The notes under the pieces: generated by a model | What the model saw: only the letters and a program-made list of their open reading frames with translations | Databases searched by the model: none | What the model was told of the DNA's origin: nothing | From: Methanolobus sp. ZRKC5 | GTDB lineage: Archaea; Halobacteriota; Methanosarcinia; Methanosarcinales; Methanosarcinaceae | Length of the DNA stretch: 64,000 nt | Assembly: GCF_038446525.1 (NCBI RefSeq) | Contig: NZ_CP151792.1 | Span: forward strand, 496,001-560,000 | Direction: 5' to 3' | Shown: positions 1 through 64,000 of the stretch, in pieces | Numbering within the stretch: the stretch's first letter is position 1 | Layout: every line of letters starts with the position of its first letter | Position numbers and translations under genes: made by a program

Positions 1-1040
1 TCATTGATAACATCATTTACCATGAGTACTGCAGGATCATAGGATAGCTGCAGGTTCACACCACGAAGGTTCTCATCAGCTGAATCAACATCAACTTCCA
101 CCAGGAACGTGTCACCGATATCGACAGGTCCACTTGTTACTGGAGATATTATAACCTCCGGCACGTCAGAGACCACTCCGTCAGCTACCTGAACGGTAGC
201 ATCCGTGACACTTACTCCAGCGATAGCTGTATTGGTTTCATCCTTGAGAACTACAGTGTTCAGGTCAAGGTCATAGGTTCCGTCTGTTGCACCAGCCTTC
301 ACTTCGAACTCAATGGTTAACATTGTTCCGGCTTCTGGTGTGTAGGTTCCGGCAGTGGAAGCGATACCACATGCTATGGTGCCTGCTCCGTCATCACCAC
401 AAGATATAGTGAGTGTGTCGGATCCAAACAGTTCATCGTTGGTAACGTCATTTACCATGAGTACTGCAGGATCATAGGCTAGCTGTAGGTTCACACCACG
501 AAGATTCTCGTCGGCTGAATCGACTTCAACCTCTACCACGAACGTGTCACCAGGGCCAACAGGACCGCTTGTTGCAGGAGTTATTTTCACTTCTGGTTCA
601 TCAGGTGTAGGTACTACAACATCATCCCCTACTTTCAATGTTCCATCTGTGACCCCAACTCCAACGATAGGTTCATTGGCTTCATCCTTAAGAACAACAC
701 CATTTAGATCAAGGTCGTAAGTGCCATTTGCTGCACCTGCCTTTACCTCGAAATCAACGGTTAACATTGTTCCGGCTTCTGGTGTGTAGGTTCCGGCGGT
801 GGAAGCGATACCACATGCTATGGTGCCTGCTCCGTCGTCACCACACGATATAGTGAGTGTGTCGGTTCCAAACAGTTCCTCATTGGTAACGTCATTCACC
901 ACGAGCACTGAAGGATCATAGGCTAGTTGCAGGTTCACGCCACGAAGGTTAGCGGTCTCAGAATCGACCATAACACTAACCTGGAACGTATCGCCTGCAT
1001 CATACTCATTTGTCTGCGGATCTACTGACACTGAAGGTGC
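1..1040. repeat. Tandem DNA repeat of about 435-444 bp encoding cohesin modules
   Basis: The motif CATGAGTACTGCAGGATCAT occurs at 21 and at 456, and a diverged copy starts at 900, giving periods of 435 and 444 bp (145 and 148 codons). Long stretches between, such as the segment around TGGTGCCTGCTCCGTC, are nearly identical. Both periods are multiples of three, so the repeat is a protein-domain duplication. Confidence 0.9.
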
Positions 1041-1136
1041 TGCTGCTGCAAGTCCTACGCCTACCATGAAACATGCACAAAATATTAAAAGGATGGCAGT
1101 TGATCCTGCCATTCCCTTACGTGTTGTTTTTGTCAT
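1..1136 (-). CDS. Exported protein with tandem cohesin-like domains (partial, runs off left edge)
   Basis: Open frame on the minus strand starting at an ATG at 1136 and still open at base 1, so only the N-terminal 378 residues are seen. A GAGGTGA ribosome site lies just upstream. The protein starts with a signal peptide (basic MTKTTRKG, hydrophobic core, AAAA before the mature APSVSVD). Then come repeated modules of about 145-148 residues; each has a DTFxVxVxVDS strand, an NLRGVNLQL.YDP segment and a GTYDLDLN strand, the pattern of cohesin domains. Two full modules and part of a third are visible. Cohesins bind dockerins; the gene directly upstream in transcription, 22 nt away, encodes a dockerin protein, so this may be a small scaffoldin. 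The fold is assigned by pattern; the C-terminus and any anchor lie outside the window. Confidence 0.8.
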   Translation of the reverse strand, partial: MTKTTRKGMAGSTAILLIFCACFMVGVGLAAAAPSVSVDPQTNEYDAGDTFQVSVMVDSETANLRGVNLQLAYDPSVLVVNDVTNEELFGTDTLTISCGDDGAGTIACGIASTAGTYTPEAGTMLTVDFEVKAGAANGTYDLDLNGVVLKDEANEPIVGVGVTDGTLKVGDDVVVPTPDEPEVKITPATSGPVGPGDTFVVEVEVDSADENLRGVNLQLAYDPAVLMVNDVTNDELFGSDTLTISCGDDGAGTIACGIASTAGTYTPEAGTMLTIEFEVKAGATDGTYDLDLNTVVLKDETNTAIAGVSVTDATVQVADGVVSDVPEVIISPVTSGPVDIGDTFLVEVDVDSADENLRGVNLQLSYDPAVLMVNDVIN

Positions 1137-1158
1137 GATTTCACCTCTTACATCAGGC

Positions 1159-4100
1159 TTAAGACTGATATACTCCTGCAAACTCTACGAAGTCATCGAA
1201 GTCTACGTCACCGTCGTCATCGAAGTCGAAGATTGCATTGTAGTTGCTGTCACCAATTACTGAGTTGTAGGATGCTGCAAATTCAACAAAGTCGTCGAAG
1301 TTGACAACCTTATCACCGTTGATATCACCCTTTATCTCCTCGACTGGTGGCTCTACAACTGCAGCGCCGCCGTTCATGTAGATACCAGTACCATCTGTTG
1401 GATCATGTGTGAACATCATCCTTGGATAGACTGGTGGAATCTCGACATTGTCACACAGTACAGTGTTTGGTGCTGTGAATGAACTGGTCAGCAGATAGTC
1501 ACCATTTCCACCTGCATTTGGCACATCTGGATAGACAAACTCCTTGTAGAAGTCTGGCATTGTCCTGATGTGCAGCCACTTCCATGTCTCGAATGAGTCA
1601 GCTGGAACTGAGTCTGCTGTACCAACTATACCACAGCCTTCTCTGAGAATTTCCAGGAGGTTGGTATGGAACCTTGCCTCATAGTCCTTACCTGTGAAGT
1701 AGATCTCTGTTGCTGGCACGTCAAACATGCGTTCTGCAACTGTATCGTAAACACTGCTGATGTACATGTCATGATACCAGAGCAGATCATCTGTTGCGCT
1801 GTAATCGCGTGACTGTCCGTAGTAGCATGTTGTAATTGGATTCACCTTGAATGTAGGTACGTCGATGTCATCGATCATAATGTGGTCACCATTGAATGGT
1901 GGCAGCACAGGAATGATATCACCGTCATACACAGCCTTCTTGACAACTGAAAGGTCATTCAGGGAAACATCCTGGTGTTCTGGCAGTGGATTCCTTATAG
2001 TGATGTACTTGACATTGTTGTCCTCTGGGCCATAGATCATTGCAACATCGTATTCAGCACCGTCCACGAAGAAAGTCTCGCTTGTGTGGAGAAGACGTCC
2101 GACACGTAGCAGTACCTTATCGTTAATTGTACTGGTACCAAGTATCTGCATTGCCCATGGGTCATAGAAGTCAGGAGTATCCATTACTACGGTGTGACGT
2201 CCTGCACTCAGGACACCCTGCTCAACATTGATGACATGGAGGCCATTTATCTGTTCAGGGACTGTGTTACCGTTGTAGAATATCTTGACTGCAACTCTGT
2301 CAATCTCACCCTCACCATCATAGTAGATACCTTCAATCTCTACAATGTGGTCAAGGAACTGTATCTTGTCACCTACGTCGACTCCGAATATCTCAGAACC
2401 TAGTGCTACATCCTTCCTTCCATCATTGTTGAAGTCAGTTGCTGCGAGCAGATAGGTCATATCGTCGATACCGTCGTAGTTCATGTCAAAGCTGTCAAGA
2501 CCGATCTGAGAGTCATCCATGTCAGATATAGGGAACCAGAAGTATGTCCAGAGTCCTGCATCCTGGTCCATGAAGTCACAGAAGCTGTTAGCATTGCCCT
2601 CGGAAGTAGCCATACCTGCTGTTGGCTGGTAGTGCTTGTCAATGAACATGTATGTGTACTCATTGATTACATCTTCCCAGACGTACTCATTGTGGTTTGG
2701 TATCCACTCATTGTATACTTCGTCAAGCCAGACCATACCGGTTGGTTCAGTGTACTCAGGGACGAACCACTGTCTGAAGAATACCTTCTCATGTGAGTCC
2801 TTGTTGTCCACAACAATTCCTGCCTTAATCTTAGCCGGATTGAGTGTTACAAAGTCCTTTTCAGGTGCTTCAGGGCTTAGTGGATCAAATGGTGCTTCAG
2901 GATCAACATATGGGAATGCAGCATCCCTATCTTCTTCACCATAGACTCTAAGTCCGTTTGTTTCGGTGTCAATTTCATTGACATAGATATCTTCAGCTCC
3001 TGTCTCCTGGTCATAGACGAACATAAGTCTCTGTGGCCAGTTGAAGTTGTCAATGTTGCAAATGTACTGATAAAAGTCAGGACACTTCTTTGAGTTCTCT
3101 GCTCTGAATGAGCTTGTGAACAGGAAGTCACCTGTACCATCATCTGCATCAGGCAGCTCTGGATAGACAAAGTCCTTGTAGAAATCTGGCATTGTCCTGA
3201 TGTGTAGCCACTTCCATGCCTCGTCAATTTCGAGAGATGGACTTAGATCTGCACCTTCGTCAAGCATCTCAAGCAGATTGGTGTGGAACCGTGGTTCAGT
3301 TGTCTTGTCAATGAAGTAGATCAGCAATGGATCAACATCGTATATCTTACGCTCTTCTACTGTGTCGTAAGCACTGTATATGCAATCATCCTGATACCAT
3401 TCTCCATCAGGAGCATTTGTATTGAGGCTTGAACCTACATACCCAGTGTAAGCACAGCAGTTTTCAGTATGCGGAATGTTGATATCATCTACCATTGTGT
3501 GCACCTTGTTGAATGGTGGCAGCAATGGAAGAGTTTCTTCATTGTCAACCATTTCTTTGACAATTGAGAGGTCATTAATTTCAACATCCTGATGTTCTGG
3601 AACTGGGTTCCTGATTGTGATGTACTTAACTGAATCATCTTCAGGACCATAGATCATTGCGACATCATATTCTGCACCGTCTACGAAGAAAGTCTCTCTG
3701 GTGTAGAGCTGGCGTCCTACGGTCAAAAGAACCTTATCAAGGCCTGCACCTGTGGCTTCTACCTTAACATACCATGGTTCATAGAACTGTGGTCTGTCCA
3801 GTGTAACAGTATGACGACCTGAACTCAGTGTTCCCTGCTCAACATTGAGGACATGGAGACCACCAATTTGTTCAGCTTCCTTGTTACCGTTGTAGAATAC
3901 CTTGAATGCGACTCTGTCTATCTCACCCTCACCATCATAGTAGATACCTTCTACCTCTACAATGTGGTCAAGGAACTGTACGCTTTCGCCTACTCCTACA
4001 GCGAGCAGCTCAGAGCTGATCTTTATATCCTTGTAATCATCATGGTTGAAATCTCCTACTCTCTTAAGCAGGACCATGTCATCAACACCATCATAGTTGA

Positions 4101-4728
4101 TGTCATAACCATCAAGACCTATTTGTTCATCGTCATTGTCTGCTACTGGGAACCAGAATGTTGTCCAGTAAGCATTTGTTATACCCTTTGCAGTTGCAGC
4201 CCTTGGCTGGTAGTGCTTGTCGACGAACATGTAAGTATAATCTGTGACTACATCCTCCCAGACATATTCGTTGTGATCTGGAATCCATTCACAATCCCAG
4301 TCACATGATGGTGGCTTTCTGAATGATTCAGCTGAATCCTCAGTTATAGTTTCTTCTGTTGTAATGTTATCAACTTTCACTATACACCTGAAATCATCAA
4401 GCCATACCATACCCGTTGGTTCTGTGTACTCAGGCACGAACCACTGTCTGGCAAAAACCTTCTGTTTGGAGTCGATATTGTTCACGACAATATCATCTTC
4501 CAGCAAGGCTGGGTTAAACGTTACAAAATCTTTTATAGGCGATTCTTCATTCATTGGATCAAATGGTGCTTCTGGATCAGTGTATGGGAATGCGGCACTG
4601 TATCCATTTTCACCGTAGATTCGCAATGAATTTGCATCATCTGCAGCACTAGCAGGTGTTACTATTGAAAAAATAGTAATCAAAGCAATAGCAACCACTA
4701 AATGCTTGTGCTGGAACTTCACTTTCAT
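1159..4728 (-). CDS. Large exported duplicated protein with C-terminal type I dockerin
   Basis: 1189 residues. Signal peptide at the N-terminus with an ASA/AD cleavage site near residue 28, and a strong GGAGGA ribosome site. Residues 35-575 and 592-1115 are two copies of one module; both share FPYxDPEAPFDP, RQWFVPEYTEPTGMVWLD, EYTYMF.DKHYQP and VEGIYYDGEGEIDRVA. Each module has Asp/Asn-rich stretches (DxNxDGxDD, DFNxDxxKD) like calcium-binding FG-GAP loops. I do not recognise the module family. The last 57 residues carry two 12-residue F-hand calcium loops (DINGDKVVNFDDF and DFDDDGDVDFDDF, each followed by VEFA), the hallmark of a type I dockerin. It should dock on a cohesin; a cohesin gene follows 22 nt downstream and another cohesin protein is encoded 0.7 kb upstream. 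Its substrate or structural role is unknown. Confidence 0.85.
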   Translation of the reverse strand: MKVKFQHKHLVVAIALITIFSIVTPASAADDANSLRIYGENGYSAAFPYTDPEAPFDPMNEESPIKDFVTFNPALLEDDIVVNNIDSKQKVFARQWFVPEYTEPTGMVWLDDFRCIVKVDNITTEETITEDSAESFRKPPSCDWDCEWIPDHNEYVWEDVVTDYTYMFVDKHYQPRAATAKGITNAYWTTFWFPVADNDDEQIGLDGYDINYDGVDDMVLLKRVGDFNHDDYKDIKISSELLAVGVGESVQFLDHIVEVEGIYYDGEGEIDRVAFKVFYNGNKEAEQIGGLHVLNVEQGTLSSGRHTVTLDRPQFYEPWYVKVEATGAGLDKVLLTVGRQLYTRETFFVDGAEYDVAMIYGPEDDSVKYITIRNPVPEHQDVEINDLSIVKEMVDNEETLPLLPPFNKVHTMVDDINIPHTENCCAYTGYVGSSLNTNAPDGEWYQDDCIYSAYDTVEERKIYDVDPLLIYFIDKTTEPRFHTNLLEMLDEGADLSPSLEIDEAWKWLHIRTMPDFYKDFVYPELPDADDGTGDFLFTSSFRAENSKKCPDFYQYICNIDNFNWPQRLMFVYDQETGAEDIYVNEIDTETNGLRVYGEEDRDAAFPYVDPEAPFDPLSPEAPEKDFVTLNPAKIKAGIVVDNKDSHEKVFFRQWFVPEYTEPTGMVWLDEVYNEWIPNHNEYVWEDVINEYTYMFIDKHYQPTAGMATSEGNANSFCDFMDQDAGLWTYFWFPISDMDDSQIGLDSFDMNYDGIDDMTYLLAATDFNNDGRKDVALGSEIFGVDVGDKIQFLDHIVEIEGIYYDGEGEIDRVAVKIFYNGNTVPEQINGLHVINVEQGVLSAGRHTVVMDTPDFYDPWAMQILGTSTINDKVLLRVGRLLHTSETFFVDGAEYDVAMIYGPEDNNVKYITIRNPLPEHQDVSLNDLSVVKKAVYDGDIIPVLPPFNGDHIMIDDIDVPTFKVNPITTCYYGQSRDYSATDDLLWYHDMYISSVYDTVAERMFDVPATEIYFTGKDYEARFHTNLLEILREGCGIVGTADSVPADSFETWKWLHIRTMPDFYKEFVYPDVPNAGGNGDYLLTSSFTAPNTVLCDNVEIPPVYPRMMFTHDPTDGTGIYMNGGAAVVEPPVEEIKGDINGDKVVNFDDFVEFAASYNSVIGDSNYNAIFDFDDDGDVDFDDFVEFAGVYQS

Positions 4729-4868
4729 TGTTAATATCCTCCTTTCTTAAGCCATACCGACTCTTCGATACCACCAAACATAACTCCGTCTCCATTTGCT
4801 CAATGATATCTACGTGAAGTTGCCTTAGACAATCCTACCGACAACCCCTATTATTCATATGAAGTTAG

Positions 4869-4884
4869 ATTTTATAAACCGATA
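4869..4884 (-). promoter_or_regulatory. Probable archaeal promoter of the dockerin-cohesin operon
   Basis: On the minus strand the sequence reads CGGTTTATAAAATC, a good BRE/TATA arrangement with TTTATAAA at 4871-4878. A start about 25 nt downstream would give a leader of roughly 120 nt before the dockerin gene. The site lies between that gene and the small membrane-protein gene, so the pair at 1-4728 can be transcribed independently. Confidence 0.5.
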
Positions 4885-5006
4885 AGAAATAAAAATTCAG
4901 AACTATGTTAACAAATTAAGATACGAAACATTGTTCCTTAACAAAAATATCTCAAGAAAGGGAATTAGAAACAATAAACATTCGAAAATAAAAAAATGAA
5001 TAATCA

Positions 5007-5417
5007 TCAAACATTGAAGTTACTATGCGCTGAAACAAAGATAGTATCATAGGCAAATGTCAGCCATAGGAGAAATGGAAAAGCTATCCTACCAATGGCA
5101 TATGTATAAAGTAATTGATCCTGATAAGAGAAGAAAAGTAGCTGCAAATATATTATCAACAAATTAAAAGCAATTGTCAGTATCAGACCCATCAGCAAGA
5201 TTTTGATTGTCTTCTTCCTTTCAAAAGCCGTAGCAAGCACGAGAGCTACAAAAGGAATAAAATTCAAAGGAAGGTAAAACAAAAAAAAATTCTTTAAATC
5301 AACAATAACGACGGAAGCTGCAAAGTATCTTCCGCCTATTGGAACCCACAAAATGAACAAAATAGTCAGATAAAGAAAAAACCTTTTCAAAAAAGGTAAG
5401 ATTCGTATCGTGTCCAT
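5007..5417 (-). CDS. Small four-helix membrane protein of the cohesin locus
   Basis: 136 residues, almost entirely hydrophobic, with about four membrane helices (residues 12-35, 45-62, 70-95, 105-125) and a short basic ERKK loop between helices 2 and 3. It follows the anchored cohesin gene by 21 nt and is probably co-transcribed. The NFIPFVALVLAT segment is reminiscent of small membrane proteins that accompany exosortases, but that is from memory and weak. The gene position suggests a role in export, sorting or anchoring of the cohesin protein. No catalytic residues are apparent. Confidence 0.6.
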   Translation of the reverse strand: MDTIRILPFLKRFFLYLTILFILWVPIGGRYFAASVVIVDLKNFFLFYLPLNFIPFVALVLATAFERKKTIKILLMGLILTIAFNLLIIYLQLLFFSYQDQLLYTYAIGRIAFPFLLWLTFAYDTIFVSAHSNFNV

Positions 5418-5438
5418 AAATCATTCCTCTTGTAATTA

Positions 5439-6974
5439 TTATGGTTTACCTTTCTCAAAGACACCTTTTATACAACATATTATCGACAGGGATAAAAAAC
5501 CCATAAAGAAACCAAAACCAGGGGTTGCCTGTGATTCATCCTCATTTCCAGGTACATCCTCCCCCTCCAATACATCATCCTGGGACGATGCCAGCTTTTC
5601 CTTCATTTCATCAGGATTGACAAGTTTGAAAACAACAGGAACTTCACTTAGTCCTATAGCCACGGCTTCTTTGTTCATTGTCTCATAGATATCATTTATG
5701 AGGGACTTAATATCAACATCTGCCTCCTCATTTATATTTACCTCTAAGTATCCGTCAGGTGATAGTCCTGTACTCAGAAGTATGCCACTTTGCAAATAAT
5801 CATCCACCTCATCACTTGCATTAAGGGATATAACGTATGAATCCTGGAAGTACCATTGCCAGCATTCCTTTTCAGTTCTTATCTGAGGTATCTTTCCGGC
5901 TGTGGCCACTACCATAGGATCATACAACTGACTTTCATTGTTCATGAAATCTTCAAGTTCCATCTTGTTTATTACCTGTACCCTTTGAATTAGTTGCTGC
6001 AATCCGTCACTTACATCAGAAACTGTGCCGTCGCCAAATTCCACAGGCACATTATCTATATCCATAGCCTGTGCCTTACGATCAATTATTGCATATATTT
6101 CATCGATCTCGGACTGGTCTACCATGAGAGGTTCGTAGAATATGACGGTCAGGTAACCGGCGGAGTTAGTGCCGATGGATATTATCTTACCCTGTGGAAA
6201 GAGATGCTGGCCTTCGAATTCTGTCAAAATTTCATTCTCCAGTATGAGACTGTTCTGTGACCAGGCATCCCCATTTAGTGCTACCCCGTTCCTTTTTATA
6301 ATTTTATGGTCATCCGGATGGAAACCGAAGCTGTATGCATACCCTAATTGTTCCTCGTATTGCTGTTGAGAGGTCACTTTTTCCACAGTAGATGTTGATG
6401 AGCTACTGCTCGATGTACTTTGTGTGGGACGGTCCAAGTCAATTATGTCCAGGGATGTTGAAGTATCATCCGCTATATCCCCAACTACCAGGGAACTTCC
6501 GGTTGCTTTCCCGACAAGGTATTCTTTACTCTGATCCAGAAGCTTCGCTTCCACGAAGCTAAGACCGTAAACACCCTCAGTAATATCCTTTGTCTCGAAT
6601 TCGACAGATATCAATGTTCCGCTTCCGGGTGCTAAGTTAGTTTCGTAAGCAGCAAATCCATAATTTATCGTGCCATCCCCATCATCACCACTTTCGGGCT
6701 CCACAAGTAAATCAGAATCGAAGATACTTCCTTTCGTAATATCGATTACCTCGAATGCAGCAGAATCATAATGTAACTTTATGTGTGCTGCATGTAAAAG
6801 CTCAACACCGGATTCCACATTAATATCCACATTAAATGTTTCACCAGGAGATAAACCGGTGTGTGATTCAGGAGAGATGAAAACAGATGCCGTTGCCGAT
6901 ACACTCCCGATAGCTGCCATCAGGACCAATAGTGTAAGGATTGAATATCTGAGATAGTTGCTAATACTCCACAT
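5439..6974 (-). CDS. Cohesin-domain surface protein with probable PGF-type C-terminal anchor
   Basis: 511 residues. Signal peptide (residues 1-27), then one cohesin-like domain (about 29-165; ETFNVDINVESG, HAAHIKLHYD, GTLISVEFETK). A Ser/Thr-rich linker follows (183-198), then two copies of a small module (about 245-315 and 395-455), each with a GYLxV strand, a D..I.xIY helix and VPV.F. The C-terminus is an acidic stretch, TPGFGFF (485-487 = PGF), a hydrophobic helix and a short KGKP tail, resembling the PGF-CTERM signals processed by archaeosortases. This is the expected layout of a cell-attached cohesin that could hold the dockerin protein encoded downstream. Start ATG at 6974 is preceded by a G-rich ribosome site. 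The C-terminal sorting call is by pattern only. Confidence 0.75.
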   Translation of the reverse strand: MWSISNYLRYSILTLLVLMAAIGSVSATASVFISPESHTGLSPGETFNVDINVESGVELLHAAHIKLHYDSAAFEVIDITKGSIFDSDLLVEPESGDDGDGTINYGFAAYETNLAPGSGTLISVEFETKDITEGVYGLSFVEAKLLDQSKEYLVGKATGSSLVVGDIADDTSTSLDIIDLDRPTQSTSSSSSSTSTVEKVTSQQQYEEQLGYAYSFGFHPDDHKIIKRNGVALNGDAWSQNSLILENEILTEFEGQHLFPQGKIISIGTNSAGYLTVIFYEPLMVDQSEIDEIYAIIDRKAQAMDIDNVPVEFGDGTVSDVSDGLQQLIQRVQVINKMELEDFMNNESQLYDPMVVATAGKIPQIRTEKECWQWYFQDSYVISLNASDEVDDYLQSGILLSTGLSPDGYLEVNINEEADVDIKSLINDIYETMNKEAVAIGLSEVPVVFKLVNPDEMKEKLASSQDDVLEGEDVPGNEDESQATPGFGFFMGFLSLSIICCIKGVFEKGKP

Positions 6975-7048
6975 TACGTAACCCCCGTTACAGTTTTTTA
7001 GGCGCCAAGGCCTAGTTGTTCAGTAATTAATATTCTTTTTTACTTATG

Positions 7049-7060
7049 ACAATATATAGG
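7049..7060 (-). promoter_or_regulatory. Possible TATA box upstream of the anchored cohesin gene
   Basis: The minus strand reads CCTATATATTGT here, about 75 nt before the ATG at 6974, a normal distance for an archaeal promoter with a short leader. No other strong TATA candidate is closer. Confidence 0.35.
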
Positions 7061-7606
7061 TTCCTATTTGCATATAAAAAAGAGGGAAATAAAATAATAA
7101 AAGAACCATATAAAAATTATGAGAAATAATGGCCTCTGAGGCCACCTATTCCTCATTTTTGTTTTTGGTGGTACGCTTGGGGGTACGTTGGTACTGGTTC
7201 TTAATGAGAATCTGCTCTTATGTGCATAAAAGCTTGGAGAAATAATGATTCTCAATTATACATTCATTCTTACAGGAAATAAATTATAAAGAAACTATAT
7301 TGTGGATTATTATTAAGTATTAAATTATCTAAATTTCAATGAATTCAATCACAAATAAATGCTTTTTATCATGCTTTTTGAAATTGTCTACTTAATATTT
7401 TGATAAAATTTTAGTATCAATCGATTACTTTCAAACATATTTAGCACCAATAATATGTAAAAAATAACATTATAAATAATAGTTCCAAATTTAAGAAACT
7501 GATCATTAGAAAGGAAAAAATCAGAATATTGAGATAAATCATAGAAAGTATATTCGAATCAATGGAAGAAGTACATTCCATGAAGAATTGTTAAAGGCAT
7601 ATGACC

Positions 7607-7640
7607 TAAAAACAGAGGAAAATTAAAAACAGAGGAAAAT
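7607..7640. repeat. 17-bp tandem direct repeat
   Basis: TAAAAACAGAGGAAAAT is present twice back to back (7607-7623 and 7624-7640) without mismatch. It lies in the gene-free stretch and looks like a slippage duplication. Confidence 0.85.
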
Positions 7641-7711
7641 AAGGAACAGATAAAATATAATAACACTGTCCGTTATCTCCTCGCCGATTTGCTTATTGTT
7701 TGGTGGTACTT

Positions 7712-7778
7712 GATATAGTGGTACTAAGAACAAATATCGCCTTAAAAGATAAGGGAGACAAAGTACTACCACTATATC
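7712..7778. repeat. 12-bp inverted repeat with GGTAC words
   Basis: GATATAGTGGTA at 7712-7723 is perfectly complementary to TACCACTATATC at 7767-7778, with a 43-nt loop. GGTGGTAC precedes the left arm and also occurs at 7169. It could be an operator pair or the remains of a small mobile element; no gene is nearby to decide. Confidence 0.6.
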
Positions 7779-7869
7779 TTATGTGGTCTTTAAAGAAAAT
7801 AAACGTTAGAGAAACTCTTTTGCGAAAGATTGTTTAGTACTTATCATAAGTTAAAAATGAATTTTTTAA

Positions 7870-8097
7870 TCATTGTTTCAGTTGTTTCTTGGCCATAAAG
7901 CTGGTAAACGTGGTGTATCCAAATATTATTATACCCAGCCAGATTATTGGTTCGCCTATATCATCACGTCCAAGAATTGATAGTCCAAGACCGACACTGA
8001 GAACCAGTACATTGATCTTAAGCAACTTTCGGTTACGGAGGATAATACCAATATACTTTTGCTTTTCATTCATTTTATACTTCTTTTCTTTATTCAT
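7870..8097 (-). CDS. Small two-helix membrane protein downstream of sua5
   Basis: 75 residues: a charged N-terminus (MNKEKKYKMNEKQK), then two hydrophobic segments (about 26-43 and 50-66) separated by GRDDIGEP. The gene starts 7 nt after the sua5 stop codon, so it is probably translated from the same mRNA. I do not recognise a family. Confidence 0.6.
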   Translation of the reverse strand: MNKEKKYKMNEKQKYIGIILRNRKLLKINVLVLSVGLGLSILGRDDIGEPIIWLGIIIFGYTTFTSFMAKKQLKQ

Positions 8098-8104
8098 AGA
8101 ACCA

Positions 8105-9157
8105 CTACACTTTAATTATCATATCCGCAGCCTTGCGAACTCTGTTAAAAACAGCCATTCCGATTCCATCTGGCTTAAAAGAACCATCAACTATTATTAC
8201 ATCTATGTTTCTTTCATCGAGATACCTGAATCCAAAAAACAGATGCTTTGCAGCCTGTTCCGGCTTGTCTTTCTCACCAATGGAATATGACAGATGCACA
8301 GGAAACTCACTTTTGGACTCTTCTGTAAGAAGCAAGCCTGTTTTTGCATTCCTCAGACTAAAATCATCAATGAGCTCTTTTATTCGAGAAACTACGTTAT
8401 CATGTTCCCCTTCAACCAGGATAACACCTGACTTCGGAGAATAATGTGTATATTTCATCCCAGGAGAGCGAACAGTCTCACTTTCCGGATGCACTTTATC
8501 ATCATAAGCAACCTGCACCTCCCCAATATATGTTTCAAGCTCTTCCTTGCTTATTTTTCCAGGTCTTAGTATCGCAGGGATCTCGGAGGTCATATCAATG
8601 ACTGTTGATTCAACTCCAATGGAAACTCCTCCCCCATCTATAAGTGCATCTATCCTTCCAGACAGATCAGACAAAACATGTTCTGCTGTTGTGGGACTTG
8701 GCCTTCCCGAAAGGTTTGCACTTGGTGCAGCTATGGGTATTCCTGCATATTTAATTAGTTCAAGAGCAATCTTATTTTCAGGAATCCTGACAGCAACAGT
8801 TTCTAAACCTCCTGTTGTTACATCAGGAACTATTTCCTTTCTTTCCATTATAAGAGTCAAGGGACCTGGCCAGAATATCTCCATAAGAATCGATGCCTTA
8901 TCAGGGATAGCTCTGACAAGTTTCAAACAACTTTCCTTTGAATCCACATGAACTATGAGAGGGTTGTCGGCAGGTCTGCCTTTTGCTTCAAATATTTGCA
9001 TCACAGCTTGTTCGTTAAGCGCATCCGCTCCAAGCCCGTAGACTGTTTCAGTAGGAAAAGCAACAGTTCCACCTGCCCTTAATATACTGGCTGCCTCACG
9101 CACCTGGTCCTCGTAAGTTTTATCACTTATATGGAATACTCTTGTGTTCTTTTTCAT
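8105..9157 (-). CDS. sua5: Threonylcarbamoyl-AMP synthase (Sua5/YrdC/YwlC family)
   Basis: 350 residues, the two-domain Sua5 type rather than the short YrdC type. It makes threonylcarbamoyl-AMP from threonine, bicarbonate and ATP, the first step of the tRNA t6A37 modification. The N-terminal YrdC domain shows FPTETVYGLGADA (about 35-47), KGRPADNPLIVH and PSANLSGRPSPT; a linker with RSPGMKYTHYSPK leads into the smaller C-terminal Sua5 domain. It is followed closely by the small membrane-protein gene. Confidence 0.93.
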   Translation of the reverse strand: MKKNTRVFHISDKTYEDQVREAASILRAGGTVAFPTETVYGLGADALNEQAVMQIFEAKGRPADNPLIVHVDSKESCLKLVRAIPDKASILMEIFWPGPLTLIMERKEIVPDVTTGGLETVAVRIPENKIALELIKYAGIPIAAPSANLSGRPSPTTAEHVLSDLSGRIDALIDGGGVSIGVESTVIDMTSEIPAILRPGKISKEELETYIGEVQVAYDDKVHPESETVRSPGMKYTHYSPKSGVILVEGEHDNVVSRIKELIDDFSLRNAKTGLLLTEESKSEFPVHLSYSIGEKDKPEQAAKHLFFGFRYLDERNIDVIIVDGSFKPDGIGMAVFNRVRKAADMIIKV

Positions 9158-9376
9158 AGTTCAGCGTTATATTAAAAAATTGACTTTGTTTTCAAAATGA
9201 TTTTACCATAGACAATTAAATAGACTGCTGCCATATTGGACGATAATGCTCATAAGTTTTTTGTTGAACTATAACAAGAACCACTATAAATATAAGATGA
9301 CAATTATGACATCAGATTGTGTATTTTATCCTATTGCGACATATACTTAGGCTGTGTCCTCATAAAACGGCAATAC

Positions 9377-9384
9377 TTATATAT
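9377..9384 (+). promoter_or_regulatory. TATA box of a candidate plus-strand small RNA
   Basis: TTATATAT on the plus strand, preceded by AACGGCAATAC. An archaeal start 22-30 nt downstream falls at about 9402-9410, the first bases of the hairpin described at 9404-9470. The flanking genes on both sides run on the minus strand, so this promoter has no protein gene to serve. Confidence 0.45.
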
Positions 9385-9403
9385 GATTATTTCATTTACA
9401 CAC

Positions 9404-9470
9404 GCTGTGAGCGGGTCTGTTTTTTTAACCCCACTCCCACACTAACCCCCACTCCCCAGCCCGCTCACGC
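9404..9470 (+). ncRNA. Candidate small RNA: long stem with C-rich loop
   Basis: GTGAGCGGG (9407-9415) pairs perfectly with CCCGCTCAC (9460-9468); GC on either side extends the stem across one bulged T. The 44-nt loop has a T7 run, then four C-runs. In an AT-rich genome this GC-rich block stands out, and it begins where the TATA box at 9377-9384 would start a transcript. C-rich single-stranded loops suit binding to purine-rich Shine-Dalgarno sites. No protein frame covers it. It recalls the conserved Methanosarcina sRNA41, reported to act on ACDS mRNAs, but homology could not be tested. A DNA-level structure is the alternative. Confidence 0.35.
9429..9457 (-). other. G-quadruplex-forming motif on the minus strand
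   Basis: C-runs at 9429-9432, 9436-9438, 9446-9450 and 9454-9457 give on the minus strand four G-tracts of 4, 5, 3 and 4 bases with loops of 3, 7 and 3 bases. This meets the usual G3+N1-7 rule, and the plus strand could form an i-motif. It occupies the loop of the hairpin at 9404-9470. Confidence 0.6.
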
Positions 9471-9550
9471 TTAATAACAGGGAGTAAAATTAGGTTTTGT
9501 GGAAAAATATATATGCATCGAGTATGGGCATATACACTAAATAACAACTC

Positions 9551-9587
9551 AAAAAAAAGATAAATTGCTCTGGCATTACACCAGAAC
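9551..9587 (-). terminator. Terminator of the mrp operon
   Basis: On the minus strand, 14 nt after the mrpG stop codon, TCTGG-TGTAATG-CCAGA forms a short hairpin (9569-9585), followed by a run of eight T (9551-9558). This is a plausible transcription end for the antiporter operon. Confidence 0.55.
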
Positions 9588-9600
9588 TTGTTAACTGTAT

Positions 9601-9972
9601 TCACTCATTCTCATCTATTGAGCATGCAGATGAACATGCTTTTCCATATTCATCAATTACAGACTCTTTACAGAGACCCACTCCATGACGATGCGCTGCA
9701 CGACTTATCATATGAGCAGATATGGGTGAGGTTACAAGGATGAAAAGAGCTACTGTAATTGCCTTTACACCTATTGGAGAAAAACCTACCTTCAGCAGTA
9801 TGCTAAGCATGACTCCAAAAGCACCGAGTGTTCCTATCTTCGTAGTTGCATGCAACCTGTTATACACATCAGGAAGCCTGGCAAGTCCAAGCATTGCCAG
9901 AAATACAAAGAAAAGTCCTATTATAAGAACAACATTGCTTAGCACTTCCAGAATCATTGAAATTGTGCTCAA
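9601..9972 (-). CDS. mrpG: Na+/H+ antiporter subunit MrpG
   Basis: 123 residues with three membrane helices and the MrpG/MnhG signature (GLARLPDVYNRLHATTKIGTL around residues 29-49, ITSPISAHMISRAA-like segment near 80-92). It is the last of seven genes in an Mrp operon; its start overlaps the mrpF stop by 4 nt. MrpG is a small accessory subunit needed for assembly of the multi-subunit antiporter. The C-terminal tail contains several cysteines (YGKACSSACSIDE), an extra not typical of bacterial MrpG. Confidence 0.92.
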   Translation of the reverse strand: MSTISMILEVLSNVVLIIGLFFVFLAMLGLARLPDVYNRLHATTKIGTLGAFGVMLSILLKVGFSPIGVKAITVALFILVTSPISAHMISRAAHRHGVGLCKESVIDEYGKACSSACSIDENE

Positions 9973-10235
9973 AATACCACCCCTTCATCAAGGTACTTTG
10001 CAACTGTGACTGTGCCCACAAAAGATATGATGGCAAGCACAAGTGCCACATCCATAAAGAAAGCGGACCCTTTTACAAATGAGTAGATACCAAGCATCAC
10101 CACAATTACTGTTGTCATTGCGTCAAGAGCCACTACCCTGTCAGGAATAGTCGGTCCTTTGATAACCCTGTATATGCAGGGTATTATGGTAATTACCATA
10201 AAAATCAGTGAATATTCAAGTAACATTGAATTCAT
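9969..10235 (-). CDS. mrpF: Na+/H+ antiporter subunit MrpF
   Basis: 88 residues and three membrane helices, the usual size for MrpF/MnhF. The family motif RxIKGPTIPDRVVALDA (about 23-39) is present, with its conserved Asp in the membrane region. The gene overlaps mrpE and mrpG by 4 nt each, so translation is probably coupled. Confidence 0.92.
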   Translation of the reverse strand: MNSMLLEYSLIFMVITIIPCIYRVIKGPTIPDRVVALDAMTTVIVVMLGIYSFVKGSAFFMDVALVLAIISFVGTVTVAKYLDEGVVF

Positions 10236-10726
10236 TCGAATGCCTCCAATACGTATTTTTCCAGGTCATCCCGTATGGACTGTGCCACACCTTCAGGATC
10301 AGTTGCATCTATTGCATGAACATACAGAATGGATCTGTCATCAGACACATCAATTGTCAGTGTCCCTGGCGTAAGAGTAATGGTATTCGCAATAGCAGTT
10401 ATCCCGACATCTGTCTTAGCATCAATTGGCACCGCAATAATTCCCGGTTTTATATTTATCTTTGGCTGAAGAACTATTTTTGCAACCATAATATTTGCCT
10501 TTAGTATCTCCTTAATAAGCACATACATATAGGTAGCCTGTGCAGGAATCTTCCTGATGGCCTTACCAAAGGAAAAATTCGTACCAAAATTGAACAGGGG
10601 TTTGAATGGCCTAATTATGAATGGTGCGATAATCACTCCCAGTACGAAGTTATTCACATCAATAGTACCATGGACAAAACACCATACAAGACCAAGTATG
10701 ACTGAATAAGCGATGTATCTTTTCAT
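10232..10726 (-). CDS. mrpE: Na+/H+ antiporter subunit MrpE
   Basis: 164 residues, MrpE/MnhE family. It has N-terminal hydrophobic helices (about 7-45), then a cytoplasmic alpha/beta domain with the conserved TLTPGTLTIDV segment (near 118-128), YVHAID and a C-terminal acidic helix. MrpE is required for full antiport activity in other Mrp systems. It overlaps mrpD and mrpF by 4 nt. Confidence 0.92.
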   Translation of the reverse strand: MKRYIAYSVILGLVWCFVHGTIDVNNFVLGVIIAPFIIRPFKPLFNFGTNFSFGKAIRKIPAQATYMYVLIKEILKANIMVAKIVLQPKINIKPGIIAVPIDAKTDVGITAIANTITLTPGTLTIDVSDDRSILYVHAIDATDPEGVAQSIRDDLEKYVLEAFE

Positions 10727-12264
10727 CTTACCACCCTCGTCATTACAGCATCAATGTAGAGCTGCGGGTCAAGTATCTGATTTGCTGTTGCGCTTGCAAA
10801 GGCTATCAGCGGTTCTGCGTACAGTCCGAAAACAACAACTCCAAGTGCAAGAACGATTATCGGCAGAGCTATCAATGGGGATGTACCATGTGTGGAGTAT
10901 TCCCCATGTTCATTAACATCCCTTTTTTCACCCCAGAACATAAGCAGCATTGCCCTGAACATGTAGAAAAGAGTGAATACTGCAAATATAAGTGCTATTG
11001 CAATCTCAAAGTAATATTTCTCACTGATTCCCGCATCGAATAATTGGAACTTGGCTATGAATCCACCCATTGGCGGCAATCCTGCAATGGACATTGCACC
11101 TATGAGGAACATCATTGACATAAGTGGAGCACTATCGACCATGCCTCCCATTTTTCTCATATCCCTTGTACCTGCGTGATGAATTATGCCTCCGGAAGTA
11201 AGGAAAAGCATTGACTTTGCAATTGCATGGTTCACGAGATACACAAGAGCTGCTGTGATTCCATAGACACTACCAAAGCCAATTCCAAGGAATACATAGC
11301 CAATCTGGCTGACACTGGAATATGCAAGCAGACGCTTAACGTCTGTCTGTGCAACAGCTGATATGGCACCGACCACAATGGTAGCAAGTGCAAGATAGAT
11401 TATCACAGGTTTGAAAATGTAGAGAGTATCGATGAATATAAGGAAGAAGACTCTGAGCATTCCGTAGGCTCCGACCTTTATCAACACACCACTAAGCATT
11501 GCGCTTATGGGTGATGGTGCTGTGGGGTGAACGTCAGGAAGCCAGTAGTGAAGTGGAAATATTGCAGCTTTGTTACCGAATACCACCACAAACATCAATG
11601 CTATGGCAAAAACATGCCAAGGAAGTGTTCCGGCCGCGCTCATTGCACTGAGCTTCACAGAGATATCCGCCATGTTCAATGTACCTGTTGTTGCGTAAAG
11701 GGAAGCTACTGCTATGAGCATTACAATAGAACTGAGCATGTTAAGTACAAGATACTTGAAGGTTGCTTCCATTTTGTCTGAGCTTTTTGTAACTCCACCC
11801 TTCTCATTTGCTATCACAAGTCCGCATGAAGAAAGCAGGAGCACTTCAAAGAATACGAAGAGATTGAATATGTCCCCTGTAAGGAAAGAGCCATTTAGTC
11901 CTGCCACCAGTAGACTGAAAAGAGGATAATATGATTCGCTTAGTGACTTTTCCTCGATATAGTCAAGTGAGTATATCAATGCCAAGAATGATATGAAAGA
12001 TGTCAGCACAACCATACCGGAACTGAGCAGGTCGGCTACCAGTATGATGCCGTATTTCCCCCATTCTCCTACTTCATATGCCTGTATCCCACCGGACCAG
12101 ACCTGCAGGAGCAGGAGTATGCTCACTATGAACATTACAAATGAAACGGAAACACTCAGTACCTTCTGGATCCCTGGTTGTTTTCTCAAAAGGACCATGA
12201 GAGACGCCATCAATATTGGCGTGGCTATCAGTATTATAGGTAAGTGAGTATCCAGTGATATCAT
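10723..12264 (-). CDS. mrpD: Na+/H+ antiporter subunit MrpD (NuoM/N-like)
   Basis: 513 residues with about 14 membrane helices, homologous to the proton-pumping subunits of complex I. The conserved FxxFEVLLLSS segment (the helix-5 Glu), the KAAIFPLHYWLPDVHPTAPSP region with the helix-7 Lys, and the AHHAGTRDM-like region are visible. It is one of the two large ion-translocating subunits. It lies between mrpC and mrpE with 4-nt overlaps. Confidence 0.95.
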   Translation of the reverse strand: MISLDTHLPIILIATPILMASLMVLLRKQPGIQKVLSVSVSFVMFIVSILLLLQVWSGGIQAYEVGEWGKYGIILVADLLSSGMVVLTSFISFLALIYSLDYIEEKSLSESYYPLFSLLVAGLNGSFLTGDIFNLFVFFEVLLLSSCGLVIANEKGGVTKSSDKMEATFKYLVLNMLSSIVMLIAVASLYATTGTLNMADISVKLSAMSAAGTLPWHVFAIALMFVVVFGNKAAIFPLHYWLPDVHPTAPSPISAMLSGVLIKVGAYGMLRVFFLIFIDTLYIFKPVIIYLALATIVVGAISAVAQTDVKRLLAYSSVSQIGYVFLGIGFGSVYGITAALVYLVNHAIAKSMLFLTSGGIIHHAGTRDMRKMGGMVDSAPLMSMMFLIGAMSIAGLPPMGGFIAKFQLFDAGISEKYYFEIAIALIFAVFTLFYMFRAMLLMFWGEKRDVNEHGEYSTHGTSPLIALPIIVLALGVVVFGLYAEPLIAFASATANQILDPQLYIDAVMTRVVR

Positions 12265-12689
12265 CCCCAGAGCCTCCTGAGTTCTTTGATATCAGTTGTC
12301 CCATATTCTTCGTAGATACGATATGCAAGTATCAATATGAATGCGGTCGTTGCCAGACTTATTACAATTGCCGTAAGTACCAGTGCCTGTACCAGAGGGT
12401 CTACGAAGTCCACATGATTTCCTGCGGCAAGCACAGGTGCAAGAACATTCTGGGACAATGAATCTGTGAATATAGTCCCTGTGGCCTCGGCAGCTCCGTG
12501 TCCACCATCATCTGTGATGATAGGAACCTTTGTTCCTGCGAACACTCCAGTTGAAACGATAAGGAGGTTGACGGCATGTGAAAGTACACCAAGTCCGATA
12601 ATCACCCTGACTATGTCACGGCGCAGGATAAGGAATGTACCGATGCCGAACAGTATAGCTATCGTAAGAGAAAGCAGTGTATTGTTCAT
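12261..12689 (-). CDS. mrpC: Na+/H+ antiporter subunit MrpC (NuoK-like)
   Basis: 142 residues with three membrane helices. The NuoK-like core (GIGTFLILRRDIVRVIIGLGVLSHAVNLL split over helices 1 and 2; DPLVQALVLTAIVISLATTA in helix 3) is clear. Between helices 2 and 3 there is an insert of about 35 residues rich in Gly/Ala and carrying acidic residues. It overlaps mrpB and mrpD by 4 nt. Confidence 0.94.
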   Translation of the reverse strand: MNNTLLSLTIAILFGIGTFLILRRDIVRVIIGLGVLSHAVNLLIVSTGVFAGTKVPIITDDGGHGAAEATGTIFTDSLSQNVLAPVLAAGNHVDFVDPLVQALVLTAIVISLATTAFILILAYRIYEEYGTTDIKELRRLWG

Positions 12690-13102
12690 TTATCATCACC
12701 TACGTTTTTGAAAATGGAAAGCAGTCCGCCAATTACCACAAAATATACTCCGATATCGAACAATCCGGCAGATACCAGTTCCACCTCACCAAAAAATGGC
12801 AGGTGGATAAATTCCACAGCACTTCTGAAGAAGTTATGTGAGAATGCAATTGCCGCAAATGCTGTGACTGAAGCCAGCAGCAAGCCGAATCCAAACCAAT
12901 TGCCCCAATCGGGATCGAAGAATGATTTGATGTAATCCAGACCGTATGCCACGTACGTCAGTGCAATCACTGACGCAAACATAACACCGCCTATAAATCC
13001 TCCTCCGGGATTATTGTGTCCCGCAAGTAAGAGAGATATTGAAAAGAGTATGACCAAAGGTAAACATATCTTTGTTACTGTTTTTGTTATTAAGGTTGTC
13101 AC
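12686..13102 (-). CDS. mrpB: Na+/H+ antiporter subunit MrpB (MnhB domain)
   Basis: 138 residues and four membrane helices. The MnhB signature GHNNPGGGFIGGVMFA is at residues 28-43. MrpB pairs with MrpA in the Mrp complex. The gene overlaps mrpA and mrpC by 4 nt. Confidence 0.95.
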   Translation of the reverse strand: MTTLITKTVTKICLPLVILFSISLLLAGHNNPGGGFIGGVMFASVIALTYVAYGLDYIKSFFDPDWGNWFGFGLLLASVTAFAAIAFSHNFFRSAVEFIHLPFFGEVELVSAGLFDIGVYFVVIGGLLSIFKNVGDDK

Positions 13103-15468
13103 TGATCATCACCCCTGCTGTGTATCAGGTTATAGACACCAAATGCTGCAAGACAGAGAACGGATATTTCTCCAAGAGTATCATATCCTCTGAAATCTAC
13201 TATAATCACATTAACTATATTGTGTCCGCCTGCAAGCGGAAGACTCTTCTCAATGAAATAGTGTGAAAGTGACTCAAATGGTGGAATTATTCCCTGAGTT
13301 GCATTTATCAACATAATGAATATCATTGATGCCACTGTCACGGATATGAGCAGATCCCGAACAAGCATCTTCCTGGGGATATGCTCCTTGAACTTTTGTG
13401 GGATCTTCGCGATTGCCAACAGGAAGATTATAGTTGAAAGTGTTTCAACCAATACCTGTGTCAGTGCAAGGTCCGGAGCCTGCAGGTATATAAATAGAAG
13501 AGCTACCAGATAACCTAATCCTGAAAGGGATATTATCGCAGGTAGATATCTTGGTAGTAATGCAGCTCCAAGTGCTACTATTATCATGAACAGGAAAATT
13601 ATACTTTCATATAGAGGAATATCAAAATTGAGATTTCCTGGTATCAGGCTTGATGCCAGCAATATTGCAGGTATTGCAAACATTGCAATGGTCAATAACA
13701 ACAGAGCAAGCACATATGTCTTAATAGGACCGGGCTGCATCCTGTTAGAGAACTTTGAAGTTACGTTCTTTGCATTATCCACAGCTGCATCATAATAGTA
13801 ATTGACACTTATCCAGGGATACCTTGCATTGAACCTGTTCTGCCATTCTGCAATCTTTCCGTATTGCGTGTAGGTCAATATTCCAAGTGCGAAGGTGACG
13901 ATCGTCATCATAAGGGATGTGGTGAATCCGTGCCACAGTTTTACATGCAAATGTGTTTCCTCAAGCAGTATTCCTGAAACTGTTGGATCTATGAAATTAT
14001 GGACTGGTATTGAAGGTACAAGTCCAAATAGTATTATAAGCCCTGCAAGGAACATCGCAGGTGCAAGCATTATCATGGATGGATCGTGTATGTGCTCTGG
14101 CAAGCCTTTTGAAGGTCTTTTTCCAAGGAATATGCCGTCTATGAGTTTGATGGAATATGCAAATGTGAACACACCACCAAGCACTGCAAGTGCAGGAATG
14201 AGTATGTTATACGGTGAACCGAGAAGTGCCCCCATCTCAACAGATGATTCATAGAACATCTCCTTGCTGAGGAAACCATTCAAAGGCGGTATTCCTGCCA
14301 TGGATAACGCCCCGATGGTAGCGACAATGAAAGTGATGGGCATTTCCTTGCGCAACCCCCCCATCTTCGTAATGTCCCTTGTGGCAGCTTCGTGAGCCAC
14401 TATGCCCGCTACAAGGAAAAGACATGCCTTGAAAGTTGCGTGGTTGAGAAGATGGAAAGTTGCAGCAGCAACACCAATTCCAGGTTCGTGGTGTGTAGTG
14501 TAACCGTACATTGTCATGAGATAGGCAAGCTGACTTATTGTAGAATATGCAAGTATTCCCTTGATGTCTGTCTGCCTGAAAGCAAGGAAACCTGCCAGAA
14601 GCATTGTAAATATCCCAACACCGCTTACAAGAATGAACCAGGCTTCTGTTCCTGAAAATATTGGATGTATCCTTGCTACAAGATAAATACCAGCTTTCAC
14701 CATTGTTGCCGAGTGCAGAAATGCACTGACCGGTGTTGGTGCTTCCATTGCGTTGGGGAGCCATATGTAAAAAGGACCTTGTGCTGATTTAGAAGCAGCA
14801 CCAATCAATATGAGAATAAGTGCAACAATGAAAAGTTCATGGCCGTATATCATTTCCCTCATGGATTCGCTATGCAATATTGTGGGAATGTCGTATGTAC
14901 CGGTAATAGCATGTAATACCAAAAATCCGGCAAGCATGAACAAACCGCCAGCTGCGGTAATGAGTAATGATTTTGTGGCTCCGTATACTGACATGGGCCT
15001 GTTTCGCCAGTATCCGATAAGCATGAAAGATGTGATACTTGTGAGTTCCCAGAAAATGAACAATTGGATCGTGTTAGCAGAAAAGACCATACCGAGCATT
15101 GAACCCATAAAGAAGAGGAGTTGCTGGTAATATCTTGGAAGATCCTCTTTCTTTGACATGTATCCATTGGAGTATGACATGATTATCACACCAATTCCGG
15201 ATACAATGAAACCGAACATGACACTCAAGCCATCGGCATAGAAAGAGAGATTTATACCCATTGAAGGGAGCCATTCTATAGAGCTCTGAATAGTCTCCCC
15301 ATGAATTATTTCCGGTGCAGCCTGAGCGATCAATAATAAACTCAGGAATGCAACAACGGAAGCGTACCACCCGATTTTATCCTTTAGAAGTTTTTCAATG
15401 GCAGGCAATATACCGGCCAAAATAAATGGCAAAAAAACCGCCAGAGTAATTGCTGTAAACGAATCCAT
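13099..15468 (-). CDS. mrpA: Na+/H+ antiporter subunit MrpA (NuoL-like with MbhD/MbhE tail)
   Basis: 789 residues. The first 500 form a NuoL-like ion-translocating unit: FIFWELTSITSFMLIG with the helix-5 Glu, AQGPFYIWLPNAMEAPTPVSA with the helix-7 Lys, and HLLNHATFKACLFL. Two further segments resemble MbhD (around 655-690, APDLALTQVLVETLS) and MbhE (C-terminus, DFRGYDTLGEISVL). It is the first gene of the operon mrpABCDEFG. In Methanosarcina acetivorans the Mrp antiporter supports growth on acetate by adjusting the Na+/H+ ratio; the ACDS operon at 32-40 kb fits such a role. An IS element sits 176 bp upstream. Confidence 0.95.
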   Translation of the reverse strand: MDSFTAITLAVFLPFILAGILPAIEKLLKDKIGWYASVVAFLSLLLIAQAAPEIIHGETIQSSIEWLPSMGINLSFYADGLSVMFGFIVSGIGVIIMSYSNGYMSKKEDLPRYYQQLLFFMGSMLGMVFSANTIQLFIFWELTSITSFMLIGYWRNRPMSVYGATKSLLITAAGGLFMLAGFLVLHAITGTYDIPTILHSESMREMIYGHELFIVALILILIGAASKSAQGPFYIWLPNAMEAPTPVSAFLHSATMVKAGIYLVARIHPIFSGTEAWFILVSGVGIFTMLLAGFLAFRQTDIKGILAYSTISQLAYLMTMYGYTTHHEPGIGVAAATFHLLNHATFKACLFLVAGIVAHEAATRDITKMGGLRKEMPITFIVATIGALSMAGIPPLNGFLSKEMFYESSVEMGALLGSPYNILIPALAVLGGVFTFAYSIKLIDGIFLGKRPSKGLPEHIHDPSMIMLAPAMFLAGLIILFGLVPSIPVHNFIDPTVSGILLEETHLHVKLWHGFTTSLMMTIVTFALGILTYTQYGKIAEWQNRFNARYPWISVNYYYDAAVDNAKNVTSKFSNRMQPGPIKTYVLALLLLTIAMFAIPAILLASSLIPGNLNFDIPLYESIIFLFMIIVALGAALLPRYLPAIISLSGLGYLVALLFIYLQAPDLALTQVLVETLSTIIFLLAIAKIPQKFKEHIPRKMLVRDLLISVTVASMIFIMLINATQGIIPPFESLSHYFIEKSLPLAGGHNIVNVIIVDFRGYDTLGEISVLCLAAFGVYNLIHSRGDDQ

Positions 15469-15592
15469 GGAACTTAAGATTCAATTACCTATATTTAACG
15501 TTTATTAATGTGAATTATTATTTATGATGAATAGGTGCATATTAGTATCAAATGAATCATTATAAAAACATATTTTGAAGAAAAATACGAAA

Positions 15593-15604
15593 TGTTTATA
15601 TAAG
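15593..15604 (-). promoter_or_regulatory. Possible mrp operon promoter
   Basis: The minus strand reads CTTATATAAACA, a TATA-like block about 125 nt upstream of the mrpA ATG. The IS5-like element was inserted only about 35 bp further upstream, so it may have changed the regulatory input. A weaker AT-rich block lies at 15490-15500. Confidence 0.3.
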
Positions 15605-15752
15605 ATTATTCAGTAGCCACCGACTTAAAAATAGACAGGATAATGGCTCTGTAGAAAACCTACTTCACATTTTATTTTAGCATAATAATTTAAAAAGGAT
15701 AAATCCCCTGATTATTACTTGCGATAGAAACACAAAAGGGGATGATTGTGTT

Positions 15753-18700
15753 TTGCCTAACAAGTACTTAAAGTTTGTTGATACAGCGCTAGCTGTATCA
15801 GGAAACTCACACCTTCAGATTTATAGTTGTAAATATTCTAAAAGAAAATATACCCAACACCAGCTATTGACATTGGTTTTGTTAAAAGAATATCTTGATG
15901 AAGATTATAGAGATATTGTTGAACTTGTAGAAGTGATGGATAAAGTTAAAGCAAGAATTGGATTAAAAGAAGTTCCACATTTTACTACACTGCATAAATT
16001 CATTACAAGAATTAAATCTATCTACTTCACTGGATTATTGCAGCAAACACTAAAACTATTCTATTCACGCGGAGAGCAGATAGAGATTACTGCTATTGAT
16101 TCAAGTGGGTTTACTAGTGGCCACTGTAGTTACTATTATTCCTGGAGAACAGGAAAGAAACGAAGATCTTTCCTGAAAACAAGTATCTCTATTGATACTG
16201 CAAAGTTCATTGTTACTGGTTTCAAGATATCAGGTAAGCCTGTGCATGATGCAAAGCATGCAATGAAATTACTGAAGCAATGCCACAAAACTCGTAGATC
16301 AAAGTACTATGTAATGGACAAAGGTGTGTGACAAGAAGTTGCAACATGAATTGCCATGCGGCTGCTCCTTCCATTCGGAGTAATCCTACAGTGGAATGCG
16401 CTGATGGTAACATTGGGGTATTAAGCCCACTGGACAATGTGGAAAGTAAGGAAGTCCAATTCTTACCGACTGCTAGGATAAGGAAACTATGAAGAGTATA
16501 ATGCGAACCATCGCAAGGATTGTAAACATTAATAAGCGAAACGGACTGTAACGCTTAAACCAAAAGGTATAGAATCAGACTACGATGGCTTCCTTTACAT
16601 TGTGGTGAATGGACAAAAGGTTCTCGGTCTTAAGATGGCTTCTAAGGTTTCCACAATTTATTCACGTTGTAGAACTTGGTAAGTCCCACGTGCTCCTATT
16701 AACAGGTAGGAATTTCGTGAGAAATAACAATGGCACAGGGGATATAGGAAGCGGTAAAAAGCGAATGACATCCTGTAACTGGATGTATAGAGGTTCCAAA
16801 TTTGCCTTGGTCCGAAAGGACGCAGACTTATCGCAGGTATTCTATTGTATGAACGGAGGCAAACTTATGAATGTAAGATATTCAACGACACTTTCAGGTG
16901 AGAAACTTACAGACATCAGACACTCTCTCCAATGGGATTTTATCGATTGGAAAAAAGTGGAGTGGAATGTTAATAAGCTGCAAACCAGAATTGCAAAAGC
17001 TGTTAGACAAAGAAAGTGGCACTTAATTAAACGACTACAATATCTTCTGACCAAATCTTTTCATGCCAGGTTACTGGCAGTGAAAAAGGTAACCCAGAAT
17101 AGAGGTAAAAAGACAGCCGGAATCGACGGAGAAAAGTGGACAACACCTTTATCCAGGACAAAAGCTGCCTTAAGCCTGTCGTGTAAGAACTACAAAGCCA
17201 AACCAATGAGAAGAATCTACATCGAAAAGTATGGGAAGAAGGAGAAACGACCATTAAGTATCCCAACAATGCACGATAGAGCAATGCAGGCATTACATGC
17301 ACTTGCGCTAGATCCGATTGCAGAAACAAATGCTGACAGAGCCTCTTTTGGCTTTCGCCAGAACAGAAGTGCTCATGATGCTTGTGAGCTCTTGTTTAGT
17401 TGTCTATGCAGGAAACAATCTGCTCACTGGGTGCTTGAGGGCGATATAAAAGGTTGTTTTGACAACATAAATCACGATTGGTTATTGACCAATATTCCCA
17501 TGGATAAGTCAATACTCAAGCAATTTCTTAAAGCAGGGTTTATTTATCACCGACATCTGAATCCTACGAAAGTTGGTACTCCGCAAGGAGGCATCATATC
17601 TCCTATTTTAGCAAATATGACTCTAGATGGCATTGAAAATACAATAGCTGCTAAGTATCATACAACTAAAACAGGGATAGTCGCTAAAAGTAGACACAAT
17701 CCCCACAAAGTCAATTTTGTGAGATATGCAGATGACTTTGTTGTCACTGCTGATTCAGAAGAAGTGGCTAAAGACATTGCAAAATTGATATCGGCATTCC
17801 TGAAAAAAAAAGGTCTAGAACTATCGACAGAAAAGACTCTTGTATCTCATATAGATGAAGGATTTGACTTTTTGGGTTGGAATTTCCGAAAATATAAAGA
17901 AAAACTCATTATTAAACCATCGAAGAAATCCATTGAGAAAATCACTACGAATATAAGTGATGTTATCAAGAATGGTAAGGCTTGGTCTCAGGAATCCCTT
18001 ATCCGAAAACTCAAACCTATTATTTCCGGATGGACTGGGTATCACCAATCAGTTGTATCCAAAGATACATTCAGTAAACTTGATTACAAGTTATGGAATA
18101 TGCTTTGGTCATGGGCTAAGAGGCGACATCCTCACAAGTCTCATCGATGGATTGCCAACAGATATTGGCATCATGTTGGTTCTAGGAAGTGGGTATTTTC
18201 TGTTAATGACTATAAGCTCAGACGTTTCTCAGACACGAAGATAATCAGACATCCATGTGTAAAACTTGATATGAATCATTATCTCGATAGAGAATACTTC
18301 AAATGGCGAAGAAGTTATCTAAAAACTCGGAAGAATGGGAACTACACAAACAAACCTAACTATTCTGGACTAACTGGAACATGGAAGAAAATAGTTAGTC
18401 AAATGTATTGAGTACCACAAAAAAAAAGTCAAAAGCTGCCTGATACAGAAAGGGTATAGAATGCTTGAGCGGTATGAAGGGAAACTTTCACGTACCGTTC
18501 TTAGAAGAGGGAGAGCGAGTAATCGCTCTTTCTTATTCGACTACGATGCAGAAGAAATACATTCCATAGCAAGAGAACAACTTCTATCGATAGCTATGAT
18601 TCCTTTGCGAGAAAGGGAAAGAAAGATGATCAAAGGAAAGTACCGTAGAAAAATGGAACGAGAATTCGACAAAGAATTGTATCATAACAGAAATTTGGTC

Positions 18701-18868
18701 GAAACAATGTTCTCTGTTCTGAAAAGAAAATATGGGGAAGCTGTTAGGGCAAAAAAGTATTGGAATCAAGTGAAAGAAGTCAAATTCAAGATATTAGTCC
18801 ATAACCTTGACAGGTATGTCAAGGTTATTTTTATTATTCAAATGAGGATTTCTACAGAGCCAGGATAA
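15753..18868 (+). CDS. IS5-like DDE transposase, interrupted by group II intron (exons 15753-16325 and 18542-18868)
   Basis: Exon 1 is 573 nt (191 codons) and ends in VMDKG. Removing 16326-18541 joins it in frame to YDAEEIHS and gives one 299-residue protein. Catalytic residues are seen as D116 (AIDSSG), D189 (VMDKG) and E245 in [15 protein letters not shown]. The intron sits two codons after the second catalytic Asp. The stop codon TAA (18866-18868) lies outside the element, in the target-site duplication. Function requires RNA splicing; without it, translation stops at the TGA just inside the intron (16329-16331). Confidence 0.88.
16867..18411 (+). CDS. ltrA: Group II intron reverse transcriptase/maturase
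   Basis: 514 residues from the ATG at 16867, chosen because GGAGG lies 8 nt upstream and the family N-terminus ([19 protein letters not shown]) begins soon after; the frame is open further upstream to 16609. Reverse-transcriptase motifs follow: [49 protein letters not shown] and the catalytic YADD (about 287-290). The thumb/maturase X domain includes FLGWNFRKY and [12 protein letters not shown]. The protein ends soon after the DNA-binding region, with no Cys/His-rich HNH endonuclease domain. It should aid splicing and reverse transcribe the intron; without endonuclease it would need another primer source. Confidence 0.93.
   Translation: MNVRYSTTLSGEKLTDIRHSLQWDFIDWKKVEWNVNKLQTRIAKAVRQRKWHLIKRLQYLLTKSFHARLLAVKKVTQNRGKKTAGIDGEKWTTPLSRTKAALSLSCKNYKAKPMRRIYIEKYGKKEKRPLSIPTMHDRAMQALHALALDPIAETNADRASFGFRQNRSAHDACELLFSCLCRKQSAHWVLEGDIKGCFDNINHDWLLTNIPMDKSILKQFLKAGFIYHRHLNPTKVGTPQGGIISPILANMTLDGIENTIAAKYHTTKTGIVAKSRHNPHKVNFVRYADDFVVTADSEEVAKDIAKLISAFLKKKGLELSTEKTLVSHIDEGFDFLGWNFRKYKEKLIIKPSKKSIEKITTNISDVIKNGKAWSQESLIRKLKPIISGWTGYHQSVVSKDTFSKLDYKLWNMLWSWAKRRHPHKSHRWIANRYWHHVGSRKWVFSVNDYKLRRFSDTKIIRHPCVKLDMNHYLDREYFKWRRSYLKTRKNGNYTNKPNYSGLTGTWKKIVSQMY
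18467..18500 (+). ncRNA. Group II intron domain V
   Basis: 34 nt, the canonical length. Outer arm GAGCGGTATGAAG, GAAA tetraloop and closing arm CTTTCACGTACCGTTC. This is the catalytic heart of the ribozyme; the AGC catalytic triad lies at its 5' side. Domain VI follows (GGGAGAGCGA/TCGCTCTTTC, about 18509-18532), ending 8 nt before the 3' splice site. Confidence 0.9.
18801..18835 (+). terminator. Perfect 12-bp hairpin plus T-run inside the transposase 3' end
   Basis: ATAACCTTGACA and TGTCAAGGTTAT pair fully around a GGTA loop (18801-18828), followed by TTTTTATTATT. It is coding ([12 protein letters not shown]) but has the form of an intrinsic terminator near the right end of the IS. Confidence 0.5.
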
Positions 18869-18921
18869 TAGACATATATATTGTACATTATTAGTTCCTA
18901 TCCATTTATTTTGGTGATATA

Positions 18922-19920
18922 ATGAAAGAACAATCATCTACTCATGCCATACAATCAAGGAAATACATAACACGATACGCGCCAGTGTTCCTGATGCTAT
19001 GCGTTTGCTGCGTTTTTTTACAGGCTCCTGTTCTGGCACATGCAGATATATTAGAAAATGCCAGCAATCATTCTGCAGTTTCAGGTATTTACGAACAGGC
19101 AGGAATCTCAGAATACAATCATCTTATTGAGTTATATTTTGAGGAGAATGACTATGTGCTTGCAACTGAATCCATTGTCTATTCCACAGATTCAGCAAAT
19201 GGTAGTGAAGAATTTGTACTGTGGATAGCGGAAAATGCAGAAGTCATGCAATTTCAGGTAAGTGATATGGCAAGCGGTAGCACTGCAGCCTCTGTTAATT
19301 ATTCAAAGGAAGGTGATTTCCTATATTTCCCATCATATTATGGAACTACAGAGTCCAGTGGAATGCCACTTCTTTACAGTATCAGATATGCCACGCATAG
19401 CCATGAAGAAGTCCCAACCTTCAGAAAAGTCATCCGTGAAGACGGGGTTTTTGATTATCCCATATCCAGACTCATAATCGTTGTCAACCATGAAGAAAGT
19501 GAGATTCCCGCAATCATTTCAGCAGACGGGCTTACAATTGTAGCTGATGAAACCATCAATGATAAGAGCTACACATCATACATCTGGTCATCCCCACAAT
19601 TCAATGAATTCAGCATAAGCCTTGAAAAAAACAATGATGAACGTGCAACAATACCATACAATTCGATCATCATGTTGGGAATGCTGGGCATCATAATCGT
19701 AATCATAGCCGCTGCAATACTATATTACAGGAAAGGAAGTTCAGGAAATCTGAGCGAGTTTGAAGACCGTTACGAAGCGGAGCTTGCTGTACTTGCACAA
19801 TTAAAGGAAGACAAAGAAAAGAAGAAATTAAGCAATGAAGAGTTTGGAAAACTTCACAAAAAGCACAGTGAGAATGCATTAAAGATCAAAAGAAAAATGG
19901 AGAAATTGAAAAAGACCTAA
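18922..19920 (+). CDS. Membrane-anchored extracytoplasmic protein with cytoplasmic coiled-coil tail
   Basis: 332 residues. A signal sequence or membrane helix at 22-40 (FLMLCVCCVFLQAPVLAHA), an extracytoplasmic beta-rich domain (about 42-240), one membrane helix (about 245-268, ending LYYRKG) and a charged helical tail of about 65 residues rich in Lys/Glu. GGTGAT precedes the ATG. The family is not recognised; similar single-span proteins occur in methanogens as hypothetical membrane proteins. The gene starts 52 nt after the IS5-like element and ends convergently with a small zinc-ribbon gene that an IS66 element has clipped. Confidence 0.7.
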   Translation: MKEQSSTHAIQSRKYITRYAPVFLMLCVCCVFLQAPVLAHADILENASNHSAVSGIYEQAGISEYNHLIELYFEENDYVLATESIVYSTDSANGSEEFVLWIAENAEVMQFQVSDMASGSTAASVNYSKEGDFLYFPSYYGTTESSGMPLLYSIRYATHSHEEVPTFRKVIREDGVFDYPISRLIIVVNHEESEIPAIISADGLTIVADETINDKSYTSYIWSSPQFNEFSISLEKNNDERATIPYNSIIMLGMLGIIIVIIAAAILYYRKGSSGNLSEFEDRYEAELAVLAQLKEDKEKKKLSNEEFGKLHKKHSENALKIKRKMEKLKKT

Positions 19921-19942
19921 TGCTTTGATTCCCCATATACTT

Positions 19943-21580
19943 CTTCTTTTGTAACTATTCAGCCTAGCTCACTTCCACCAAGCTGATTTCTTCATCCACG
20001 ATCAATTCTGCAACTTTGGAACAAATGAATTGCCATAAAATATTGCACTAATTGCATCGATAACAGATTCAGAATTCTTATTAACAGTAGACACGTATCC
20101 TCTTATACGGCAGAAATTTTTTGCACCCTGTTTACTGCGGAAAGTACCTGATATCTTCTGCTGTACTTTCGTCATTCTGATATCTCTTTCAGCCTGATTG
20201 TTATCAAACGGAACGTTTTGGTCGTACATAAATCGCAAGATATCCTCTTTATGGCCAATAAACCTATCCAGCAAATTCTTTACCGTGGTCTGCTTCTTAC
20301 GTCCTCGTTTTTTAGACCGCACATTTGATTCCGGATCAGGAGGATTTTCATTCACTCCTAAACAAGTTATGTGATCATAATCCTCACTGAACCTTTGAAT
20401 TAGCTCAGTATCTAAAAGATCATTATCAACATGATGTTTAATGCATATCAAGAGATCACTCATTATCTTTGTCCACTGTTGATCACTGTTTTCGGAAGCT
20501 CCAGTTAACTCTCGTAATAAATGTGCATTACATAATGAATGTTGACATTCATATTTGTTGTACGGTTTCCAAAAATCATGTGTTGCAACACCAGTGTAAC
20601 CTGGTAATATGCCCATAGCATCCATTGCTTCTGAGCCCCTTTTACGATGTGCAAAATAATAGGTCAGTTTGTCTGTACCTGCCACATGAAGCCAATTACG
20701 AACTGCATTTATTCTCATTCCTGTTTCATCCAGATTGATGACAGGAGATTCTTTCAGGAGATGTTTCACTGTATTTTCAAAAGCTCCAAGCTTCTCAAAA
20801 CAACTACGTTCCGTGTTCACCAAAGTAGCAGGACTTATCTTGCATCCCAAAATATCAGAGAACAACTTGGTAACACGCTGATAAGGAAGTAATTGGTAAG
20901 TGTGCAAATAAACTGCAAATGACTTAACTCGATGACCGTATTGAGTCGGCTGAGTTACACCATCTGGAAAAAGAGCTTTGTTTACATGAGAACATTTGGG
21001 ACATGTTTTAATCTCGCAACGATGTTCAATGCAATTGATAGTTATAGGAGGAATGTCAAAGACCTGTCTTCTTTCATAGTTAGAGGGAACAGAAGCTAAC
21101 GATCTCCCACAATTGACGCATTGATTAACAGGATGAACAATAACTTCATCCGGATCATCATTTATTCTTAATGTAGTACCAGGATGACCGTTTTGACCAC
21201 CTACATGCTTATTGGTCTTTTTTCTTTGACTTTTAACGGTTGGTTTATTCCGTGCATAAGAATCAGTAGAAGGTGGTTTGCTACTGTTGCGACTATTCTT
21301 TTCAAGCATTTCTTCCAAATGCCTGACACGCTCTTCAAGTTGTGCAATTTGGAGAGATTGATGTTCAATTATCCCAAGTAATCGAGTTACAAGTTCTACT
21401 ACTGCTTCTGGACCAGCTTCATAAACTGCAAGTATTTCTTCGCGGTCTATACAAATCCCCTCAGATTGATAGACGTTTTTTATGATATTTTACTGAATAT
21501 TTTTTAACACATAGAATGAAGCCATAGTATATTGTTTTTTGCATCATTAAAACAGTTAGGCTGAATAGTTACCTTCTTTT
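19943..21580 (-). mobile_element. IS66-family element, copy 1 (ISBst12-like), with 8-bp target duplication
   Basis: The element is 19951-21572 (1622 bp). Its ends are inverted repeats GTAACTATTCAGCCT, and CTTCTTTT is duplicated at 19943-19950 and 21573-21580. It carries one transposase gene and no tnpA/tnpB, as in the ISBst12 group. It is the same length as the copy at 49567-51188 and differs from it in only one residue of the protein. It landed inside the 3' end of a small zinc-ribbon gene. Confidence 0.93.
20002..21450 (-). CDS. IS66-family transposase, copy 1
   Basis: 482 residues if translation starts at the ATA codon at 21450. That codon follows GAGGGG by 6 nt, and the frame from there reads IDREEILAVYEAGPEAVV, matching the usual start of this family; the first conventional candidate is a TTG at 21318. 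A coiled N-terminus is followed by NSRNSSKPPSTD, a zinc-ribbon with CxxC pairs (CVNCG, CPKC) and the DDE domain (INLDETGMR, CNAHLLREL, PFDNNQAERDIRMTK). It differs from copy 2 by Asn for Asp in the S(N/D)YERR segment. Confidence 0.9.
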   Translation of the reverse strand: MDREEILAVYEAGPEAVVELVTRLLGIIEHQSLQIAQLEERVRHLEEMLEKNSRNSSKPPSTDSYARNKPTVKSQRKKTNKHVGGQNGHPGTTLRINDDPDEVIVHPVNQCVNCGRSLASVPSNYERRQVFDIPPITINCIEHRCEIKTCPKCSHVNKALFPDGVTQPTQYGHRVKSFAVYLHTYQLLPYQRVTKLFSDILGCKISPATLVNTERSCFEKLGAFENTVKHLLKESPVINLDETGMRINAVRNWLHVAGTDKLTYYFAHRKRGSEAMDAMGILPGYTGVATHDFWKPYNKYECQHSLCNAHLLRELTGASENSDQQWTKIMSDLLICIKHHVDNDLLDTELIQRFSEDYDHITCLGVNENPPDPESNVRSKKRGRKKQTTVKNLLDRFIGHKEDILRFMYDQNVPFDNNQAERDIRMTKVQQKISGTFRSKQGAKNFCRIRGYVSTVNKNSESVIDAISAIFYGNSFVPKLQN

Positions 21581-21765
21581 TTTGGCTCCATCTCTGTGAT
21601 ATCTGATGTGATCCAGCCAATATCGTAACTCTGTCCACAACCTGGGCATATAAGCCCCAATCTTGCTTTCCCGTTGGATATCTCCTTAAAGTAAACATGG
21701 AAACCAAGCTGATATCCACAACTAAGACAGACCCTAAACGAATTATCATTATCTTTTGAATCCAT
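21556..21765 (-). pseudogene. Small double zinc-ribbon protein, 3' end clipped by the IS66 element
   Basis: 69 residues now, with two Cys pairs (CLSCG near 13-17, CPGCG near 40-44) that form a zinc-ribbon-like unit. The last five residues (GNYSA) and the stop codon come from the IS end. Removing the element and one CTTCTTTT copy gives EPKKEEVYGESKH and a TAG at 19917-19919, a 72-residue protein overlapping the end of the convergent gene at 18922-19920. The core is untouched, so the protein may still work. Function unknown; possibly nucleic-acid binding. Confidence 0.7.
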
Positions 21766-21865
21766 AGTTAAACTGTAGTATGATGGAATAAATCATTGTC
21801 GACATCAGTTAATACTGATCTAATCATCCACAACGTTTATTAGAAAATACCCGCAAGGAACCCAT

Positions 21866-22525
21866 ATGTTCAAAGGAATTATTTTTGACTCTGATGGAGT
21901 TCTTGTCAACTCAATGCCATATCATGCAAAAGCATGGGTCGATGTCTTTGCAGAATTGGACATCAATGTCATGGAAGAAGATATCTATGAGATAGAGGGT
22001 TCTAATCATGTTGGTGTGATAAATCTTATTTTTAAAAAAGCAGGCAAGATTCCAGAACTAGATATTTACGATACGATCCTCCAAAAAAAGCGAGCACACT
22101 TTCTTGAGAATAACCGTGCAGAGACATTTGAAGGCATGTACGAATGCCTGAGTTCAATGAAACCGAGATTCAAACTTGCTGTTGCATCCGGTGCTGACAG
22201 GACAATTGTAACATCACTTATGGAAAAGTTCTACCCAGGAATATTCGATGCTATAATTTCCGGTGAGGATGTCAAAAAAGGAAAACCCGACCCTGAGCCA
22301 TATAACAGGGCAGTCGAGCTGTTGGAACTGGACAAAAACGAATGTTTTGTTGTCGAGAATGCGCCTCTTGGAGTAGAATCTGCCAAAAACGCAGGTATGT
22401 TCTGCGTAGGAATCCCGACATATATTGATGCGATAAAGCTTCAGGAAGCTGACCTGATAGTTAAAGATCACTCTGCCCTTATCAGATACCTGACCAATCT
22501 GCCAGATGTTGAACAATCAGACTAA
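21866..22525 (+). CDS. HAD-family phosphatase, beta-phosphoglucomutase/phosphatase-like
   Basis: 219 residues. The HAD motifs are present: motif I FDSDGV (D8, D10), motif II Ser/Thr region VASGADRT, motif III Lys in KKGKPDPEPY and motif IV VVENAPLGVESA. The cap domain (about 18-85) is helical, as in subfamily IA enzymes that act on small phosphorylated sugars. The substrate cannot be read from the sequence. The gene stands alone between the clipped zinc-ribbon gene and the lipoprotein gene. Confidence 0.88.
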   Translation: MFKGIIFDSDGVLVNSMPYHAKAWVDVFAELDINVMEEDIYEIEGSNHVGVINLIFKKAGKIPELDIYDTILQKKRAHFLENNRAETFEGMYECLSSMKPRFKLAVASGADRTIVTSLMEKFYPGIFDAIISGEDVKKGKPDPEPYNRAVELLELDKNECFVVENAPLGVESAKNAGMFCVGIPTYIDAIKLQEADLIVKDHSALIRYLTNLPDVEQSD

Positions 22526-22654
22526 ACTTGTGAATAACTGACAAGTATTATAATAAAATCTATTTTTATTTTGAATTCCGAAGTTAGCCAGTTGATAAAA
22601 AATATAGAACTTTTCACAAAAAAGATAATACAGATTGTGTCTTTTCTGCTTTAC

Positions 22655-23479
22655 ATGAAAACAATTCTCTTCCTGTTAATTTTAAGTATCACATTAATAC
22701 TTTCATCGGGTTGCGTTGAAGACACTTCTGTAGATTCCCTTATAAGTTATCTGGACAACGAAAATGAAAGTATCAGAACCGCTTCAATAGACAAGCTTGC
22801 GGAAATCGGAGATGAAAAAACAGTTGCATCATTGAACCAGATGGTCAAAGATGACAACAGGACAATTGAAGAACGGAAAAATGCGATTACTGTTCTTGGC
22901 ATGATAGGCGGTAATAGTACGGCAGAGATGCTTCTGAACATTTCCCTGGACGAAGAGGAAGAAAAATATCTGAGGATGGCTTCGATACTCGCTCTTGGAG
23001 AGATAGGTGATGATACTATGATCAAGCCCCTCAAAGAGGTGGGTTATGGTGATGACGGACTCATCCTGTACCATGCTGCGTATGTTCTTGATCCGATGGA
23101 GGATAAAGAAGATGTTTACGCAACCTATGGAAAACTTCCATACCCATTGAGTGAAGACCAAAGGCTTTACAGGAACAATGTAGGTGAAATAAGAGGAACA
23201 TATAGAGCTGATGGTACTTTTCCGGAAATTGAAAATGCCACTAGTATTCTAATTGGTTATAATGTAAAAACAGGTTACATAGAGATTTCGAGTGATGTGG
23301 AACCTGAACCCTCTGTAATGGATGAGATCTACCAGATATATGATACTGAGGCAAGAAAAAGAGCCATCTATCAGGTTCCAGTAAGATTTGTTCGTTGTGG
23401 ATCTGCAGCCCCATTGGAAGGTTACTGGTATAATATCTCAGATATTGCTGAATTCAATATCACAAATATATCTTTTTAG
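22655..23479 (+). CDS. HEAT-repeat lipoprotein
   Basis: 274 residues from the ATG at 22655; an open frame continues upstream to a TTG at 22571 but the lipoprotein signal fits the later start (MKTILFLLIL, lipobox LSSGC with Cys20). Residues 27-145 contain three to four HEAT-like (PBS-lyase type) helical repeats with the SIDKLAEIGDEKTVASL pattern. The C-terminal part (about 185-255) matches the small GYxxI / DEIYxIYD / VPVRF module also found twice in the cohesin protein at 5439-6974. Likely a membrane-attached binding protein; the partner is unknown. Confidence 0.72.
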   Translation: MKTILFLLILSITLILSSGCVEDTSVDSLISYLDNENESIRTASIDKLAEIGDEKTVASLNQMVKDDNRTIEERKNAITVLGMIGGNSTAEMLLNISLDEEEEKYLRMASILALGEIGDDTMIKPLKEVGYGDDGLILYHAAYVLDPMEDKEDVYATYGKLPYPLSEDQRLYRNNVGEIRGTYRADGTFPEIENATSILIGYNVKTGYIEISSDVEPEPSVMDEIYQIYDTEARKRAIYQVPVRFVRCGSAAPLEGYWYNISDIAEFNITNISF

Positions 23480-23519
23480 ATCAGATATACCAAGTTACTA
23501 CAAAAAAAAAGAAGTACGG

Positions 23520-25430
23520 TCAGACCAACCGTACTGTTTCAAGATTTGTAAGTGCTTTTGTTTCCATCTTGTTTCTCTTATGAATAGAGCTTGCAAGATC
23601 CACACATGAACGCTCGTCCCCGTGCTCGGTATAGACTCTTTCCGGGCGTGGCTTCATCTTCTTGATATAGTCCATCAGTTGTCTCCTGTCGGAGTGACCG
23701 GAGAAACCATCGACTACCTCTGCCTTCATGTTCATTTTGACAACATGAGTTCCATTGCTGCTTGAGAGAGGTATCTCTTTCCAGCCCTTCTGGATCCTTC
23801 TACCCATAGTTCCGTCTGCCTGATAACCTACAAAGACAAGAGTGTTATTCTCATTCTCTGCAAATGCCTTGAAGTATTCTATTACAGGACCTGCATTCAT
23901 CATACCAGATGTTGCCAGTATCACACATGGATGTGGCTCTTTGATAATCTTCTGACGCAGTTCATTGGAGTCAACAGGTTTGAAACATTCTGCAAGGAAT
24001 GGGTTCTGTCCCTTCTGGAAGATGAGCTTGCGCAGGTCATTGTTAAGGTACTCAGGATATGTCGCATGAATAGCCGTTGCTTCCCATATCATTCCGTCAA
24101 GATAGACAGGAACATTCGGTATAATTCCTTTGCGTATAGCATCTTCAAGTACTATCATTACTTCCTGGCTTCTTCCCACTGCAAATGCAGGTATCAGTAC
24201 GATACCATCCTTTTCCAGCGTTGCATTGACAATGTTCTGGAGGTTTCTTTCCGCTTCCTGAAGAGATGGCTGTGTAGCATTGGAATTTCCGTATGTGGAT
24301 TCCATGATAACAGTTTCAACACGTGGGAATTTATTAACTGCAGCGTCAAAGAGCCTTGTCTTCTCATATTTGAAATCGCCTGTGATAACCACATTATGAA
24401 GGCCATCCCCAATATGAAAATGAGAAACTGCAGATCCGATGATATGCCCTGCATTATGGAATGTGAGTTTTATATCAGGTGCTATATCGGTTACTTCCTC
24501 GTAATCAAGAACGATGGTGTGCTTGAGTCCTTCTCTGACTTCTGCAGAACTATATGGAGGCCTCTTGCCTTCCTTTGCAGCAACATCAATGTAGTCAAGC
24601 TGCAATAAAGCCATAAGATCCCTTGTTGGAGGAGTACAATAAATAGGGCCTTCAAAGCCGTATTTATAGAGAAGTGGTACAAGACCCTGATGATCAAGAT
24701 GGGCGTGTGTTAACACAACAGCATCTATCTGGTTAATAGGATATGCTTCAGGCACATAGAGATAGGGAGTCATATTGTCATCTGAACCGACATTAACACC
24801 ACAATCGATCATTATACGCGATTCGGGAGTTGAGATGATGAAACAGCTTCTTCCAACTTCTTTTGCACCACCCAGTGATGTAACCCTTACCCACTCATCC
24901 TTTGAAGTACAACCCCTGTGGATCTTTCTTCCTACTGATTTAAGGATATCTTTCCTCTCTTTGTGATTGGTACGCATGAATTCACGTATGTTCTTAACAG
25001 TACGTGACTTGATAGGGGGAGCTCTTACGACCTTTGGCGTCCATCCTATCTTCTTTGTTATTTCCCTGAGAGTCTCACCATGTTTTCCTATTACAAGTCC
25101 TGGTTTATCAGCTTCGATAATTACTTCACCCACATCAGGGTCAAAGTGATAGTTAGATACCCCGGATTCTTCAGGGACAGTTTTCAGAATCTTTTCAATT
25201 GATTCCTCAGGAGGCATAAGCACTTTAGGATCAGGACGTACCACAATACGTGTCCTCAGTGTCTTTGCCAGAGTTCTGACAATATTACCGTTATCTGCAA
25301 ACTTCTTAGGCTCTTCTGTGTAAACAACAAGCTGTGGCCCTTCAAACTCAACATTAGAAATAGTAGTACCAATTGGTAGTTTTTCTTCTATTTTCTTCTT
25401 CAGATCAGATAGTACTTCTTCTACAGCCAT
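23520..25430 (-). CDS. fttA: aCPSF1/FttA: KH-domain beta-CASP ribonuclease, transcription termination factor
   Basis: 636 residues, the full length of archaeal aCPSF1. N-terminal KH domains (about 1-145, with GKHG at 115-118) precede a metallo-beta-lactamase domain with HAHLDH (242-247), GHIIGSA and the beta-CASP region ending in FSGHSD and EHGD. The protein cuts nascent RNA at U-rich sites and ends transcription in archaea. A run of nine T on the minus strand just after the gene (23502-23510) could be its own terminator. It is followed upstream by psmB. Confidence 0.96.
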
Positions 25431-25542
25431 TGAAATAGCCTTCCTTATAAAAAAGTGAAAAATATAATATAGTTAAAAACTATATTCAAAACATTATTTA
25501 TAATAGTTCAAATGAAAGAAATGAAAGAATTATTATATTGAA

Positions 25543-26172
25543 TTAAAATTCTTCCCTCATTTTTTTGACGTCTTCCATGTCAAGTCTGGTATATTTGTCC
25601 TTATTGATAACCACAACATCTATGTTCTCACCAGATGCAGAGTCTCTCTTCATTGCATTGTGAAGTGCTCTGACAGCCAGCTCGACACCTTCTTCGGTGG
25701 TCATATCTTCCTTGTAGCGGTCTTCAAGTACACCGTATGCAAAGGGAGAACCTGAACCTGTAGAAACAGCTTTTGTTTCTTCAATACTTCCACCAAGAGC
25801 ATCAAGTGAATAAATTGAAGGTCCGTTCTTGTCATATCCTCCAACAAGAAGCTGCACCATAAGTGGATAGTATCTCTGACCACTGAGCATATTTGACAAA
25901 AGAGTTGTAAGACCTTTAATAGTCATGGTCTCCTTACGTCTCATTTTGTATAATTTTGATTCCACACTCATTACCCTTACAATCTGCTGTGCATCTCCCA
26001 CAGAACCAGCAATGGTCATTGCAACCAGATCATCTATCTGATAGACCTTCTTTGCAGTTTTACTTGCAATGAAATTCCCCATTGTTGCACGCTGCTCGGT
26101 TGCAAGAACAACACCGTCATTGCAAACTATACCTACAGTGGTTGTACCTTTGTAATGTTTATCATTAACCAT
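25543..26172 (-). CDS. psmB: Proteasome beta subunit (proteolytic)
   Basis: 209 residues. A nine-residue propeptide (MVNDKHYKG) precedes the catalytic Thr10 in TTTVGIVC. Lys and Asp partners are visible in the family segments [12 protein letters not shown] and GSVGDAQ, and [12 protein letters not shown] is conserved. It forms the inner rings of the 20S proteasome. It lies between an HD-domain gene and fttA on the same strand, gaps of about 110 nt. Confidence 0.97.
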
Positions 26173-26283
26173 TAATTATACCTCATACAAAAATGAGAAA
26201 ACAAATTTGAAAAATGTACTATGCATTTTAATGCATTAATCAGTTACTCATTAGCAATTTATATATATATATTTATCCCTTGT

Positions 26284-26790
26284 TCAGCAAATACCTATTT
26301 CTTCAGCAAGTGCTTTTACCCGTTCAATACTACCCTCATCGATATTTTTCTCCTGCATCTTCCGGATACGCCGGTCAAGAGATATCCTTTCTGTACCTAT
26401 CAAAAGATTATCCGCATGAGCTACGATTTTTTGCTCCAGTGTCACTGGTATATAGTCATCATCAGGAAGTCCCACTTTTTTCGCTTCTTCCCTTGTAATA
26501 CCAGCTCCGATATGACGCTTGATTATCTCCTGAACCATTGGTTCAATGTGATTTTCCTTTGCGATATCAACACCGACTATGGCATGATCGATTCCATGAC
26601 TTTTTGCCCTTCCAAGATCATGCAGGAGTCCGCCAATCTCGACAAGCTCCAAATCAACATCTAATCCATCATTTTCCAGCTTCAAACCCATTGAAAGAGC
26701 CAGGTCAGCAACAGCTACGCAATGAGCTATAACCTTTTTACTGCAACCCGAAATCTTTAGGATATCAAGAGCATCTTCACGCAAAAGCAT
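26284..26790 (-). CDS. HD-domain protein (predicted phosphohydrolase, TIGR00295-like)
   Basis: 168 residues. The HD signature is complete: H in VIAHCVAVADLA, GGLLHDLGRAKSHGIDH and a downstream AHADNLL. Such proteins usually hydrolyse nucleotides or other phosphoesters with a divalent metal; the substrate here is unknown. The start codon lies one base after the TFE stop, so the two are co-translated. Confidence 0.85.
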   Translation of the reverse strand: MLLREDALDILKISGCSKKVIAHCVAVADLALSMGLKLENDGLDVDLELVEIGGLLHDLGRAKSHGIDHAIVGVDIAKENHIEPMVQEIIKRHIGAGITREEAKKVGLPDDDYIPVTLEQKIVAHADNLLIGTERISLDRRIRKMQEKNIDEGSIERVKALAEEIGIC

Positions 26791-26791
26791 T

Positions 26792-27289
26792 CTACTGATC
26801 TTTGCCCAGGAAAGCCAGACGCTTATCTATCTTATGAATGAATTCGGAATTATCCTCATACATCATGTCCTCGCCGCAGTCCGGACAAAGAAACTCGCAT
26901 TCTGTAGCCTCATTAAAATTCATGCGTACGCAGCCTTCCGGACACTTGTAGAACACATTTTCTTCCTCAAACTTAACTCTGGTTCTGAGGTGTTTTACAA
27001 GTCTTTTCTTTTCCTTTGCTAACTGCGGGCCAATATCAGTCATATCAAGGGTCCACAGGTATGTAAGCCAACCACTACTGGAATCACGTTCACGCCTGCA
27101 TACAGCGAGTTTATTCTCATTAAGGATAAAAAGAGTTCTTCGGACTATGTTTAATAGAATACCCGTGGCTTCTGCTATTTGTTCGTCAGTTACCTCTCCA
27201 TCGGGCATCTTCTCTATCATCATCAGTCCATCTTCACCCACCAACCTAACGAGATAGCCCCTGACAACCGGATCATTCAAATCTATCAA
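26792..27289 (-). CDS. tfe: Transcription initiation factor E, alpha subunit (TFE)
   Basis: 165 residues. N-terminal winged helix (about 5-85; EQIAEATGILLNIVRRTLF), a basic linker helix, and a zinc ribbon with CPEGC near 112 and CPDCG near 136. TFE helps RNA polymerase open promoters. It heads a pair with the HD-domain gene. Confidence 0.95.
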   Translation of the reverse strand: MIDLNDPVVRGYLVRLVGEDGLMMIEKMPDGEVTDEQIAEATGILLNIVRRTLFILNENKLAVCRRERDSSSGWLTYLWTLDMTDIGPQLAKEKKRLVKHLRTRVKFEEENVFYKCPEGCVRMNFNEATECEFLCPDCGEDMMYEDNSEFIHKIDKRLAFLGKDQ

Positions 27290-27399
27290 AAAATTTCACC
27301 TCATAATGTGCTTGTTAATGCAATGTATTCAAATATTAATCTTTGCTTGCAAATCCCGCCTGATTTGAAACATTATCAACCAATTTACAGGTCTTTTGT

Positions 27400-28572
27400 T
27401 CAGGAATCAAGTAGATTCAATGATTCACGTATAAACATAACGCTTTCCTTAATTTCAGATAAAACTTCCTCACGACCATTTTCAAAGCATAAGATCGATA
27501 TAACAGGTTCTTCTGGATTTATTACTTGTCCAACACTTGGAACATCAAATACATTCATTTCAAGTAATTTCTTTTGAGTGGCTTCAGTTACCACTGTTTT
27601 CTGTCCGGCATAAAGAATCGCCCTACATGCATGCTGTGTTTTGTTCTTTGTCAGGGGATCGATAATCCCCTCAAAGGCTTTTATATGGGCATCTACTAAA
27701 TTGATACCTGTTGCCATCTCAACAGTATCCAGACTACCCTGAAAACGTGCATTGACCTCAATTACCACCGGACCATCTTCACTTATTATGAAATCCACAC
27801 CATTTGAACCTATAAGTCCAAGCTCGAGAATCAATTCTTCAGATATTCTTTTCATCTCTGAGCCATAAGGAGTTTCATAAGGAGTTATATTCCCACAATA
27901 CGCAAATGGAATTTCTGTTAGCCATGGCACTCCGATAAGCTGCTCATTTACAGCTACTGCAACGGCTCTGTCCTTTGTAGATATTACCGAAACACTAGCG
28001 GGTGTACCATCGACATATTCCTGGGCAATCATACTGCTTTTACCTGCCGGAAGATTGATATTTTTCAATTTTTCATAAATACCTTCGATATCACCCTCAT
28101 GCTCAACCTTTGTGTTGAATATACCACCACCTGAACATGAGGGCTTGACAATAGCAGGTAACTGTAATTTGCCGATCTCAGAAAGAAGTGCTGTTTTTGG
28201 GTGAGCTATGTTTAATTTATTCAGTAATATAGAAAAACGATGTTTGTTTGACACTTCCATCGTAACCCCAGGTTCATTACCAATTATCCTGTAATGCAAC
28301 TTTTCCAAGCCTATAGTCTCAAACCCTGAACCTGGTATTATACCATCAAAGACAACATTAAAGCTTTCAATGAGCTCTGCCAACTCAGCAAGGCTAATCT
28401 TACTGGCATCAAATGTTTCCCCTATATCCAGCTTCTTCGAAGCTGCAGAACACTGTAAAAGGTCATGGTCACAGAAAGCATCTATGGAATACATATTGTA
28501 TCCGGCTCTAGTGCCGGAACAAACTATATTGCGAGTACTAAAACCTATAACCAGTATATTCTTCGTAGACAT
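27400..28572 (-). CDS. ATP-grasp enzyme (COG2232-like) downstream of nmd3
   Basis: 390 residues. ATP-grasp features are clear: KHRFSILLNKLNI, PAIVKPSCSGGGIFNTK (nucleotide-binding loop), MIAQEYVDGTPASVS and the Mg-binding EVNARFQGSLDTVE. Such enzymes join a carboxylate to an amine or thiol using ATP. The gene starts 9 nt after nmd3, so it is in one operon with it. The substrate is unknown. Confidence 0.85.
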   Translation of the reverse strand: MSTKNILVIGFSTRNIVCSGTRAGYNMYSIDAFCDHDLLQCSAASKKLDIGETFDASKISLAELAELIESFNVVFDGIIPGSGFETIGLEKLHYRIIGNEPGVTMEVSNKHRFSILLNKLNIAHPKTALLSEIGKLQLPAIVKPSCSGGGIFNTKVEHEGDIEGIYEKLKNINLPAGKSSMIAQEYVDGTPASVSVISTKDRAVAVAVNEQLIGVPWLTEIPFAYCGNITPYETPYGSEMKRISEELILELGLIGSNGVDFIISEDGPVVIEVNARFQGSLDTVEMATGINLVDAHIKAFEGIIDPLTKNKTQHACRAILYAGQKTVVTEATQKKLLEMNVFDVPSVGQVINPEEPVISILCFENGREEVLSEIKESVMFIRESLNLLDS

Positions 28573-28581
28573 AAGGACCTT

Positions 28582-29649
28582 TTATCGGGATCCATCTACA
28601 ACAGCAAGAAGTCCTTTCTCTGTTTTGACAACGGGAATTTCGGTCCCTGCTTCTGCACTGAACATGACTGGTTTTCTAATAGTGACGGTCTCATAGGTGT
28701 CAGGGTCAAGTACAAGAAGATCATTATTTTCAATTGCCACAAGCATTGTTTTTTGCAGGTCCTTTCTTTTTGCAATGAGTGTTACCCTTTTAAGAGAATC
28801 GGCTGTGGAAGTAAAACGCGCCCCAGTCTCAATATCAGTACCTATGACATTTTTCCCAAACTTCTTGATCTCTATAACCCTTCCCTTATGTTCAATAATA
28901 TCATGAGGCATAAACTCAGGAAGCCTTAGTGAAAAAGTGATACGATAAACATCTTTACCCTCTTTCCTTCCCTGTAAAGATTCAGATTCATTAAAACTGC
29001 CGCCCAAGCGGGATACTATCTCTTTGCAAATGTGCCTGCCTGCGTTAGAAGAACCAACATAAAGATCAGCACCTTCCTTTATGTCCAGGGAATTGGATAT
29101 AAAAGCAAGCCTGTCACCCTTGCTACGCATTCTTCCCAGTACATTGTTGGAAATGTTTATGCACTCATTCATCTCTTCTTCGGTAGGAATACGATTGGTG
29201 GCCCTTATCTGCAGAATCGCTTCAAAGTACCCACCGGATATGCGACTACACATGTCACATGACTCACGCAATACGCGAACCTCAGCCCCAAGTTCCTGAT
29301 GGAAAATCTCACCAAGCAACGTTGCATCCACTTCAATATGCACCTTGTACATATGAGGAGTAAGTTCCCTGGGCACAATGGACACCTCAATATTCTCAGC
29401 CATTTCATGTACAAAGAGTGCATCTTCTGCTGTCTGGATCACTATATCCCCAAGGTTACCATAATTTACCCATTTGTTCTTTACATTACGTGCCCCGCAA
29501 CTGGCACATATCCTTGAGTGTAACACAGGAGCTATTTCCGCAAGGGTGAAATTCTCGAGAAAACAGTCCTTGCAGCGCCCCTGAAATAACTTATACGTTT
29601 CATTTCCGCATTTTGGGCATATGGTACTATTCATTGGCTCTGATATCAT
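28582..29649 (-). CDS. nmd3: Archaeal Nmd3-like ribosome assembly protein
   Basis: 355 residues. The N-terminal region has the NMD3 zinc-binding cysteines (CPKCG...CKDCF, CASCG) and the core carries CDMCSRISGGYFEAILQIR-type sequence typical of the family. The eukaryotic homologue adapts the 60S subunit for export; the archaeal one probably acts in large-subunit maturation. It is cotranscribed with the ATP-grasp gene. Confidence 0.9.
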   Translation of the reverse strand: MISEPMNSTICPKCGNETYKLFQGRCKDCFLENFTLAEIAPVLHSRICASCGARNVKNKWVNYGNLGDIVIQTAEDALFVHEMAENIEVSIVPRELTPHMYKVHIEVDATLLGEIFHQELGAEVRVLRESCDMCSRISGGYFEAILQIRATNRIPTEEEMNECINISNNVLGRMRSKGDRLAFISNSLDIKEGADLYVGSSNAGRHICKEIVSRLGGSFNESESLQGRKEGKDVYRITFSLRLPEFMPHDIIEHKGRVIEIKKFGKNVIGTDIETGARFTSTADSLKRVTLIAKRKDLQKTMLVAIENNDLLVLDPDTYETVTIRKPVMFSAEAGTEIPVVKTEKGLLAVVDGSR

Positions 29650-29693
29650 AGTTTATTAGATATTGTTTTCGCTCAGCAATAAAACCGTCTGTT

Positions 29694-30830
29694 TTACCTG
29701 CGTATTATATCGTAGTCTGTACTTCCAGCACCGATCTTTTCGGCATACTCAAGATGGACCATAGGATCCACACCCCAGACATTAGTGATGCAGCCCCTGC
29801 CCTCATGTTTCATTTTCTCATTTATAAGATCAAGGCTTGCTTTGTCTATGGCAACAGGGTCTTTTGAAGCCGTAATTCCCACATCTCCTGCAAAAGTTGG
29901 TGCTGAGAAGTTAAAGCAGTCACATCCGGGAGTAAGGTCGAATATCCAGTTAATGTATCCGATCTTTTCAGGTAAAAGTTTTACTGGCCCCATGGCAGCT
30001 TCCCCAAGACGTTGTTGCATTTTCACCGGAGCATCTACAGGAGGCACGATAGCATGATAATTACAGCTTCCAAGGCATGATAGTTCGCCTCTGCAAAGAT
30101 CCCTGTTCACAATGGCCTTCCCATTTTCAATAGTCAAGGCATCCCATGGACAAGCTTTGAGGCACTTCTTGCACCCCACACATTTGTCGTGGTCAATGTC
30201 AGGCTTTCCAACCTCATGAACAGTAGTCTTACCTCTCTTATCCAGACATCCCATTCCCAGGTTTTTTATTGCCCCACCAAATCCTGATGCAGGATGACCT
30301 TTACAATGTGATATCATTATCATAGAATCAGCTTTTGCAATAGCTGATGCCACAGTGATCTCGCTTATTGTTTCCCCCTCAATTCCCACGGATACAAAAT
30401 CATCACCCCAAAGCCCGTCGGCACAAATGATAGGGGCACCCATACTCCCGTGCGTAAAACCATTAGTAGCTGCTGTACATAACAGATCGGCGCCATTGAA
30501 GCGCTTTCCACTGTAAAGCACAGTTGTATCCGTAACAAAAGGAATACCACCTGCTTCTTTCACAAGATCCACTACGGTCTTTACAATAACAGGACGTATG
30601 TACGTAGTGTTTCCCAGTTCACCAGGGTGTATTTTTATAGCAACGATATCCCCTTTGTTAACAGGCGATATTTTAGGGAAAATATCTACAATCTGGTCTA
30701 TCTGGGTGTTCTCAGGCCCAATTTCTTCTGCTGATCTGAAAAAGACATCATTCATTCCAATACCTCTGTGTATACAATTCATTAAATCAGTATTTATAAT
30801 GTTTCTGTCTGCTATTAGATCCAGATACAA
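29694..30830 (-). CDS. DUF362 domain protein with two [4Fe-4S] ferredoxin motifs
   Basis: 378 residues. A DUF362 domain (KGDIVAIKIHPGELGNT, SHCKGHPASGFGGAIKNLGMGC) is combined with ferredoxin-type cysteines CVGCKKCLKACPWD near 217-230 and CRGELSCLGSC. The domain occurs in many anaerobes; the reaction is not established. A probable operator hairpin lies 20 nt upstream. Confidence 0.9.
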   Translation of the reverse strand: MYLDLIADRNIINTDLMNCIHRGIGMNDVFFRSAEEIGPENTQIDQIVDIFPKISPVNKGDIVAIKIHPGELGNTTYIRPVIVKTVVDLVKEAGGIPFVTDTTVLYSGKRFNGADLLCTAATNGFTHGSMGAPIICADGLWGDDFVSVGIEGETISEITVASAIAKADSMIMISHCKGHPASGFGGAIKNLGMGCLDKRGKTTVHEVGKPDIDHDKCVGCKKCLKACPWDALTIENGKAIVNRDLCRGELSCLGSCNYHAIVPPVDAPVKMQQRLGEAAMGPVKLLPEKIGYINWIFDLTPGCDCFNFSAPTFAGDVGITASKDPVAIDKASLDLINEKMKHEGRGCITNVWGVDPMVHLEYAEKIGAGSTDYDIIRR

Positions 30831-30850
30831 ATAACTTATTGAAAATAGCT

Positions 30851-30876
30851 GTGATATTCTTAATAAGAAGTATCAC
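30851..30876 (-). promoter_or_regulatory. Palindromic hairpin upstream of the DUF362 gene
   Basis: GTGATATTCTT and AAGAA-G-TATCAC pair over 11 bp with one bulged base. It lies 20-46 nt before the start codon, where it could act as an operator or as a structured leader. Confidence 0.4.
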
Positions 30877-31068
30877 TTAAATATGTTAAGATATAAATTT
30901 AAATATAATAATGCAGTATTGTGTAATTGTGAAAATTAATTACCTCAGTTACTAAACATCTTAGCCCATAGCAACTATATAATAAACCGATATATATATA
31001 GATTATATGCATCTTGTATATATTTGTGCATTGTGTATTAGAGTTTGATGAAATGTGGAGGAAAATTT

Positions 31069-31221
31069 ATGCCAAACATTCAGAATTACACGAAAAAATG
31101 TACAAATAATTCAACTGATAGCAATTTACAATTAATAGTCAACGGGCAATTCAAAGAAACAACGGATAAAGAAGATATGGAGTTTATGCGCTTCATGATA
31201 GGTGGAATAGGTTCCAAGTAA
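31069..31221 (+). CDS. 50-residue small protein, first of three
   Basis: ATG at 31069 with GGAGG 8 nt upstream; sequence begins MPNIQNYTKKC and ends FMIGGIGSK. It has one Cys and no known domain. TATA-rich DNA (31000-31024) lies upstream. The next gene starts 36 nt after its stop codon. Real coding status rests on the ribosome site and the operon context. Confidence 0.55.
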   Translation: MPNIQNYTKKCTNNSTDSNLQLIVNGQFKETTDKEDMEFMRFMIGGIGSK

Positions 31222-31257
31222 ATATCTTTGCATTTAGATACATGGGGAGTAAATTTT

Positions 31258-31425
31258 ATGAAAATGAAAGAAAATTTGTGCTGTGAGCATTGTCACATTG
31301 AACTTAAGCGACAGCTGATAGGATCTAATGTATTCTATTACTGTAGTGAATGCGGGAGAATAACTTCCGCAAAGGATATGGTAACCATCATAATCCATGA
31401 TAATGGAGTAAAAGCATGTGTATGA
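31258..31425 (+). CDS. 55-residue zinc-ribbon protein
   Basis: Starts at the ATG 31258, chosen because GGGGAG lies 9 nt upstream; the frame is open to a TTG at 31228. CCEHC and CSECG pairs about 20 residues apart make a zinc ribbon, followed by a strand-rich tail (VTIIIHDNGVKACV). The stop overlaps the start of the next gene by 4 nt, showing translational coupling. Likely a regulator or metal-binding protein. Confidence 0.7.
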   Translation: MKMKENLCCEHCHIELKRQLIGSNVFYYCSECGRITSAKDMVTIIIHDNGVKACV

Positions 31426-31595
31426 TAGAAGAACTGGGTTATTCTGAAGATAATAAAAAACTTTATTGCAGAAATTGCGTTATTTTTGTAAAAACCGGCA
31501 AATGCGAGTTTTTGAAGTACCTGGAATCAGAGGTATCAGTAGACCTCAACAGAGATTGTATTCAAGAAATATTGATCGATGAATGTGGATACTGA
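31422..31595 (+). CDS. 57-residue cysteine-rich small protein
   Basis: Begins at the ATG 31422 (or ATG 31416, in the same frame) inside the stop region of the zinc-ribbon gene, giving an ATGA overlap. Five cysteines: CRNC near 16-19, CEF near 28, DCI and ECGY near the end. No family is recognised. The tight coupling makes joint function with the preceding zinc ribbon likely. Confidence 0.65.
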   Translation: MIEELGYSEDNKKLYCRNCVIFVKTGKCEFLKYLESEVSVDLNRDCIQEILIDECGY

Positions 31596-31644
31596 TTTCC
31601 ACCGATATGTATATATTTTACTTTATTGCCCTCACAAAGAACAA

Positions 31645-31992
31645 TTATTCAATAAACCAGTCCACATAGACAAGCAACTCTTTTTTTTCCCAGTTATCCA
31701 GTTTCAACGGGCTGTCTTTGCGTGCACCTCCAAAAAGGTCTGCTTTTTGATCGGCATCAAGGACATGTACTTTGTATCTACCTTCCGGGCTGTCACGTAG
31801 AAAATAACCAGGACTCATGGAATCTGATTTTTTCCACATGCTTATCCTGTCATAGTCCCACAAACATGTTGCCCACTCGGCCATCTTTTTAATATGCTCA
31901 TCCATTACACTTTTAACATCACCGATGATGACGCAATGTTTTCCGTTCTTTGTCAATTCTATGCTATTGTGGTGGCGTATGATCATATCCAT
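31645..31992 (-). CDS. Hypothetical 115-residue protein
   Basis: Soluble, rich in charged and aromatic residues (WATCLWDYDRISMWKKSD, YVDWFIE). No domain recognised, no signal peptide and no membrane helix. It is convergent to the small-protein trio. The composition resembles a real gene rather than a shadow frame: no long competing frame is present. Confidence 0.65.
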   Translation of the reverse strand: MDMIIRHHNSIELTKNGKHCVIIGDVKSVMDEHIKKMAEWATCLWDYDRISMWKKSDSMSPGYFLRDSPEGRYKVHVLDADQKADLFGGARKDSPLKLDNWEKKELLVYVDWFIE

Positions 31993-32094
31993 TTAATCCC
32001 ACATAAAACGACATACAGATAGTATAATAGTTTTGTGTTCAGAAACTATGTTCTTTTGAATAAAAATAAACTAACAAAACCAGAAATAAAATAG

Positions 32095-32129
32095 ATAAAA
32101 AAAGATGCCATGTAAACCATAGCATCTTT
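32095..32129 (-). terminator. Terminator of the ACDS operon
   Basis: After the cdhE stop codon the minus strand forms AAAGATGC (32122-32129) pairing with GCATCTTT (32101-32108), with an inner ATG/CAT extension, followed by a T-run. This is a strong intrinsic terminator form. Confidence 0.7.
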
Positions 32130-32138
32130 GAAACAGTC

Positions 32139-33548
32139 TTATTTCTTCTGTGGTGGCCAGTTCTTTTCCATCCAGCCAGGTAACCTTCCGGAATCTGCAG
32201 GACCTACCATGACATTAGCACCCGTCTCGTCTTCAATGTCTCCCTGCAGACGTGCACAAAGTCCCGGAATGACGATAGCATTGTGGGTTGTATCTTTCTT
32301 CAGGTCAAATCCGGATTCATCGATTCCCTTCTTGATCTTTGCAGCAGTAAGTTGCCCACCAGCCACTGCAGCCTCTACACCAATACCATCGGTATCAATA
32401 GCCCAGAGGAAACAGTCGATCTTGTTAGATGCAAGATCACTCTCTACTGTGTAGTAAGTAAGAGCGAAGTTGGTTGTAAACAGCACCGGTGAATCTGCAG
32501 TCGGTTCTCCTACCTTGTACATCCCAGGATCTACAGTCACAGGTTTTCTCGGATCTGTGTAGATAGTGTCACGGATGTGCAGTTCTGGCAACATTGCATA
32601 AGGCTCTGTGCTGTGGAGGATCATTATGTCACCGTACTTGATGGTGAACACTGATGCAACCACGGTTTCCCAGTAAGATGCACTTACAGGGTCATCATGT
32701 GCCATCCATGCTGTGAATGGAACTGCCATTATTGGATAGGCGATTTCACGGTCGCCATCAATACCAGCCCTGCGTACCTTTATAAAATTGGTAAAGGTCT
32801 GTTTGAGCTGCTTGCCGGTTGGGAATGTTCCAGGGTCGAGTACAAGTTTCTCAGTACCCATTGCTTCAAAGGTCTTTGCCATTGACTTGAGAAGGTCAAG
32901 GTCATTTGGCGCAAAGAGTGTCACAGGCACATCGTACTCCAGTGCAAGCTCTCCTACTTCCTTCCAGTTGTCCTTGTTTGCAGCGTAGAGAAGTGGATTC
33001 CTGCCCTTTGAAGCTTCAAGACCTGCTTTAAGAACTGCAGGGTCAAATGAACAGAGAATGATAGGCATGTCTGTTGTTTCAACAACTTTCTTTACTGCTG
33101 CCCCAAATTTAGCAGGATCATTGGATGTGCAGCGCACAGCTACCATATCTACAGTGAGGAAGTCACCTACATAGAACTTTTTGAAGTTCTGAATGTGGTT
33201 TACTCTCTCAACGAGATCCTTCTCATCCATTGTGTCCCATACGTCATATGCTAACTGCGTCTGGTTGAAGAATGTCAGCTTGTGACGGTAAAGAACATCA
33301 TCTCCGCCAATCTTTGCGACATTTTCACCGACACCGATCAAAACTTCCCTGATCTCAGGGGCCAGGAGTGCATCGAGCTCTTCATACTTCTTCTTGAACT
33401 TAGGCTCGAGTATTGGCGTACAATCTGTGAGTTTATGAGACCTGTCAATAAGATGTGATGCAAAGGCCATACATGTCTGTTCACCACACTCACCACAGTT
33501 AGTGGCTGGCAGGAACTTGTAAGCTTCCAGTGGACTGTTAATTTTCAT
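32139..33548 (-). CDS. cdhE: ACDS corrinoid iron-sulfur protein large subunit (gamma)
   Basis: 469 residues. The N-terminal [4Fe-4S] motif (NCGECGEQTCMAFASHL, residues 17-33) is followed by a TIM-barrel-like domain and a C-terminal cobamide-binding part (IPGLCARLQGDIEDETG). With CdhD it carries the methyl group between tetrahydrosarcinapterin and CdhC. GGAGGTG lies 8 nt before the start. It is the last gene of the operon. Confidence 0.97.
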   Translation of the reverse strand: MKINSPLEAYKFLPATNCGECGEQTCMAFASHLIDRSHKLTDCTPILEPKFKKKYEELDALLAPEIREVLIGVGENVAKIGGDDVLYRHKLTFFNQTQLAYDVWDTMDEKDLVERVNHIQNFKKFYVGDFLTVDMVAVRCTSNDPAKFGAAVKKVVETTDMPIILCSFDPAVLKAGLEASKGRNPLLYAANKDNWKEVGELALEYDVPVTLFAPNDLDLLKSMAKTFEAMGTEKLVLDPGTFPTGKQLKQTFTNFIKVRRAGIDGDREIAYPIMAVPFTAWMAHDDPVSASYWETVVASVFTIKYGDIMILHSTEPYAMLPELHIRDTIYTDPRKPVTVDPGMYKVGEPTADSPVLFTTNFALTYYTVESDLASNKIDCFLWAIDTDGIGVEAAVAGGQLTAAKIKKGIDESGFDLKKDTTHNAIVIPGLCARLQGDIEDETGANVMVGPADSGRLPGWMEKNWPPQKK

Positions 33549-33551
33549 TTA

Positions 33552-34877
33552 TCACACCTCCGCTCCGATCCAGTTGGTGATGTCTATTTCTTCAGACTCG
33601 ATAGAGCCGTAGAGTGTCTGTGTAATTTCTTTCAGCACCTGTACAGATGTTGGGTGCATCATCATGAACATATCATTACCTGCAAGTGAGAGTGAAAGAC
33701 CAGTGACGATCTCCCAGATTGGTCCACGATATTCCCTTGGTCCCCAGTCAGAGTCCTGCTTAAGTGGAGATGAGACCATCCATGCCTCACGAGCACCCCA
33801 TGCATTGGTGGTACCGGACGACATTGGGAATGTAAGTTCATCGTCACCCATAAGACCAGCAAGTCTTATGCGCTCCATATTGGTGTACGCATAGTCAAGA
33901 CCGTATCCCAGTGCTGCTGTGGTTGGGTCCATTATTATGCGGTCCCTTGGGACATTACACTGCTTCATGAGTTTCCTGTTAAGTTCCTTCTGAGCATTGA
34001 TCTCAAGCTGTGTCCATGAAAGGACGACATGTCCATAATCCATGGCTGCCTTTGCAATTCTCTCGTAGTCAAGGTTAAGACTTGCAGATGCAAGCAATAC
34101 TCTCTCACCCTCTGCAACCTCAGCTGCCTTCTCGAGCACTTCTGGGTCTTTTTCAGGGTTTCCTGAACCACCGATAACGATAGGTACATCAACTGCCTGC
34201 AGAACATCCTCTACGACTTTTGCAGCTTCCTTTGCAGAAGTATCGTTGATGAGCGGGTCAGTTGAAATCAAGTGAATGGTTACCATGTCAGCATTGAACT
34301 CACGAACAACCTTCTTTGCCCATTCTGCCGGGTCGTTGATTACATCTTCATAGTTGCCTTTTACGGACTTTGCCATTCCTATTGGCATGTCGAAGACATC
34401 CATGGTGACATAGTTCCTGTGAGGCATCTCTGCGTCAAAGTAATAAGGAAGCGCATTCTCCCCACCAAGGGTCACAGTGCTCTTCCTTGAGCCACCGTCA
34501 CCTGATGTTGCACCAAGTGTAACTTCCTGAATAGGATTCTTCCAGTTGTCTACCTTTGCAACCTCAAATTTGGAAGCAAGTAGTTCCTGTATCTTCGGGG
34601 AAGTTGGAAGTGTTTCAGGCTGGGGCATTTCACCCATTCCAAAAGCAGATGCGAACAATTGTTCAGCAGGGAATCCAAGCATTCTTCCGATATTAGCCAT
34701 GTGAAGAGATATCTGGGAAATCTCGCTTCCCAGAGCATAGGCAAGTGCAGGATTTAGGCCTCCACCACCACTAATATTGAGCTCGATGTCACCTTCAATG
34801 GTCACGCCTTCCAGTGACTCCACATCGAGATCTTGCAACATATCACTAAGTTGCGATAATTTCATTTTCTTTGTCAT
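33552..34877 (-). CDS. cdhD: ACDS corrinoid iron-sulfur protein small subunit (delta)
   Basis: 441 residues from the second ATG (34877), which has GGTGG at the right distance; an ATG two codons upstream is too close. The TIM-barrel signature ([32 protein letters not shown]) is clear. It pairs with CdhE to form the corrinoid protein. It is followed by cdhE after 3 nt. Confidence 0.97.
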
Positions 34878-34904
34878 GTGCATTCCACCATATGATAATA
34901 TTTG

Positions 34905-35657
34905 TTACAAACCAAGTTTCTGAGCGATCTTCTCAACTTCCTGTACTGCAGCGGAATCATCCGGAAGATCAAATAAAGGTTCCCCGGCGAGATCTCTTTC
35001 AACTATCATCTCGTCCACAGGGATCATTCCTATTAGTTCAAGGCCAAGTTCATTAGCAGTACTGGCAATCCTTTCACGGTTTGCATCTGTGACCTTGTTT
35101 GCGATAACATAGATATTGGAAACATCTGTTTCCAGTTCACCCACGAGTTCCCGTATACGCTCTGCAGTCCGCAGTCCCCTGCGTGAACCATCAGTGACAA
35201 CTATAAGTTCATCAACATTCCTGAATATCTTCCTGCTGAAATGTTCCAGCCCGGCTTCAGCGTCAATGATGAGCACGTCATAATTTGTCACAAGCTTGTT
35301 CATGATACCACGAAGCAGGTTGTTGACATAACAGTAGCATCCTGAACCTTCAGGCCTTCCCATGACCAGCAGGTCATATCCTGGCATCTCTTCAAGAATC
35401 TCATAGAGTTTCCCTTCCAAAATGGATTCCTTGCTCACATCAGGAGGAAGGTTGTCACGCTCATCATGCATGAATTCCTTGATATCACCAATGCTTTTGT
35501 TGGTTTCACATCCCAGTGTTTCGGGAAGGTTGGTGTCCGGATCCGCATCAACGGCAAGAACGACTTTATCACCTTTTGTAAGATGGCGAATGAGAAGACT
35601 GGTCGTTGCCGTCTTCCCTGTTCCGCCTTTACCAGTCACTGCAATAATCTTAGCCAC
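34905..35657 (-). CDS. cooC: CooC-type nickel-insertion ATPase
   Basis: 250 residues with the deviant Walker A motif GKGGTGKT (residues 8-15), DADPDTNL and DAEAGLEHFSR. CooC-type ATPases help load nickel into carbon monoxide dehydrogenase. It starts with GTG and sits between cdhC and cdhD, the usual place in methanogens. Confidence 0.95.
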   Translation of the reverse strand: MAKIIAVTGKGGTGKTATTSLLIRHLTKGDKVVLAVDADPDTNLPETLGCETNKSIGDIKEFMHDERDNLPPDVSKESILEGKLYEILEEMPGYDLLVMGRPEGSGCYCYVNNLLRGIMNKLVTNYDVLIIDAEAGLEHFSRKIFRNVDELIVVTDGSRRGLRTAERIRELVGELETDVSNIYVIANKVTDANRERIASTANELGLELIGMIPVDEMIVERDLAGEPLFDLPDDSAAVQEVEKIAQKLGL

Positions 35658-35669
35658 AAAAGACCACTC

Positions 35670-37085
35670 TTAGTCCTGTTTCTTGATAATCACTTTTTCG
35701 ATACTGACCTTTGCGTTCTTCAGGACGATCTTTACACCACCAGATCCACCGCCACTCATCATTGGCATGGATGGCATGAAGTTTGCAGCCTGCATCATCT
35801 GTGGAGTAGCGAATCCTGCTTGTGGAGCTGCTGCTTCAGGTGCTTCTTCCTCTTCAGGTGCTTCCTCTTCTTCCTCTACCCATCTTTCAAGTATTGGGTG
35901 GTTCTTTTCCTTGAGGAAGGTTTTGAGACTGTCAATATCCGCTGCTTCTTCTTCAGTTGGGATCTTGTCGCGGATATCCTCTGGCATACTATCAAATACC
36001 TTGTCCTTAAGCATCTTTGGCATCCATACGACCCTTTCCCAGCCGCCGTCTGCCTGGATGAACTTTGGTGAACGGAAGTAATTGACACCGATTCCAAGGA
36101 AACCAACAACCTGTTTACCTCCACCAGTCTGTCCTGCCATGGTTGAGAACTGAAGCCCATTTGGTGCTGTGCCTGCAAAGTCCCTGTCTACCCACCCAAT
36201 ACCATCAACTTCAGGGATGTAGAATCCTACAACCTCGAAGCATCCACAGGACGTGTGTGGGTACTCTAGGAATGAGTGAAGCTTTATACGATCATATTCG
36301 CCACTGGATAATTTCTTTGCAGCTTCATTGACACCGGTGTATTCCCCGGATTCTGCGTCGACGAGGTCTCCTTTTGGAATTGCGAACTGTGGACCTTCCG
36401 GGTCTACCTTTGCTGCTGCCCTGCCGTCGAACCAGTTGATCGCACCACAAAGTGAAACCCTGTCCGGTGTTACTACACAAACATTGGTTGGAGCGAATGA
36501 TGCACAAAGGGTACATCCGTAGAATGTGTCAACATCCTCATCGTGAAGGTCACGGGTTCTCTCGTCCCTTGCCTTGTAGACTCCTCTTGCATTCTCGATC
36601 TCTTTCTCGATCTCGGCCATATCTGTGATATAAATAGCTTCAACACTCTCTATGAATGTAAGTTCGTTCTTAAAGAGCATCATAATAGCCTGTGCGACAG
36701 GCTCAAAAGAGGTCATACCTTTCTCAACTGCATCTTTGCTGACCCTCATCCAGACATCGTCTCTCTGGTTCAGGTGCATGAAACCCTGTATGTAGTTCTG
36801 GAATTCATGGTTCCTTCTTTCTACAATGGACTCAAGATCAGGTTCTACAAGTTCTCCTGCGATCTTGTATATCATTGCAAGGGGATGTCTGGAACCTGCT
36901 TCCATGTCTGAAAGATCAGGACCGATAAGTGTGAACTTGCCGTCTTCCACATCGTCCATCTCTGCTGCCCTCACGAGTTCAAAGCCTTTGGACTTTGGAC
37001 CTGCAAGTTCTGCATACATACCATCTTTTCTAATTCTCTCTCCTTCAAACATAGGAGATATTTCAAAAGGGAATTCATCTGCCAT
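35670..37085 (-). CDS. cdhC: ACDS acetyl-CoA synthase subunit (beta)
   Basis: 471 residues. A-cluster cysteines lie in GCTLCASFAPTNVCV and SLCGAINWFDGRAA, with a further one in TSCGCF. This subunit joins methyl, CO and CoA. The tail is an Ala/Glu stretch followed by Met/Gly-rich sequence and a strand-rich end (GGVKIVLKNAKVSIEKV), usual for archaeal CdhC. It begins 30 nt after cdhB. Confidence 0.97.
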   Translation of the reverse strand: MADEFPFEISPMFEGERIRKDGMYAELAGPKSKGFELVRAAEMDDVEDGKFTLIGPDLSDMEAGSRHPLAMIYKIAGELVEPDLESIVERRNHEFQNYIQGFMHLNQRDDVWMRVSKDAVEKGMTSFEPVAQAIMMLFKNELTFIESVEAIYITDMAEIEKEIENARGVYKARDERTRDLHDEDVDTFYGCTLCASFAPTNVCVVTPDRVSLCGAINWFDGRAAAKVDPEGPQFAIPKGDLVDAESGEYTGVNEAAKKLSSGEYDRIKLHSFLEYPHTSCGCFEVVGFYIPEVDGIGWVDRDFAGTAPNGLQFSTMAGQTGGGKQVVGFLGIGVNYFRSPKFIQADGGWERVVWMPKMLKDKVFDSMPEDIRDKIPTEEEAADIDSLKTFLKEKNHPILERWVEEEEEAPEEEEAPEAAAPQAGFATPQMMQAANFMPSMPMMSGGGSGGVKIVLKNAKVSIEKVIIKKQD

Positions 37086-37115
37086 AATTAGTTCTCCGTG
37101 TAGTCACCAATAAAA

Positions 37116-37628
37116 TTATAAATGTTCAATAAATTCGTCAAGCGCCTCATGGTGTACTTCAGGTTTAAGGTTCCCGAAGGACAATGAAGCATTCTGCATG
37201 AAGTGCCTCTCAATGCAAATGGTCTTTAGGTCTGTGAAGTTCTTAAGACCGGAAAGCACCTGGTTAAGATAATACTTCTTGTGTCCAATAAAAAGGATAG
37301 TGTCATATGAACCCTGTCCATCAAGACCAGTCCAGTTCTTGTCAGCAAGGAAAGTACCAAGTGAATGGACATTGATGTATTTAGCACCAATATCCCTGTC
37401 CACAAGAGCAGTAATAGAATGTCCGGTAGCAGCTACCGGAACACCTGTCTTTGCGATGGCAATCGTCTTCTCTATAAGCAGTTCATCTTTTAAGATCTCT
37501 GATCCAACAACAAGAAGAGGTCTCTTTGCCTTTGTGATTATTTTTGCTGCCACATTCGGATTTACAGGTTTTGCTACTTTCCTACCCCATGTGGTGTAGA
37601 TCTGCGTGTTCTTGGTTGTATCTACCAC
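37116..37628 (-). CDS. cdhB: ACDS CO dehydrogenase epsilon subunit
   Basis: 170 residues, starting with GTG directly after the cdhA stop codon. The ribosome site is the G-rich AAGGGGGAA inside the end of cdhA. The DUF of the CdhB family ([24 protein letters not shown]) is present. It binds CdhA, probably helping electron transfer. Confidence 0.95.
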
Positions 37629-40043
37629 TTAACATTCCCCCTTGCAGAGTCTCTTTACGTTTGTAGGCTGAGCGGAAACATCTGATTTCATCGTTGGTCC
37701 TGAAAGGATCTTTTTGCGTTTCCAGTCGATTTCCCATCCATGGTCCTTTTCAAGCATCTTGAGAAGTGTCTCACGTTTCGCAAGTGGAAGGTCAGTCTCG
37801 GTCCTTACGAACTTATACCAGTCCTCAGGCATGTGACCGAGGTACTTCTGGTTGAGTTCCATATAGTGAGTAAGTTTGATCATTCTACCCATATTGTTAT
37901 CGGATGGACGGATACAGTTCTTTGCAAGCATAGGGAGAAGCTCTTCAATAGTGTCTGCTGTTGTCAGCAGGAATTCTGGTGAAGCAGGAATCGGCATTTC
38001 TGAACCATCCCTTGCATCATACACCTTCCAGTCTTCTTTCTGATATGGCTTACCAATGAGTGCCCTTCTGTACTTGGAACCATGTGGCCCTACAACTACA
38101 GGAATACCAAGTCTGTTACATCCGGTAGCAATGGAAGATGCCTTCTGCGAGTATGCCCCCCATGCAACACCTACCGCACCAATACGGTTTGTGATGTAGT
38201 CAGCAATCTCCTCATAATTACCAGAAACCTGCCTCTGTGCAAATATAGCAGCTACTTTGATAGCCGTTCCTGTAATGTGTGCGTTGGAAACACATGAACC
38301 TACATTAATGAGGTTACCGGCAAGGAATTTTGCAGGATATTTCTCATAAAGGGTTTCACCGTGTTCGTTCTTGTACATACCAAGGTCCATTGCGGAACAT
38401 CCCGACATTAGCACGATGTAATTCCTCTTAAGCATCTCATCTGCAACTGTGTACAGATCCTTTGTGCCATCCGGATAGTTGGAACATCCAACCATTGCAA
38501 TAATACCAGGCGTTGTTCCAAGAACGAGGTTGACACCTTCTTCACGAATTTCAGAGTCACTTATCTGCCCTCTGCCTGCACGCATGAATCCCCTCTCCTC
38601 ACGGATGAGTTTCTGGGATGACTTCTCTATCATATTAAGAATAGGAATCTCCTTTGGACATGCCTGGTCACACCTTCCACATGCAATACATTTGTCATGT
38701 AGATACTCGAACTTGCTGAAATCCTTGTCAATTCCTGCCTTCATAGCTGCCATTATTGGAAGGTTGTCAGGACAGTCCATTTCACATGCACCACACTGGA
38801 CACATTTCACTGAAAATTCCTGAAGCTCCTCTTCAGTTGGTAGAGCTGTAATGCCCATTTCATCCCTTATTTTAGACATCTTGATAGCAAGTTCTACTGA
38901 AACGTCAGCAAGTAGATCGAAATCCAGAATAAGAGCCCCTGGTTCCTTTCTGCTTGAAAGGTCTTCGATTATGGCTGCTGCACTGTCTTTTGATCTGTTT
39001 GGAAGACCATACATAATCTTATCATTAGTAGTTATTACAGGTATTGAGAGCTTCTTTGCTTCATCAAGTACATCAGCTCTGACACATTGTTCATCGACAA
39101 CAATTACGTCAGGAACACCTGAGCGTATCATTTTGAGTTCTTTTGCCAGACTACCGATGATCTTTGCATGTGGTTTGCCACCGTGTTCCATCTGGTAACG
39201 TGTCATATCGATTGCAGTACAGCACAGACCGGCAAGCTCCATCTTGTCTTCCAGACCATGGTCGTGTATGTAATCCATAATGTTAGTTACACCTGCAACA
39301 TTATGCCCGATAACAAGTAGTACAGGTTTTGTTGAATCAATGCAGCCCATTCCAATTTCTGCAAGCGGTGCTTCAGGATCTGATTTTGGCATTCCCATAC
39401 ATGATATCTGAGCGATGTCAGATACTTCCATTCCAACGTGGTCAAGCATTCCACCATGCATTGCCTTTGATTCAAAGTCAATTGCCGCACCTTCCTGTCC
39501 TGCATGGATCGTTGCGAGCAGCTGAGTGAGTTGTTCCTCTACATAGTCCATTACCTCCTCCAAATCACCAAGTGTCTCAGGCGTTATGCCAGTTACTGCC
39601 TGAGTGTTTGGAGCTAGCAGGTTTGAAGATCCGACATTAATGGGATGATCACGACCATGGAGACCTATAAGATGATGTAGCATGTGACGTCCGTGTCCTG
39701 CATGCGCAGCTGCACCAGTGATAACCCTAAGCAAAAATTCACGGGCCTGATGGGATTCCATATTAATACCACAAGCACCTTCTTTGTTGCCTCCAAGATC
39801 ACATTTACCAAAAGTACAATAACAGCACTGGTCACAGACAGGAGTATATACTGGTTGATAACGTGAAAGAAGATTGTGATCCCACTCTCTCAAATCTGAG
39901 ATCCCTGGTTTTGGAGTCGGACCTACTTCAACTCCTTCTTTTTCTGCTGTTTTCTCGATGGCACCTACGATCTTGCCAATTGTGATCTGAACATTTTCCA
40001 GTTCGTCAATGGAAAATTGCCCAGATGATATATCGTCGCTCAT
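37629..40043 (-). CDS. cdhA: ACDS CO dehydrogenase catalytic subunit (alpha)
   Basis: 804 residues. N-terminal cluster cysteines ([18 protein letters not shown]) bind the B and D clusters, two ferredoxin-type motifs ([11 protein letters not shown] near 420, [13 protein letters not shown] near 455) are the archaeal insert, and C-cluster ligands follow ([29 protein letters not shown]). It converts CO2 to CO and back. It leads the operon cdhA-B-C-cooC-D-E with GGAGGA as ribosome site. Confidence 0.97.
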
Positions 40044-40171
40044 TTTGTTTTGTCCTCCTTTATGGGTGTAATAGTGCTACGAAAAAAAATATCGTATGAC
40101 TAATTATTATGTGTACATTTTTTAGGAATATGTTTGAAACTATTGTTTTGGATATTCTAATAGCACCACCC

Positions 40172-40185
40172 TATATAAAAAAGTT
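40172..40185 (-). promoter_or_regulatory. Promoter of the ACDS operon
   Basis: On the minus strand AACTTTTTTATATAGGG: a TATA box (40172-40179) with an upstream BRE-like stretch. Initiation near 40147 would give a leader of about 105 nt. The proximal copy of a direct repeat abuts it on the upstream side. Confidence 0.5.
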
Positions 40186-40340
40186 TCCAGAATCTATCAT
40201 GATTATTTGTGACCATTTTCCAATGTTTCACATAAAGAATAATCAGAAGATCATATTCGGGCATATGAGTAATAATTGACAGGAATATACAATTTTCACA
40301 TATAAGTTTTCCGATATCTATCACGATTGTTCTTGACAAT
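40181..40340. repeat. Pair of imperfect direct repeats between cdhA and the rhomboid gene
   Basis: AAGTTTCCAGAATCTATCAT at 40181 recurs as AAGTTTTCCGATATCTATCA at 40304; the similarity covers about 37 bp (40181-40217 and 40304-40340), with the core ATCTATCANGATT identical except one base. One copy touches the cdh TATA box and the other ends at a TATA-like AATATATT before the rhomboid gene. Probable binding sites of a regulator. Confidence 0.55.
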
Positions 40341-40414
40341 ATATTGCTTCATATTTCATATTTATCAGAAATTGTTTTATTTAATGCCTGTTTACCATAG
40401 AGAATCATTGTATC

Positions 40415-41284
40415 ATGGTGAATGATTTGGACAAAAAATGCTGGATATGCGGCAAAGAAGAAAATATACCTTTTAAGTGCCGTTTTTGTGGAAAAAACTT
40501 TTGTTCGAGGCACAGGCTCCCTGAACAGCATGCGTGCGTGGGGCTTGAACAGCTCAAGCAAGACAAGCAGTACAGCGGTAGTCCGGGATACGGGAGCAGT
40601 GGAACTGAGGATGTATTCAAAGATGCTTTGAAGAACACTGCGAAGTATGCAGCAAAAAGTGCGGCAAAGGGCGTAGGTCGAAATATCAGCCATTCCATAA
40701 AAAGCAGCCCCCCAATGGCAATCATTTACCTTTGTATATTTTCTTTTATTTTGCAGATAATCATACCAGGCTTTCAACAGGCTTTCCAGCTGGTTCCTGC
40801 TTTAATATTTGCGCGCCCATGGACATTAGTAACCCATATGTTCATCCACGCAGATTTCACACATATTTTATTCAATATGCTGGTACTCTTTTTCTTTGGT
40901 CCCGAACTGGAAAGAAGAGCCGGGAAAAAAGTATTCTTATATGTGTACTTCACAGCAGGCCTTGTTGCAGCCATAGCATATTCCATGACTAGCAAATCCC
41001 CATATATCCCCGTTGTAGGTGCCAGTGGTGCCATAATGGGCGTCTTTGCAGCTCTTGCAATAATAGCCCCCGAGATTAAGGTCTATGTCTACTTCATTCC
41101 AATGAAGATCACACAGGCTTTGATTCTTTTCGCATTGTTTGATTTTGTCCTGCTGGGTGCGAATGACATGATAGCCCACACTGCTCATCTGAGTGGAATT
41201 CTCGTAGGTGTGCTTATGGGCATGCGAATTAAACGTGCTCAAATAAAATATAACTCATATGATACTAATTATTACAGAAGGTGA
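40415..41284 (+). CDS. Rhomboid-family intramembrane protease with N-terminal AN1 zinc finger
   Basis: 289 residues. The AN1-type zinc finger uses C9, C12, C22, C25, C30, H33, H39 and C41. After a helical linker come about six membrane helices. The rhomboid active site is visible: N154 in HILFNM, catalytic S204 in GASG (202-205) and H258 in AHTAHLSG. It probably cuts membrane proteins; the AN1 finger may recognise partners in the cytoplasm. The next gene overlaps its stop by 4 nt. Confidence 0.92.
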   Translation: MVNDLDKKCWICGKEENIPFKCRFCGKNFCSRHRLPEQHACVGLEQLKQDKQYSGSPGYGSSGTEDVFKDALKNTAKYAAKSAAKGVGRNISHSIKSSPPMAIIYLCIFSFILQIIIPGFQQAFQLVPALIFARPWTLVTHMFIHADFTHILFNMLVLFFFGPELERRAGKKVFLYVYFTAGLVAAIAYSMTSKSPYIPVVGASGAIMGVFAALAIIAPEIKVYVYFIPMKITQALILFALFDFVLLGANDMIAHTAHLSGILVGVLMGMRIKRAQIKYNSYDTNYYRR

Positions 41285-41706
41285 TCTTGCTGGTAAAAGC
41301 TCAGAATCACCTTGCAAGACTTTTTCCCAGACCTGAAGAAAATGAAATAATCCCAATCCAGTTCATTGATATGCAGGAGAAACTTGCTGGCTGGTCTCCG
41401 GAACTCAAACGCTCGGTTTACGTTGATGATTTTAAAGACACTGAGAAACTCAAAAGAGTACGGGAAATAACTCTTCTAAAAGTCTACAACTGGATACTTG
41501 ATGGGGAGAGTCTGATAGAACTTACGGATATGGAAAAAGACCAGTTTGAAGAAGTAATGGATACGTTTATAAAACATGGCGGAGAAATTCTTTTTACAAG
41601 AAGAAAAATTCAGGGGAGGATTGTAAACTATTTCATGCTGGATACAAATTCAATATCAAAAACAATTATAACAAAGAAATCGCTAGCTGAAATACTGGGG
41701 CACTAA
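41281..41706 (+). CDS. Hypothetical 141-residue protein coupled to the rhomboid gene
   Basis: Starts with GTG overlapping the rhomboid stop codon by 4 nt, so the two are translationally coupled. It is soluble, mixed helix/strand, with a central charged helix (TDMEKDQFEEVMDTFIKHG). No family recognised. Position suggests an accessory to the rhomboid. Confidence 0.72.
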   Translation: MILLVKAQNHLARLFPRPEENEIIPIQFIDMQEKLAGWSPELKRSVYVDDFKDTEKLKRVREITLLKVYNWILDGESLIELTDMEKDQFEEVMDTFIKHGGEILFTRRKIQGRIVNYFMLDTNSISKTIITKKSLAEILGH

Positions 41707-41899
41707 ATAAATGGGAAAGTGTGGCCTGAATAGAATTTCTGCTATGTTGCTATCATCAAGATAGCGTGTTTTTAGTAGTATGTGATTTTAAATTAAATAT
41801 ACATAAATAATATTTATAGTGTGTATTGTATTTATTGAAATTATTGAACGTGATCATTATGATCGATCCTATTATCAATTATAATTATAGTGAGGCATC

Positions 41900-42490
41900 A
41901 TGGCTAACGTGAAAACCGGACTGAATTCTATTGTCAAATACCTTAGTACTAAAAAAGAAACTGGAAGAAGAAGCATTGGTCTTCTTGTAGATGGTCCCAA
42001 TGTATTGCGCAAGGAATTTAATGTTAACCTCGAAGAGATCAGGGATGTCCTGAAAGAATACGGCAATGTCAAGATTGGAAGAGTGTTCCTGAACCAGTAT
42101 GCATCTGATAAACTTGTAGAAGCTATTGAAAACAATGGATTTGAACCTATTATATGTTCCAGTGATGTTGATGTAAGGCTTGCAGTGGAAGGAATGGAAC
42201 TTGTGTACAACCCAACGATCGATACGATGGCACTTGTCACAAGGGATGCAGATTTCAAACCATTGCTGAATAAAGCAAACGAACATGGTAAAGAGACCAT
42301 CATCTTTGGTGTCGAACCCGGTTTTTCAACAGCCTTGAGAAACTCTGCGGATTACGTTATCCTGCTTGAGAACGATGAAATGAATTACAATGACGATGTA
42401 AACCCACAGGAAAATGATAGAAATGGTGCCAAAGATGGTGAATTTGTGCGCGGTTCCCGAAACAAAAAAGAAGCCTCAATAGATTATTAA
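41900..42490 (+). CDS. NYN/PIN-like domain protein (TIGR00288, LabA-like)
   Basis: 196 residues. The NYN-domain acids are present: VDGPNVLR (Asp), SSDVDVRLAVEGM, and VTRDADFKPLL. NYN proteins are usually metal-dependent ribonucleases. After a well-conserved core (20-155) there is an acidic, Asn-rich tail. The stop overlaps the convergent aksA stop by 4 nt. Confidence 0.88.
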   Translation: MANVKTGLNSIVKYLSTKKETGRRSIGLLVDGPNVLRKEFNVNLEEIRDVLKEYGNVKIGRVFLNQYASDKLVEAIENNGFEPIICSSDVDVRLAVEGMELVYNPTIDTMALVTRDADFKPLLNKANEHGKETIIFGVEPGFSTALRNSADYVILLENDEMNYNDDVNPQENDRNGAKDGEFVRGSRNKKEASIDY

Positions 42491-43659
42491 TGCTTCTTTG
42501 TTTCAATCACCATCGATTCAAGTTTTGATGGTGAGATACCATGTTTTGTTTCTGTACAGTTTTTTATCCTGTCAAGAAGTGTAGTAAGTTCTTCTTTTGA
42601 AAGCTCATACCCCATGTTGCTTACTATTCCTTTCAGAGCTTTCATGCCTGTATGTTTACCAACAATAAGATGACGCTTACCACCAACCATTTCCGGGCTG
42701 AATAGCTCATAAGTGCGTGGTTCTTCAAGGATTGCACATACATGGATACCTGATTCATGAGAGAAAGCGTGCTTTCCGACAATTGCCTTCGTTACTGCAG
42801 TCCCAAGTCCTGAAAATTCGTTTACAAGTCCTGAAAGCTCAGTTAACTTTGTGGTATCATACCTGTCTATACCATATTGTATTCTCAGTGAAACAAGTAA
42901 CTCCTCAAGTGAAGCATTACCTGCACGCTCCCCTATACCATTAACAGTAGTATGAAGCTGCTTAGCCCCAGCCTCGGCAGCAGCAAGGGTATTTGCCGTT
43001 GCAAGACCAAGGTCATTATGACAGTGGATACAAATAGGAGTCTTTACTGCCTTCCTGATCTCACTGACAAGATAATGAGTTGTACTTGGAGTCAGAATAC
43101 CTATCGTATCAGCAATACTTACATAATCAACTTTGTATTCCTCAGCAGCTTTAAAAGCAGTTTTCAGCACATCTAGATCAGTCCTGCTGCCATCTTCTGC
43201 TGCAAACCTGACACCTACTCCATGGTCCTTTGCATACTCAACAGCTTCCATGGCACAGGAAAACATCTCTTCACAGCTCTTATGATATTTATATTTGAGA
43301 TGCATATCTGACATTGCAATGAATATACTGATAAAGTCAACATCACAATCAACAGCTACTTCGACATCGCTCAATTTTGACCTGGAAAGACAACATGTTC
43401 GTGCGTTGAGTCCCATGTTAGCAATTTCTTTGACCGTTTCCTTTTCAGAAACAGAAACTACCGGAAATCCAGCTTCAATGATATCCACGTGAACTGAGTC
43501 CAGTTTCATTGCAAGAGCAATCTTTTCTTCCCTTGTAAAAACTACTCCAGGTGTTTGCTCACCATCTCGCAGTGTCACATCACAAATCTCAACATCAAGA
43601 GGTGGCAAATTCAAATGATCGATAAGCTTGTTTCTTGAGTAATCTTTACTTTCTGACAT
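42487..43659 (-). CDS. aksA: Homocitrate synthase family protein, probable AksA
   Basis: 390 residues. The family start motif CDVTLRDGEQTPGV, HCHNDLGLATANTLAA (metal-binding His) and GIGERAGNASLEE are intact. AksA condenses 2-oxoglutarate and longer homologues with acetyl-CoA on the way to the heptanoyl chain of coenzyme B. Citramalate or isopropylmalate synthase are alternatives within the family; the length and context favour AksA. Confidence 0.85.
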   Translation of the reverse strand: MSESKDYSRNKLIDHLNLPPLDVEICDVTLRDGEQTPGVVFTREEKIALAMKLDSVHVDIIEAGFPVVSVSEKETVKEIANMGLNARTCCLSRSKLSDVEVAVDCDVDFISIFIAMSDMHLKYKYHKSCEEMFSCAMEAVEYAKDHGVGVRFAAEDGSRTDLDVLKTAFKAAEEYKVDYVSIADTIGILTPSTTHYLVSEIRKAVKTPICIHCHNDLGLATANTLAAAEAGAKQLHTTVNGIGERAGNASLEELLVSLRIQYGIDRYDTTKLTELSGLVNEFSGLGTAVTKAIVGKHAFSHESGIHVCAILEEPRTYELFSPEMVGGKRHLIVGKHTGMKALKGIVSNMGYELSKEELTTLLDRIKNCTETKHGISPSKLESMVIETKKH

Positions 43660-43844
43660 AATATTGACTCCTGTGATTGCTGGTCAATTTCCAGTTCCAA
43701 TATATAAGATTTCGGTATTTTAAGATAGTTTCTATTTTTTCGGCATATTCCAAGAGCAACTTTTATCTAGTGAATAGAAGGCAGTTGAATGCATCTTTTA
43801 TTAATTTGTCCAGAATATGCTCCCATGGCAAAGTTGCGCCATTT

Positions 43845-44678
43845 TCAGGCAAGTTTACTCTGTACCTTCTCATAAAATCCGTTTATAGAACTACTTACAA
43901 ATCTTGCAGGGTTCTCAGCCTTTGTTATTGTGACAACATCATTTTCTTTCATATTATAGGAATGCTGACCATCTATGACAACTGCGGCTTCTTTTTCAGG
44001 AACCATTATTTCCACTTTTAGAGTACTGTCACCCGGAACGATCCATGGTCTTGAAGAAAGTTTAAAAGGTGCCAGCGGAACTATGATCGACGCATCTACC
44101 CGAGGATCGACTATTGGCCCACCTGCACTCATAGCATATGCAGTAGATCCTGTAGGAGTTGCAAGTACAACACCATCTGCCCTCACATCTTCTATGTGTG
44201 AATCATCAATGGATATCCTGAAAGTCAGTATCTTTGCAGGTCTTGCCGTTATTAGAACTATCTCATTAGTTGCATCATATAGCCTCTCCCCATTCAGGCA
44301 CACGCTGAGTCTGGAGCGCTCAGTATATGTGAAACCTTTCAGCACATCCTCAATATCCTTGATAGCATCTTCCGGTGGTACATCAACAAGAAAACCAAGA
44401 GTACCCATATTGATTCCTAGCACAGGCAACGGATCCTTCATCTTAGAAATATTCCTGAGTACCGTACCATCACCCCCCACAGAAATGATAAACTCCACGC
44501 CACATTCACGCATTTTCTCAACCGGGAGCAGATTATTTGTAATACCAAGATAATCACCCGTCTTGGGTGAAAGGTAAATTTCCACTTTAGATCTAAACGT
44601 ATCATAGACTTTTCTGACCATATCAAGGGCATCTTGCTGATCAAATCGTGATACAATTCCGATTTTACTGACTGTCAT
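43845..44678 (-). CDS. nadK: NAD kinase
   Basis: 277 residues. The GGDGTVLR motif (71-78 region) and the NE/D..GSTAYAMSAGGPIV segment define the family. It phosphorylates NAD to NADP. It overlaps the preceding phosphatase gene by 14 nt; in other archaea the two activities also occur as a pair or fusion. Confidence 0.95.
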   Translation of the reverse strand: MTVSKIGIVSRFDQQDALDMVRKVYDTFRSKVEIYLSPKTGDYLGITNNLLPVEKMRECGVEFIISVGGDGTVLRNISKMKDPLPVLGINMGTLGFLVDVPPEDAIKDIEDVLKGFTYTERSRLSVCLNGERLYDATNEIVLITARPAKILTFRISIDDSHIEDVRADGVVLATPTGSTAYAMSAGGPIVDPRVDASIIVPLAPFKLSSRPWIVPGDSTLKVEIMVPEKEAAVVIDGQHSYNMKENDVVTITKAENPARFVSSSINGFYEKVQSKLA

Positions 44679-45483
44679 GTGTTATCCCTGTAGAAAGCTT
44701 TAAGATATTTTCATGTGCATTCCCGTTGGATGCAATTACACTAACCTTACTCATTACTTTGTCTTCCAGCTTTAAAGATTCACCGCATCCATCGGTAACA
44801 ATGCCTCCGGCCTCCTCTATAATGAGCTTGCCTGCAGCTACATCGGTCATGCGCATTGTTCCCCTGACATCTGCAAAAGCATCAATCATTCCTGAAGCTA
44901 CATAGCATAATTCAAGTGCAACACTACCAAGATTTCTTACCCTTCTGACATTTGAAGAGAGAATTGCAGTTTCTTTTGTGTTAGACCTATAACCATAAAT
45001 GCTCATGCAGAATCTACTGAGTTCAGAATTCCCGGATGGTTTTATCTTTGTGCCATTAAGATAAGCACCTTTTCCAGCCTCTGCATAGAACGCATCCCCT
45101 GTTGCCAGATTTTTTACATATCCAAAACAAAGATCATTCAGATCAGTTCTTGCAATGGCAATTGAAAGACTGTAAAAAGGTATTCCGGAACATGCATTAT
45201 ATGTCCCATCAATTGGATCGATTATAAGAGTATAAACAGGAGATGTTCTAAATATCTTTTCTCCAGCTTCCTCACTGATGATTCTGAAAGGATTTTTTTC
45301 CTTTTCAATTAATGTAAAAATGGCTTTTTCAGAAACATCATCTATTAATTTGGTTGGTGTTCCATCCGCACCAATATAAAGGACCCTGCCGGCATCAGTT
45401 GTGCCGACAAGATCTTTAATTGCCTCATGCACTACATCAGCAATCCTCTCACTAAACTCCAGGAACTCACTTGTGCATTGCAT
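44665..45483 (-). CDS. suhB: Inositol monophosphatase-family enzyme, probable IMPase/FBPase
   Basis: 272 residues with the IMPase metal-binding motifs: SEEAGE (near 65), DPIDGTYNACSG (near 83-94) and a C-terminal MTDVAAGKLIIEEAGG. Archaeal members hydrolyse inositol phosphate, fructose-1,6-bisphosphate and related substrates. It lies between GAPDH and NAD kinase, suggesting a gluconeogenic and NADP-related operon. Confidence 0.9.
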   Translation of the reverse strand: MQCTSEFLEFSERIADVVHEAIKDLVGTTDAGRVLYIGADGTPTKLIDDVSEKAIFTLIEKEKNPFRIISEEAGEKIFRTSPVYTLIIDPIDGTYNACSGIPFYSLSIAIARTDLNDLCFGYVKNLATGDAFYAEAGKGAYLNGTKIKPSGNSELSRFCMSIYGYRSNTKETAILSSNVRRVRNLGSVALELCYVASGMIDAFADVRGTMRMTDVAAGKLIIEEAGGIVTDGCGESLKLEDKVMSKVSVIASNGNAHENILKLSTGITHDSQ

Positions 45484-45499
45484 GAGATTTGAGCTCGTA

Positions 45500-46507
45500 T
45501 TAAAGTCCCATTGCCTTGTTGGTCTTTGCTACAGACTTTGCACCATCGGTTTCAAGTTCCATCATGGCACGAATAGCATCGACATTCTCTGGAATGACAT
45601 CGGATTCCTGGTGAATTGCCTGGAAGAAGTAAAGCTCTCCCTCATACATTGTAACAGAGTCTTCCCATACGCAGTTCTCCCACATATCGCCCCTTGGGCG
45701 CCCAAGGTCCTTTCCAAGTTCCATTACCTCTGCTGTAGAACCTATTCCCTGGCCGATCATCCTTACACGTGGCTGCTTTGAGAACAGTGCTTTGACATCA
45801 TCAGTAGTGCATTCCTTTTCCATTTCGATGTTGAGGGTATGCAAGTGCATCAGAGTCGTAGGCAGCTTCACTGCAGTTGAAGCTATGTTAATATGTGGTA
45901 AAACAGACTTCACATCAGGTCCGTGATGAGAAGGAAGCTTAATTGGGTTTGGTACAATTGCATTGATAGGCCCTGTCTTAATATCATTTGGATCAGCAGC
46001 TCTTCTCATGAGCGTAACACGGACTTTCTTTACACCATATTCCTGATCGAGTGGATAAATGACCCTGCACAGACCAGTTGTGTTACATGATACGACCCTC
46101 ACAAAGTCCTTACCCAATGCTTCAGCATAGTTTGCTTCTGCGTTGAATGAGCAACCTGCAAGTTCATGGGCTTCCCCGCCCTGCCAGATAGCCTTGACAC
46201 CTGCTTTCTCGTAAAGTGCCTTGTTCTTCTCACCGATACCACCTGGTGTACAGTCAACTACAACATCAGCCTTTGCGATCATGTCGTCTACTGTACCTGC
46301 AGCAGGGATACCTGCCTGTTTCATAGCATCAACCCTGTTGGCTAATGTGTATACATTATATCCTTTATCGTGTGCAATAAATGCTTCATAATTTGGTCTT
46401 GTTTTAGCAATACCGATTATTTCCATATCGTCCTGCACGGTGACAGCATCAGCAACTCGTTTACCAATGGTACCATATCCGTTTATTGCAACTTTTACTT
46501 TTGACAT
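45500..46507 (-). CDS. gap: Type II (archaeal) glyceraldehyde-3-phosphate dehydrogenase
   Basis: 335 residues. The N-terminal Rossmann motif is AINGYGTIGKRVADA and the catalytic Cys lies in SCNTTGLCR (about 139-147). It is the archaeal phosphorylating enzyme accepting NADP or NAD. In a methanogen its main direction is gluconeogenic. The downstream neighbours, the phosphatase (16 nt away) and NAD kinase, probably share the mRNA. Confidence 0.97.
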   Translation of the reverse strand: MSKVKVAINGYGTIGKRVADAVTVQDDMEIIGIAKTRPNYEAFIAHDKGYNVYTLANRVDAMKQAGIPAAGTVDDMIAKADVVVDCTPGGIGEKNKALYEKAGVKAIWQGGEAHELAGCSFNAEANYAEALGKDFVRVVSCNTTGLCRVIYPLDQEYGVKKVRVTLMRRAADPNDIKTGPINAIVPNPIKLPSHHGPDVKSVLPHINIASTAVKLPTTLMHLHTLNIEMEKECTTDDVKALFSKQPRVRMIGQGIGSTAEVMELGKDLGRPRGDMWENCVWEDSVTMYEGELYFFQAIHQESDVIPENVDAIRAMMELETDGAKSVAKTNKAMGL

Positions 46508-46580
46508 CTTAGTTCCATCCTATCTTATATTATTTGTATTTGACTTCAAATTATTAATAAATTTATAGTATATGAAAAAA

Positions 46581-46769
46581 TCACTTATGAAGTATAATAG
46601 CTTCCCCGGTTCCAAAATTGATCTCTTTTATCAATCCCTTTACAGTCTCTTTTTCCCCGAGTATTCCATAAAGGTCAATATTCTCCCCGTCAACGATCAT
46701 CTTTGTAACGGATTCCATCACCATACTGCGGGTTTCACCGTTGATAAGAATAACTTTAAGTTCACACAT
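46581..46769 (-). CDS. cooT: CooT-family nickel-binding protein
   Basis: 62 residues. It starts MCEL, with the conserved Cys2 of CooT, and has the strand pattern of this family (ESVTKMIVDGENIDLYGILGE, INFGTGEAIIL). CooT supports nickel supply to CO dehydrogenase in Rhodospirillum; here the ACDS complex would be the likely client, though the genes are 6 kb apart. It begins 11 nt after a DUF89 gene. Confidence 0.8.
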   Translation of the reverse strand: MCELKVILINGETRSMVMESVTKMIVDGENIDLYGILGEKETVKGLIKEINFGTGEAIILHK

Positions 46770-46780
46770 AGATGTTCCTC

Positions 46781-47656
46781 CTATTCAAGTAACTTGGCTA
46801 CTGAACAGCCTTTAGGTGCACCGATATCCTCTCCTACAGGATCACATTTCACCTTAAGTAAATATGCTATTGGTCTATAATTCTCTTCTGACAATGTCTC
46901 GTAATTTGCCATTCCCTTACTTATAATAAGTGAAGCATTCTCAAGTGCATCCTTAAGCTCCTGTGGCGCCTCTTCAAAGCGAATCCCTATTGCATTGGAA
47001 CCTGTGGTAAGTACACGGTCAACCTTTTCGTCAATGCCGAACTCTTTGACATCTTCCATGGTTGCATCATTAAGTATTGGTGCACCTCTGACAACAAGAG
47101 TTATCTTCCCACCCATTTTTTTGATGATCTCGAACATAAGAGTATCTATCAGGATCTCACCGGAATTGTCAGCCAGATATACAACATTGCTGAGCTTGTC
47201 AAGCATCTTATCAGTATCATCTATGTCCAGTCCGCGTGTGAAATGCTCCTTAAACGTCTCATCAAAAATATCAATGGGCACTTCAAGTCCCATGACACCG
47301 TAATCGAAATAATTGCCTATTACAGCTGCAAGAACTGCACGTTTGAATGTGGCGATATCATCCCCATCGCCGTTAAATACATGTGAACGTATGACCGGCA
47401 TGAATCTGAGTGCAGTCTGGCTACTCAGTTCTTTCATTTTAAGATATGGATCATTGTCGTTTAGTATCTCATAGGTTTTCCTGTGTATAGGTGTGGATAA
47501 CTCTCCCGCAGGCATACCCGGCTGATAGAGAGAATTCAATACTTCTATACCACCGAGAATTGCTTTATGCATAAGCTCTTCATCATCAGTTGACAGTTCC
47601 GCTTCCAGGTGAACCCGGGATAGCAAGCAATATGAACATCTTGGGTGAACTTTCAT
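46781..47656 (-). CDS. DUF89/ARMT1-family metal-dependent phosphatase
   Basis: 291 residues. The DUF89 features are there: MKVHPRCSYCLLSRVHLEAE at the start, LADNSGEILIDTLMFE (metal-binding Asp/Asn), and a late SKGMANYETLSE. Members remove phosphate from damaged or surplus metabolites using Co, Ni or Mn. It lies directly upstream of cooT. Confidence 0.9.
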   Translation of the reverse strand: MKVHPRCSYCLLSRVHLEAELSTDDEELMHKAILGGIEVLNSLYQPGMPAGELSTPIHRKTYEILNDNDPYLKMKELSSQTALRFMPVIRSHVFNGDGDDIATFKRAVLAAVIGNYFDYGVMGLEVPIDIFDETFKEHFTRGLDIDDTDKMLDKLSNVVYLADNSGEILIDTLMFEIIKKMGGKITLVVRGAPILNDATMEDVKEFGIDEKVDRVLTTGSNAIGIRFEEAPQELKDALENASLIISKGMANYETLSEENYRPIAYLLKVKCDPVGEDIGAPKGCSVAKLLE

Positions 47657-47785
47657 AGGATAATTCCTCTGTGAATAATAGAATCTCTATTTTACCATAT
47701 GCAATAAGTTTAACCTTGATAATATCCGAAAACAAAATAAGCTTTGTGTGTGTCTTTAACCTGACTTTAGGATAAGAAGATCATT

Positions 47786-48343
47786 ATGAATAAAATACCT
47801 CGTTTTAATACAAAAGGCTTTAAGCTGAAAACTGAACATGGTCGATACATAATCCTTGGCAGTATAGACGGGATACTGGCCGTTCTTGGTGTTGTGATCG
47901 GTACATCCCACGTTTCCAGTGATCCTACAATCGTTATGAATGCCGCTTTGGGCGGAGCTGTTGCCCTGGCACTTACCAATGGTATTGGCTCATACCTTGC
48001 TGAAAGTGCCGTAGAATATGGGAACCTCGCTGAACTGGAAAAACCCCTGCTGCGAAGTCTCAATAGCACAATACTTGAGCAGGACACAAAGAAGAAGATA
48101 TGGAGTGACTCATTCTTCCACGGAGGAGCAAGCTTTTTCGGTTCGCTTGTCCCGATACTTCCATTCTTGCTTCTTGATGAACACATGCTTGAAGCAGCAA
48201 TTATTTGCAGTATATCAGTCCTATCCATTCTTGGAATGTATTCCGGTAAACTGGCAAAACAGAGTATGATAAAGCATTCTGTGCGTATGGTCGCTCTGGG
48301 AATAATGATAGTTTTAGCCGTTACCATGCTTGGACTTGAGTGA
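47786..48343 (+). CDS. VIT/CCC1-like membrane protein (possible Fe/Mn transporter)
   Basis: 185 residues and about five membrane helices. The N-terminal GRYIILGSIDGILAVLGVVIGTSH resembles the first helix of the VIT1/CCC1 family (DGxxxxLG) and GSYLAESAVEYGNLAELEKP resembles its cytoplasmic metal-binding loop. These proteins move iron or manganese; the metal is not predictable here. The gene is divergent from DUF89. Confidence 0.75.
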   Translation: MNKIPRFNTKGFKLKTEHGRYIILGSIDGILAVLGVVIGTSHVSSDPTIVMNAALGGAVALALTNGIGSYLAESAVEYGNLAELEKPLLRSLNSTILEQDTKKKIWSDSFFHGGASFFGSLVPILPFLLLDEHMLEAAIICSISVLSILGMYSGKLAKQSMIKHSVRMVALGIMIVLAVTMLGLE

Positions 48344-48387
48344 TATTTAGAGTATATTATATTTTATGTCAAATATTGGTTCAAAAT

Positions 48388-49466
48388 TATAGTTATTAAC
48401 TAAACATTTATTACTTAAGAGATACAACTATTTTTCATGGCTAAACCAGAACAAATTCTGATAGAGCATCATCTTTCATTAGAGGAATTGCTTAAACATA
48501 TTAAGTCGTTAGAGAAAGATACAAGAGTTCTACAACGTTTGTATTTTGTTAAACACCGTTATGAAGGTGCTTCAGTTAATGAAGCGGCTAAACTTGTAGG
48601 GATATCAAAACCCGTTGCATATCAATGGCAAGAACGGTGGAATCAAGACGGATATAAAGGTTTGAAACCCAGGTTTTCAGGAGGTTGCCCTTCAAAACTC
48701 ACTAATGACCAAAAAGAAAAACTAAAGACCATGTTACATGAGCGTGATGACTGGTCAACAAAAGCAGTTCAGGAACTCATATATAATGAGTTTAAAGTTC
48801 AATACACCATTAAGCAAATATTAGTCATCTTGAAAAAGTTTGGCATGCATCATGGCAAACCCTATACACATGATCATCGAAGACCAGAAGACGCAGAAGA
48901 CCGTTTAAAAAAAACTTACCATTAATCGATGATGGTTGCGTTATCGGCTTTCTTGATGAATCATCTCCACAAACAACATCAAATACAGTTCGTTTATGGT
49001 CTTTCAATAAACCTGTTATCTTCAAAAACACAACCAGGCTAAAAGCAAACTCCTTCGGGTTTTATGCATTGAATGGTAATTCAGTTATAAATTTTAAGGA
49101 ACATTCAACCAAAGAAGATGTATGTTCATTTCTGTCAACTGTAAAAAACAGTAACATAGGAAAAAGAATTGTAATCATTCTCGACAATTTTAGATCACAT
49201 CGAGCAAAAGATACATTGGATTTTGCACAGGCAAATGACATCGAATTGGTCTATTTACCTCCATATTCGCCAGACTTGAATCCAATAGAATTCATCTGGA
49301 AGAGCGTCAAAAGAATAATTTCTTGTAATTTTGTGAAAGATCTTGACCATATGAAAAATCTGATTGCTGAGACGTTTATTAGTTGTTCATCAAAGATTAG
49401 TTTCGCAAGAAAATGGATTGATAAGTTTCTGAAAAATAAGTTATGAATGTTAAGTGAACAACTATA
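48388..49466 (+). mobile_element. IS630-family element, copy 1, with TA target duplication
   Basis: The element spans 48390-49464 (1075 bp) between TA dinucleotides (48388-48389, 49465-49466). The left end TAGTTATTAACT and the inverted right end TAGTTGTTCACT are imperfect inverted repeats. It carries one transposase in two frames. It differs from the copy at 59467-60541 by a G/A near the right end. It sits in an intergenic spacer, only about 100 bp from the IS66 element. Confidence 0.92.
48437..49446 (+). CDS. IS630 transposase, copy 1, made by -1 frameshift
   Basis: Frame 1 (48437-48925) has 162 residues with a helix-turn-helix (EAAKLVGISKPVAYQWQERW) and ends in RLKKTYH. The slippery run A-AAA-AAA (48907-48913) allows a -1 shift into a second frame (to 49446) that contains the DDE catalytic part: FLDESSPQ, IILDNFRSHRA and YSPDLNPIEFIWK. 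Read together they make a full IS630-type transposase of about 335 residues. The same run is present in the second copy. Confidence 0.88.
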
Positions 49467-49558
49467 ATTTAGGAATGCTTATAAGTAATTAACTTTAGTA
49501 CAATAATTTATCCGGGTAAAACCGAATAATTTGGTACACAAAAAAAGGTGGTTACTTA

Positions 49559-51196
49559 AATGAAATGTAACTATTCAGCCTGACTGTTTTAATGATGCAA
49601 AAAACAATATACTATGGCTTCATTCTATGTGTTAAAAAATATTCAGTAAAATATCATAAAAAACGTCTATCAATCTGAGGGGATTTGTATAGACCGCGAA
49701 GAAATACTTGCAGTTTATGAAGCTGGTCCAGAAGCAGTAGTAGAACTTGTAACTCGATTACTTGGGATAATTGAACATCAATCTCTCCAAATTGCACAAC
49801 TTGAAGAGCGTGTCAGGCATTTGGAAGAAATGCTTGAAAAGAATAGTCGCAACAGTAGCAAACCACCTTCTACTGATTCTTATGCACGGAATAAACCAAC
49901 CGTTAAAAGTCAAAGAAAAAAGACCAATAAGCATGTAGGTGGTCAAAACGGTCATCCTGGTACTACATTAAGAATAAATGATGATCCGGATGAAGTTATT
50001 GTTCATCCTGTTAATCAATGCGTCAATTGTGGGAGATCGTTAGCTTCTGTTCCCTCTGACTATGAAAGAAGACAGGTCTTTGACATTCCTCCTATAACTA
50101 TCAATTGCATTGAACATCGTTGCGAGATTAAAACATGTCCCAAATGTTCTCATGTAAACAAAGCTCTTTTTCCAGATGGTGTAACTCAGCCGACTCAATA
50201 CGGTCATCGAGTTAAGTCATTTGCAGTTTATTTGCACACTTACCAATTACTTCCTTATCAGCGTGTTACCAAGTTGTTCTCTGATATTTTGGGATGCAAG
50301 ATAAGTCCTGCTACTTTGGTGAACACGGAACGTAGTTGTTTTGAGAAGCTTGGAGCTTTTGAAAATACAGTGAAACATCTCCTGAAAGAATCTCCTGTCA
50401 TCAATCTGGATGAAACAGGAATGAGAATAAATGCAGTTCGTAATTGGCTTCATGTGGCAGGTACAGACAAACTGACCTATTATTTTGCACATCGCAAAAG
50501 GGGCTCAGAAGCAATGGATGCTATGGGCATATTACCAGGTTACACTGGTGTTGCAACACATGATTTTTGGAAACCGTACAACAAATATGAATGTCAACAT
50601 TCATTATGTAATGCACATTTATTACGAGAGTTAACTGGAGCTTCCGAAAACAGTGATCAACAGTGGACAAAGATAATGAGTGATCTCTTGATATGCATTA
50701 AACATCATGTTGATAATGATCTTTTAGATACTGAGCTAATTCAAAGGTTCAGTGAGGATTATGATCACATAACTTGTTTAGGAGTGAATGAAAATCCTCC
50801 TGATCCGGAATCAAATGTGCGGTCTAAAAAACGAGGACGTAAGAAGCAGACCACGGTAAAGAATTTGCTGGATAGGTTTATTGGCCATAAAGAGGATATC
50901 TTGCGATTTATGTACGACCAAAACGTTCCGTTTGATAACAATCAGGCTGAAAGAGATATCAGAATGACGAAAGTACAGCAGAAGATATCAGGTACTTTCC
51001 GCAGTAAACAGGGTGCAAAAAATTTCTGCCGTATAAGAGGATACGTGTCTACTGTTAATAAGAATTCTGAATCTGTTATCGATGCAATTAGTGCAATATT
51101 TTATGGCAATTCATTTGTTCCAAAGTTGCAGAATTGATCGTGGATGAAGAAATCAGCTTGGTGGAAGTGAGCTAGGCTGAATAGTTACAATGAAAT
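49559..51196 (+). mobile_element. IS66-family element, copy 2, with 8-bp target duplication
   Basis: The element is 49567-51188 (1622 bp) with GTAACTATTCAGCCT inverted repeats. AATGAAAT is duplicated at 49559-49566 and 51189-51196. The duplicated bases contain the start codon of the PEF-CTERM gene, whose ribosome site AGGTGG (49546-49551) now lies 1.6 kb away. Confidence 0.95.
49689..51137 (+). CDS. IS66-family transposase, copy 2
   Basis: 482 residues if started at ATA 49689 (GAGGGG at 49677-49682, 6 nt upstream); the first conventional start would be TTG 49821, which would drop 44 conserved residues. The domain order is the same as in copy 1: coiled coil, SSKPPSTD, zinc-ribbon, DDE catalytic domain. 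One residue differs from copy 1 (Asp in SDYERR). Confidence 0.9.
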   Translation: MDREEILAVYEAGPEAVVELVTRLLGIIEHQSLQIAQLEERVRHLEEMLEKNSRNSSKPPSTDSYARNKPTVKSQRKKTNKHVGGQNGHPGTTLRINDDPDEVIVHPVNQCVNCGRSLASVPSDYERRQVFDIPPITINCIEHRCEIKTCPKCSHVNKALFPDGVTQPTQYGHRVKSFAVYLHTYQLLPYQRVTKLFSDILGCKISPATLVNTERSCFEKLGAFENTVKHLLKESPVINLDETGMRINAVRNWLHVAGTDKLTYYFAHRKRGSEAMDAMGILPGYTGVATHDFWKPYNKYECQHSLCNAHLLRELTGASENSDQQWTKIMSDLLICIKHHVDNDLLDTELIQRFSEDYDHITCLGVNENPPDPESNVRSKKRGRKKQTTVKNLLDRFIGHKEDILRFMYDQNVPFDNNQAERDIRMTKVQQKISGTFRSKQGAKNFCRIRGYVSTVNKNSESVIDAISAIFYGNSFVPKLQN

Positions 51197-51864
51197 TTGA
51201 AAAACTGTTATTGGTATTAGTTGTTACTTTAATAATATCCCTCGTGAGTATCAGTCCTGCTCTGGGAACTGCTTATAGAGATGTGGAATTTTCTTCCGGT
51301 GCCATGTCCTTTGCAGATGAGATAGTGGATTGCCAACTTAATGGTGGTGCATCTGCCGGTGATATAAATAAGATACTTGGAAAACCAAACAACAAATGTG
51401 TAAGTCTTGGAACAAAGGGTTATGCTATTGTAAAATTTACAGACAATTCCCTGACAACTTCTGGAGACAATAGCTATGATCTGGCTGTTTTTGAAACTGG
51501 CATTTTCACAGAAGAACTTGTAGAGGTTTTTATAAGCACAGATGGCAAGAACTGGATAAAGATCGGTAATGCCAACAAGAAAACATTGTTTGATATAGAT
51601 GCAGTAGATGGTGTGCTCAAAAACGAAAAATATAGTTACGTCAAACTCATTGATCTTACCGGACTCAACAAGGGTAAATCATATGAAGGTGCCGATATGG
51701 ATGCAGTCGGAGCTATAACATCAACAAGCCCGGTTTTGGAAGAGGCTGAAGATGAGAAATGTGAAACACCTGTTGAGACTAATATTCCTGAATTCCCAAC
51801 AATAGTACTTCCAATGATAGCTATTCTCGGACTTGCATTCATCCATGGAAAAAAGAAAGAATAA
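51190..51864 (+). CDS. Exported protein with PEF-CTERM sorting tail
   Basis: 224 residues. A signal peptide (1-28, ending ALG), a beta-rich domain with DLAVFETGIFTEELVEVFIST, then IPEFPTIVLPMIAILGLAF and a KKKE tail, the PEF-CTERM pattern recognised by archaeosortase. The domain resembles discoidin-like or LPS-binding beta sandwiches, not identified. The ATG is intact within the IS66 target duplication, but its ribosome site and likely promoter (TTATAA at 49480-49485) are beyond the element. Confidence 0.8.
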   Translation: MKFEKLLLVLVVTLIISLVSISPALGTAYRDVEFSSGAMSFADEIVDCQLNGGASAGDINKILGKPNNKCVSLGTKGYAIVKFTDNSLTTSGDNSYDLAVFETGIFTEELVEVFISTDGKNWIKIGNANKKTLFDIDAVDGVLKNEKYSYVKLIDLTGLNKGKSYEGADMDAVGAITSTSPVLEEAEDEKCETPVETNIPEFPTIVLPMIAILGLAFIHGKKKE

Positions 51865-51872
51865 ATTACGAC

Positions 51873-51915
51873 AGAAACCTTTCATGGTTTCTTTCTCATT
51901 TTATTTTTGAGTCTC
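51873..51915 (+). terminator. Terminator after the PEF-CTERM gene
   Basis: AGAAACC-TTTCAT-GGTTTCT (51873-51892) is a 7-bp hairpin, followed by T-rich sequence to about 51915. Confidence 0.5.
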
Positions 51916-51966
51916 TTTTTTATTCTCACTTACGTTTAAATCCCATGGGAATCTATAGAATCCCTC

Positions 51967-52911
51967 ATGCTTGTAACGGTTGCATTATTGCTCGTAAGCC
52001 TGGTGATGATCACAAAAGGTGCCGACTGGTTTGTAGAATCTGCGGTTTCTATTTCCGAGAAAAGTGGTATCCCAAAGATAATCATAGGAGCTACTATCGT
52101 CAGTTTTGCGACTACTGCACCAGAATTCACAGTTTCTGCAATGGCAGCGTACCTTGATCATGTGGAAATGACGGTGGGAAATGCCGTAGGTTCTGCCATA
52201 TGCAATATAGGTCTTGTATTAGGCGCTATAATAGTCATTAAAGCAATCCCGATAGAGCTTCATGGTTTCACTCGTAAGGGTGCGTTCATGTTAGGATCTG
52301 CACTCCTTATGATAGTTGTAGCATATGACGGCGTAATATCCTCATTTGACGGAATCCTGCTATTACTGGTATTTCTAGGGTTCATGTATTACAACTTCCG
52401 CCTTCAACGTGCTATTTTTGATGGAAATGAAGAACTAAGGGAAAAAGTACCCATAAACCAGTTGAAAAAGGATATTTTACTTTTCATTGTAGGTGCAATG
52501 CTTGTTGTAATTGGCAGCCGTATTCTTGTTGATGCAGGCATAACAATTGCTGAGTGGCTGGGAATTCCTGAAATGATCATAGCCCTTACACTGGTTGCCC
52601 TTGGAACATCGTTGCCTGAACTCATTACAGCTGTTTCAGCTACCCTGAAAGGACATCAGGATATTTCCATAGGAAACATACTCGGTGCAAACACAATGGA
52701 TATTGCACTCATCCTTGGTGCATCATCCCAGATCAGACCTTTGACAATACTTCCGCAATCCTTGTCATACGATTTTCCATTTATGGTACTGATAATGATA
52801 CTTCTGCTGATATTCGGCATCACCGGAAAGAAACTGGAAAAATGGGAAGGTGGCCTGATACTTGTAGCCTATTTTGGATATATCGTTGGTCTGTTTACAC
52901 TGTACAATTAA
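51967..52911 (+). CDS. Ca2+/Na+ exchanger (CaCA family, YrbG-like)
   Basis: 314 residues and about ten membrane helices. Both alpha repeats are visible: SFATTAPEFTVSA (about 56-68) and ALGTSLPELITAVSAT (about 213-228), each with the ion-binding Glu. It exchanges Ca2+ for Na+ across the membrane. Two open halves show the usual internal duplication. Calcium export would suit an organism with calcium-dependent dockerins, but this is only circumstantial. Confidence 0.93.
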   Translation: MLVTVALLLVSLVMITKGADWFVESAVSISEKSGIPKIIIGATIVSFATTAPEFTVSAMAAYLDHVEMTVGNAVGSAICNIGLVLGAIIVIKAIPIELHGFTRKGAFMLGSALLMIVVAYDGVISSFDGILLLLVFLGFMYYNFRLQRAIFDGNEELREKVPINQLKKDILLFIVGAMLVVIGSRILVDAGITIAEWLGIPEMIIALTLVALGTSLPELITAVSATLKGHQDISIGNILGANTMDIALILGASSQIRPLTILPQSLSYDFPFMVLIMILLLIFGITGKKLEKWEGGLILVAYFGYIVGLFTLYN

Positions 52912-52982
52912 CTTCGAGACAAAAACAAATCGATACATTTAAATGAGGATACAAATCTTTTTTTCCTAAAAAGGAGCGTATT

Positions 52983-53450
52983 ATGCAAAAAAAAATGATT
53001 GTATTCCTTGTAATATTAGTATTGTCACTGGCAGTATCAGGATGTAGCGACAAAGAAGAATCCATTACTATCCATGGTGATGATGGAGAAAAAATCGATA
53101 TAAACTATGCTGAAGGTTCAGAAAATGAAGCTTGTCCGATAGGTACAACCGTGAAAATGACAGATCCTAACACCGGTGAAACTATGACAATGGAAGTTGT
53201 AGGTACTGAGGTTATTGAAGGGATAGAAATGTGTCATACAGTCGCTGAAATAAATGTAGCTTCAGATGATGACATCGCCAGAATGGAGATGTACACTCCT
53301 GTTGACGAGAACGATGAAAGTTTCATCATGACCTACTATGATAAGGACAACAATGTCATGTCTGAAACAAAGATCATTAACGGCAAGATGACTATGACAG
53401 ACGATGAAGGTAACGTTGTCATGGAGATGGATATTCCTGAGGATGAATAA
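52983..53450 (+). CDS. Small acidic lipoprotein
   Basis: 155 residues. Lipoprotein signal with a lipobox AVSGC (Cys21), then an acidic domain rich in Glu, Asp and Met with repeated TMTM/METMTMEV-like strands. No family is recognised. AAAGGAG precedes the start by 6 nt. Confidence 0.8.
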   Translation: MQKKMIVFLVILVLSLAVSGCSDKEESITIHGDDGEKIDINYAEGSENEACPIGTTVKMTDPNTGETMTMEVVGTEVIEGIEMCHTVAEINVASDDDIARMEMYTPVDENDESFIMTYYDKDNNVMSETKIINGKMTMTDDEGNVVMEMDIPEDE

Positions 53451-53475
53451 TCCTCATTTTCTACTTTTTCTTTTT
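53438..53475 (+). terminator. Terminator overlapping the lipoprotein stop codon
   Basis: TGAGGAT (53438-53444) pairs with ATCCTCA (53450-53456) around GAATA, and a T-rich tract follows. The TAA stop codon (53448-53450) lies partly in the loop. Confidence 0.55.
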
Positions 53476-53549
53476 TCTGCTGCCTTTATGGGTTCAATAA
53501 CCCTGTCTTTAATTGGCTTTAAATAGGATAATTACCATCAGTAATACTT

Positions 53550-54107
53550 ATGCAACTTCCATCTCCTGATGAATTAAAACAGAAAAGGACCGACCTTGGT
53601 CTTACACAAAGTGATCTTGCAAAAAGAGCAGGTGTCAGTCAACCACTTATAGCCAGAATAGAAGCAGGAGATGTAGACCCCAGGTTATCGACCCTCAAAA
53701 AGATAATCAACGTATTCAATGATATTGAAAAAGAAGATATCTATCTCAAGGATATAATGAACATGGAGCTAATTTCCGTATCACCTGATGAGAGTATCGA
53801 TGCTGCAGTCCATATTATGGAAAAGTTCAACATATCACAGATACCTGTTATACAGGATGGAATTTCTGTTGGAAGCTTATCCGAAGACATGATCGTCAGG
53901 TCAATGGCTGACAAAAAGACATCAGTTGTATCCAACATGAAGATCGGTGACATAATGGGGGATTCTTTCCCGACGCTATCCCCTAACACGGATGTCAAAA
54001 CGGCATCTTATATGCTGGAGAAATATCCAGCCGTGCTGGTACTGGAAAAGGGTCATGTTGCTGGTGTTGTGACCAAGTACGATATACTAAAATTGCTGAG
54101 TGATTAA
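53550..54107 (+). CDS. HTH-CBS domain transcriptional regulator
   Basis: 185 residues. An N-terminal Xre-type helix-turn-helix (LTQSDLAKRAGVSQPLIARIE, about 18-38) and two CBS domains (about 66-120 and 125-183). CBS pairs sense adenosyl ligands. Standing alone, with the lipoprotein gene upstream and a long spacer downstream. Targets are not evident. Confidence 0.9.
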   Translation: MQLPSPDELKQKRTDLGLTQSDLAKRAGVSQPLIARIEAGDVDPRLSTLKKIINVFNDIEKEDIYLKDIMNMELISVSPDESIDAAVHIMEKFNISQIPVIQDGISVGSLSEDMIVRSMADKKTSVVSNMKIGDIMGDSFPTLSPNTDVKTASYMLEKYPAVLVLEKGHVAGVVTKYDILKLLSD

Positions 54108-54277
54108 AGTTTCAGGATTGAGACTGGCTAATGTTAAATATTAGGGTTGCATAAGAGGCGAAAGTTGCCCTTTCAGGACAATCAAAATGTATATCATGAA
54201 AGTTATATCCCATGGTTGCACAATAAATCGATTAACTAAATCATAATTTACAGGTCAAAAATAATCAGGAGATTAAT

Positions 54278-55910
<1,633 letters not shown>

Positions 55911-55968
55911 TGTCAGATAAAGAAACGATGGAAAATATAAATTAATATAAAAATCTTAAGTGATTGTT

Positions 55969-56373
55969 ATGACCATAAAATTGGGATTTGTAATAGCTGA
56001 ATTTAACAGAGACCTTACATTCCAGATGGAGCTGCTCGGTGAGGAGCATGCGAAATTCCTTGGAGTAGAGGTAGTCGAGAAGATCTTGGTACCAGGAGTA
56101 TATGATATGCCTCTTGCCATCAAAAAACTCTGTGAACGTGATGATATTGATGCTGTAGTTACAATAGGAATTGTCATTGAAGGTGCAACAAAGCACGATG
56201 AGATCGTTGTGCAACAGGCTGCAAGAAAGATCACCGACCTTTCCCTTGAATATAACAAGCCTGTAACTCTGGGAATTGCCGGTCCGGGCATGACCAGGAT
56301 GGAAGCCCACCAGCGTGTGGACTATGCAAAGCGTGCTGTTGAAGCAGCGGTCAAACTTGTACAACGTCTTTGA
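55969..56373 (+). CDS. ribH: 6,7-dimethyl-8-ribityllumazine synthase
   Basis: 134 residues from ATG 55969 (a GTG lies three codons upstream). The fold signature [28 protein letters not shown] and [14 protein letters not shown] with the catalytic His are clear. It makes the substrate for RibC. An AT-rich block (AAATATAAATTAATATAAAA, 55932-55952) upstream may be a promoter of its own. Confidence 0.94.
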
Positions 56374-56412
56374 TATTAAGAGTACTAAACTGAAAAATGA
56401 TTGGGTATTTAC

Positions 56413-57555
56413 ATGGCATCGTCAAGACTAGAGCGAGTGGAAGAATCGGCAACGATAAAAGCCGCTAATGTTGCCAATAAAATGAGACAGGAAGGTGTAG
56501 ATGTCATAAGTTTCACCCTTGGTGAACCTGATTTCGATACCCCGAAACACATATGTGATGCAGCAGCAGATGCAATGTACAGAGGTGAAACGCATTACTC
56601 GCCATCAGCCGGAATTCCGGAACTAAGGAATGCGATTGCTGAAAAGCTCCGTACAGAGAACAAACTGGATGCAAAGGCTTCGGACATACTTGTTACACCC
56701 GGTGCAAAACAGGCCATTTTTGAGATAATGATGTCAGTACTTGATGATGGTGATGAAACAATTCTTTTTGACCCTGCATGGGTCTCATATGATCCTGCGA
56801 TAAAATTTGCAGGTGCGAATACCACATGGGTGCCTACAGATCCATATGATGGGTTTAAACCTCGTGACCTGGAAGAATATATCACTGACAAAACAAAGCT
56901 TATCGTCGTTAACAGTCCGGGAAATCCTACAGGAGCTGTTTATGATAAACAGACCTTGAAGCATATTTCAGACTTAGCGATCGATAATGATATTCTTGTG
57001 CTCTCAGATGAAATATATGAAAAAATCATCTACGGCAAAGAACATTTCAGCATTGGCTCATTTGAAGGCATGCAGGACAGGACCATCACTGTTAATGGTT
57101 TTTCCAAAGCTTATGCAATGACCGGATGGCGATTAGGTTATGTGTGCGCAAGTCCGGACATCTTCAAAGGCATGTTAAAGATACAATCCCATTCGGTCAG
57201 CAGTGCAACAAGCTTTGTCCAGTATGGTGGTGTCGCAGCCCTTGAAGGTCCACAGGAACCAGTAACTGAAATGGTTGACAGGTTCAAAGCACGAAGGGAT
57301 CTGCTGGTGGACGGTCTAAATGCTATTGGCATCAAGTGCCAGAAACCAGGCGGTGCATTCTACGCTTTTGCAGATGTCAGTGAGTACGGGAACGGTGATA
57401 TCATAACAGGAAAACTCCTTACAAATGCCCACGTTGCCGTCACGCCAGGTTCTGCTTTCGGAGAAAGTGGTAAGGACTTTATAAGAATATCCTATGCTAC
57501 ATCGCTGGAAAGAATACAGGAAGGACTGGAAAGGATCAAAACAGCACTCGTCTGA
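56413..57555 (+). CDS. Class I PLP aminotransferase (aspartate aminotransferase family)
   Basis: 380 residues from the ATG at 56413. Class I motifs: FTLGEPDFDTP, VNSPGNPTGAVYD, the PLP-Lys in VNGFSKAYAMTGWRLGY and FIRISYATS. Aspartate or aromatic amino acids are the usual substrates. It follows ribH by 39 nt on the same strand. The role may be unrelated to riboflavin. Confidence 0.9.
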   Translation: MASSRLERVEESATIKAANVANKMRQEGVDVISFTLGEPDFDTPKHICDAAADAMYRGETHYSPSAGIPELRNAIAEKLRTENKLDAKASDILVTPGAKQAIFEIMMSVLDDGDETILFDPAWVSYDPAIKFAGANTTWVPTDPYDGFKPRDLEEYITDKTKLIVVNSPGNPTGAVYDKQTLKHISDLAIDNDILVLSDEIYEKIIYGKEHFSIGSFEGMQDRTITVNGFSKAYAMTGWRLGYVCASPDIFKGMLKIQSHSVSSATSFVQYGGVAALEGPQEPVTEMVDRFKARRDLLVDGLNAIGIKCQKPGGAFYAFADVSEYGNGDIITGKLLTNAHVAVTPGSAFGESGKDFIRISYATSLERIQEGLERIKTALV

Positions 57556-57582
57556 ATTTTCCTTTTCCCTTTTACTTTTTTA
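57556..57582 (+). terminator. U-rich transcription end between convergent genes
   Basis: The stretch TTTTCCTTTTCCC followed by TTTTACTTTTTTAG lies right after the aminotransferase stop codon and before the convergent ribL gene. Pyrimidine-rich tracts of this kind serve as archaeal terminators cut by aCPSF1. Confidence 0.45.
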
Positions 57583-57600
57583 GTATGTATTAGAATTGTT

Positions 57601-58020
57601 TTACTTATAGCGCTCAAGCACTTTTTTGATGATTCTGCCAGTGCTGCAAAGAGAACAGGTCAATGACTGTTCCACTCTTATTACCTTACAGTTAAAACCC
57701 TTTTCATGCAACTGTTTTTCAAGTTTTTCAGTATCGAAACCCTGATCATATCCAAGTACTATGATATCAGGCTTTATTTCCTTTATAGGATCAAAAATAT
57801 CAGAATCGCTTCCAAGAATAGCTTTATCGACTATTTTCAGGGAATTGACCATTTCCACCCTTTGCTCATCTGGAACTATGGGTTTTGGTTTGTGCTTTAT
57901 CATGGATTCCCTGGCAACTATCACATAAAGCTCATCACCCATTCTTTTAGCTTCGCTAAGGTAAAGAATGTGTCCCGGATGAAGCAGATCGAAAGTTCCT
58001 GTTGCAAGTACTCTTACCAA
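57601..58020 (-). CDS. ribL: Archaeal FAD synthetase (cytidylyltransferase-like)
   Basis: 139 residues. GTFDLLHPGHILYL (8-21) holds the HxGH site and the C-terminal CSLCSTGRIIKKVL contains the conserved cysteines of archaeal RibL. It adenylates FMN to FAD. It lies convergent to the ribC-ribH group, placing three steps of flavin synthesis within 3 kb. Confidence 0.93.
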   Translation of the reverse strand: MVRVLATGTFDLLHPGHILYLSEAKRMGDELYVIVARESMIKHKPKPIVPDEQRVEMVNSLKIVDKAILGSDSDIFDPIKEIKPDIIVLGYDQGFDTEKLEKQLHEKGFNCKVIRVEQSLTCSLCSTGRIIKKVLERYK

Positions 58021-59464
58021 AAAACATCACCTGTATGCTGTTCCTTATAAACAAGCATCCATTATAAAGATAGCTCAAGAATTACAACACAAAAATAACA
58101 ACATACATTTATAAATTTTGATGCATACAATAAGTCTCATTTATATATACGATTATATAGTAATACAACTAATATAACAAGTACAACTTAAACATCAAAA
58201 GTAGATACCTGATTCATGGAGTACTATAGCATGACATTCACCTTCTGGAGAAGAATAGCCCAGGAAAATGAACTTAGAAAAGAGATTGCAAAAAGAAAAG
58301 ATGCAGAAGAGAAATTACTACGTAGCGAGGAAAAATTCTCAAAAATAGCCACCTCAGCCAATGATGCAATAATAGTTGTCAACAATGAAAGCAAGGTTAT
58401 TTTCTGGAATGGTGCTGCAACAAAGATATTTGGATATTCTGAAGATGAGGTGCTAGGTAAAGCAGTACACAGTTTGATTGCACCTGAAAAGTATCGTAAT
58501 GCGTATTCGAACGGTTTCATAAAATTCACAGAAAGCGACTCTGGAAGGGTAATAGGCAACACTCTTGAGCTTGAGGGAAAACGAAAAGATGGGACAGAAT
58601 TCCCAATTGAACTTTCGTTATCCTCAATGCAGCTCTCCGATGGAACATGGAATGCATCAGCTATTATTCGTGATATTACCGAGCGCAAACGCCTTGATAC
58701 AATGGAGCATGATCTTCTGGAAAGACTGACAACTATAATAAATAATATCAATAGCGGGATAATGCTAATTGACAGTGCGAATAAAGTTATAGTTGATGTA
58801 AATCCTGTGGCAGCAAAAATGATAGGCCTTCCCCGGGAATCGATAATAGGGAATACGTGTCACAAATTTGTATGCCCTGCACACGAAAAACAATGTCCCA
58901 TCATAGATCTGAGACAAACTGTAGATCGGTCTGAGAAATTCCTTTTAGACAAAAATGGGAAGGAAATACCCGTAATAAAATCAGTAGTCACTGTAAAACT
59001 AAAAGGAAAAGAGTACCTTGTTGAGAGTTTCTATGATATTTCCAACAGAATCAAAATAGAAGAAGCACTTATTAAAGCAAAACTCGCTGCTGAGGCCTCC
59101 GATATGGCAAAAAGTGAATTCCTTACGAATATGAGCCATGAACTTCGCACACCCCTAAATTCCATCATTGGATTTTCAGATATGTTGCTTTATAACGAAA
59201 ACGATATTTTTAGCGATAAGCAGAAAAAGTACCTTTCAAATATATCCAACAGTGGAAAACATCTACTAGAAGTCATAAATGATATTCTTGACCTTTCCAG
59301 GATAGAAGCTGGAAAAATGGACCTTGTAACAGAAGAGGTAAATGTATTTGATGTATTTAATGAACTAAAGAGAACGGTATCAACCCTTGTAATAACGAAA
59401 GATATTTCCCTTGAATTTGACATTGACAATGATATCGCAACTATAACGGTTGACAGGATCAAGT

Positions 59465-60543
59465 TATAGTTATTAACTAAACATTTATTACTTAAGAGAT
59501 ACAACTATTTTTCATGGCTAAACCAGAACAAATTCTGATAGAGCATCATCTTTCATTAGAGGAATTGCTTAAACATATTAAGTCGTTAGAGAAAGATACA
59601 AGAGTTCTACAACGTTTGTATTTTGTTAAACACCGTTATGAAGGTGCTTCAGTTAATGAAGCGGCTAAACTTGTAGGGATATCAAAACCCGTTGCATATC
59701 AATGGCAAGAACGGTGGAATCAAGACGGATATAAAGGTTTGAAACCCAGGTTTTCAGGAGGTTGCCCTTCAAAACTCACTAATGACCAAAAAGAAAAACT
59801 AAAGACCATGTTACATGAGCGTGATGACTGGTCAACAAAAGCAGTTCAGGAACTCATATATAATGAGTTTAAAGTTCAATACACCATTAAGCAAATATTA
59901 GTCATCTTGAAAAAGTTTGGCATGCATCATGGCAAACCCTATACACATGATCATCGAAGACCAGAAGACGCAGAAGACCGTTTAAAAAAAACTTACCATT
60001 AATCGATGATGGTTGCGTTATCGGCTTTCTTGATGAATCATCTCCACAAACAACATCAAATACAGTTCGTTTATGGTCTTTCAATAAACCTGTTATCTTC
60101 AAAAACACAACCAGGCTAAAAGCAAACTCCTTCGGGTTTTATGCATTGAATGGTAATTCAGTTATAAATTTTAAGGAACATTCAACCAAAGAAGATGTAT
60201 GTTCATTTCTGTCAACTGTAAAAAACAGTAACATAGGAAAAAGAATTGTAATCATTCTCGACAATTTTAGATCACATCGAGCAAAAGATACATTGGATTT
60301 TGCACAGGCAAATGACATCGAATTGGTCTATTTACCTCCATATTCGCCAGACTTGAATCCAATAGAATTCATCTGGAAGAGCGTCAAAAGAATAATTTCT
60401 TGTAATTTTGTGAAAGATCTTGACCATATGAAAAATCTGATTGCTGAGACGTTTATTAGTTGTTCATCAAAGATTAGTTTCGCAAGAAAATGGATTGATA
60501 AGTTTCTGAAAAATAAGTTATGAATATTAAGTGAACAACTATA
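59465..60543 (+). mobile_element. IS630-family element, copy 2, inside the histidine kinase gene
   Basis: The element spans 59467-60541 (1075 bp) between TA duplicates (59465-59466, 60542-60543). It is in the same orientation as the host gene. Except for a base near the right end it equals copy 1. The TA is part of a TTA Leu codon of the kinase. Confidence 0.95.
59514..60523 (+). CDS. IS630 transposase, copy 2, made by -1 frameshift
   Basis: Frames 59514-60002 and an overlapping -1 frame to 60523, joined at the slippery run A-AAA-AAA (59984-59990). Both protein parts are identical with those of copy 1, including HTH and DDE motifs. The retention of the same slippery run and frame arrangement supports programmed frameshifting. 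Confidence 0.88.
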
Positions 60544-60903
60544 AAACAAATACTCTATAATCTGATAGGCAATGCAATTAAATTTACCACGGAAGGTGGT
60601 TATATCCACGTGTATGCAAAAAAGGTTCTAAACAATATAGAGATTGAGGTAAAGGACTCGGGAATAGGCATACATCCGGATGATCAGAAAGACCTGTTTG
60701 AACCTTTCACACAAGTAGACTCAGCACTTACCAGAAATTATGACGGTTCAGGACTAGGTCTCGCAATTGTCAAGAAATATGTTGAAATGCACAGAGGAAG
60801 CATTCGAGTTGAGAGTGAAACCGGTAAGGGTTCATCATTTGTATTCGAAATACCTCTGTAAAACCTGCCTTAATTCCGAAGTGTGCCAGAAGGCATCTAT
60901 ACC

Positions 60904-61140
60904 TTATTTTTTAATTGTTCCAACTACAGAGTAATTATCCAGTGCATCAGTCTCATGGGGAGCTTCCATGTCCAGAGATTCAGTAAGATCATTTCCTGCT
61001 TCATGCAAACCCATATGTTCTCCATCGTCCCAGAAGTCACTACCACTTACATCATAGACTTTACCGTCGTAGACAACATATGTTTTTTCGCCATCTTTAC
61101 CATTGTACTTTGCAACTTCTTCCAATGTGAATTCCTGCAT
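60904..61140 (-). CDS. Cytochrome b5-like heme/steroid-binding domain protein
   Basis: 78 residues, a single domain. The fold start FTLEEVAKYNGKDG, VYDGKVYDVS and the GEHMGLHEAGNDLT region with heme-ligand-like His, plus APHETDAL, follow the cytochrome b5 pattern. No signal peptide, so it is cytoplasmic. Whether it binds heme is uncertain; in many prokaryotes related domains bind other ligands. Confidence 0.82.
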   Translation of the reverse strand: MQEFTLEEVAKYNGKDGEKTYVVYDGKVYDVSGSDFWDDGEHMGLHEAGNDLTESLDMEAPHETDALDNYSVVGTIKK

Positions 61141-61230
61141 ATCATCACCACTTATACATTTAATTTTAAACTTATATGCTTTTGGGTCTTGCTTTCATAT
61201 TCCATTGATTTAAAATGACCGACAAATTGT

Positions 61231-61857
61231 TTAATGTTTTATAATACATCCCCCATCAGTACCCATTTTTTCGAAATATTGTTGATGGTATTCCTCTGCA
61301 CGATAAAATACTCCTGCAGGTAGTATCTGGGTTACAATCTCCCCATTATATTCTCCGGACTTTTCCAGATGCATCTTTGATGCTATAGCAACATTCCTCT
61401 GTTCAGCATTATGATAAAATATAGCAGAACGATATTGTGTACCGACGTCAGGCCCCTGTTTATTAAGAGTCGTGGGATCATGCAACGCCCAGAAAAGTTC
61501 CAATAACTTTTCGTAAGATACAACAGAAGGATTAAAAACAACTTCTACAGCTTCAGCATGACCAGTTGCTCCTGTACATACTCCTTTGTACGTTGGATTT
61601 TCTGTAGTTCCACCGGTGTAACCCACCTGAGTGAAGCCCACACCCTTTACTTTTCTAAATGTCGATTCCACACCCCAGAAACAACCTGCTGCAAACGTTG
61701 CTATTTCGTAGCCTTCATTAAGTAATTCTTCCCTTGATTCCATCGCATCACCTATAGAACTGGCAGACACTATCTTTGGTAAGTCACATGATATGCCTGC
61801 ATAAACAAAAGTCAGTAAAAACAATATTAATATAGTTCTGGTTTTTACATCCTGCAT
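61231..61857 (-). CDS. msrA: Peptide methionine sulfoxide reductase MsrA, probably exported lipoprotein
   Basis: 208 residues from ATG 61857, which has GGGGCAGG upstream; the frame is open to an ATG at 61932. The start [20 protein letters not shown] followed by GISC is a lipoprotein-type signal. The catalytic GCFWG motif lies in the first third and the region GYTGG and HAEAVEV is conserved; GGCIIKH ends the protein. It reduces oxidised methionine. An extracytoplasmic location is inferred from the signal. Confidence 0.88.
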
Positions 61858-61952
61858 TAGCGATAAAGACCTGCCCCTGTTAAAAACTGGGATTCCATAC
61901 GGTATAAATCTTTCTACTACAGAATAACTCACTAAAAATTAGAAAGTATCTA

Positions 61953-62750
61953 CTAGCAACCAACTACCTCTTTTTTGATAGATTCATAACAGTTCTCAAA
62001 TATGTTCTGGCAACCTTCTACTTCCAGAACCTCAAAGTCAAATATCTCTGCAAATTCAGCCACTTTTTCATCAAAATTATCTGTATGTAATAATCCAGTT
62101 CTGATCTTGGCAACCCGCTTGTATCCAGTAATTTCATTGACCTTTCGAAGCATCTTAATCGTTTTTTCAGGCTTTTCTGGATCAACTCTCATAATCTCCC
62201 TCCAGGTGTGTGCAAACATGGGTGTAAACAGAAATGTTCCCTTATCACTGAACTTCTTGAGAGTCGAAAGATATTCACTACAGCCACCCAGAGTAGCACC
62301 TACACAATCATCAACTGTCCGTGTGTCATCCTGAAGTATTCTCACAGGACATGATTTTTCAAGATGCTCGAAATCTGTTTTAATCTTATCGAATACGTTT
62401 CCACAAAGTCCGTAAAAGAGGAGAATGCCGCTGGAATACTTACTTAGCTTTTCAAGTAATTTGTACACTTCTGTTTTAAGTGTTTTAGGAAGCTCATGCA
62501 ATGCAAGCTCAACCATGTACACCATTACAGTATAGCTATGAGGATCATTCTTGTAAGCTTCAGTATCCACCGGAAGTTTGTCGGGAGATAGGAGCTGATA
62601 GCTGAGACCTACCTTTTGTAGTTTGGAAGTGAAATCATCCTCCTGCCCATTGGCAACAACCAGTATGTCATCTACTGAAGAATCATTTTCCAGGATGTGA
62701 ACAACTTCGTCTTGTAGGATCTTACATGATAGTATTGTCAACAATGGCAT
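61953..62750 (-). CDS. DUF1638 family protein
   Basis: 265 residues, cytoplasmic. Features of DUF1638: the start LLTILSCKILQDEVVHIL, LFYGLCGNVF, DDCVGATLGG and a Cys-containing end (VEGCQNIFENC). In methylotrophic methanogens members are often found near methyltransferase genes; the role is not established. It lies between MsrA and the 51-residue membrane protein. Confidence 0.85.
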   Translation of the reverse strand: MPLLTILSCKILQDEVVHILENDSSVDDILVVANGQEDDFTSKLQKVGLSYQLLSPDKLPVDTEAYKNDPHSYTVMVYMVELALHELPKTLKTEVYKLLEKLSKYSSGILLFYGLCGNVFDKIKTDFEHLEKSCPVRILQDDTRTVDDCVGATLGGCSEYLSTLKKFSDKGTFLFTPMFAHTWREIMRVDPEKPEKTIKMLRKVNEITGYKRVAKIRTGLLHTDNFDEKVAEFAEIFDFEVLEVEGCQNIFENCYESIKKEVVGC

Positions 62751-62791
62751 ATTATTACCTTATTCACTATTTGCTATTCATTCTTTTGCAT

Positions 62792-62947
62792 TTACAGATA
62801 AACAAAACTTACCGCAAAAGCCGCGACTCCGGAAGGTATCCCAACAAACAGCGAAAAGAAGATCTTATCCTGCAGGACCTGGGTAACAAGTACAGTTACC
62901 AATATGAAAATAACAAGACTTATTATCACGATCTTTGCAATTTGCAT
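62792..62947 (-). CDS. 51-residue membrane protein
   Basis: Reads MQIAKIVIISLVIFILVTVL, then TQVLQDKIFFSLFVGIPSG and VAAFAVSFVYL. Two membrane helices with a DK-containing turn. It lies 41 nt upstream of the DUF1638 start on the same strand. The ribosome site is weak (GTGGGATC). The FFSLFVGIPxG pattern occurs in small membrane proteins of methanogens from memory, so I consider it real. Confidence 0.65.
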   Translation of the reverse strand: MQIAKIVIISLVIFILVTVLVTQVLQDKIFFSLFVGIPSGVAAFAVSFVYL

Positions 62948-63073
62948 CTGTTGATCCCACACGAACTATTTACACTGGTTTATTAAAAATAGTAGCATTC
63001 TAATAGAATGAGAAGTTGACGCTCTTTAAAAGTACATTTGTTATATAATTTGCAAAAACTCGAAGGTGAGAAC

Positions 63074-63574
63074 GTGGAAAACGACTCTATGGAAAATAAA
63101 CTAATTATCCGGCAGACAAATGAACGTGATATTCCCCTCATTATGGACTTTGTACGGTCACTTGCTGAATTTGAAGGTCTCGGAGAACATGTCCTTTCGA
63201 CGGAAGAAAGTCTTCATACTGCCCTGTTTGGAAAAAGACCGTATGCTGAGGCGATAATAGCTGAGCTTAACGACAAACCTGCAGGCTTCATTATATTCTT
63301 CCATAATTTCTCTTCCTTTGTTGGTAAACCCGGTTTGTATATCGAAGACATATTTGTCTATCCAAAATTCCGCAGTATGGGTGTTGGAAAAGCACTTGTG
63401 CTCCGTTGCGGACAAATTGCAGAAAAACGTAACTGCGGAAGAATAGAGTGGAGTATGCTCGACTGGAATCCTGCAAAAGAGTTCTATGAACACTTTGGTG
63501 CTAAAGTCCAGAAAGAGTGGATCATATACAGGTTGGACGAGCAGGGCATAAAAGACCTTGCAGGAAAGAAGTAA
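63074..63574 (+). CDS. GNAT-family N-acetyltransferase
   Basis: 166 residues from the GTG at 63074, which has AAGGTGAG just upstream; the frame is open further to a TTG at 63038. The acetyl-CoA binding motif is in YPKFRSMGVGKALVLRC (RxxGxGK) and the family end RIEWSMLDWNPAKEFYEHFGA. It resembles diamine or thialysine N-acetyltransferases. Substrate not determined. Confidence 0.9.
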   Translation: MENDSMENKLIIRQTNERDIPLIMDFVRSLAEFEGLGEHVLSTEESLHTALFGKRPYAEAIIAELNDKPAGFIIFFHNFSSFVGKPGLYIEDIFVYPKFRSMGVGKALVLRCGQIAEKRNCGRIEWSMLDWNPAKEFYEHFGAKVQKEWIIYRLDEQGIKDLAGKK

Positions 63575-63638
63575 ACGAATTACTTCAATATCCTGCCATC
63601 ATTTTTCAATTATAGGACATTGCTTTTTGTCATGTGAC

Positions 63639-64000
63639 CTATAGTATTTTGCTGAGGAAGGATTGTGTCCGCTCATGCTGGGCATTGGAGAATATTTCAT
63701 CAGGCGTTCCCCGTTCAACTATCATTCCATCATCCATGAAAAGAACTCGGTCACCAACTTCCCTTGCAAATCCCATTTCATGAGTGACAACCACCATTGT
63801 CATGCCTGCCTGTGCCAGATCTTTCATAACACCAAGAACCTCTCCCACCATCTCCGGATCGAGTGCTGATGTTGGTTCATCAAAGAGCATAAGCTTTGGA
63901 TGCATGGCAAGAGCCCTTGCAATTGCAACCCTTTGTTTCTGCCCTCCTGAAAGAGCTGATGGATACACATCTGCCTTGTCTTCAAGACCCACTTTCTTCA
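63639..64000 (-). CDS. glnQ: Polar amino acid ABC transporter ATPase (partial, C-terminal part)
   Basis: The reading frame enters from the right edge and ends at 63639. It carries the signature [16 protein letters not shown], Walker [14 protein letters not shown], the switch His in [12 protein letters not shown], and the tail [17 protein letters not shown], typical of GlnQ/HisP-type ATPases. The Walker A motif would lie beyond the window. It powers amino acid uptake with a permease and a binding protein not seen here. Confidence 0.93.

Follow-up and report, generated by a model that had tools for sequence, protein, structure and literature searches.

Anchoring scaffoldins of bacterial cellulosomes (SdbA/OlpB type) carry SLH repeats and expose a cohesin at the cell surface, by which a dockerin protein is received. 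Substrates of archaeosortase A (ArtA) and their lipid anchoring have been studied in Haloferax. Cohesins and dockerins also occur outside cellulosomes in archaea, as exemplified by the Archaeoglobus cohesin 2xdh and by scaffoldin-like proteins of ANME archaea (PMC9012536). In the sections of that paper considered here, PGF-CTERM is named only for cytochromes, and a cohesin anchor of the kind described below does not appear. According to sections of a second paper, PGF-CTERM proteins like the Haloferax S-layer glycoprotein are sorted by ArtA, whose gene lies beside pssD and pssA in Methanosarcina (PMC7157517). In bacteria, the exosortase XrtH has a partner, the exosortase H-associated protein (model NF041730). 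Searches of the open-licence PMC literature gave no description of a cohesin anchor with an archaeosortase-type tail, little on archaeosortase B (ArtB), nothing on a partner protein of it and, by text search, nothing on XrtH.

We analysed a stretch of 64,000 nucleotides, hereafter the window, which corresponds to positions 496001-560000 of the single 3.05-Mb contig of the Methanolobus sp. ZRKC5 genome. One of its loci resembles the archaeal non-cellulosomal systems in the cohesin fold, in having several cohesins on one protein and in its surface dockerins, but differs from them by a single-cohesin protein (the anchor) that has a PGF-type tail and is encoded 21 nt from the gene of a putative sortase partner. 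Like the SdbA/OlpB-type scaffoldins, the anchor would offer a surface cohesin to a dockerin protein, yet it possesses a sortase-type tail instead of SLH repeats. With ArtA substrates it shares the PGF motif, a hydrophobic helix and a basic end, and ArtA of this genome also lies beside genes resembling pssD and pssA (named by eye); in contrast to these substrates, it fails the models TIGR04126 and PF18204 and its basic end is weak. The putative sortase partner (4TM protein) is similar to the bacterial XrtH partner in being a small multi-helix protein whose relatives are encoded beside a sortase. However, this family never reaches 35 bits on NF041730, its partner is ArtB, and in Methanolobus it is encoded beside the cohesin anchor and away from the sortase. 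The features of the locus, and one further gene of the window, are:

1..1181, minus strand: 5' part of the gene of a three-cohesin scaffold (contig 494893-497181, extending beyond the window); cohesin matches
1159..4728, minus strand: secreted protein of 1189 aa with two long repeats and a C-terminal dockerin; ORF and profile matches
1159..1341, minus strand: dockerin with two mirror-image calcium-loop halves; profile similarity and loop comparison
5007..5417, minus strand: 4TM-type protein of 136 aa without Cys, its family a probable partner of ArtB; 21 nt downstream of the anchor gene
5439..6974, minus strand: cohesin anchor gene, 511 aa; ORF with ATG start, Pfam cohesin, 9 orthologs in Methanolobus genomes
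6894..6974, minus strand: signal peptide-like N-terminus, residues 1-27; hydropathy, helix 4-21 in the model, cleavage site by eye
6480..6890, minus strand: cohesin module, residues 29-165; Pfam E=1.6e-11 and fold match to solved cohesins
6351..6479, minus strand: Ser-rich linker, residues 166-208; read from the sequence, low pLDDT at 184-214
6021..6341, minus strand: module 1, residues 212-318; predicted order strand-helix-strand-strand-helix-strand
5619..5933, minus strand: module 2, residues 348-452, a relative of module 1; hhalign probability 96.7
5514..5522, minus strand: PGF motif, residues 485-487; invariant in 10/10 orthologs
5442..5513, minus strand: C-terminal helix and basic tail, residues 488-511; hydropathy and model
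22571..23479, plus strand: HEAT-repeat protein with one copy of the anchor's module at its end; profile comparison

The domain order initially proposed for the anchor (signal peptide, cohesin, Ser-rich linker, module pair, TPGF with helix and basic tail) proved to be real, the whole architecture being kept in ten orthologs. The N-terminus is hydrophobic (maximum KD15 2.36) and ends with ...GSVSA-TAS. Residues 36-150 matched the Pfam cohesin family PF00963 with 45 bits, well above the gathering cut-off of 24.1. An AlphaFold2 model calculated from 26 sequences reached a mean pLDDT of 77.9, and in a structure search, which covered almost solely the cohesin part, its residues 27-166 matched best to 6kgf_A (Z 16.6, 2.0 A over 135 residues); 2xdh scored Z 15.4. 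By this similarity, the anchor cohesin is a candidate receptor for a dockerin. The relatedness of the two modules emerged from profile-versus-profile comparison, while their order of strands and helices is that of the AlphaFold2 model alone. An acidic linker connects module 2 to TPGF. Single or double copies of the module are widespread, as a query consisting of modules and tail matched 68 of the 111 genomes of the family at E<=0.001. In one relative (L095 2303-3457), a single copy precedes a weak match to trypsin-like peptidases (E=5e-4, below the cut-off), and judged by this protein the module may act as a domain of propeptide or inhibitor type.

The gene of the dockerin protein is located two genes downstream of the anchor gene and is followed by that of the three-cohesin protein. 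Its C-terminal 60 aa matched solved cellulosomal dockerins by profile (2y3n_B, E=2.1e-4), and in the calcium loops and duplicated helices the two halves mirror each other in each species and co-vary between species. Pfam Dockerin_1 gave no match over its cut-off in 1159-1341, and a Pfam scan of the protein did not disclose any enzyme or carbohydrate-binding module over cut-off. A model of the second repeat and the dockerin was unusable (mean pLDDT 38). The dockerin protein is better conserved (66-81% to the window copy) than the anchor (40-70%). Elsewhere in the genome, only two dockerins of the same type were detected at E<1e-10. One belongs to a secreted protein with what we take to be a CAP-like domain; the other lies on a second such gene (L109 3424-4002 and 5015-5515) that is similar to L108 3253-4227 and apparently split by a transposase-like ORF (4054-4998).

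Altogether 17 cohesin matches were obtained in the genome. The anchor cohesin is nearest to the three cohesins of the scaffold (32-35% identity; others 16-29%), and a cohesin tree placed it within a group of 12 rows that was not resolved further. A second set of cohesins and dockerins was noticed at L043 and L044, where LamG-type proteins (by eye) contain a cohesin and a different type of dockerin and each adjoin a single-cohesin protein of 179-181 aa with a plain transmembrane tail. Moreover, L045 1183-5424 encodes a protein of 1413 aa with an S-layer domain, NosD repeats, PKD and three cohesins, the C-terminal domain of which looks like that of the cohesin scaffold.

The tail of the anchor reads ATPGFGFFMGFLSLSIICCIKGVFEKGKP, with the helix at residues 488-507 in the predicted model. 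All ten orthologs possess the tripartite arrangement of PGF, hydrophobic stretch and basic residues, the basic part being weak; in the window copy it consists of three K and no R. The original prediction had deduced archaeosortase anchoring from this tail. When the PGF-CTERM model TIGR04126 was run, the window tail was not among the 14 matches at E<=10, and none of 17 related proteins matched. Likewise, it was not among the seven genomic matches of PF18204 at E<=0.001, and the only one of the 17 related proteins that matched this model (E=0.045) was not the window's own. A model built from seven PGF tails of this genome did not separate the anchor tails (<=3.7 bits) from plain p240 tails (<=2.9 bits), and the window's own tail was not among the 60 matches listed for it. 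Because the curated HMMs did not recognise the tail, we did not class the anchor as a member of PGF-CTERM; most likely, it functions like one. The P-G-F residues were invariant in 10/10 anchor orthologs, while the surrounding helix and end showed a mean pairwise identity of 37%. Following the last module, five of 46 gap-free columns were invariant across the ten orthologs, and P, G and F are consecutive among them. The tail drifts otherwise and has no second run of invariant columns; the chance that three preset columns all fall among the five is 6.6e-4. The tails of p240, a protein of the same cluster that also ends in a helix and basic residues, contain PGF in 0/9 cases. Alignment A1 also contains seven two-module proteins that are more distantly related; six of these kept PGF and one has PSF. 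Further exceptions among relatives are PSF (L070), SGF (L080) and two proteins ending without such a tail.

The search for archaeosortase genes suggested along with the prediction was successful, since TIGR04125 identified ArtA in the genome with 268 bits (cut-off 75). An apparent lack of ArtA in this genome, where PF09721 had found only ArtB and archaeosortase C, was ruled out by the same match. Among the 27 Methanolobus genomes, 26 contain ArtA. Thus, archaeosortase anchoring is backed by the PGF-type tail and by the presence of ArtA, but not by the two curated HMMs nor by the seven-tail model, and of the two observations that were jointly to refute it, the tail did fail the HMM, whereas behaviour as a plain helix is opposed by a PGF that stayed invariant while the helix drifted. 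ArtA-type anchoring of the cohesin anchor by cleavage and lipid attachment is likely. Besides ArtA, the genome encodes archaeosortase C (345 bits), and the window contains at 51190-51864 a secreted protein whose PEF-CTERM tail exceeded the cut-off (28.6 versus 23 bits).

The full anchor protein was found in 10 of the 27 Methanolobus genomes, with 44-100% identity over modules and tail. In all ten, the genes are arranged in the order anchor, 4TM, dockerin protein and cohesin scaffold, and in nine p240 comes next; the tenth contig stops inside the scaffold gene. The gap between anchor and 4TM does not exceed 28 nt in 9/10 orthologous loci. A gap of 278 nt, in which a TATA-like stretch was noticed by eye, separates the 4TM gene from the dockerin gene, and dockerin protein and anchor may be on separate transcripts. 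A sigma-70 promoter scan gave nothing above chance; this promoter type is the wrong one for archaea.

The locus is bounded by Sua5 and sufC (gene names by eye). Six traced genomes (G000, G042, G039, G058, G063, G053) share the order Sua5, anchor, 4TM, dockerin protein, scaffold, p240, ArtB block and sufC. In the ArtB block, two paired genes of DUF116-like appearance (by eye) precede one or two genes for proteins with a VPXXXP-type tail and then ArtB; some genomes have a small wHTH-like gene there as well. Four other genomes (G043, G059, G060, G061), whose dockerin protein is more distant, uniformly show Sua5, dockerin protein, scaffold, p240 and sufC. Hence the pair of anchor and 4TM and the ArtB block were either both present (6/6) or both absent (4/4) in the traced loci, with a core of three genes between them; the six are those of the ten anchor-bearing genomes that were traced to ArtB on one contig. 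ArtB of the locus scored 187 bits (cut-off 150). A VPXXXP tail that was examined reached 15.1 bits against a curated cut-off of 30; the VPXXXP-type proteins of the locus are likely clients of ArtB. Four genomes lack the anchor but retain the dockerin protein and the scaffold, so that in these genomes the core does not need it. This weakens the claim that the anchor is an obligatory scaffold base, while its proposed role as a surface receptor agrees with a surface cohesin, a PGF-type tail and a dockerin protein encoded two genes away. By eye, p240 of the four anchor-less genomes seemed to have a PEF-CTERM tail, but TIGR03024 matched in 0/4.

The 4TM protein was considered as a sortase itself and rejected, as none of its ten orthologs contains Cys and there is no invariant His. 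It co-occurs with the anchor in 10/27 Methanolobus genomes without exception. A family-wide search revealed the 4TM family in 25 and ArtB in 23 of the 111 genomes. Both were present in 21 genomes, only 4TM in four (G015, weak; G031, with stops; G054 and G110, draft), only ArtB in two (G049, G106) and neither in 84 (Fisher p=1.3e-16, ignoring relatedness). Within Methanolobus, the corresponding numbers were 9, 1, 1 and 16 (p=2e-5, again ignoring relatedness). ArtB was found in five of the 14 genera of the family. Where both genes occur in three other genera (10 genomes), 4TM comes directly after ArtB in 10/10. In six of the nine Methanolobus genomes with both genes, they reside on one contig and one strand, 10.8-18.0 kb apart (15.9 kb for the window's 4TM gene), and separation was likewise seen in a fifth genus, g14 (12.5 kb in G109).

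When 392 genomes of the phylum were searched by profile, the 4TM family turned up in 28, twelve of them outside this taxonomic family. Fourteen loci from the latter (of 15 matches) were inspected: an ArtB-like gene is immediately beside 4TM in nine and fused to it in three, and the fetched flanks of two (L169, L174) contained no ArtB-like gene. The single-ORF fusions stem from other archaeal families (L165 979-2133, L167 856-1998, L172 793-1977). NCBIfam assigned the fusion proteins to archaeosortase B/exosortase H, one fused sortase domain exceeding the XrtH cut-off (96 versus 86 bits); ArtB gave 71-84 bits on this model. Of ten scanned proteins outside the family, only two matched NF041730 (cut-off 35 bits), namely residues 169-294 of the L172 fusion (21.4 bits) and the stand-alone 4TM protein of L173 (26.9 bits). 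Within the family, sub-threshold matches were obtained for 7 of 18 4TM relatives, the best with 19.2 bits; the window's 4TM protein had no match. Judged from these sequence comparisons, what connects the family with the bacterial XrtH partner is remote similarity and the same gene company, not membership. We concluded that the 4TM proteins are probably a new family of archaeosortase partners. The suggestion that the small membrane protein downstream of the anchor takes part in processing was corroborated insofar as it is linked to protein sorting, but co-occurrence, adjacency and fusions connect its family to ArtB and not to ArtA.

At two of the three fusion loci, secreted cohesin proteins (L167 1-650 and L172 1-530, both minus strand; profile E about 1e-29) are the immediate divergent neighbours of the fusion genes, and no other cohesin was seen among the 176 ORFs of the scanned loci. 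Both loci belong to one family, which is perhaps rich in cohesins, so this neighbourhood is suggestive only.

We regard it as moderately probable that the anchor is a membrane-held cohesin that has its PGF tail processed by ArtA and catches a dockerin, and that the 4TM protein is a partner of ArtB. The anchor would be exported via its signal peptide and held at the membrane by the PGF-type tail, which most likely is cut and replaced by a lipid through ArtA. Its cohesin, displayed by means of a Ser-rich stalk and the pair of small modules, would catch the dockerin of the 1189-aa surface protein, and the three-cohesin scaffold might cross-link this same protein. The 4TM protein would be the Methanolobus form of the ArtB partner, an archaeal counterpart of the exosortase H-associated protein, and probably helps ArtB to sort the VPXXXP-type proteins, which are encoded at the opposite end of the locus. 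A wider scheme, in our opinion speculative and quite unlikely, regards ArtB as a two-part machine of enzyme and 4TM protein, at times fused, whose 4TM part was recruited to the cohesin anchor in Methanolobus. Such a dedicated sortase system would assemble or attach a coat built with dockerins, and the anchor would be a client of ArtB and 4TM or an adaptor joining dockerin proteins to those sorted by ArtB.

Other explanations were weighed against the preferred one. Were the tail an ordinary transmembrane anchor, the protein would remain in the membrane uncut and PGF would be kept for another reason. The failure of both curated HMMs would fit, and so would the inability of the seven-tail model to tell anchor tails from p240 tails and the existence of other cohesins of this genome with plain transmembrane tails (e.g., L043 2767-3306, L044 3761-4306). 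We think this rather unlikely, because PGF is the only invariant run in a drifting tail (6.6e-4) and absent from all nine p240 tails, and because ArtA is present in the genome.

Two further readings start from the locus itself. Anchor, 4TM and ArtB may merely be neighbours lost or gained jointly without a functional link. All of them reside in one Sua5-sufC locus, whose linkage alone could produce joint presence and absence; however, the variable segments flank a retained core of three genes, so that they are not both removed by one simple deletion. Loci of other families have 4TM next to ArtB (nine loci) or joined to it in one ORF (three loci), which bears on the pair of 4TM and ArtB only and not on that of anchor and ArtB. 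Overall, such hitch-hiking seems improbable. Least probable, in our view, is sorting of the anchor by ArtB and the 4TM partner instead of ArtA. The short distance between anchor and 4TM (21 nt, at most 28 nt in 9/10), their co-occurrence in 10/27 genomes without exception and the joint presence or absence of this pair and the ArtB block speak in its favour. But the tail contains PGF and not VPXXXP, the VPXXXP-type proteins of the locus look like ArtB clients, and the same modules are joined to PGF tails in genus g13, which is not among the 5/14 genera with ArtB.

Under the preferred reading, with the anchor processed by ArtA and 4TM assisting ArtB, a conserved partner that is fused to ArtB in three loci offers a direct handle on the mechanism of exosortase-like enzymes, with a parallel to bacterial XrtH. 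With a single cohesin anchor, a single scaffold and one principal dockerin partner, the locus also provides a small test set for the roles of cohesins and dockerins in archaea not known to degrade cellulose. Finally, two near-identical transposase-like ORFs of 438 aa are located in the window in opposite orientation (20002-21318 and 49821-51137), and more copies of this ORF were encountered at L044, L049, L050 and L108.

Follow-up and report, generated by a model that had tools for sequence, protein, structure and literature searches.

A hairpin in the gap between sua5 and mrpG of Methanolobus sp. ZRKC5, judged from comparative sequence analysis, looks like an uncatalogued regulatory RNA with a nearly unchanging C-rich loop. 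The family to which it belongs looks uncatalogued because it is absent from Rfam, is near-universal in the class Methanosarcinia, and was found nowhere else that was tested. The preferred reading, at a probability of about one half, is a family of freestanding small RNAs, whose loop would act in trans as an antisense to G-rich ribosome sites; the comparisons show the structure and conservation of the hairpin, its strand, the position of the promoter, the copy number and the taxonomic limits, and the expression, pairing, repression and target in this reading are inferred. The DNA analysed is a stretch of 64,000 nucleotides, referred to below as the window, and the features discussed are collected in Table 1.

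Anatomy, promoter and strand of the hairpin

The gap between sua5 (8105-9157) and mrpG (9601-9972) is 443 bp long, and both flanking genes are encoded on the minus strand, while the promoter and the hairpin are carried by the plus strand. The initial annotation had described a TATA box, a stem and a C-rich loop between two minus-strand genes, and this description proved accurate. The stem GTGAGCGGG/CCCGCTCAC reaches 11 bp when the G-U wobble at either end is included. Inside the stem follow, in this order, seven U residues, CCCCACTCCC, ACACTAA and CCCCCACTCCCC, so that the loop contains four C-runs. The hairpin folds alone at -21.5 kcal/mol, compared with -9.5 kcal/mol for shuffled sequences, and none of 200 shuffles equalled it.

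Table 1. Positions of the hairpin, its parts and its candidate target in the window.
Feature	Position	Strand	Sequence	Basis or remark
Promoter: BRE-like element (9372-9373) and TATA box (9377-9384)	9372-9384	+	AA; TTATATAT	Position fixed in the family; A-rich columns just upstream
Predicted small-RNA hairpin, A-type family copy	9407-9468	+		Match of 68.1 bits to covariance model R1; fold z -5.5; class-wide conservation
Stem, 5' arm	9407-9415	+	GTGAGCGGG	Pairing and covariation
Loop U-tract	9420-9426	+	U7	U4 or longer in 74 of 75 distinct hairpins
First C-rich motif	9429-9438	+	CCCCACUCCC	Nearly invariant within the genus
Linker	9439-9445	+	ACACUAA	No variation among Methanolobus A-type copies
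Second C-rich motif, the class-wide core	9446-9457	+	CCCCCACUCCCC	Family comparison and covariance model search
Stem, 3' arm	9460-9468	+	CCCGCUCAC	Pairing and covariation, as for the 5' arm
Element complementary to loop ACUCCC	9480-9485	+	GGGAGU	Possible loop-tail pseudoknot, A-type copies only
Candidate target: ribosome site and start codon of a cohesin-domain surface-protein gene	6966-6986	-	GGGGGUUA (6979-6986); UGUGGAGU (6966-6973)	Complementarity to the loop

The proposal that transcription begins at the base of the stem agrees with the predicted start, which falls there at about 26 nt past the centre of the TATA box. The same arrangement recurs in the family. A TATA box lies 34-37 nt ahead of GCGGG in 74 of 103 members, and a purine is found at the foot of the stem, the expected transcription start, in 96 of them. 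The 45 nt downstream show a modest enrichment of T-runs, which occur there in 58 of 102 members (mean 39 and maximum 50 after shuffling). GGGA or GGGG is present within 30 nt downstream of the hairpin in 23 of 27 copies, compared with a mean of 4.1 and a maximum of 9 after shuffling. A GGGAGU-like element about 7-12 nt past the stem is seen in most A-type copies (L004-L030), and may represent a pseudoknot or a means of self-regulation.

G-U pairs are observed in five cells of the stem alignment. They favour the plus strand, because the opposite strand would have A-C mismatches in their place. They also bear on a reading at the level of DNA or of the antisense strand, in which a minus-strand G-quadruplex, or a terminator of mrp or sua5, is the conserved entity instead of a plus-strand RNA. 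The minus strand is G-rich and both neighbouring genes are transcribed in that direction, as this reading would have it; yet the promoter stands at a fixed distance on the C-rich strand, the G-U pairs are on that strand as well, the contexts are unrelated between genera, and members with a single motif would carry too few G-runs for a quadruplex. This reading is considered very improbable, and the hairpin is, on these sequence features, a predicted plus-strand RNA.

Two further elements were recognized upstream in Methanolobus. In one subclade (L019-L029), a GTGGCTCTTC box is located about 73 nt before the hairpin, upstream of the promoter, and could be the published 'cold box'. In another subclade (L006-L016), inverted repeats resembling TTTATGCC...GGCATAAA are found 70-110 nt before the hairpin, and are a possible operator.

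Distribution and conservation of the family

Three copies of the family are present in this Methanolobus genome, designated A (the copy in the window), B (640194-640246) and C (2856476-2856560). The paralogue C has a different stem, GCACGGG/CCCGUGC, around the same motif, and its counterpart in another species has the stem GCGCGGG/CCCGCGC, with paired changes on the two sides. The covariance model R1 was built from 18 members; the window hairpin is one of these building sequences, and orthologues and paralogues outside the building set also match the model. Reverse-strand matches in the alignment A4 were taken out with a stricter threshold.

Of the 171 genomes of the class, 169 contain R1 matches, at 1-13 copies per genome. 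In a sample of 392 genomes from the whole phylum, 99 matched R1, and all 99 belong to the class. When about 85,000 species were scanned with a pattern, 114 stretches were returned. Among the 80 matches listed, one is from an actinomycete and probably occurs by chance, and the others are from unspecified archaea or carry names from Methanosarcinia, such as Methanosarcina, Methanolobus, Methanothrix, Methanococcoides, Methanohalophilus, Methanomethylovorans, Methanosalsum, Methanocrinis, Methanoperedenaceae and ANME-2. BLAST with the element matched every one of the 27 genomes of the genus, and gave weaker matches in most of the order. The stem and the C-runs are thus kept in relatives, in all 27 same-genus genomes and then class-wide, and the suggestion of a small RNA with its own promoter is strongly supported by these comparisons, with a class-wide, multi-copy range that exceeds what had been supposed.

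Rfam 15 contains no family that matches near the element at the gathering threshold, and only chance-level matches were obtained at E-values up to 10. A literature search with the letters of the motif returned only unrelated papers. No plasmid carrying the family was found, and two pattern matches in IMG/VR, examined as possible viral carriers, proved to be chance matches without the hairpin. The novelty lies in the recognition of one family across a class, and individual members may well be present, unnamed, in published lists of small RNAs.

Among 66 distinct members, 98.3% of the stem cells are paired, and 44 cells are changed on both sides. The covariation score is 0.218, compared with 0.097 for shuffled alignments; none of 500 shuffles scored as high, and slid controls scored far lower. 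Across the family the loop is 26-80 nt long; besides a U-tract it holds the C-rich motif (core ACUAACCCCCACUCCCC) one to three times. Members were collected with CCCACTCC, so for the conservation of the core only the flanking positions are free evidence; the R1 search was performed without that filter. The 27 Methanolobus copies were aligned in orientation, one of them lying on a contig edge. Their stem and loop vary only in the length of the U- and C-runs, in one repeat unit and in a few substitutions, and their flanks drift while the TATA box keeps its place. The repeat unit is an additional exact 18-nt copy, CCCCACTCCCACACTAAC, in the loop of one member (L029, genome G007), which thereby has three C-rich motifs. 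A coding function was rejected: loop lengths of close relatives differ by single bases, and therefore no reading frame is kept.

The A copy adjoins sua5 and mrpG in most of Methanolobus and, partly, in two neighbouring genera. The B copy adjoins a clamp-loader gene, and copies near a membrane pyrophosphatase gene are found in Methanolobus (the C copy), in another genus of the family and in Methanosarcina. The neighbours of the remaining copies differ between genera, and therefore the family members appear to be freestanding small-RNA genes; for the same reason, a leader or terminator of one conserved gene was ruled out. In two genomes (L128 in G096 and L048 in G028), the RNA gene stands in tandem, in two or three copies spaced 200-720 nt apart, and every copy has a TATA box of its own. 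The window itself also contains group II intron RNA parts on the plus strand (16363-16508 and 18465-18541), which enclose an ORF of 600 aa, and pairs of ORFs with identical starts (48437-48925 and 59514-60002; 20002-21318 and 49821-51137), which are probably transposon genes.

Candidate targets of the loop

In the proposed mechanism, each gene of the family would be transcribed from its own BRE/TATA promoter, starting at the predicted foot of the hairpin, and the folded RNA would consist of a short stem rich in G+C, topped by a loop with a U-tract and one or more C-rich motifs. The loop would most likely serve as an antisense patch on G-rich ribosome-binding and start regions of mRNAs, blocking their translation. 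The presence of several gene copies with differing upstream regions would allow different signals to be channelled into a single loop. For Methanolobus, pairing in two blocks is conceivable between the A-type loop, linker included, and the mRNA start of a gene for a cohesin-domain surface protein.

The initial annotation had suggested that the RNA is aimed at ACDS mRNAs, and this is not supported. The corresponding reading makes the hairpin the Methanolobus counterpart of Methanosarcina mazei sRNA41, which masks ribosome sites in ACDS mRNAs according to a review (PMC5867862), and thus a repressor of the ACDS (cdh) operons. Methanosarcina-type genomes do have family members in which the C-rich motif is present twice, and by pairing energy with the loop cdhB is third and cdhE fourth among the 64 gene starts of the window. 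Against this, the G-rich ACDS sites are compatible with the loop, but the pairing of cdhB is not above chance in the window: it is 152nd of 8528 overlapping 45-base stretches, 151 others pairing equally well or better. The GGGGG run noted at the ribosome site of cdhB exists, but the same bases also form the coding end of cdhA. Furthermore, the cdhB site takes four forms among 26 Methanolobus genomes (GGGGGAATG, GGGAGAGTG, GGAGGGATG and GGGGGAGTG), whereas the loop is constant and does not track it. A role as the sRNA41 counterpart is accordingly regarded as improbable. Part of the ACDS cdhA/cdhB region has another match in the same genome (G000:C1:3017459-3017619), which is diverged, at 77% identity.

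The best of the 64 window leaders is that of the cohesin-domain surface-protein gene (5439-6974; Pfam Cohesin, 1.6e-11), at -23.7 kcal/mol with the loop. Two blocks of its start, GGGGGUUACGUAAUGUGGAGU, are complementary to the loop, namely GGGGGUUA:UAACCCCC and UGUGGAGU:ACU(C)CCACA, and this pairing therefore uses the linker, which is otherwise unexplained. The blocks are for the most part preserved at 11 Methanolobus loci (-18.0 to -27.7, mean -22.8), and GGGGTT ahead of ATG is kept at 10 homologous loci in 9 other Methanolobus genomes, one of which has two; the homologues share about 37-69% protein identity. The mean energy of the 11 leaders was reached by 5 of 1000 shuffled loops and by 10 of 1000 shuffles that keep the C-runs, which gives a permutation p of 0.005-0.01 before correction for the choice among 64 leaders. 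Three points weaken this test: the gene entered it as the top scorer among 64, any C-rich loop will do well against a G-rich ribosome site, and the frequency of the bipartite pattern in the genus does not exceed that of its reversed control. Among 734 leaders drawn from several genera, a wider set that is also less clean, the value for the window gene ranks 35th. At the syntenic position, roughly half of the genus has no cohesin gene, and the RNA is equally conserved there. As far as these sequence comparisons go, the start of the cohesin gene is a better candidate target than ACDS, but only suggestively.

No mRNA site complementary to the full length of the loop was found, the close loop matches in the genome being only the RNA genes themselves. 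The genome contains 10 exact occurrences of GGGGAGTGG, of which three are the RNA genes, with no excess over a reversed control. In the genus, GGGGAGTG before ATG is about twice as frequent as its control, as expected of any Shine-Dalgarno-like word; a conserved target of this kind was rejected, since no gene was in common among those examined. Pairing of the loop with 16S or 23S rRNA is no better than that of shuffled sequences.

A conserved mRNA site for the loop was also looked for across the class, and none was found. Because the letters of loop and stem are fixed class-wide in the absence of such a target, a protein-bound RNA is a serious rival, entertained here as a tentative alternative. 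The stem, the U-tract and the repeated C-rich motif would then form a platform for an RNA-binding protein, with no need of pairing to mRNA; the partner would be an Lsm/SmAP-like protein or another single-strand binder, either titrated by the RNA or using it as a cofactor. The near-invariance of the stem letters GAGCGGG, which are far more fixed than pairing demands, is in line with such a platform, as are the U-tract in 74 of 75 loops and the repetition of the motif one to three times, including the exact 18-nt unit added in G007. Set against it are the conserved complementary leader in Methanolobus, the lack of any partner gene linked to the RNA genes, and the restriction of the RNA to the class, while archaeal Lsm proteins are not known to be class-specific.

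Relation to known small RNAs and meaning for the class

Loops with UCCC of the LhrC type pair with Shine-Dalgarno regions, as is proposed here for the preferred antisense reading. LhrC of Listeria is a set of multi-copy small RNAs with redundant UCCC loops (PMC4132741), and this and related UCCC-loop RNAs are alike to the present family in design only, being bacterial and sharing neither sequence nor descent with it. Among archaeal RNAs, sRNA41 resembles the family by description: it is an intergenic small RNA from the same class of organisms, with proposed masking of ribosome sites. The present family differs in being class-wide and multi-copy, and its own pairing with ACDS is not supported. 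Also similar to the proposed mode of action are sRNA162 and sRNA154 of M. mazei, archaeal intergenic RNAs that mask ribosome sites (PMC3510493; PMC5867862). sRNA162 is 191 nt long with three stem-loops, and has homologues only in two other Methanosarcina species (PMC3510493), whereas the present RNA occurs class-wide and consists of one hairpin of about 60 nt. In Methanolobus psychrophilus, 195 sRNAs were reported, and nine conserved, cold-induced sRNAs are described as having an upstream 'cold box' (PMC5378194); they come from the same genus as the present hairpin.

A more far-reaching view is that this near-universal RNA of Methanosarcinia arose at the base of the class, was retained by almost all of its methanogens and methane oxidisers, and acts as a central RNA-protein or translation regulator with a dedicated partner protein, which is a rather doubtful possibility. 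To this class belong many of Earth's methane producers and methane consumers, and one RNA is present in 169 of 171 of its genomes. A single RNA can thus be compared from Methanosarcina to Methanothrix and ANME-2, and the question whether archaea possess core regulatory RNAs on a par with the bacterial 6S or CsrB would thereby become open to test.
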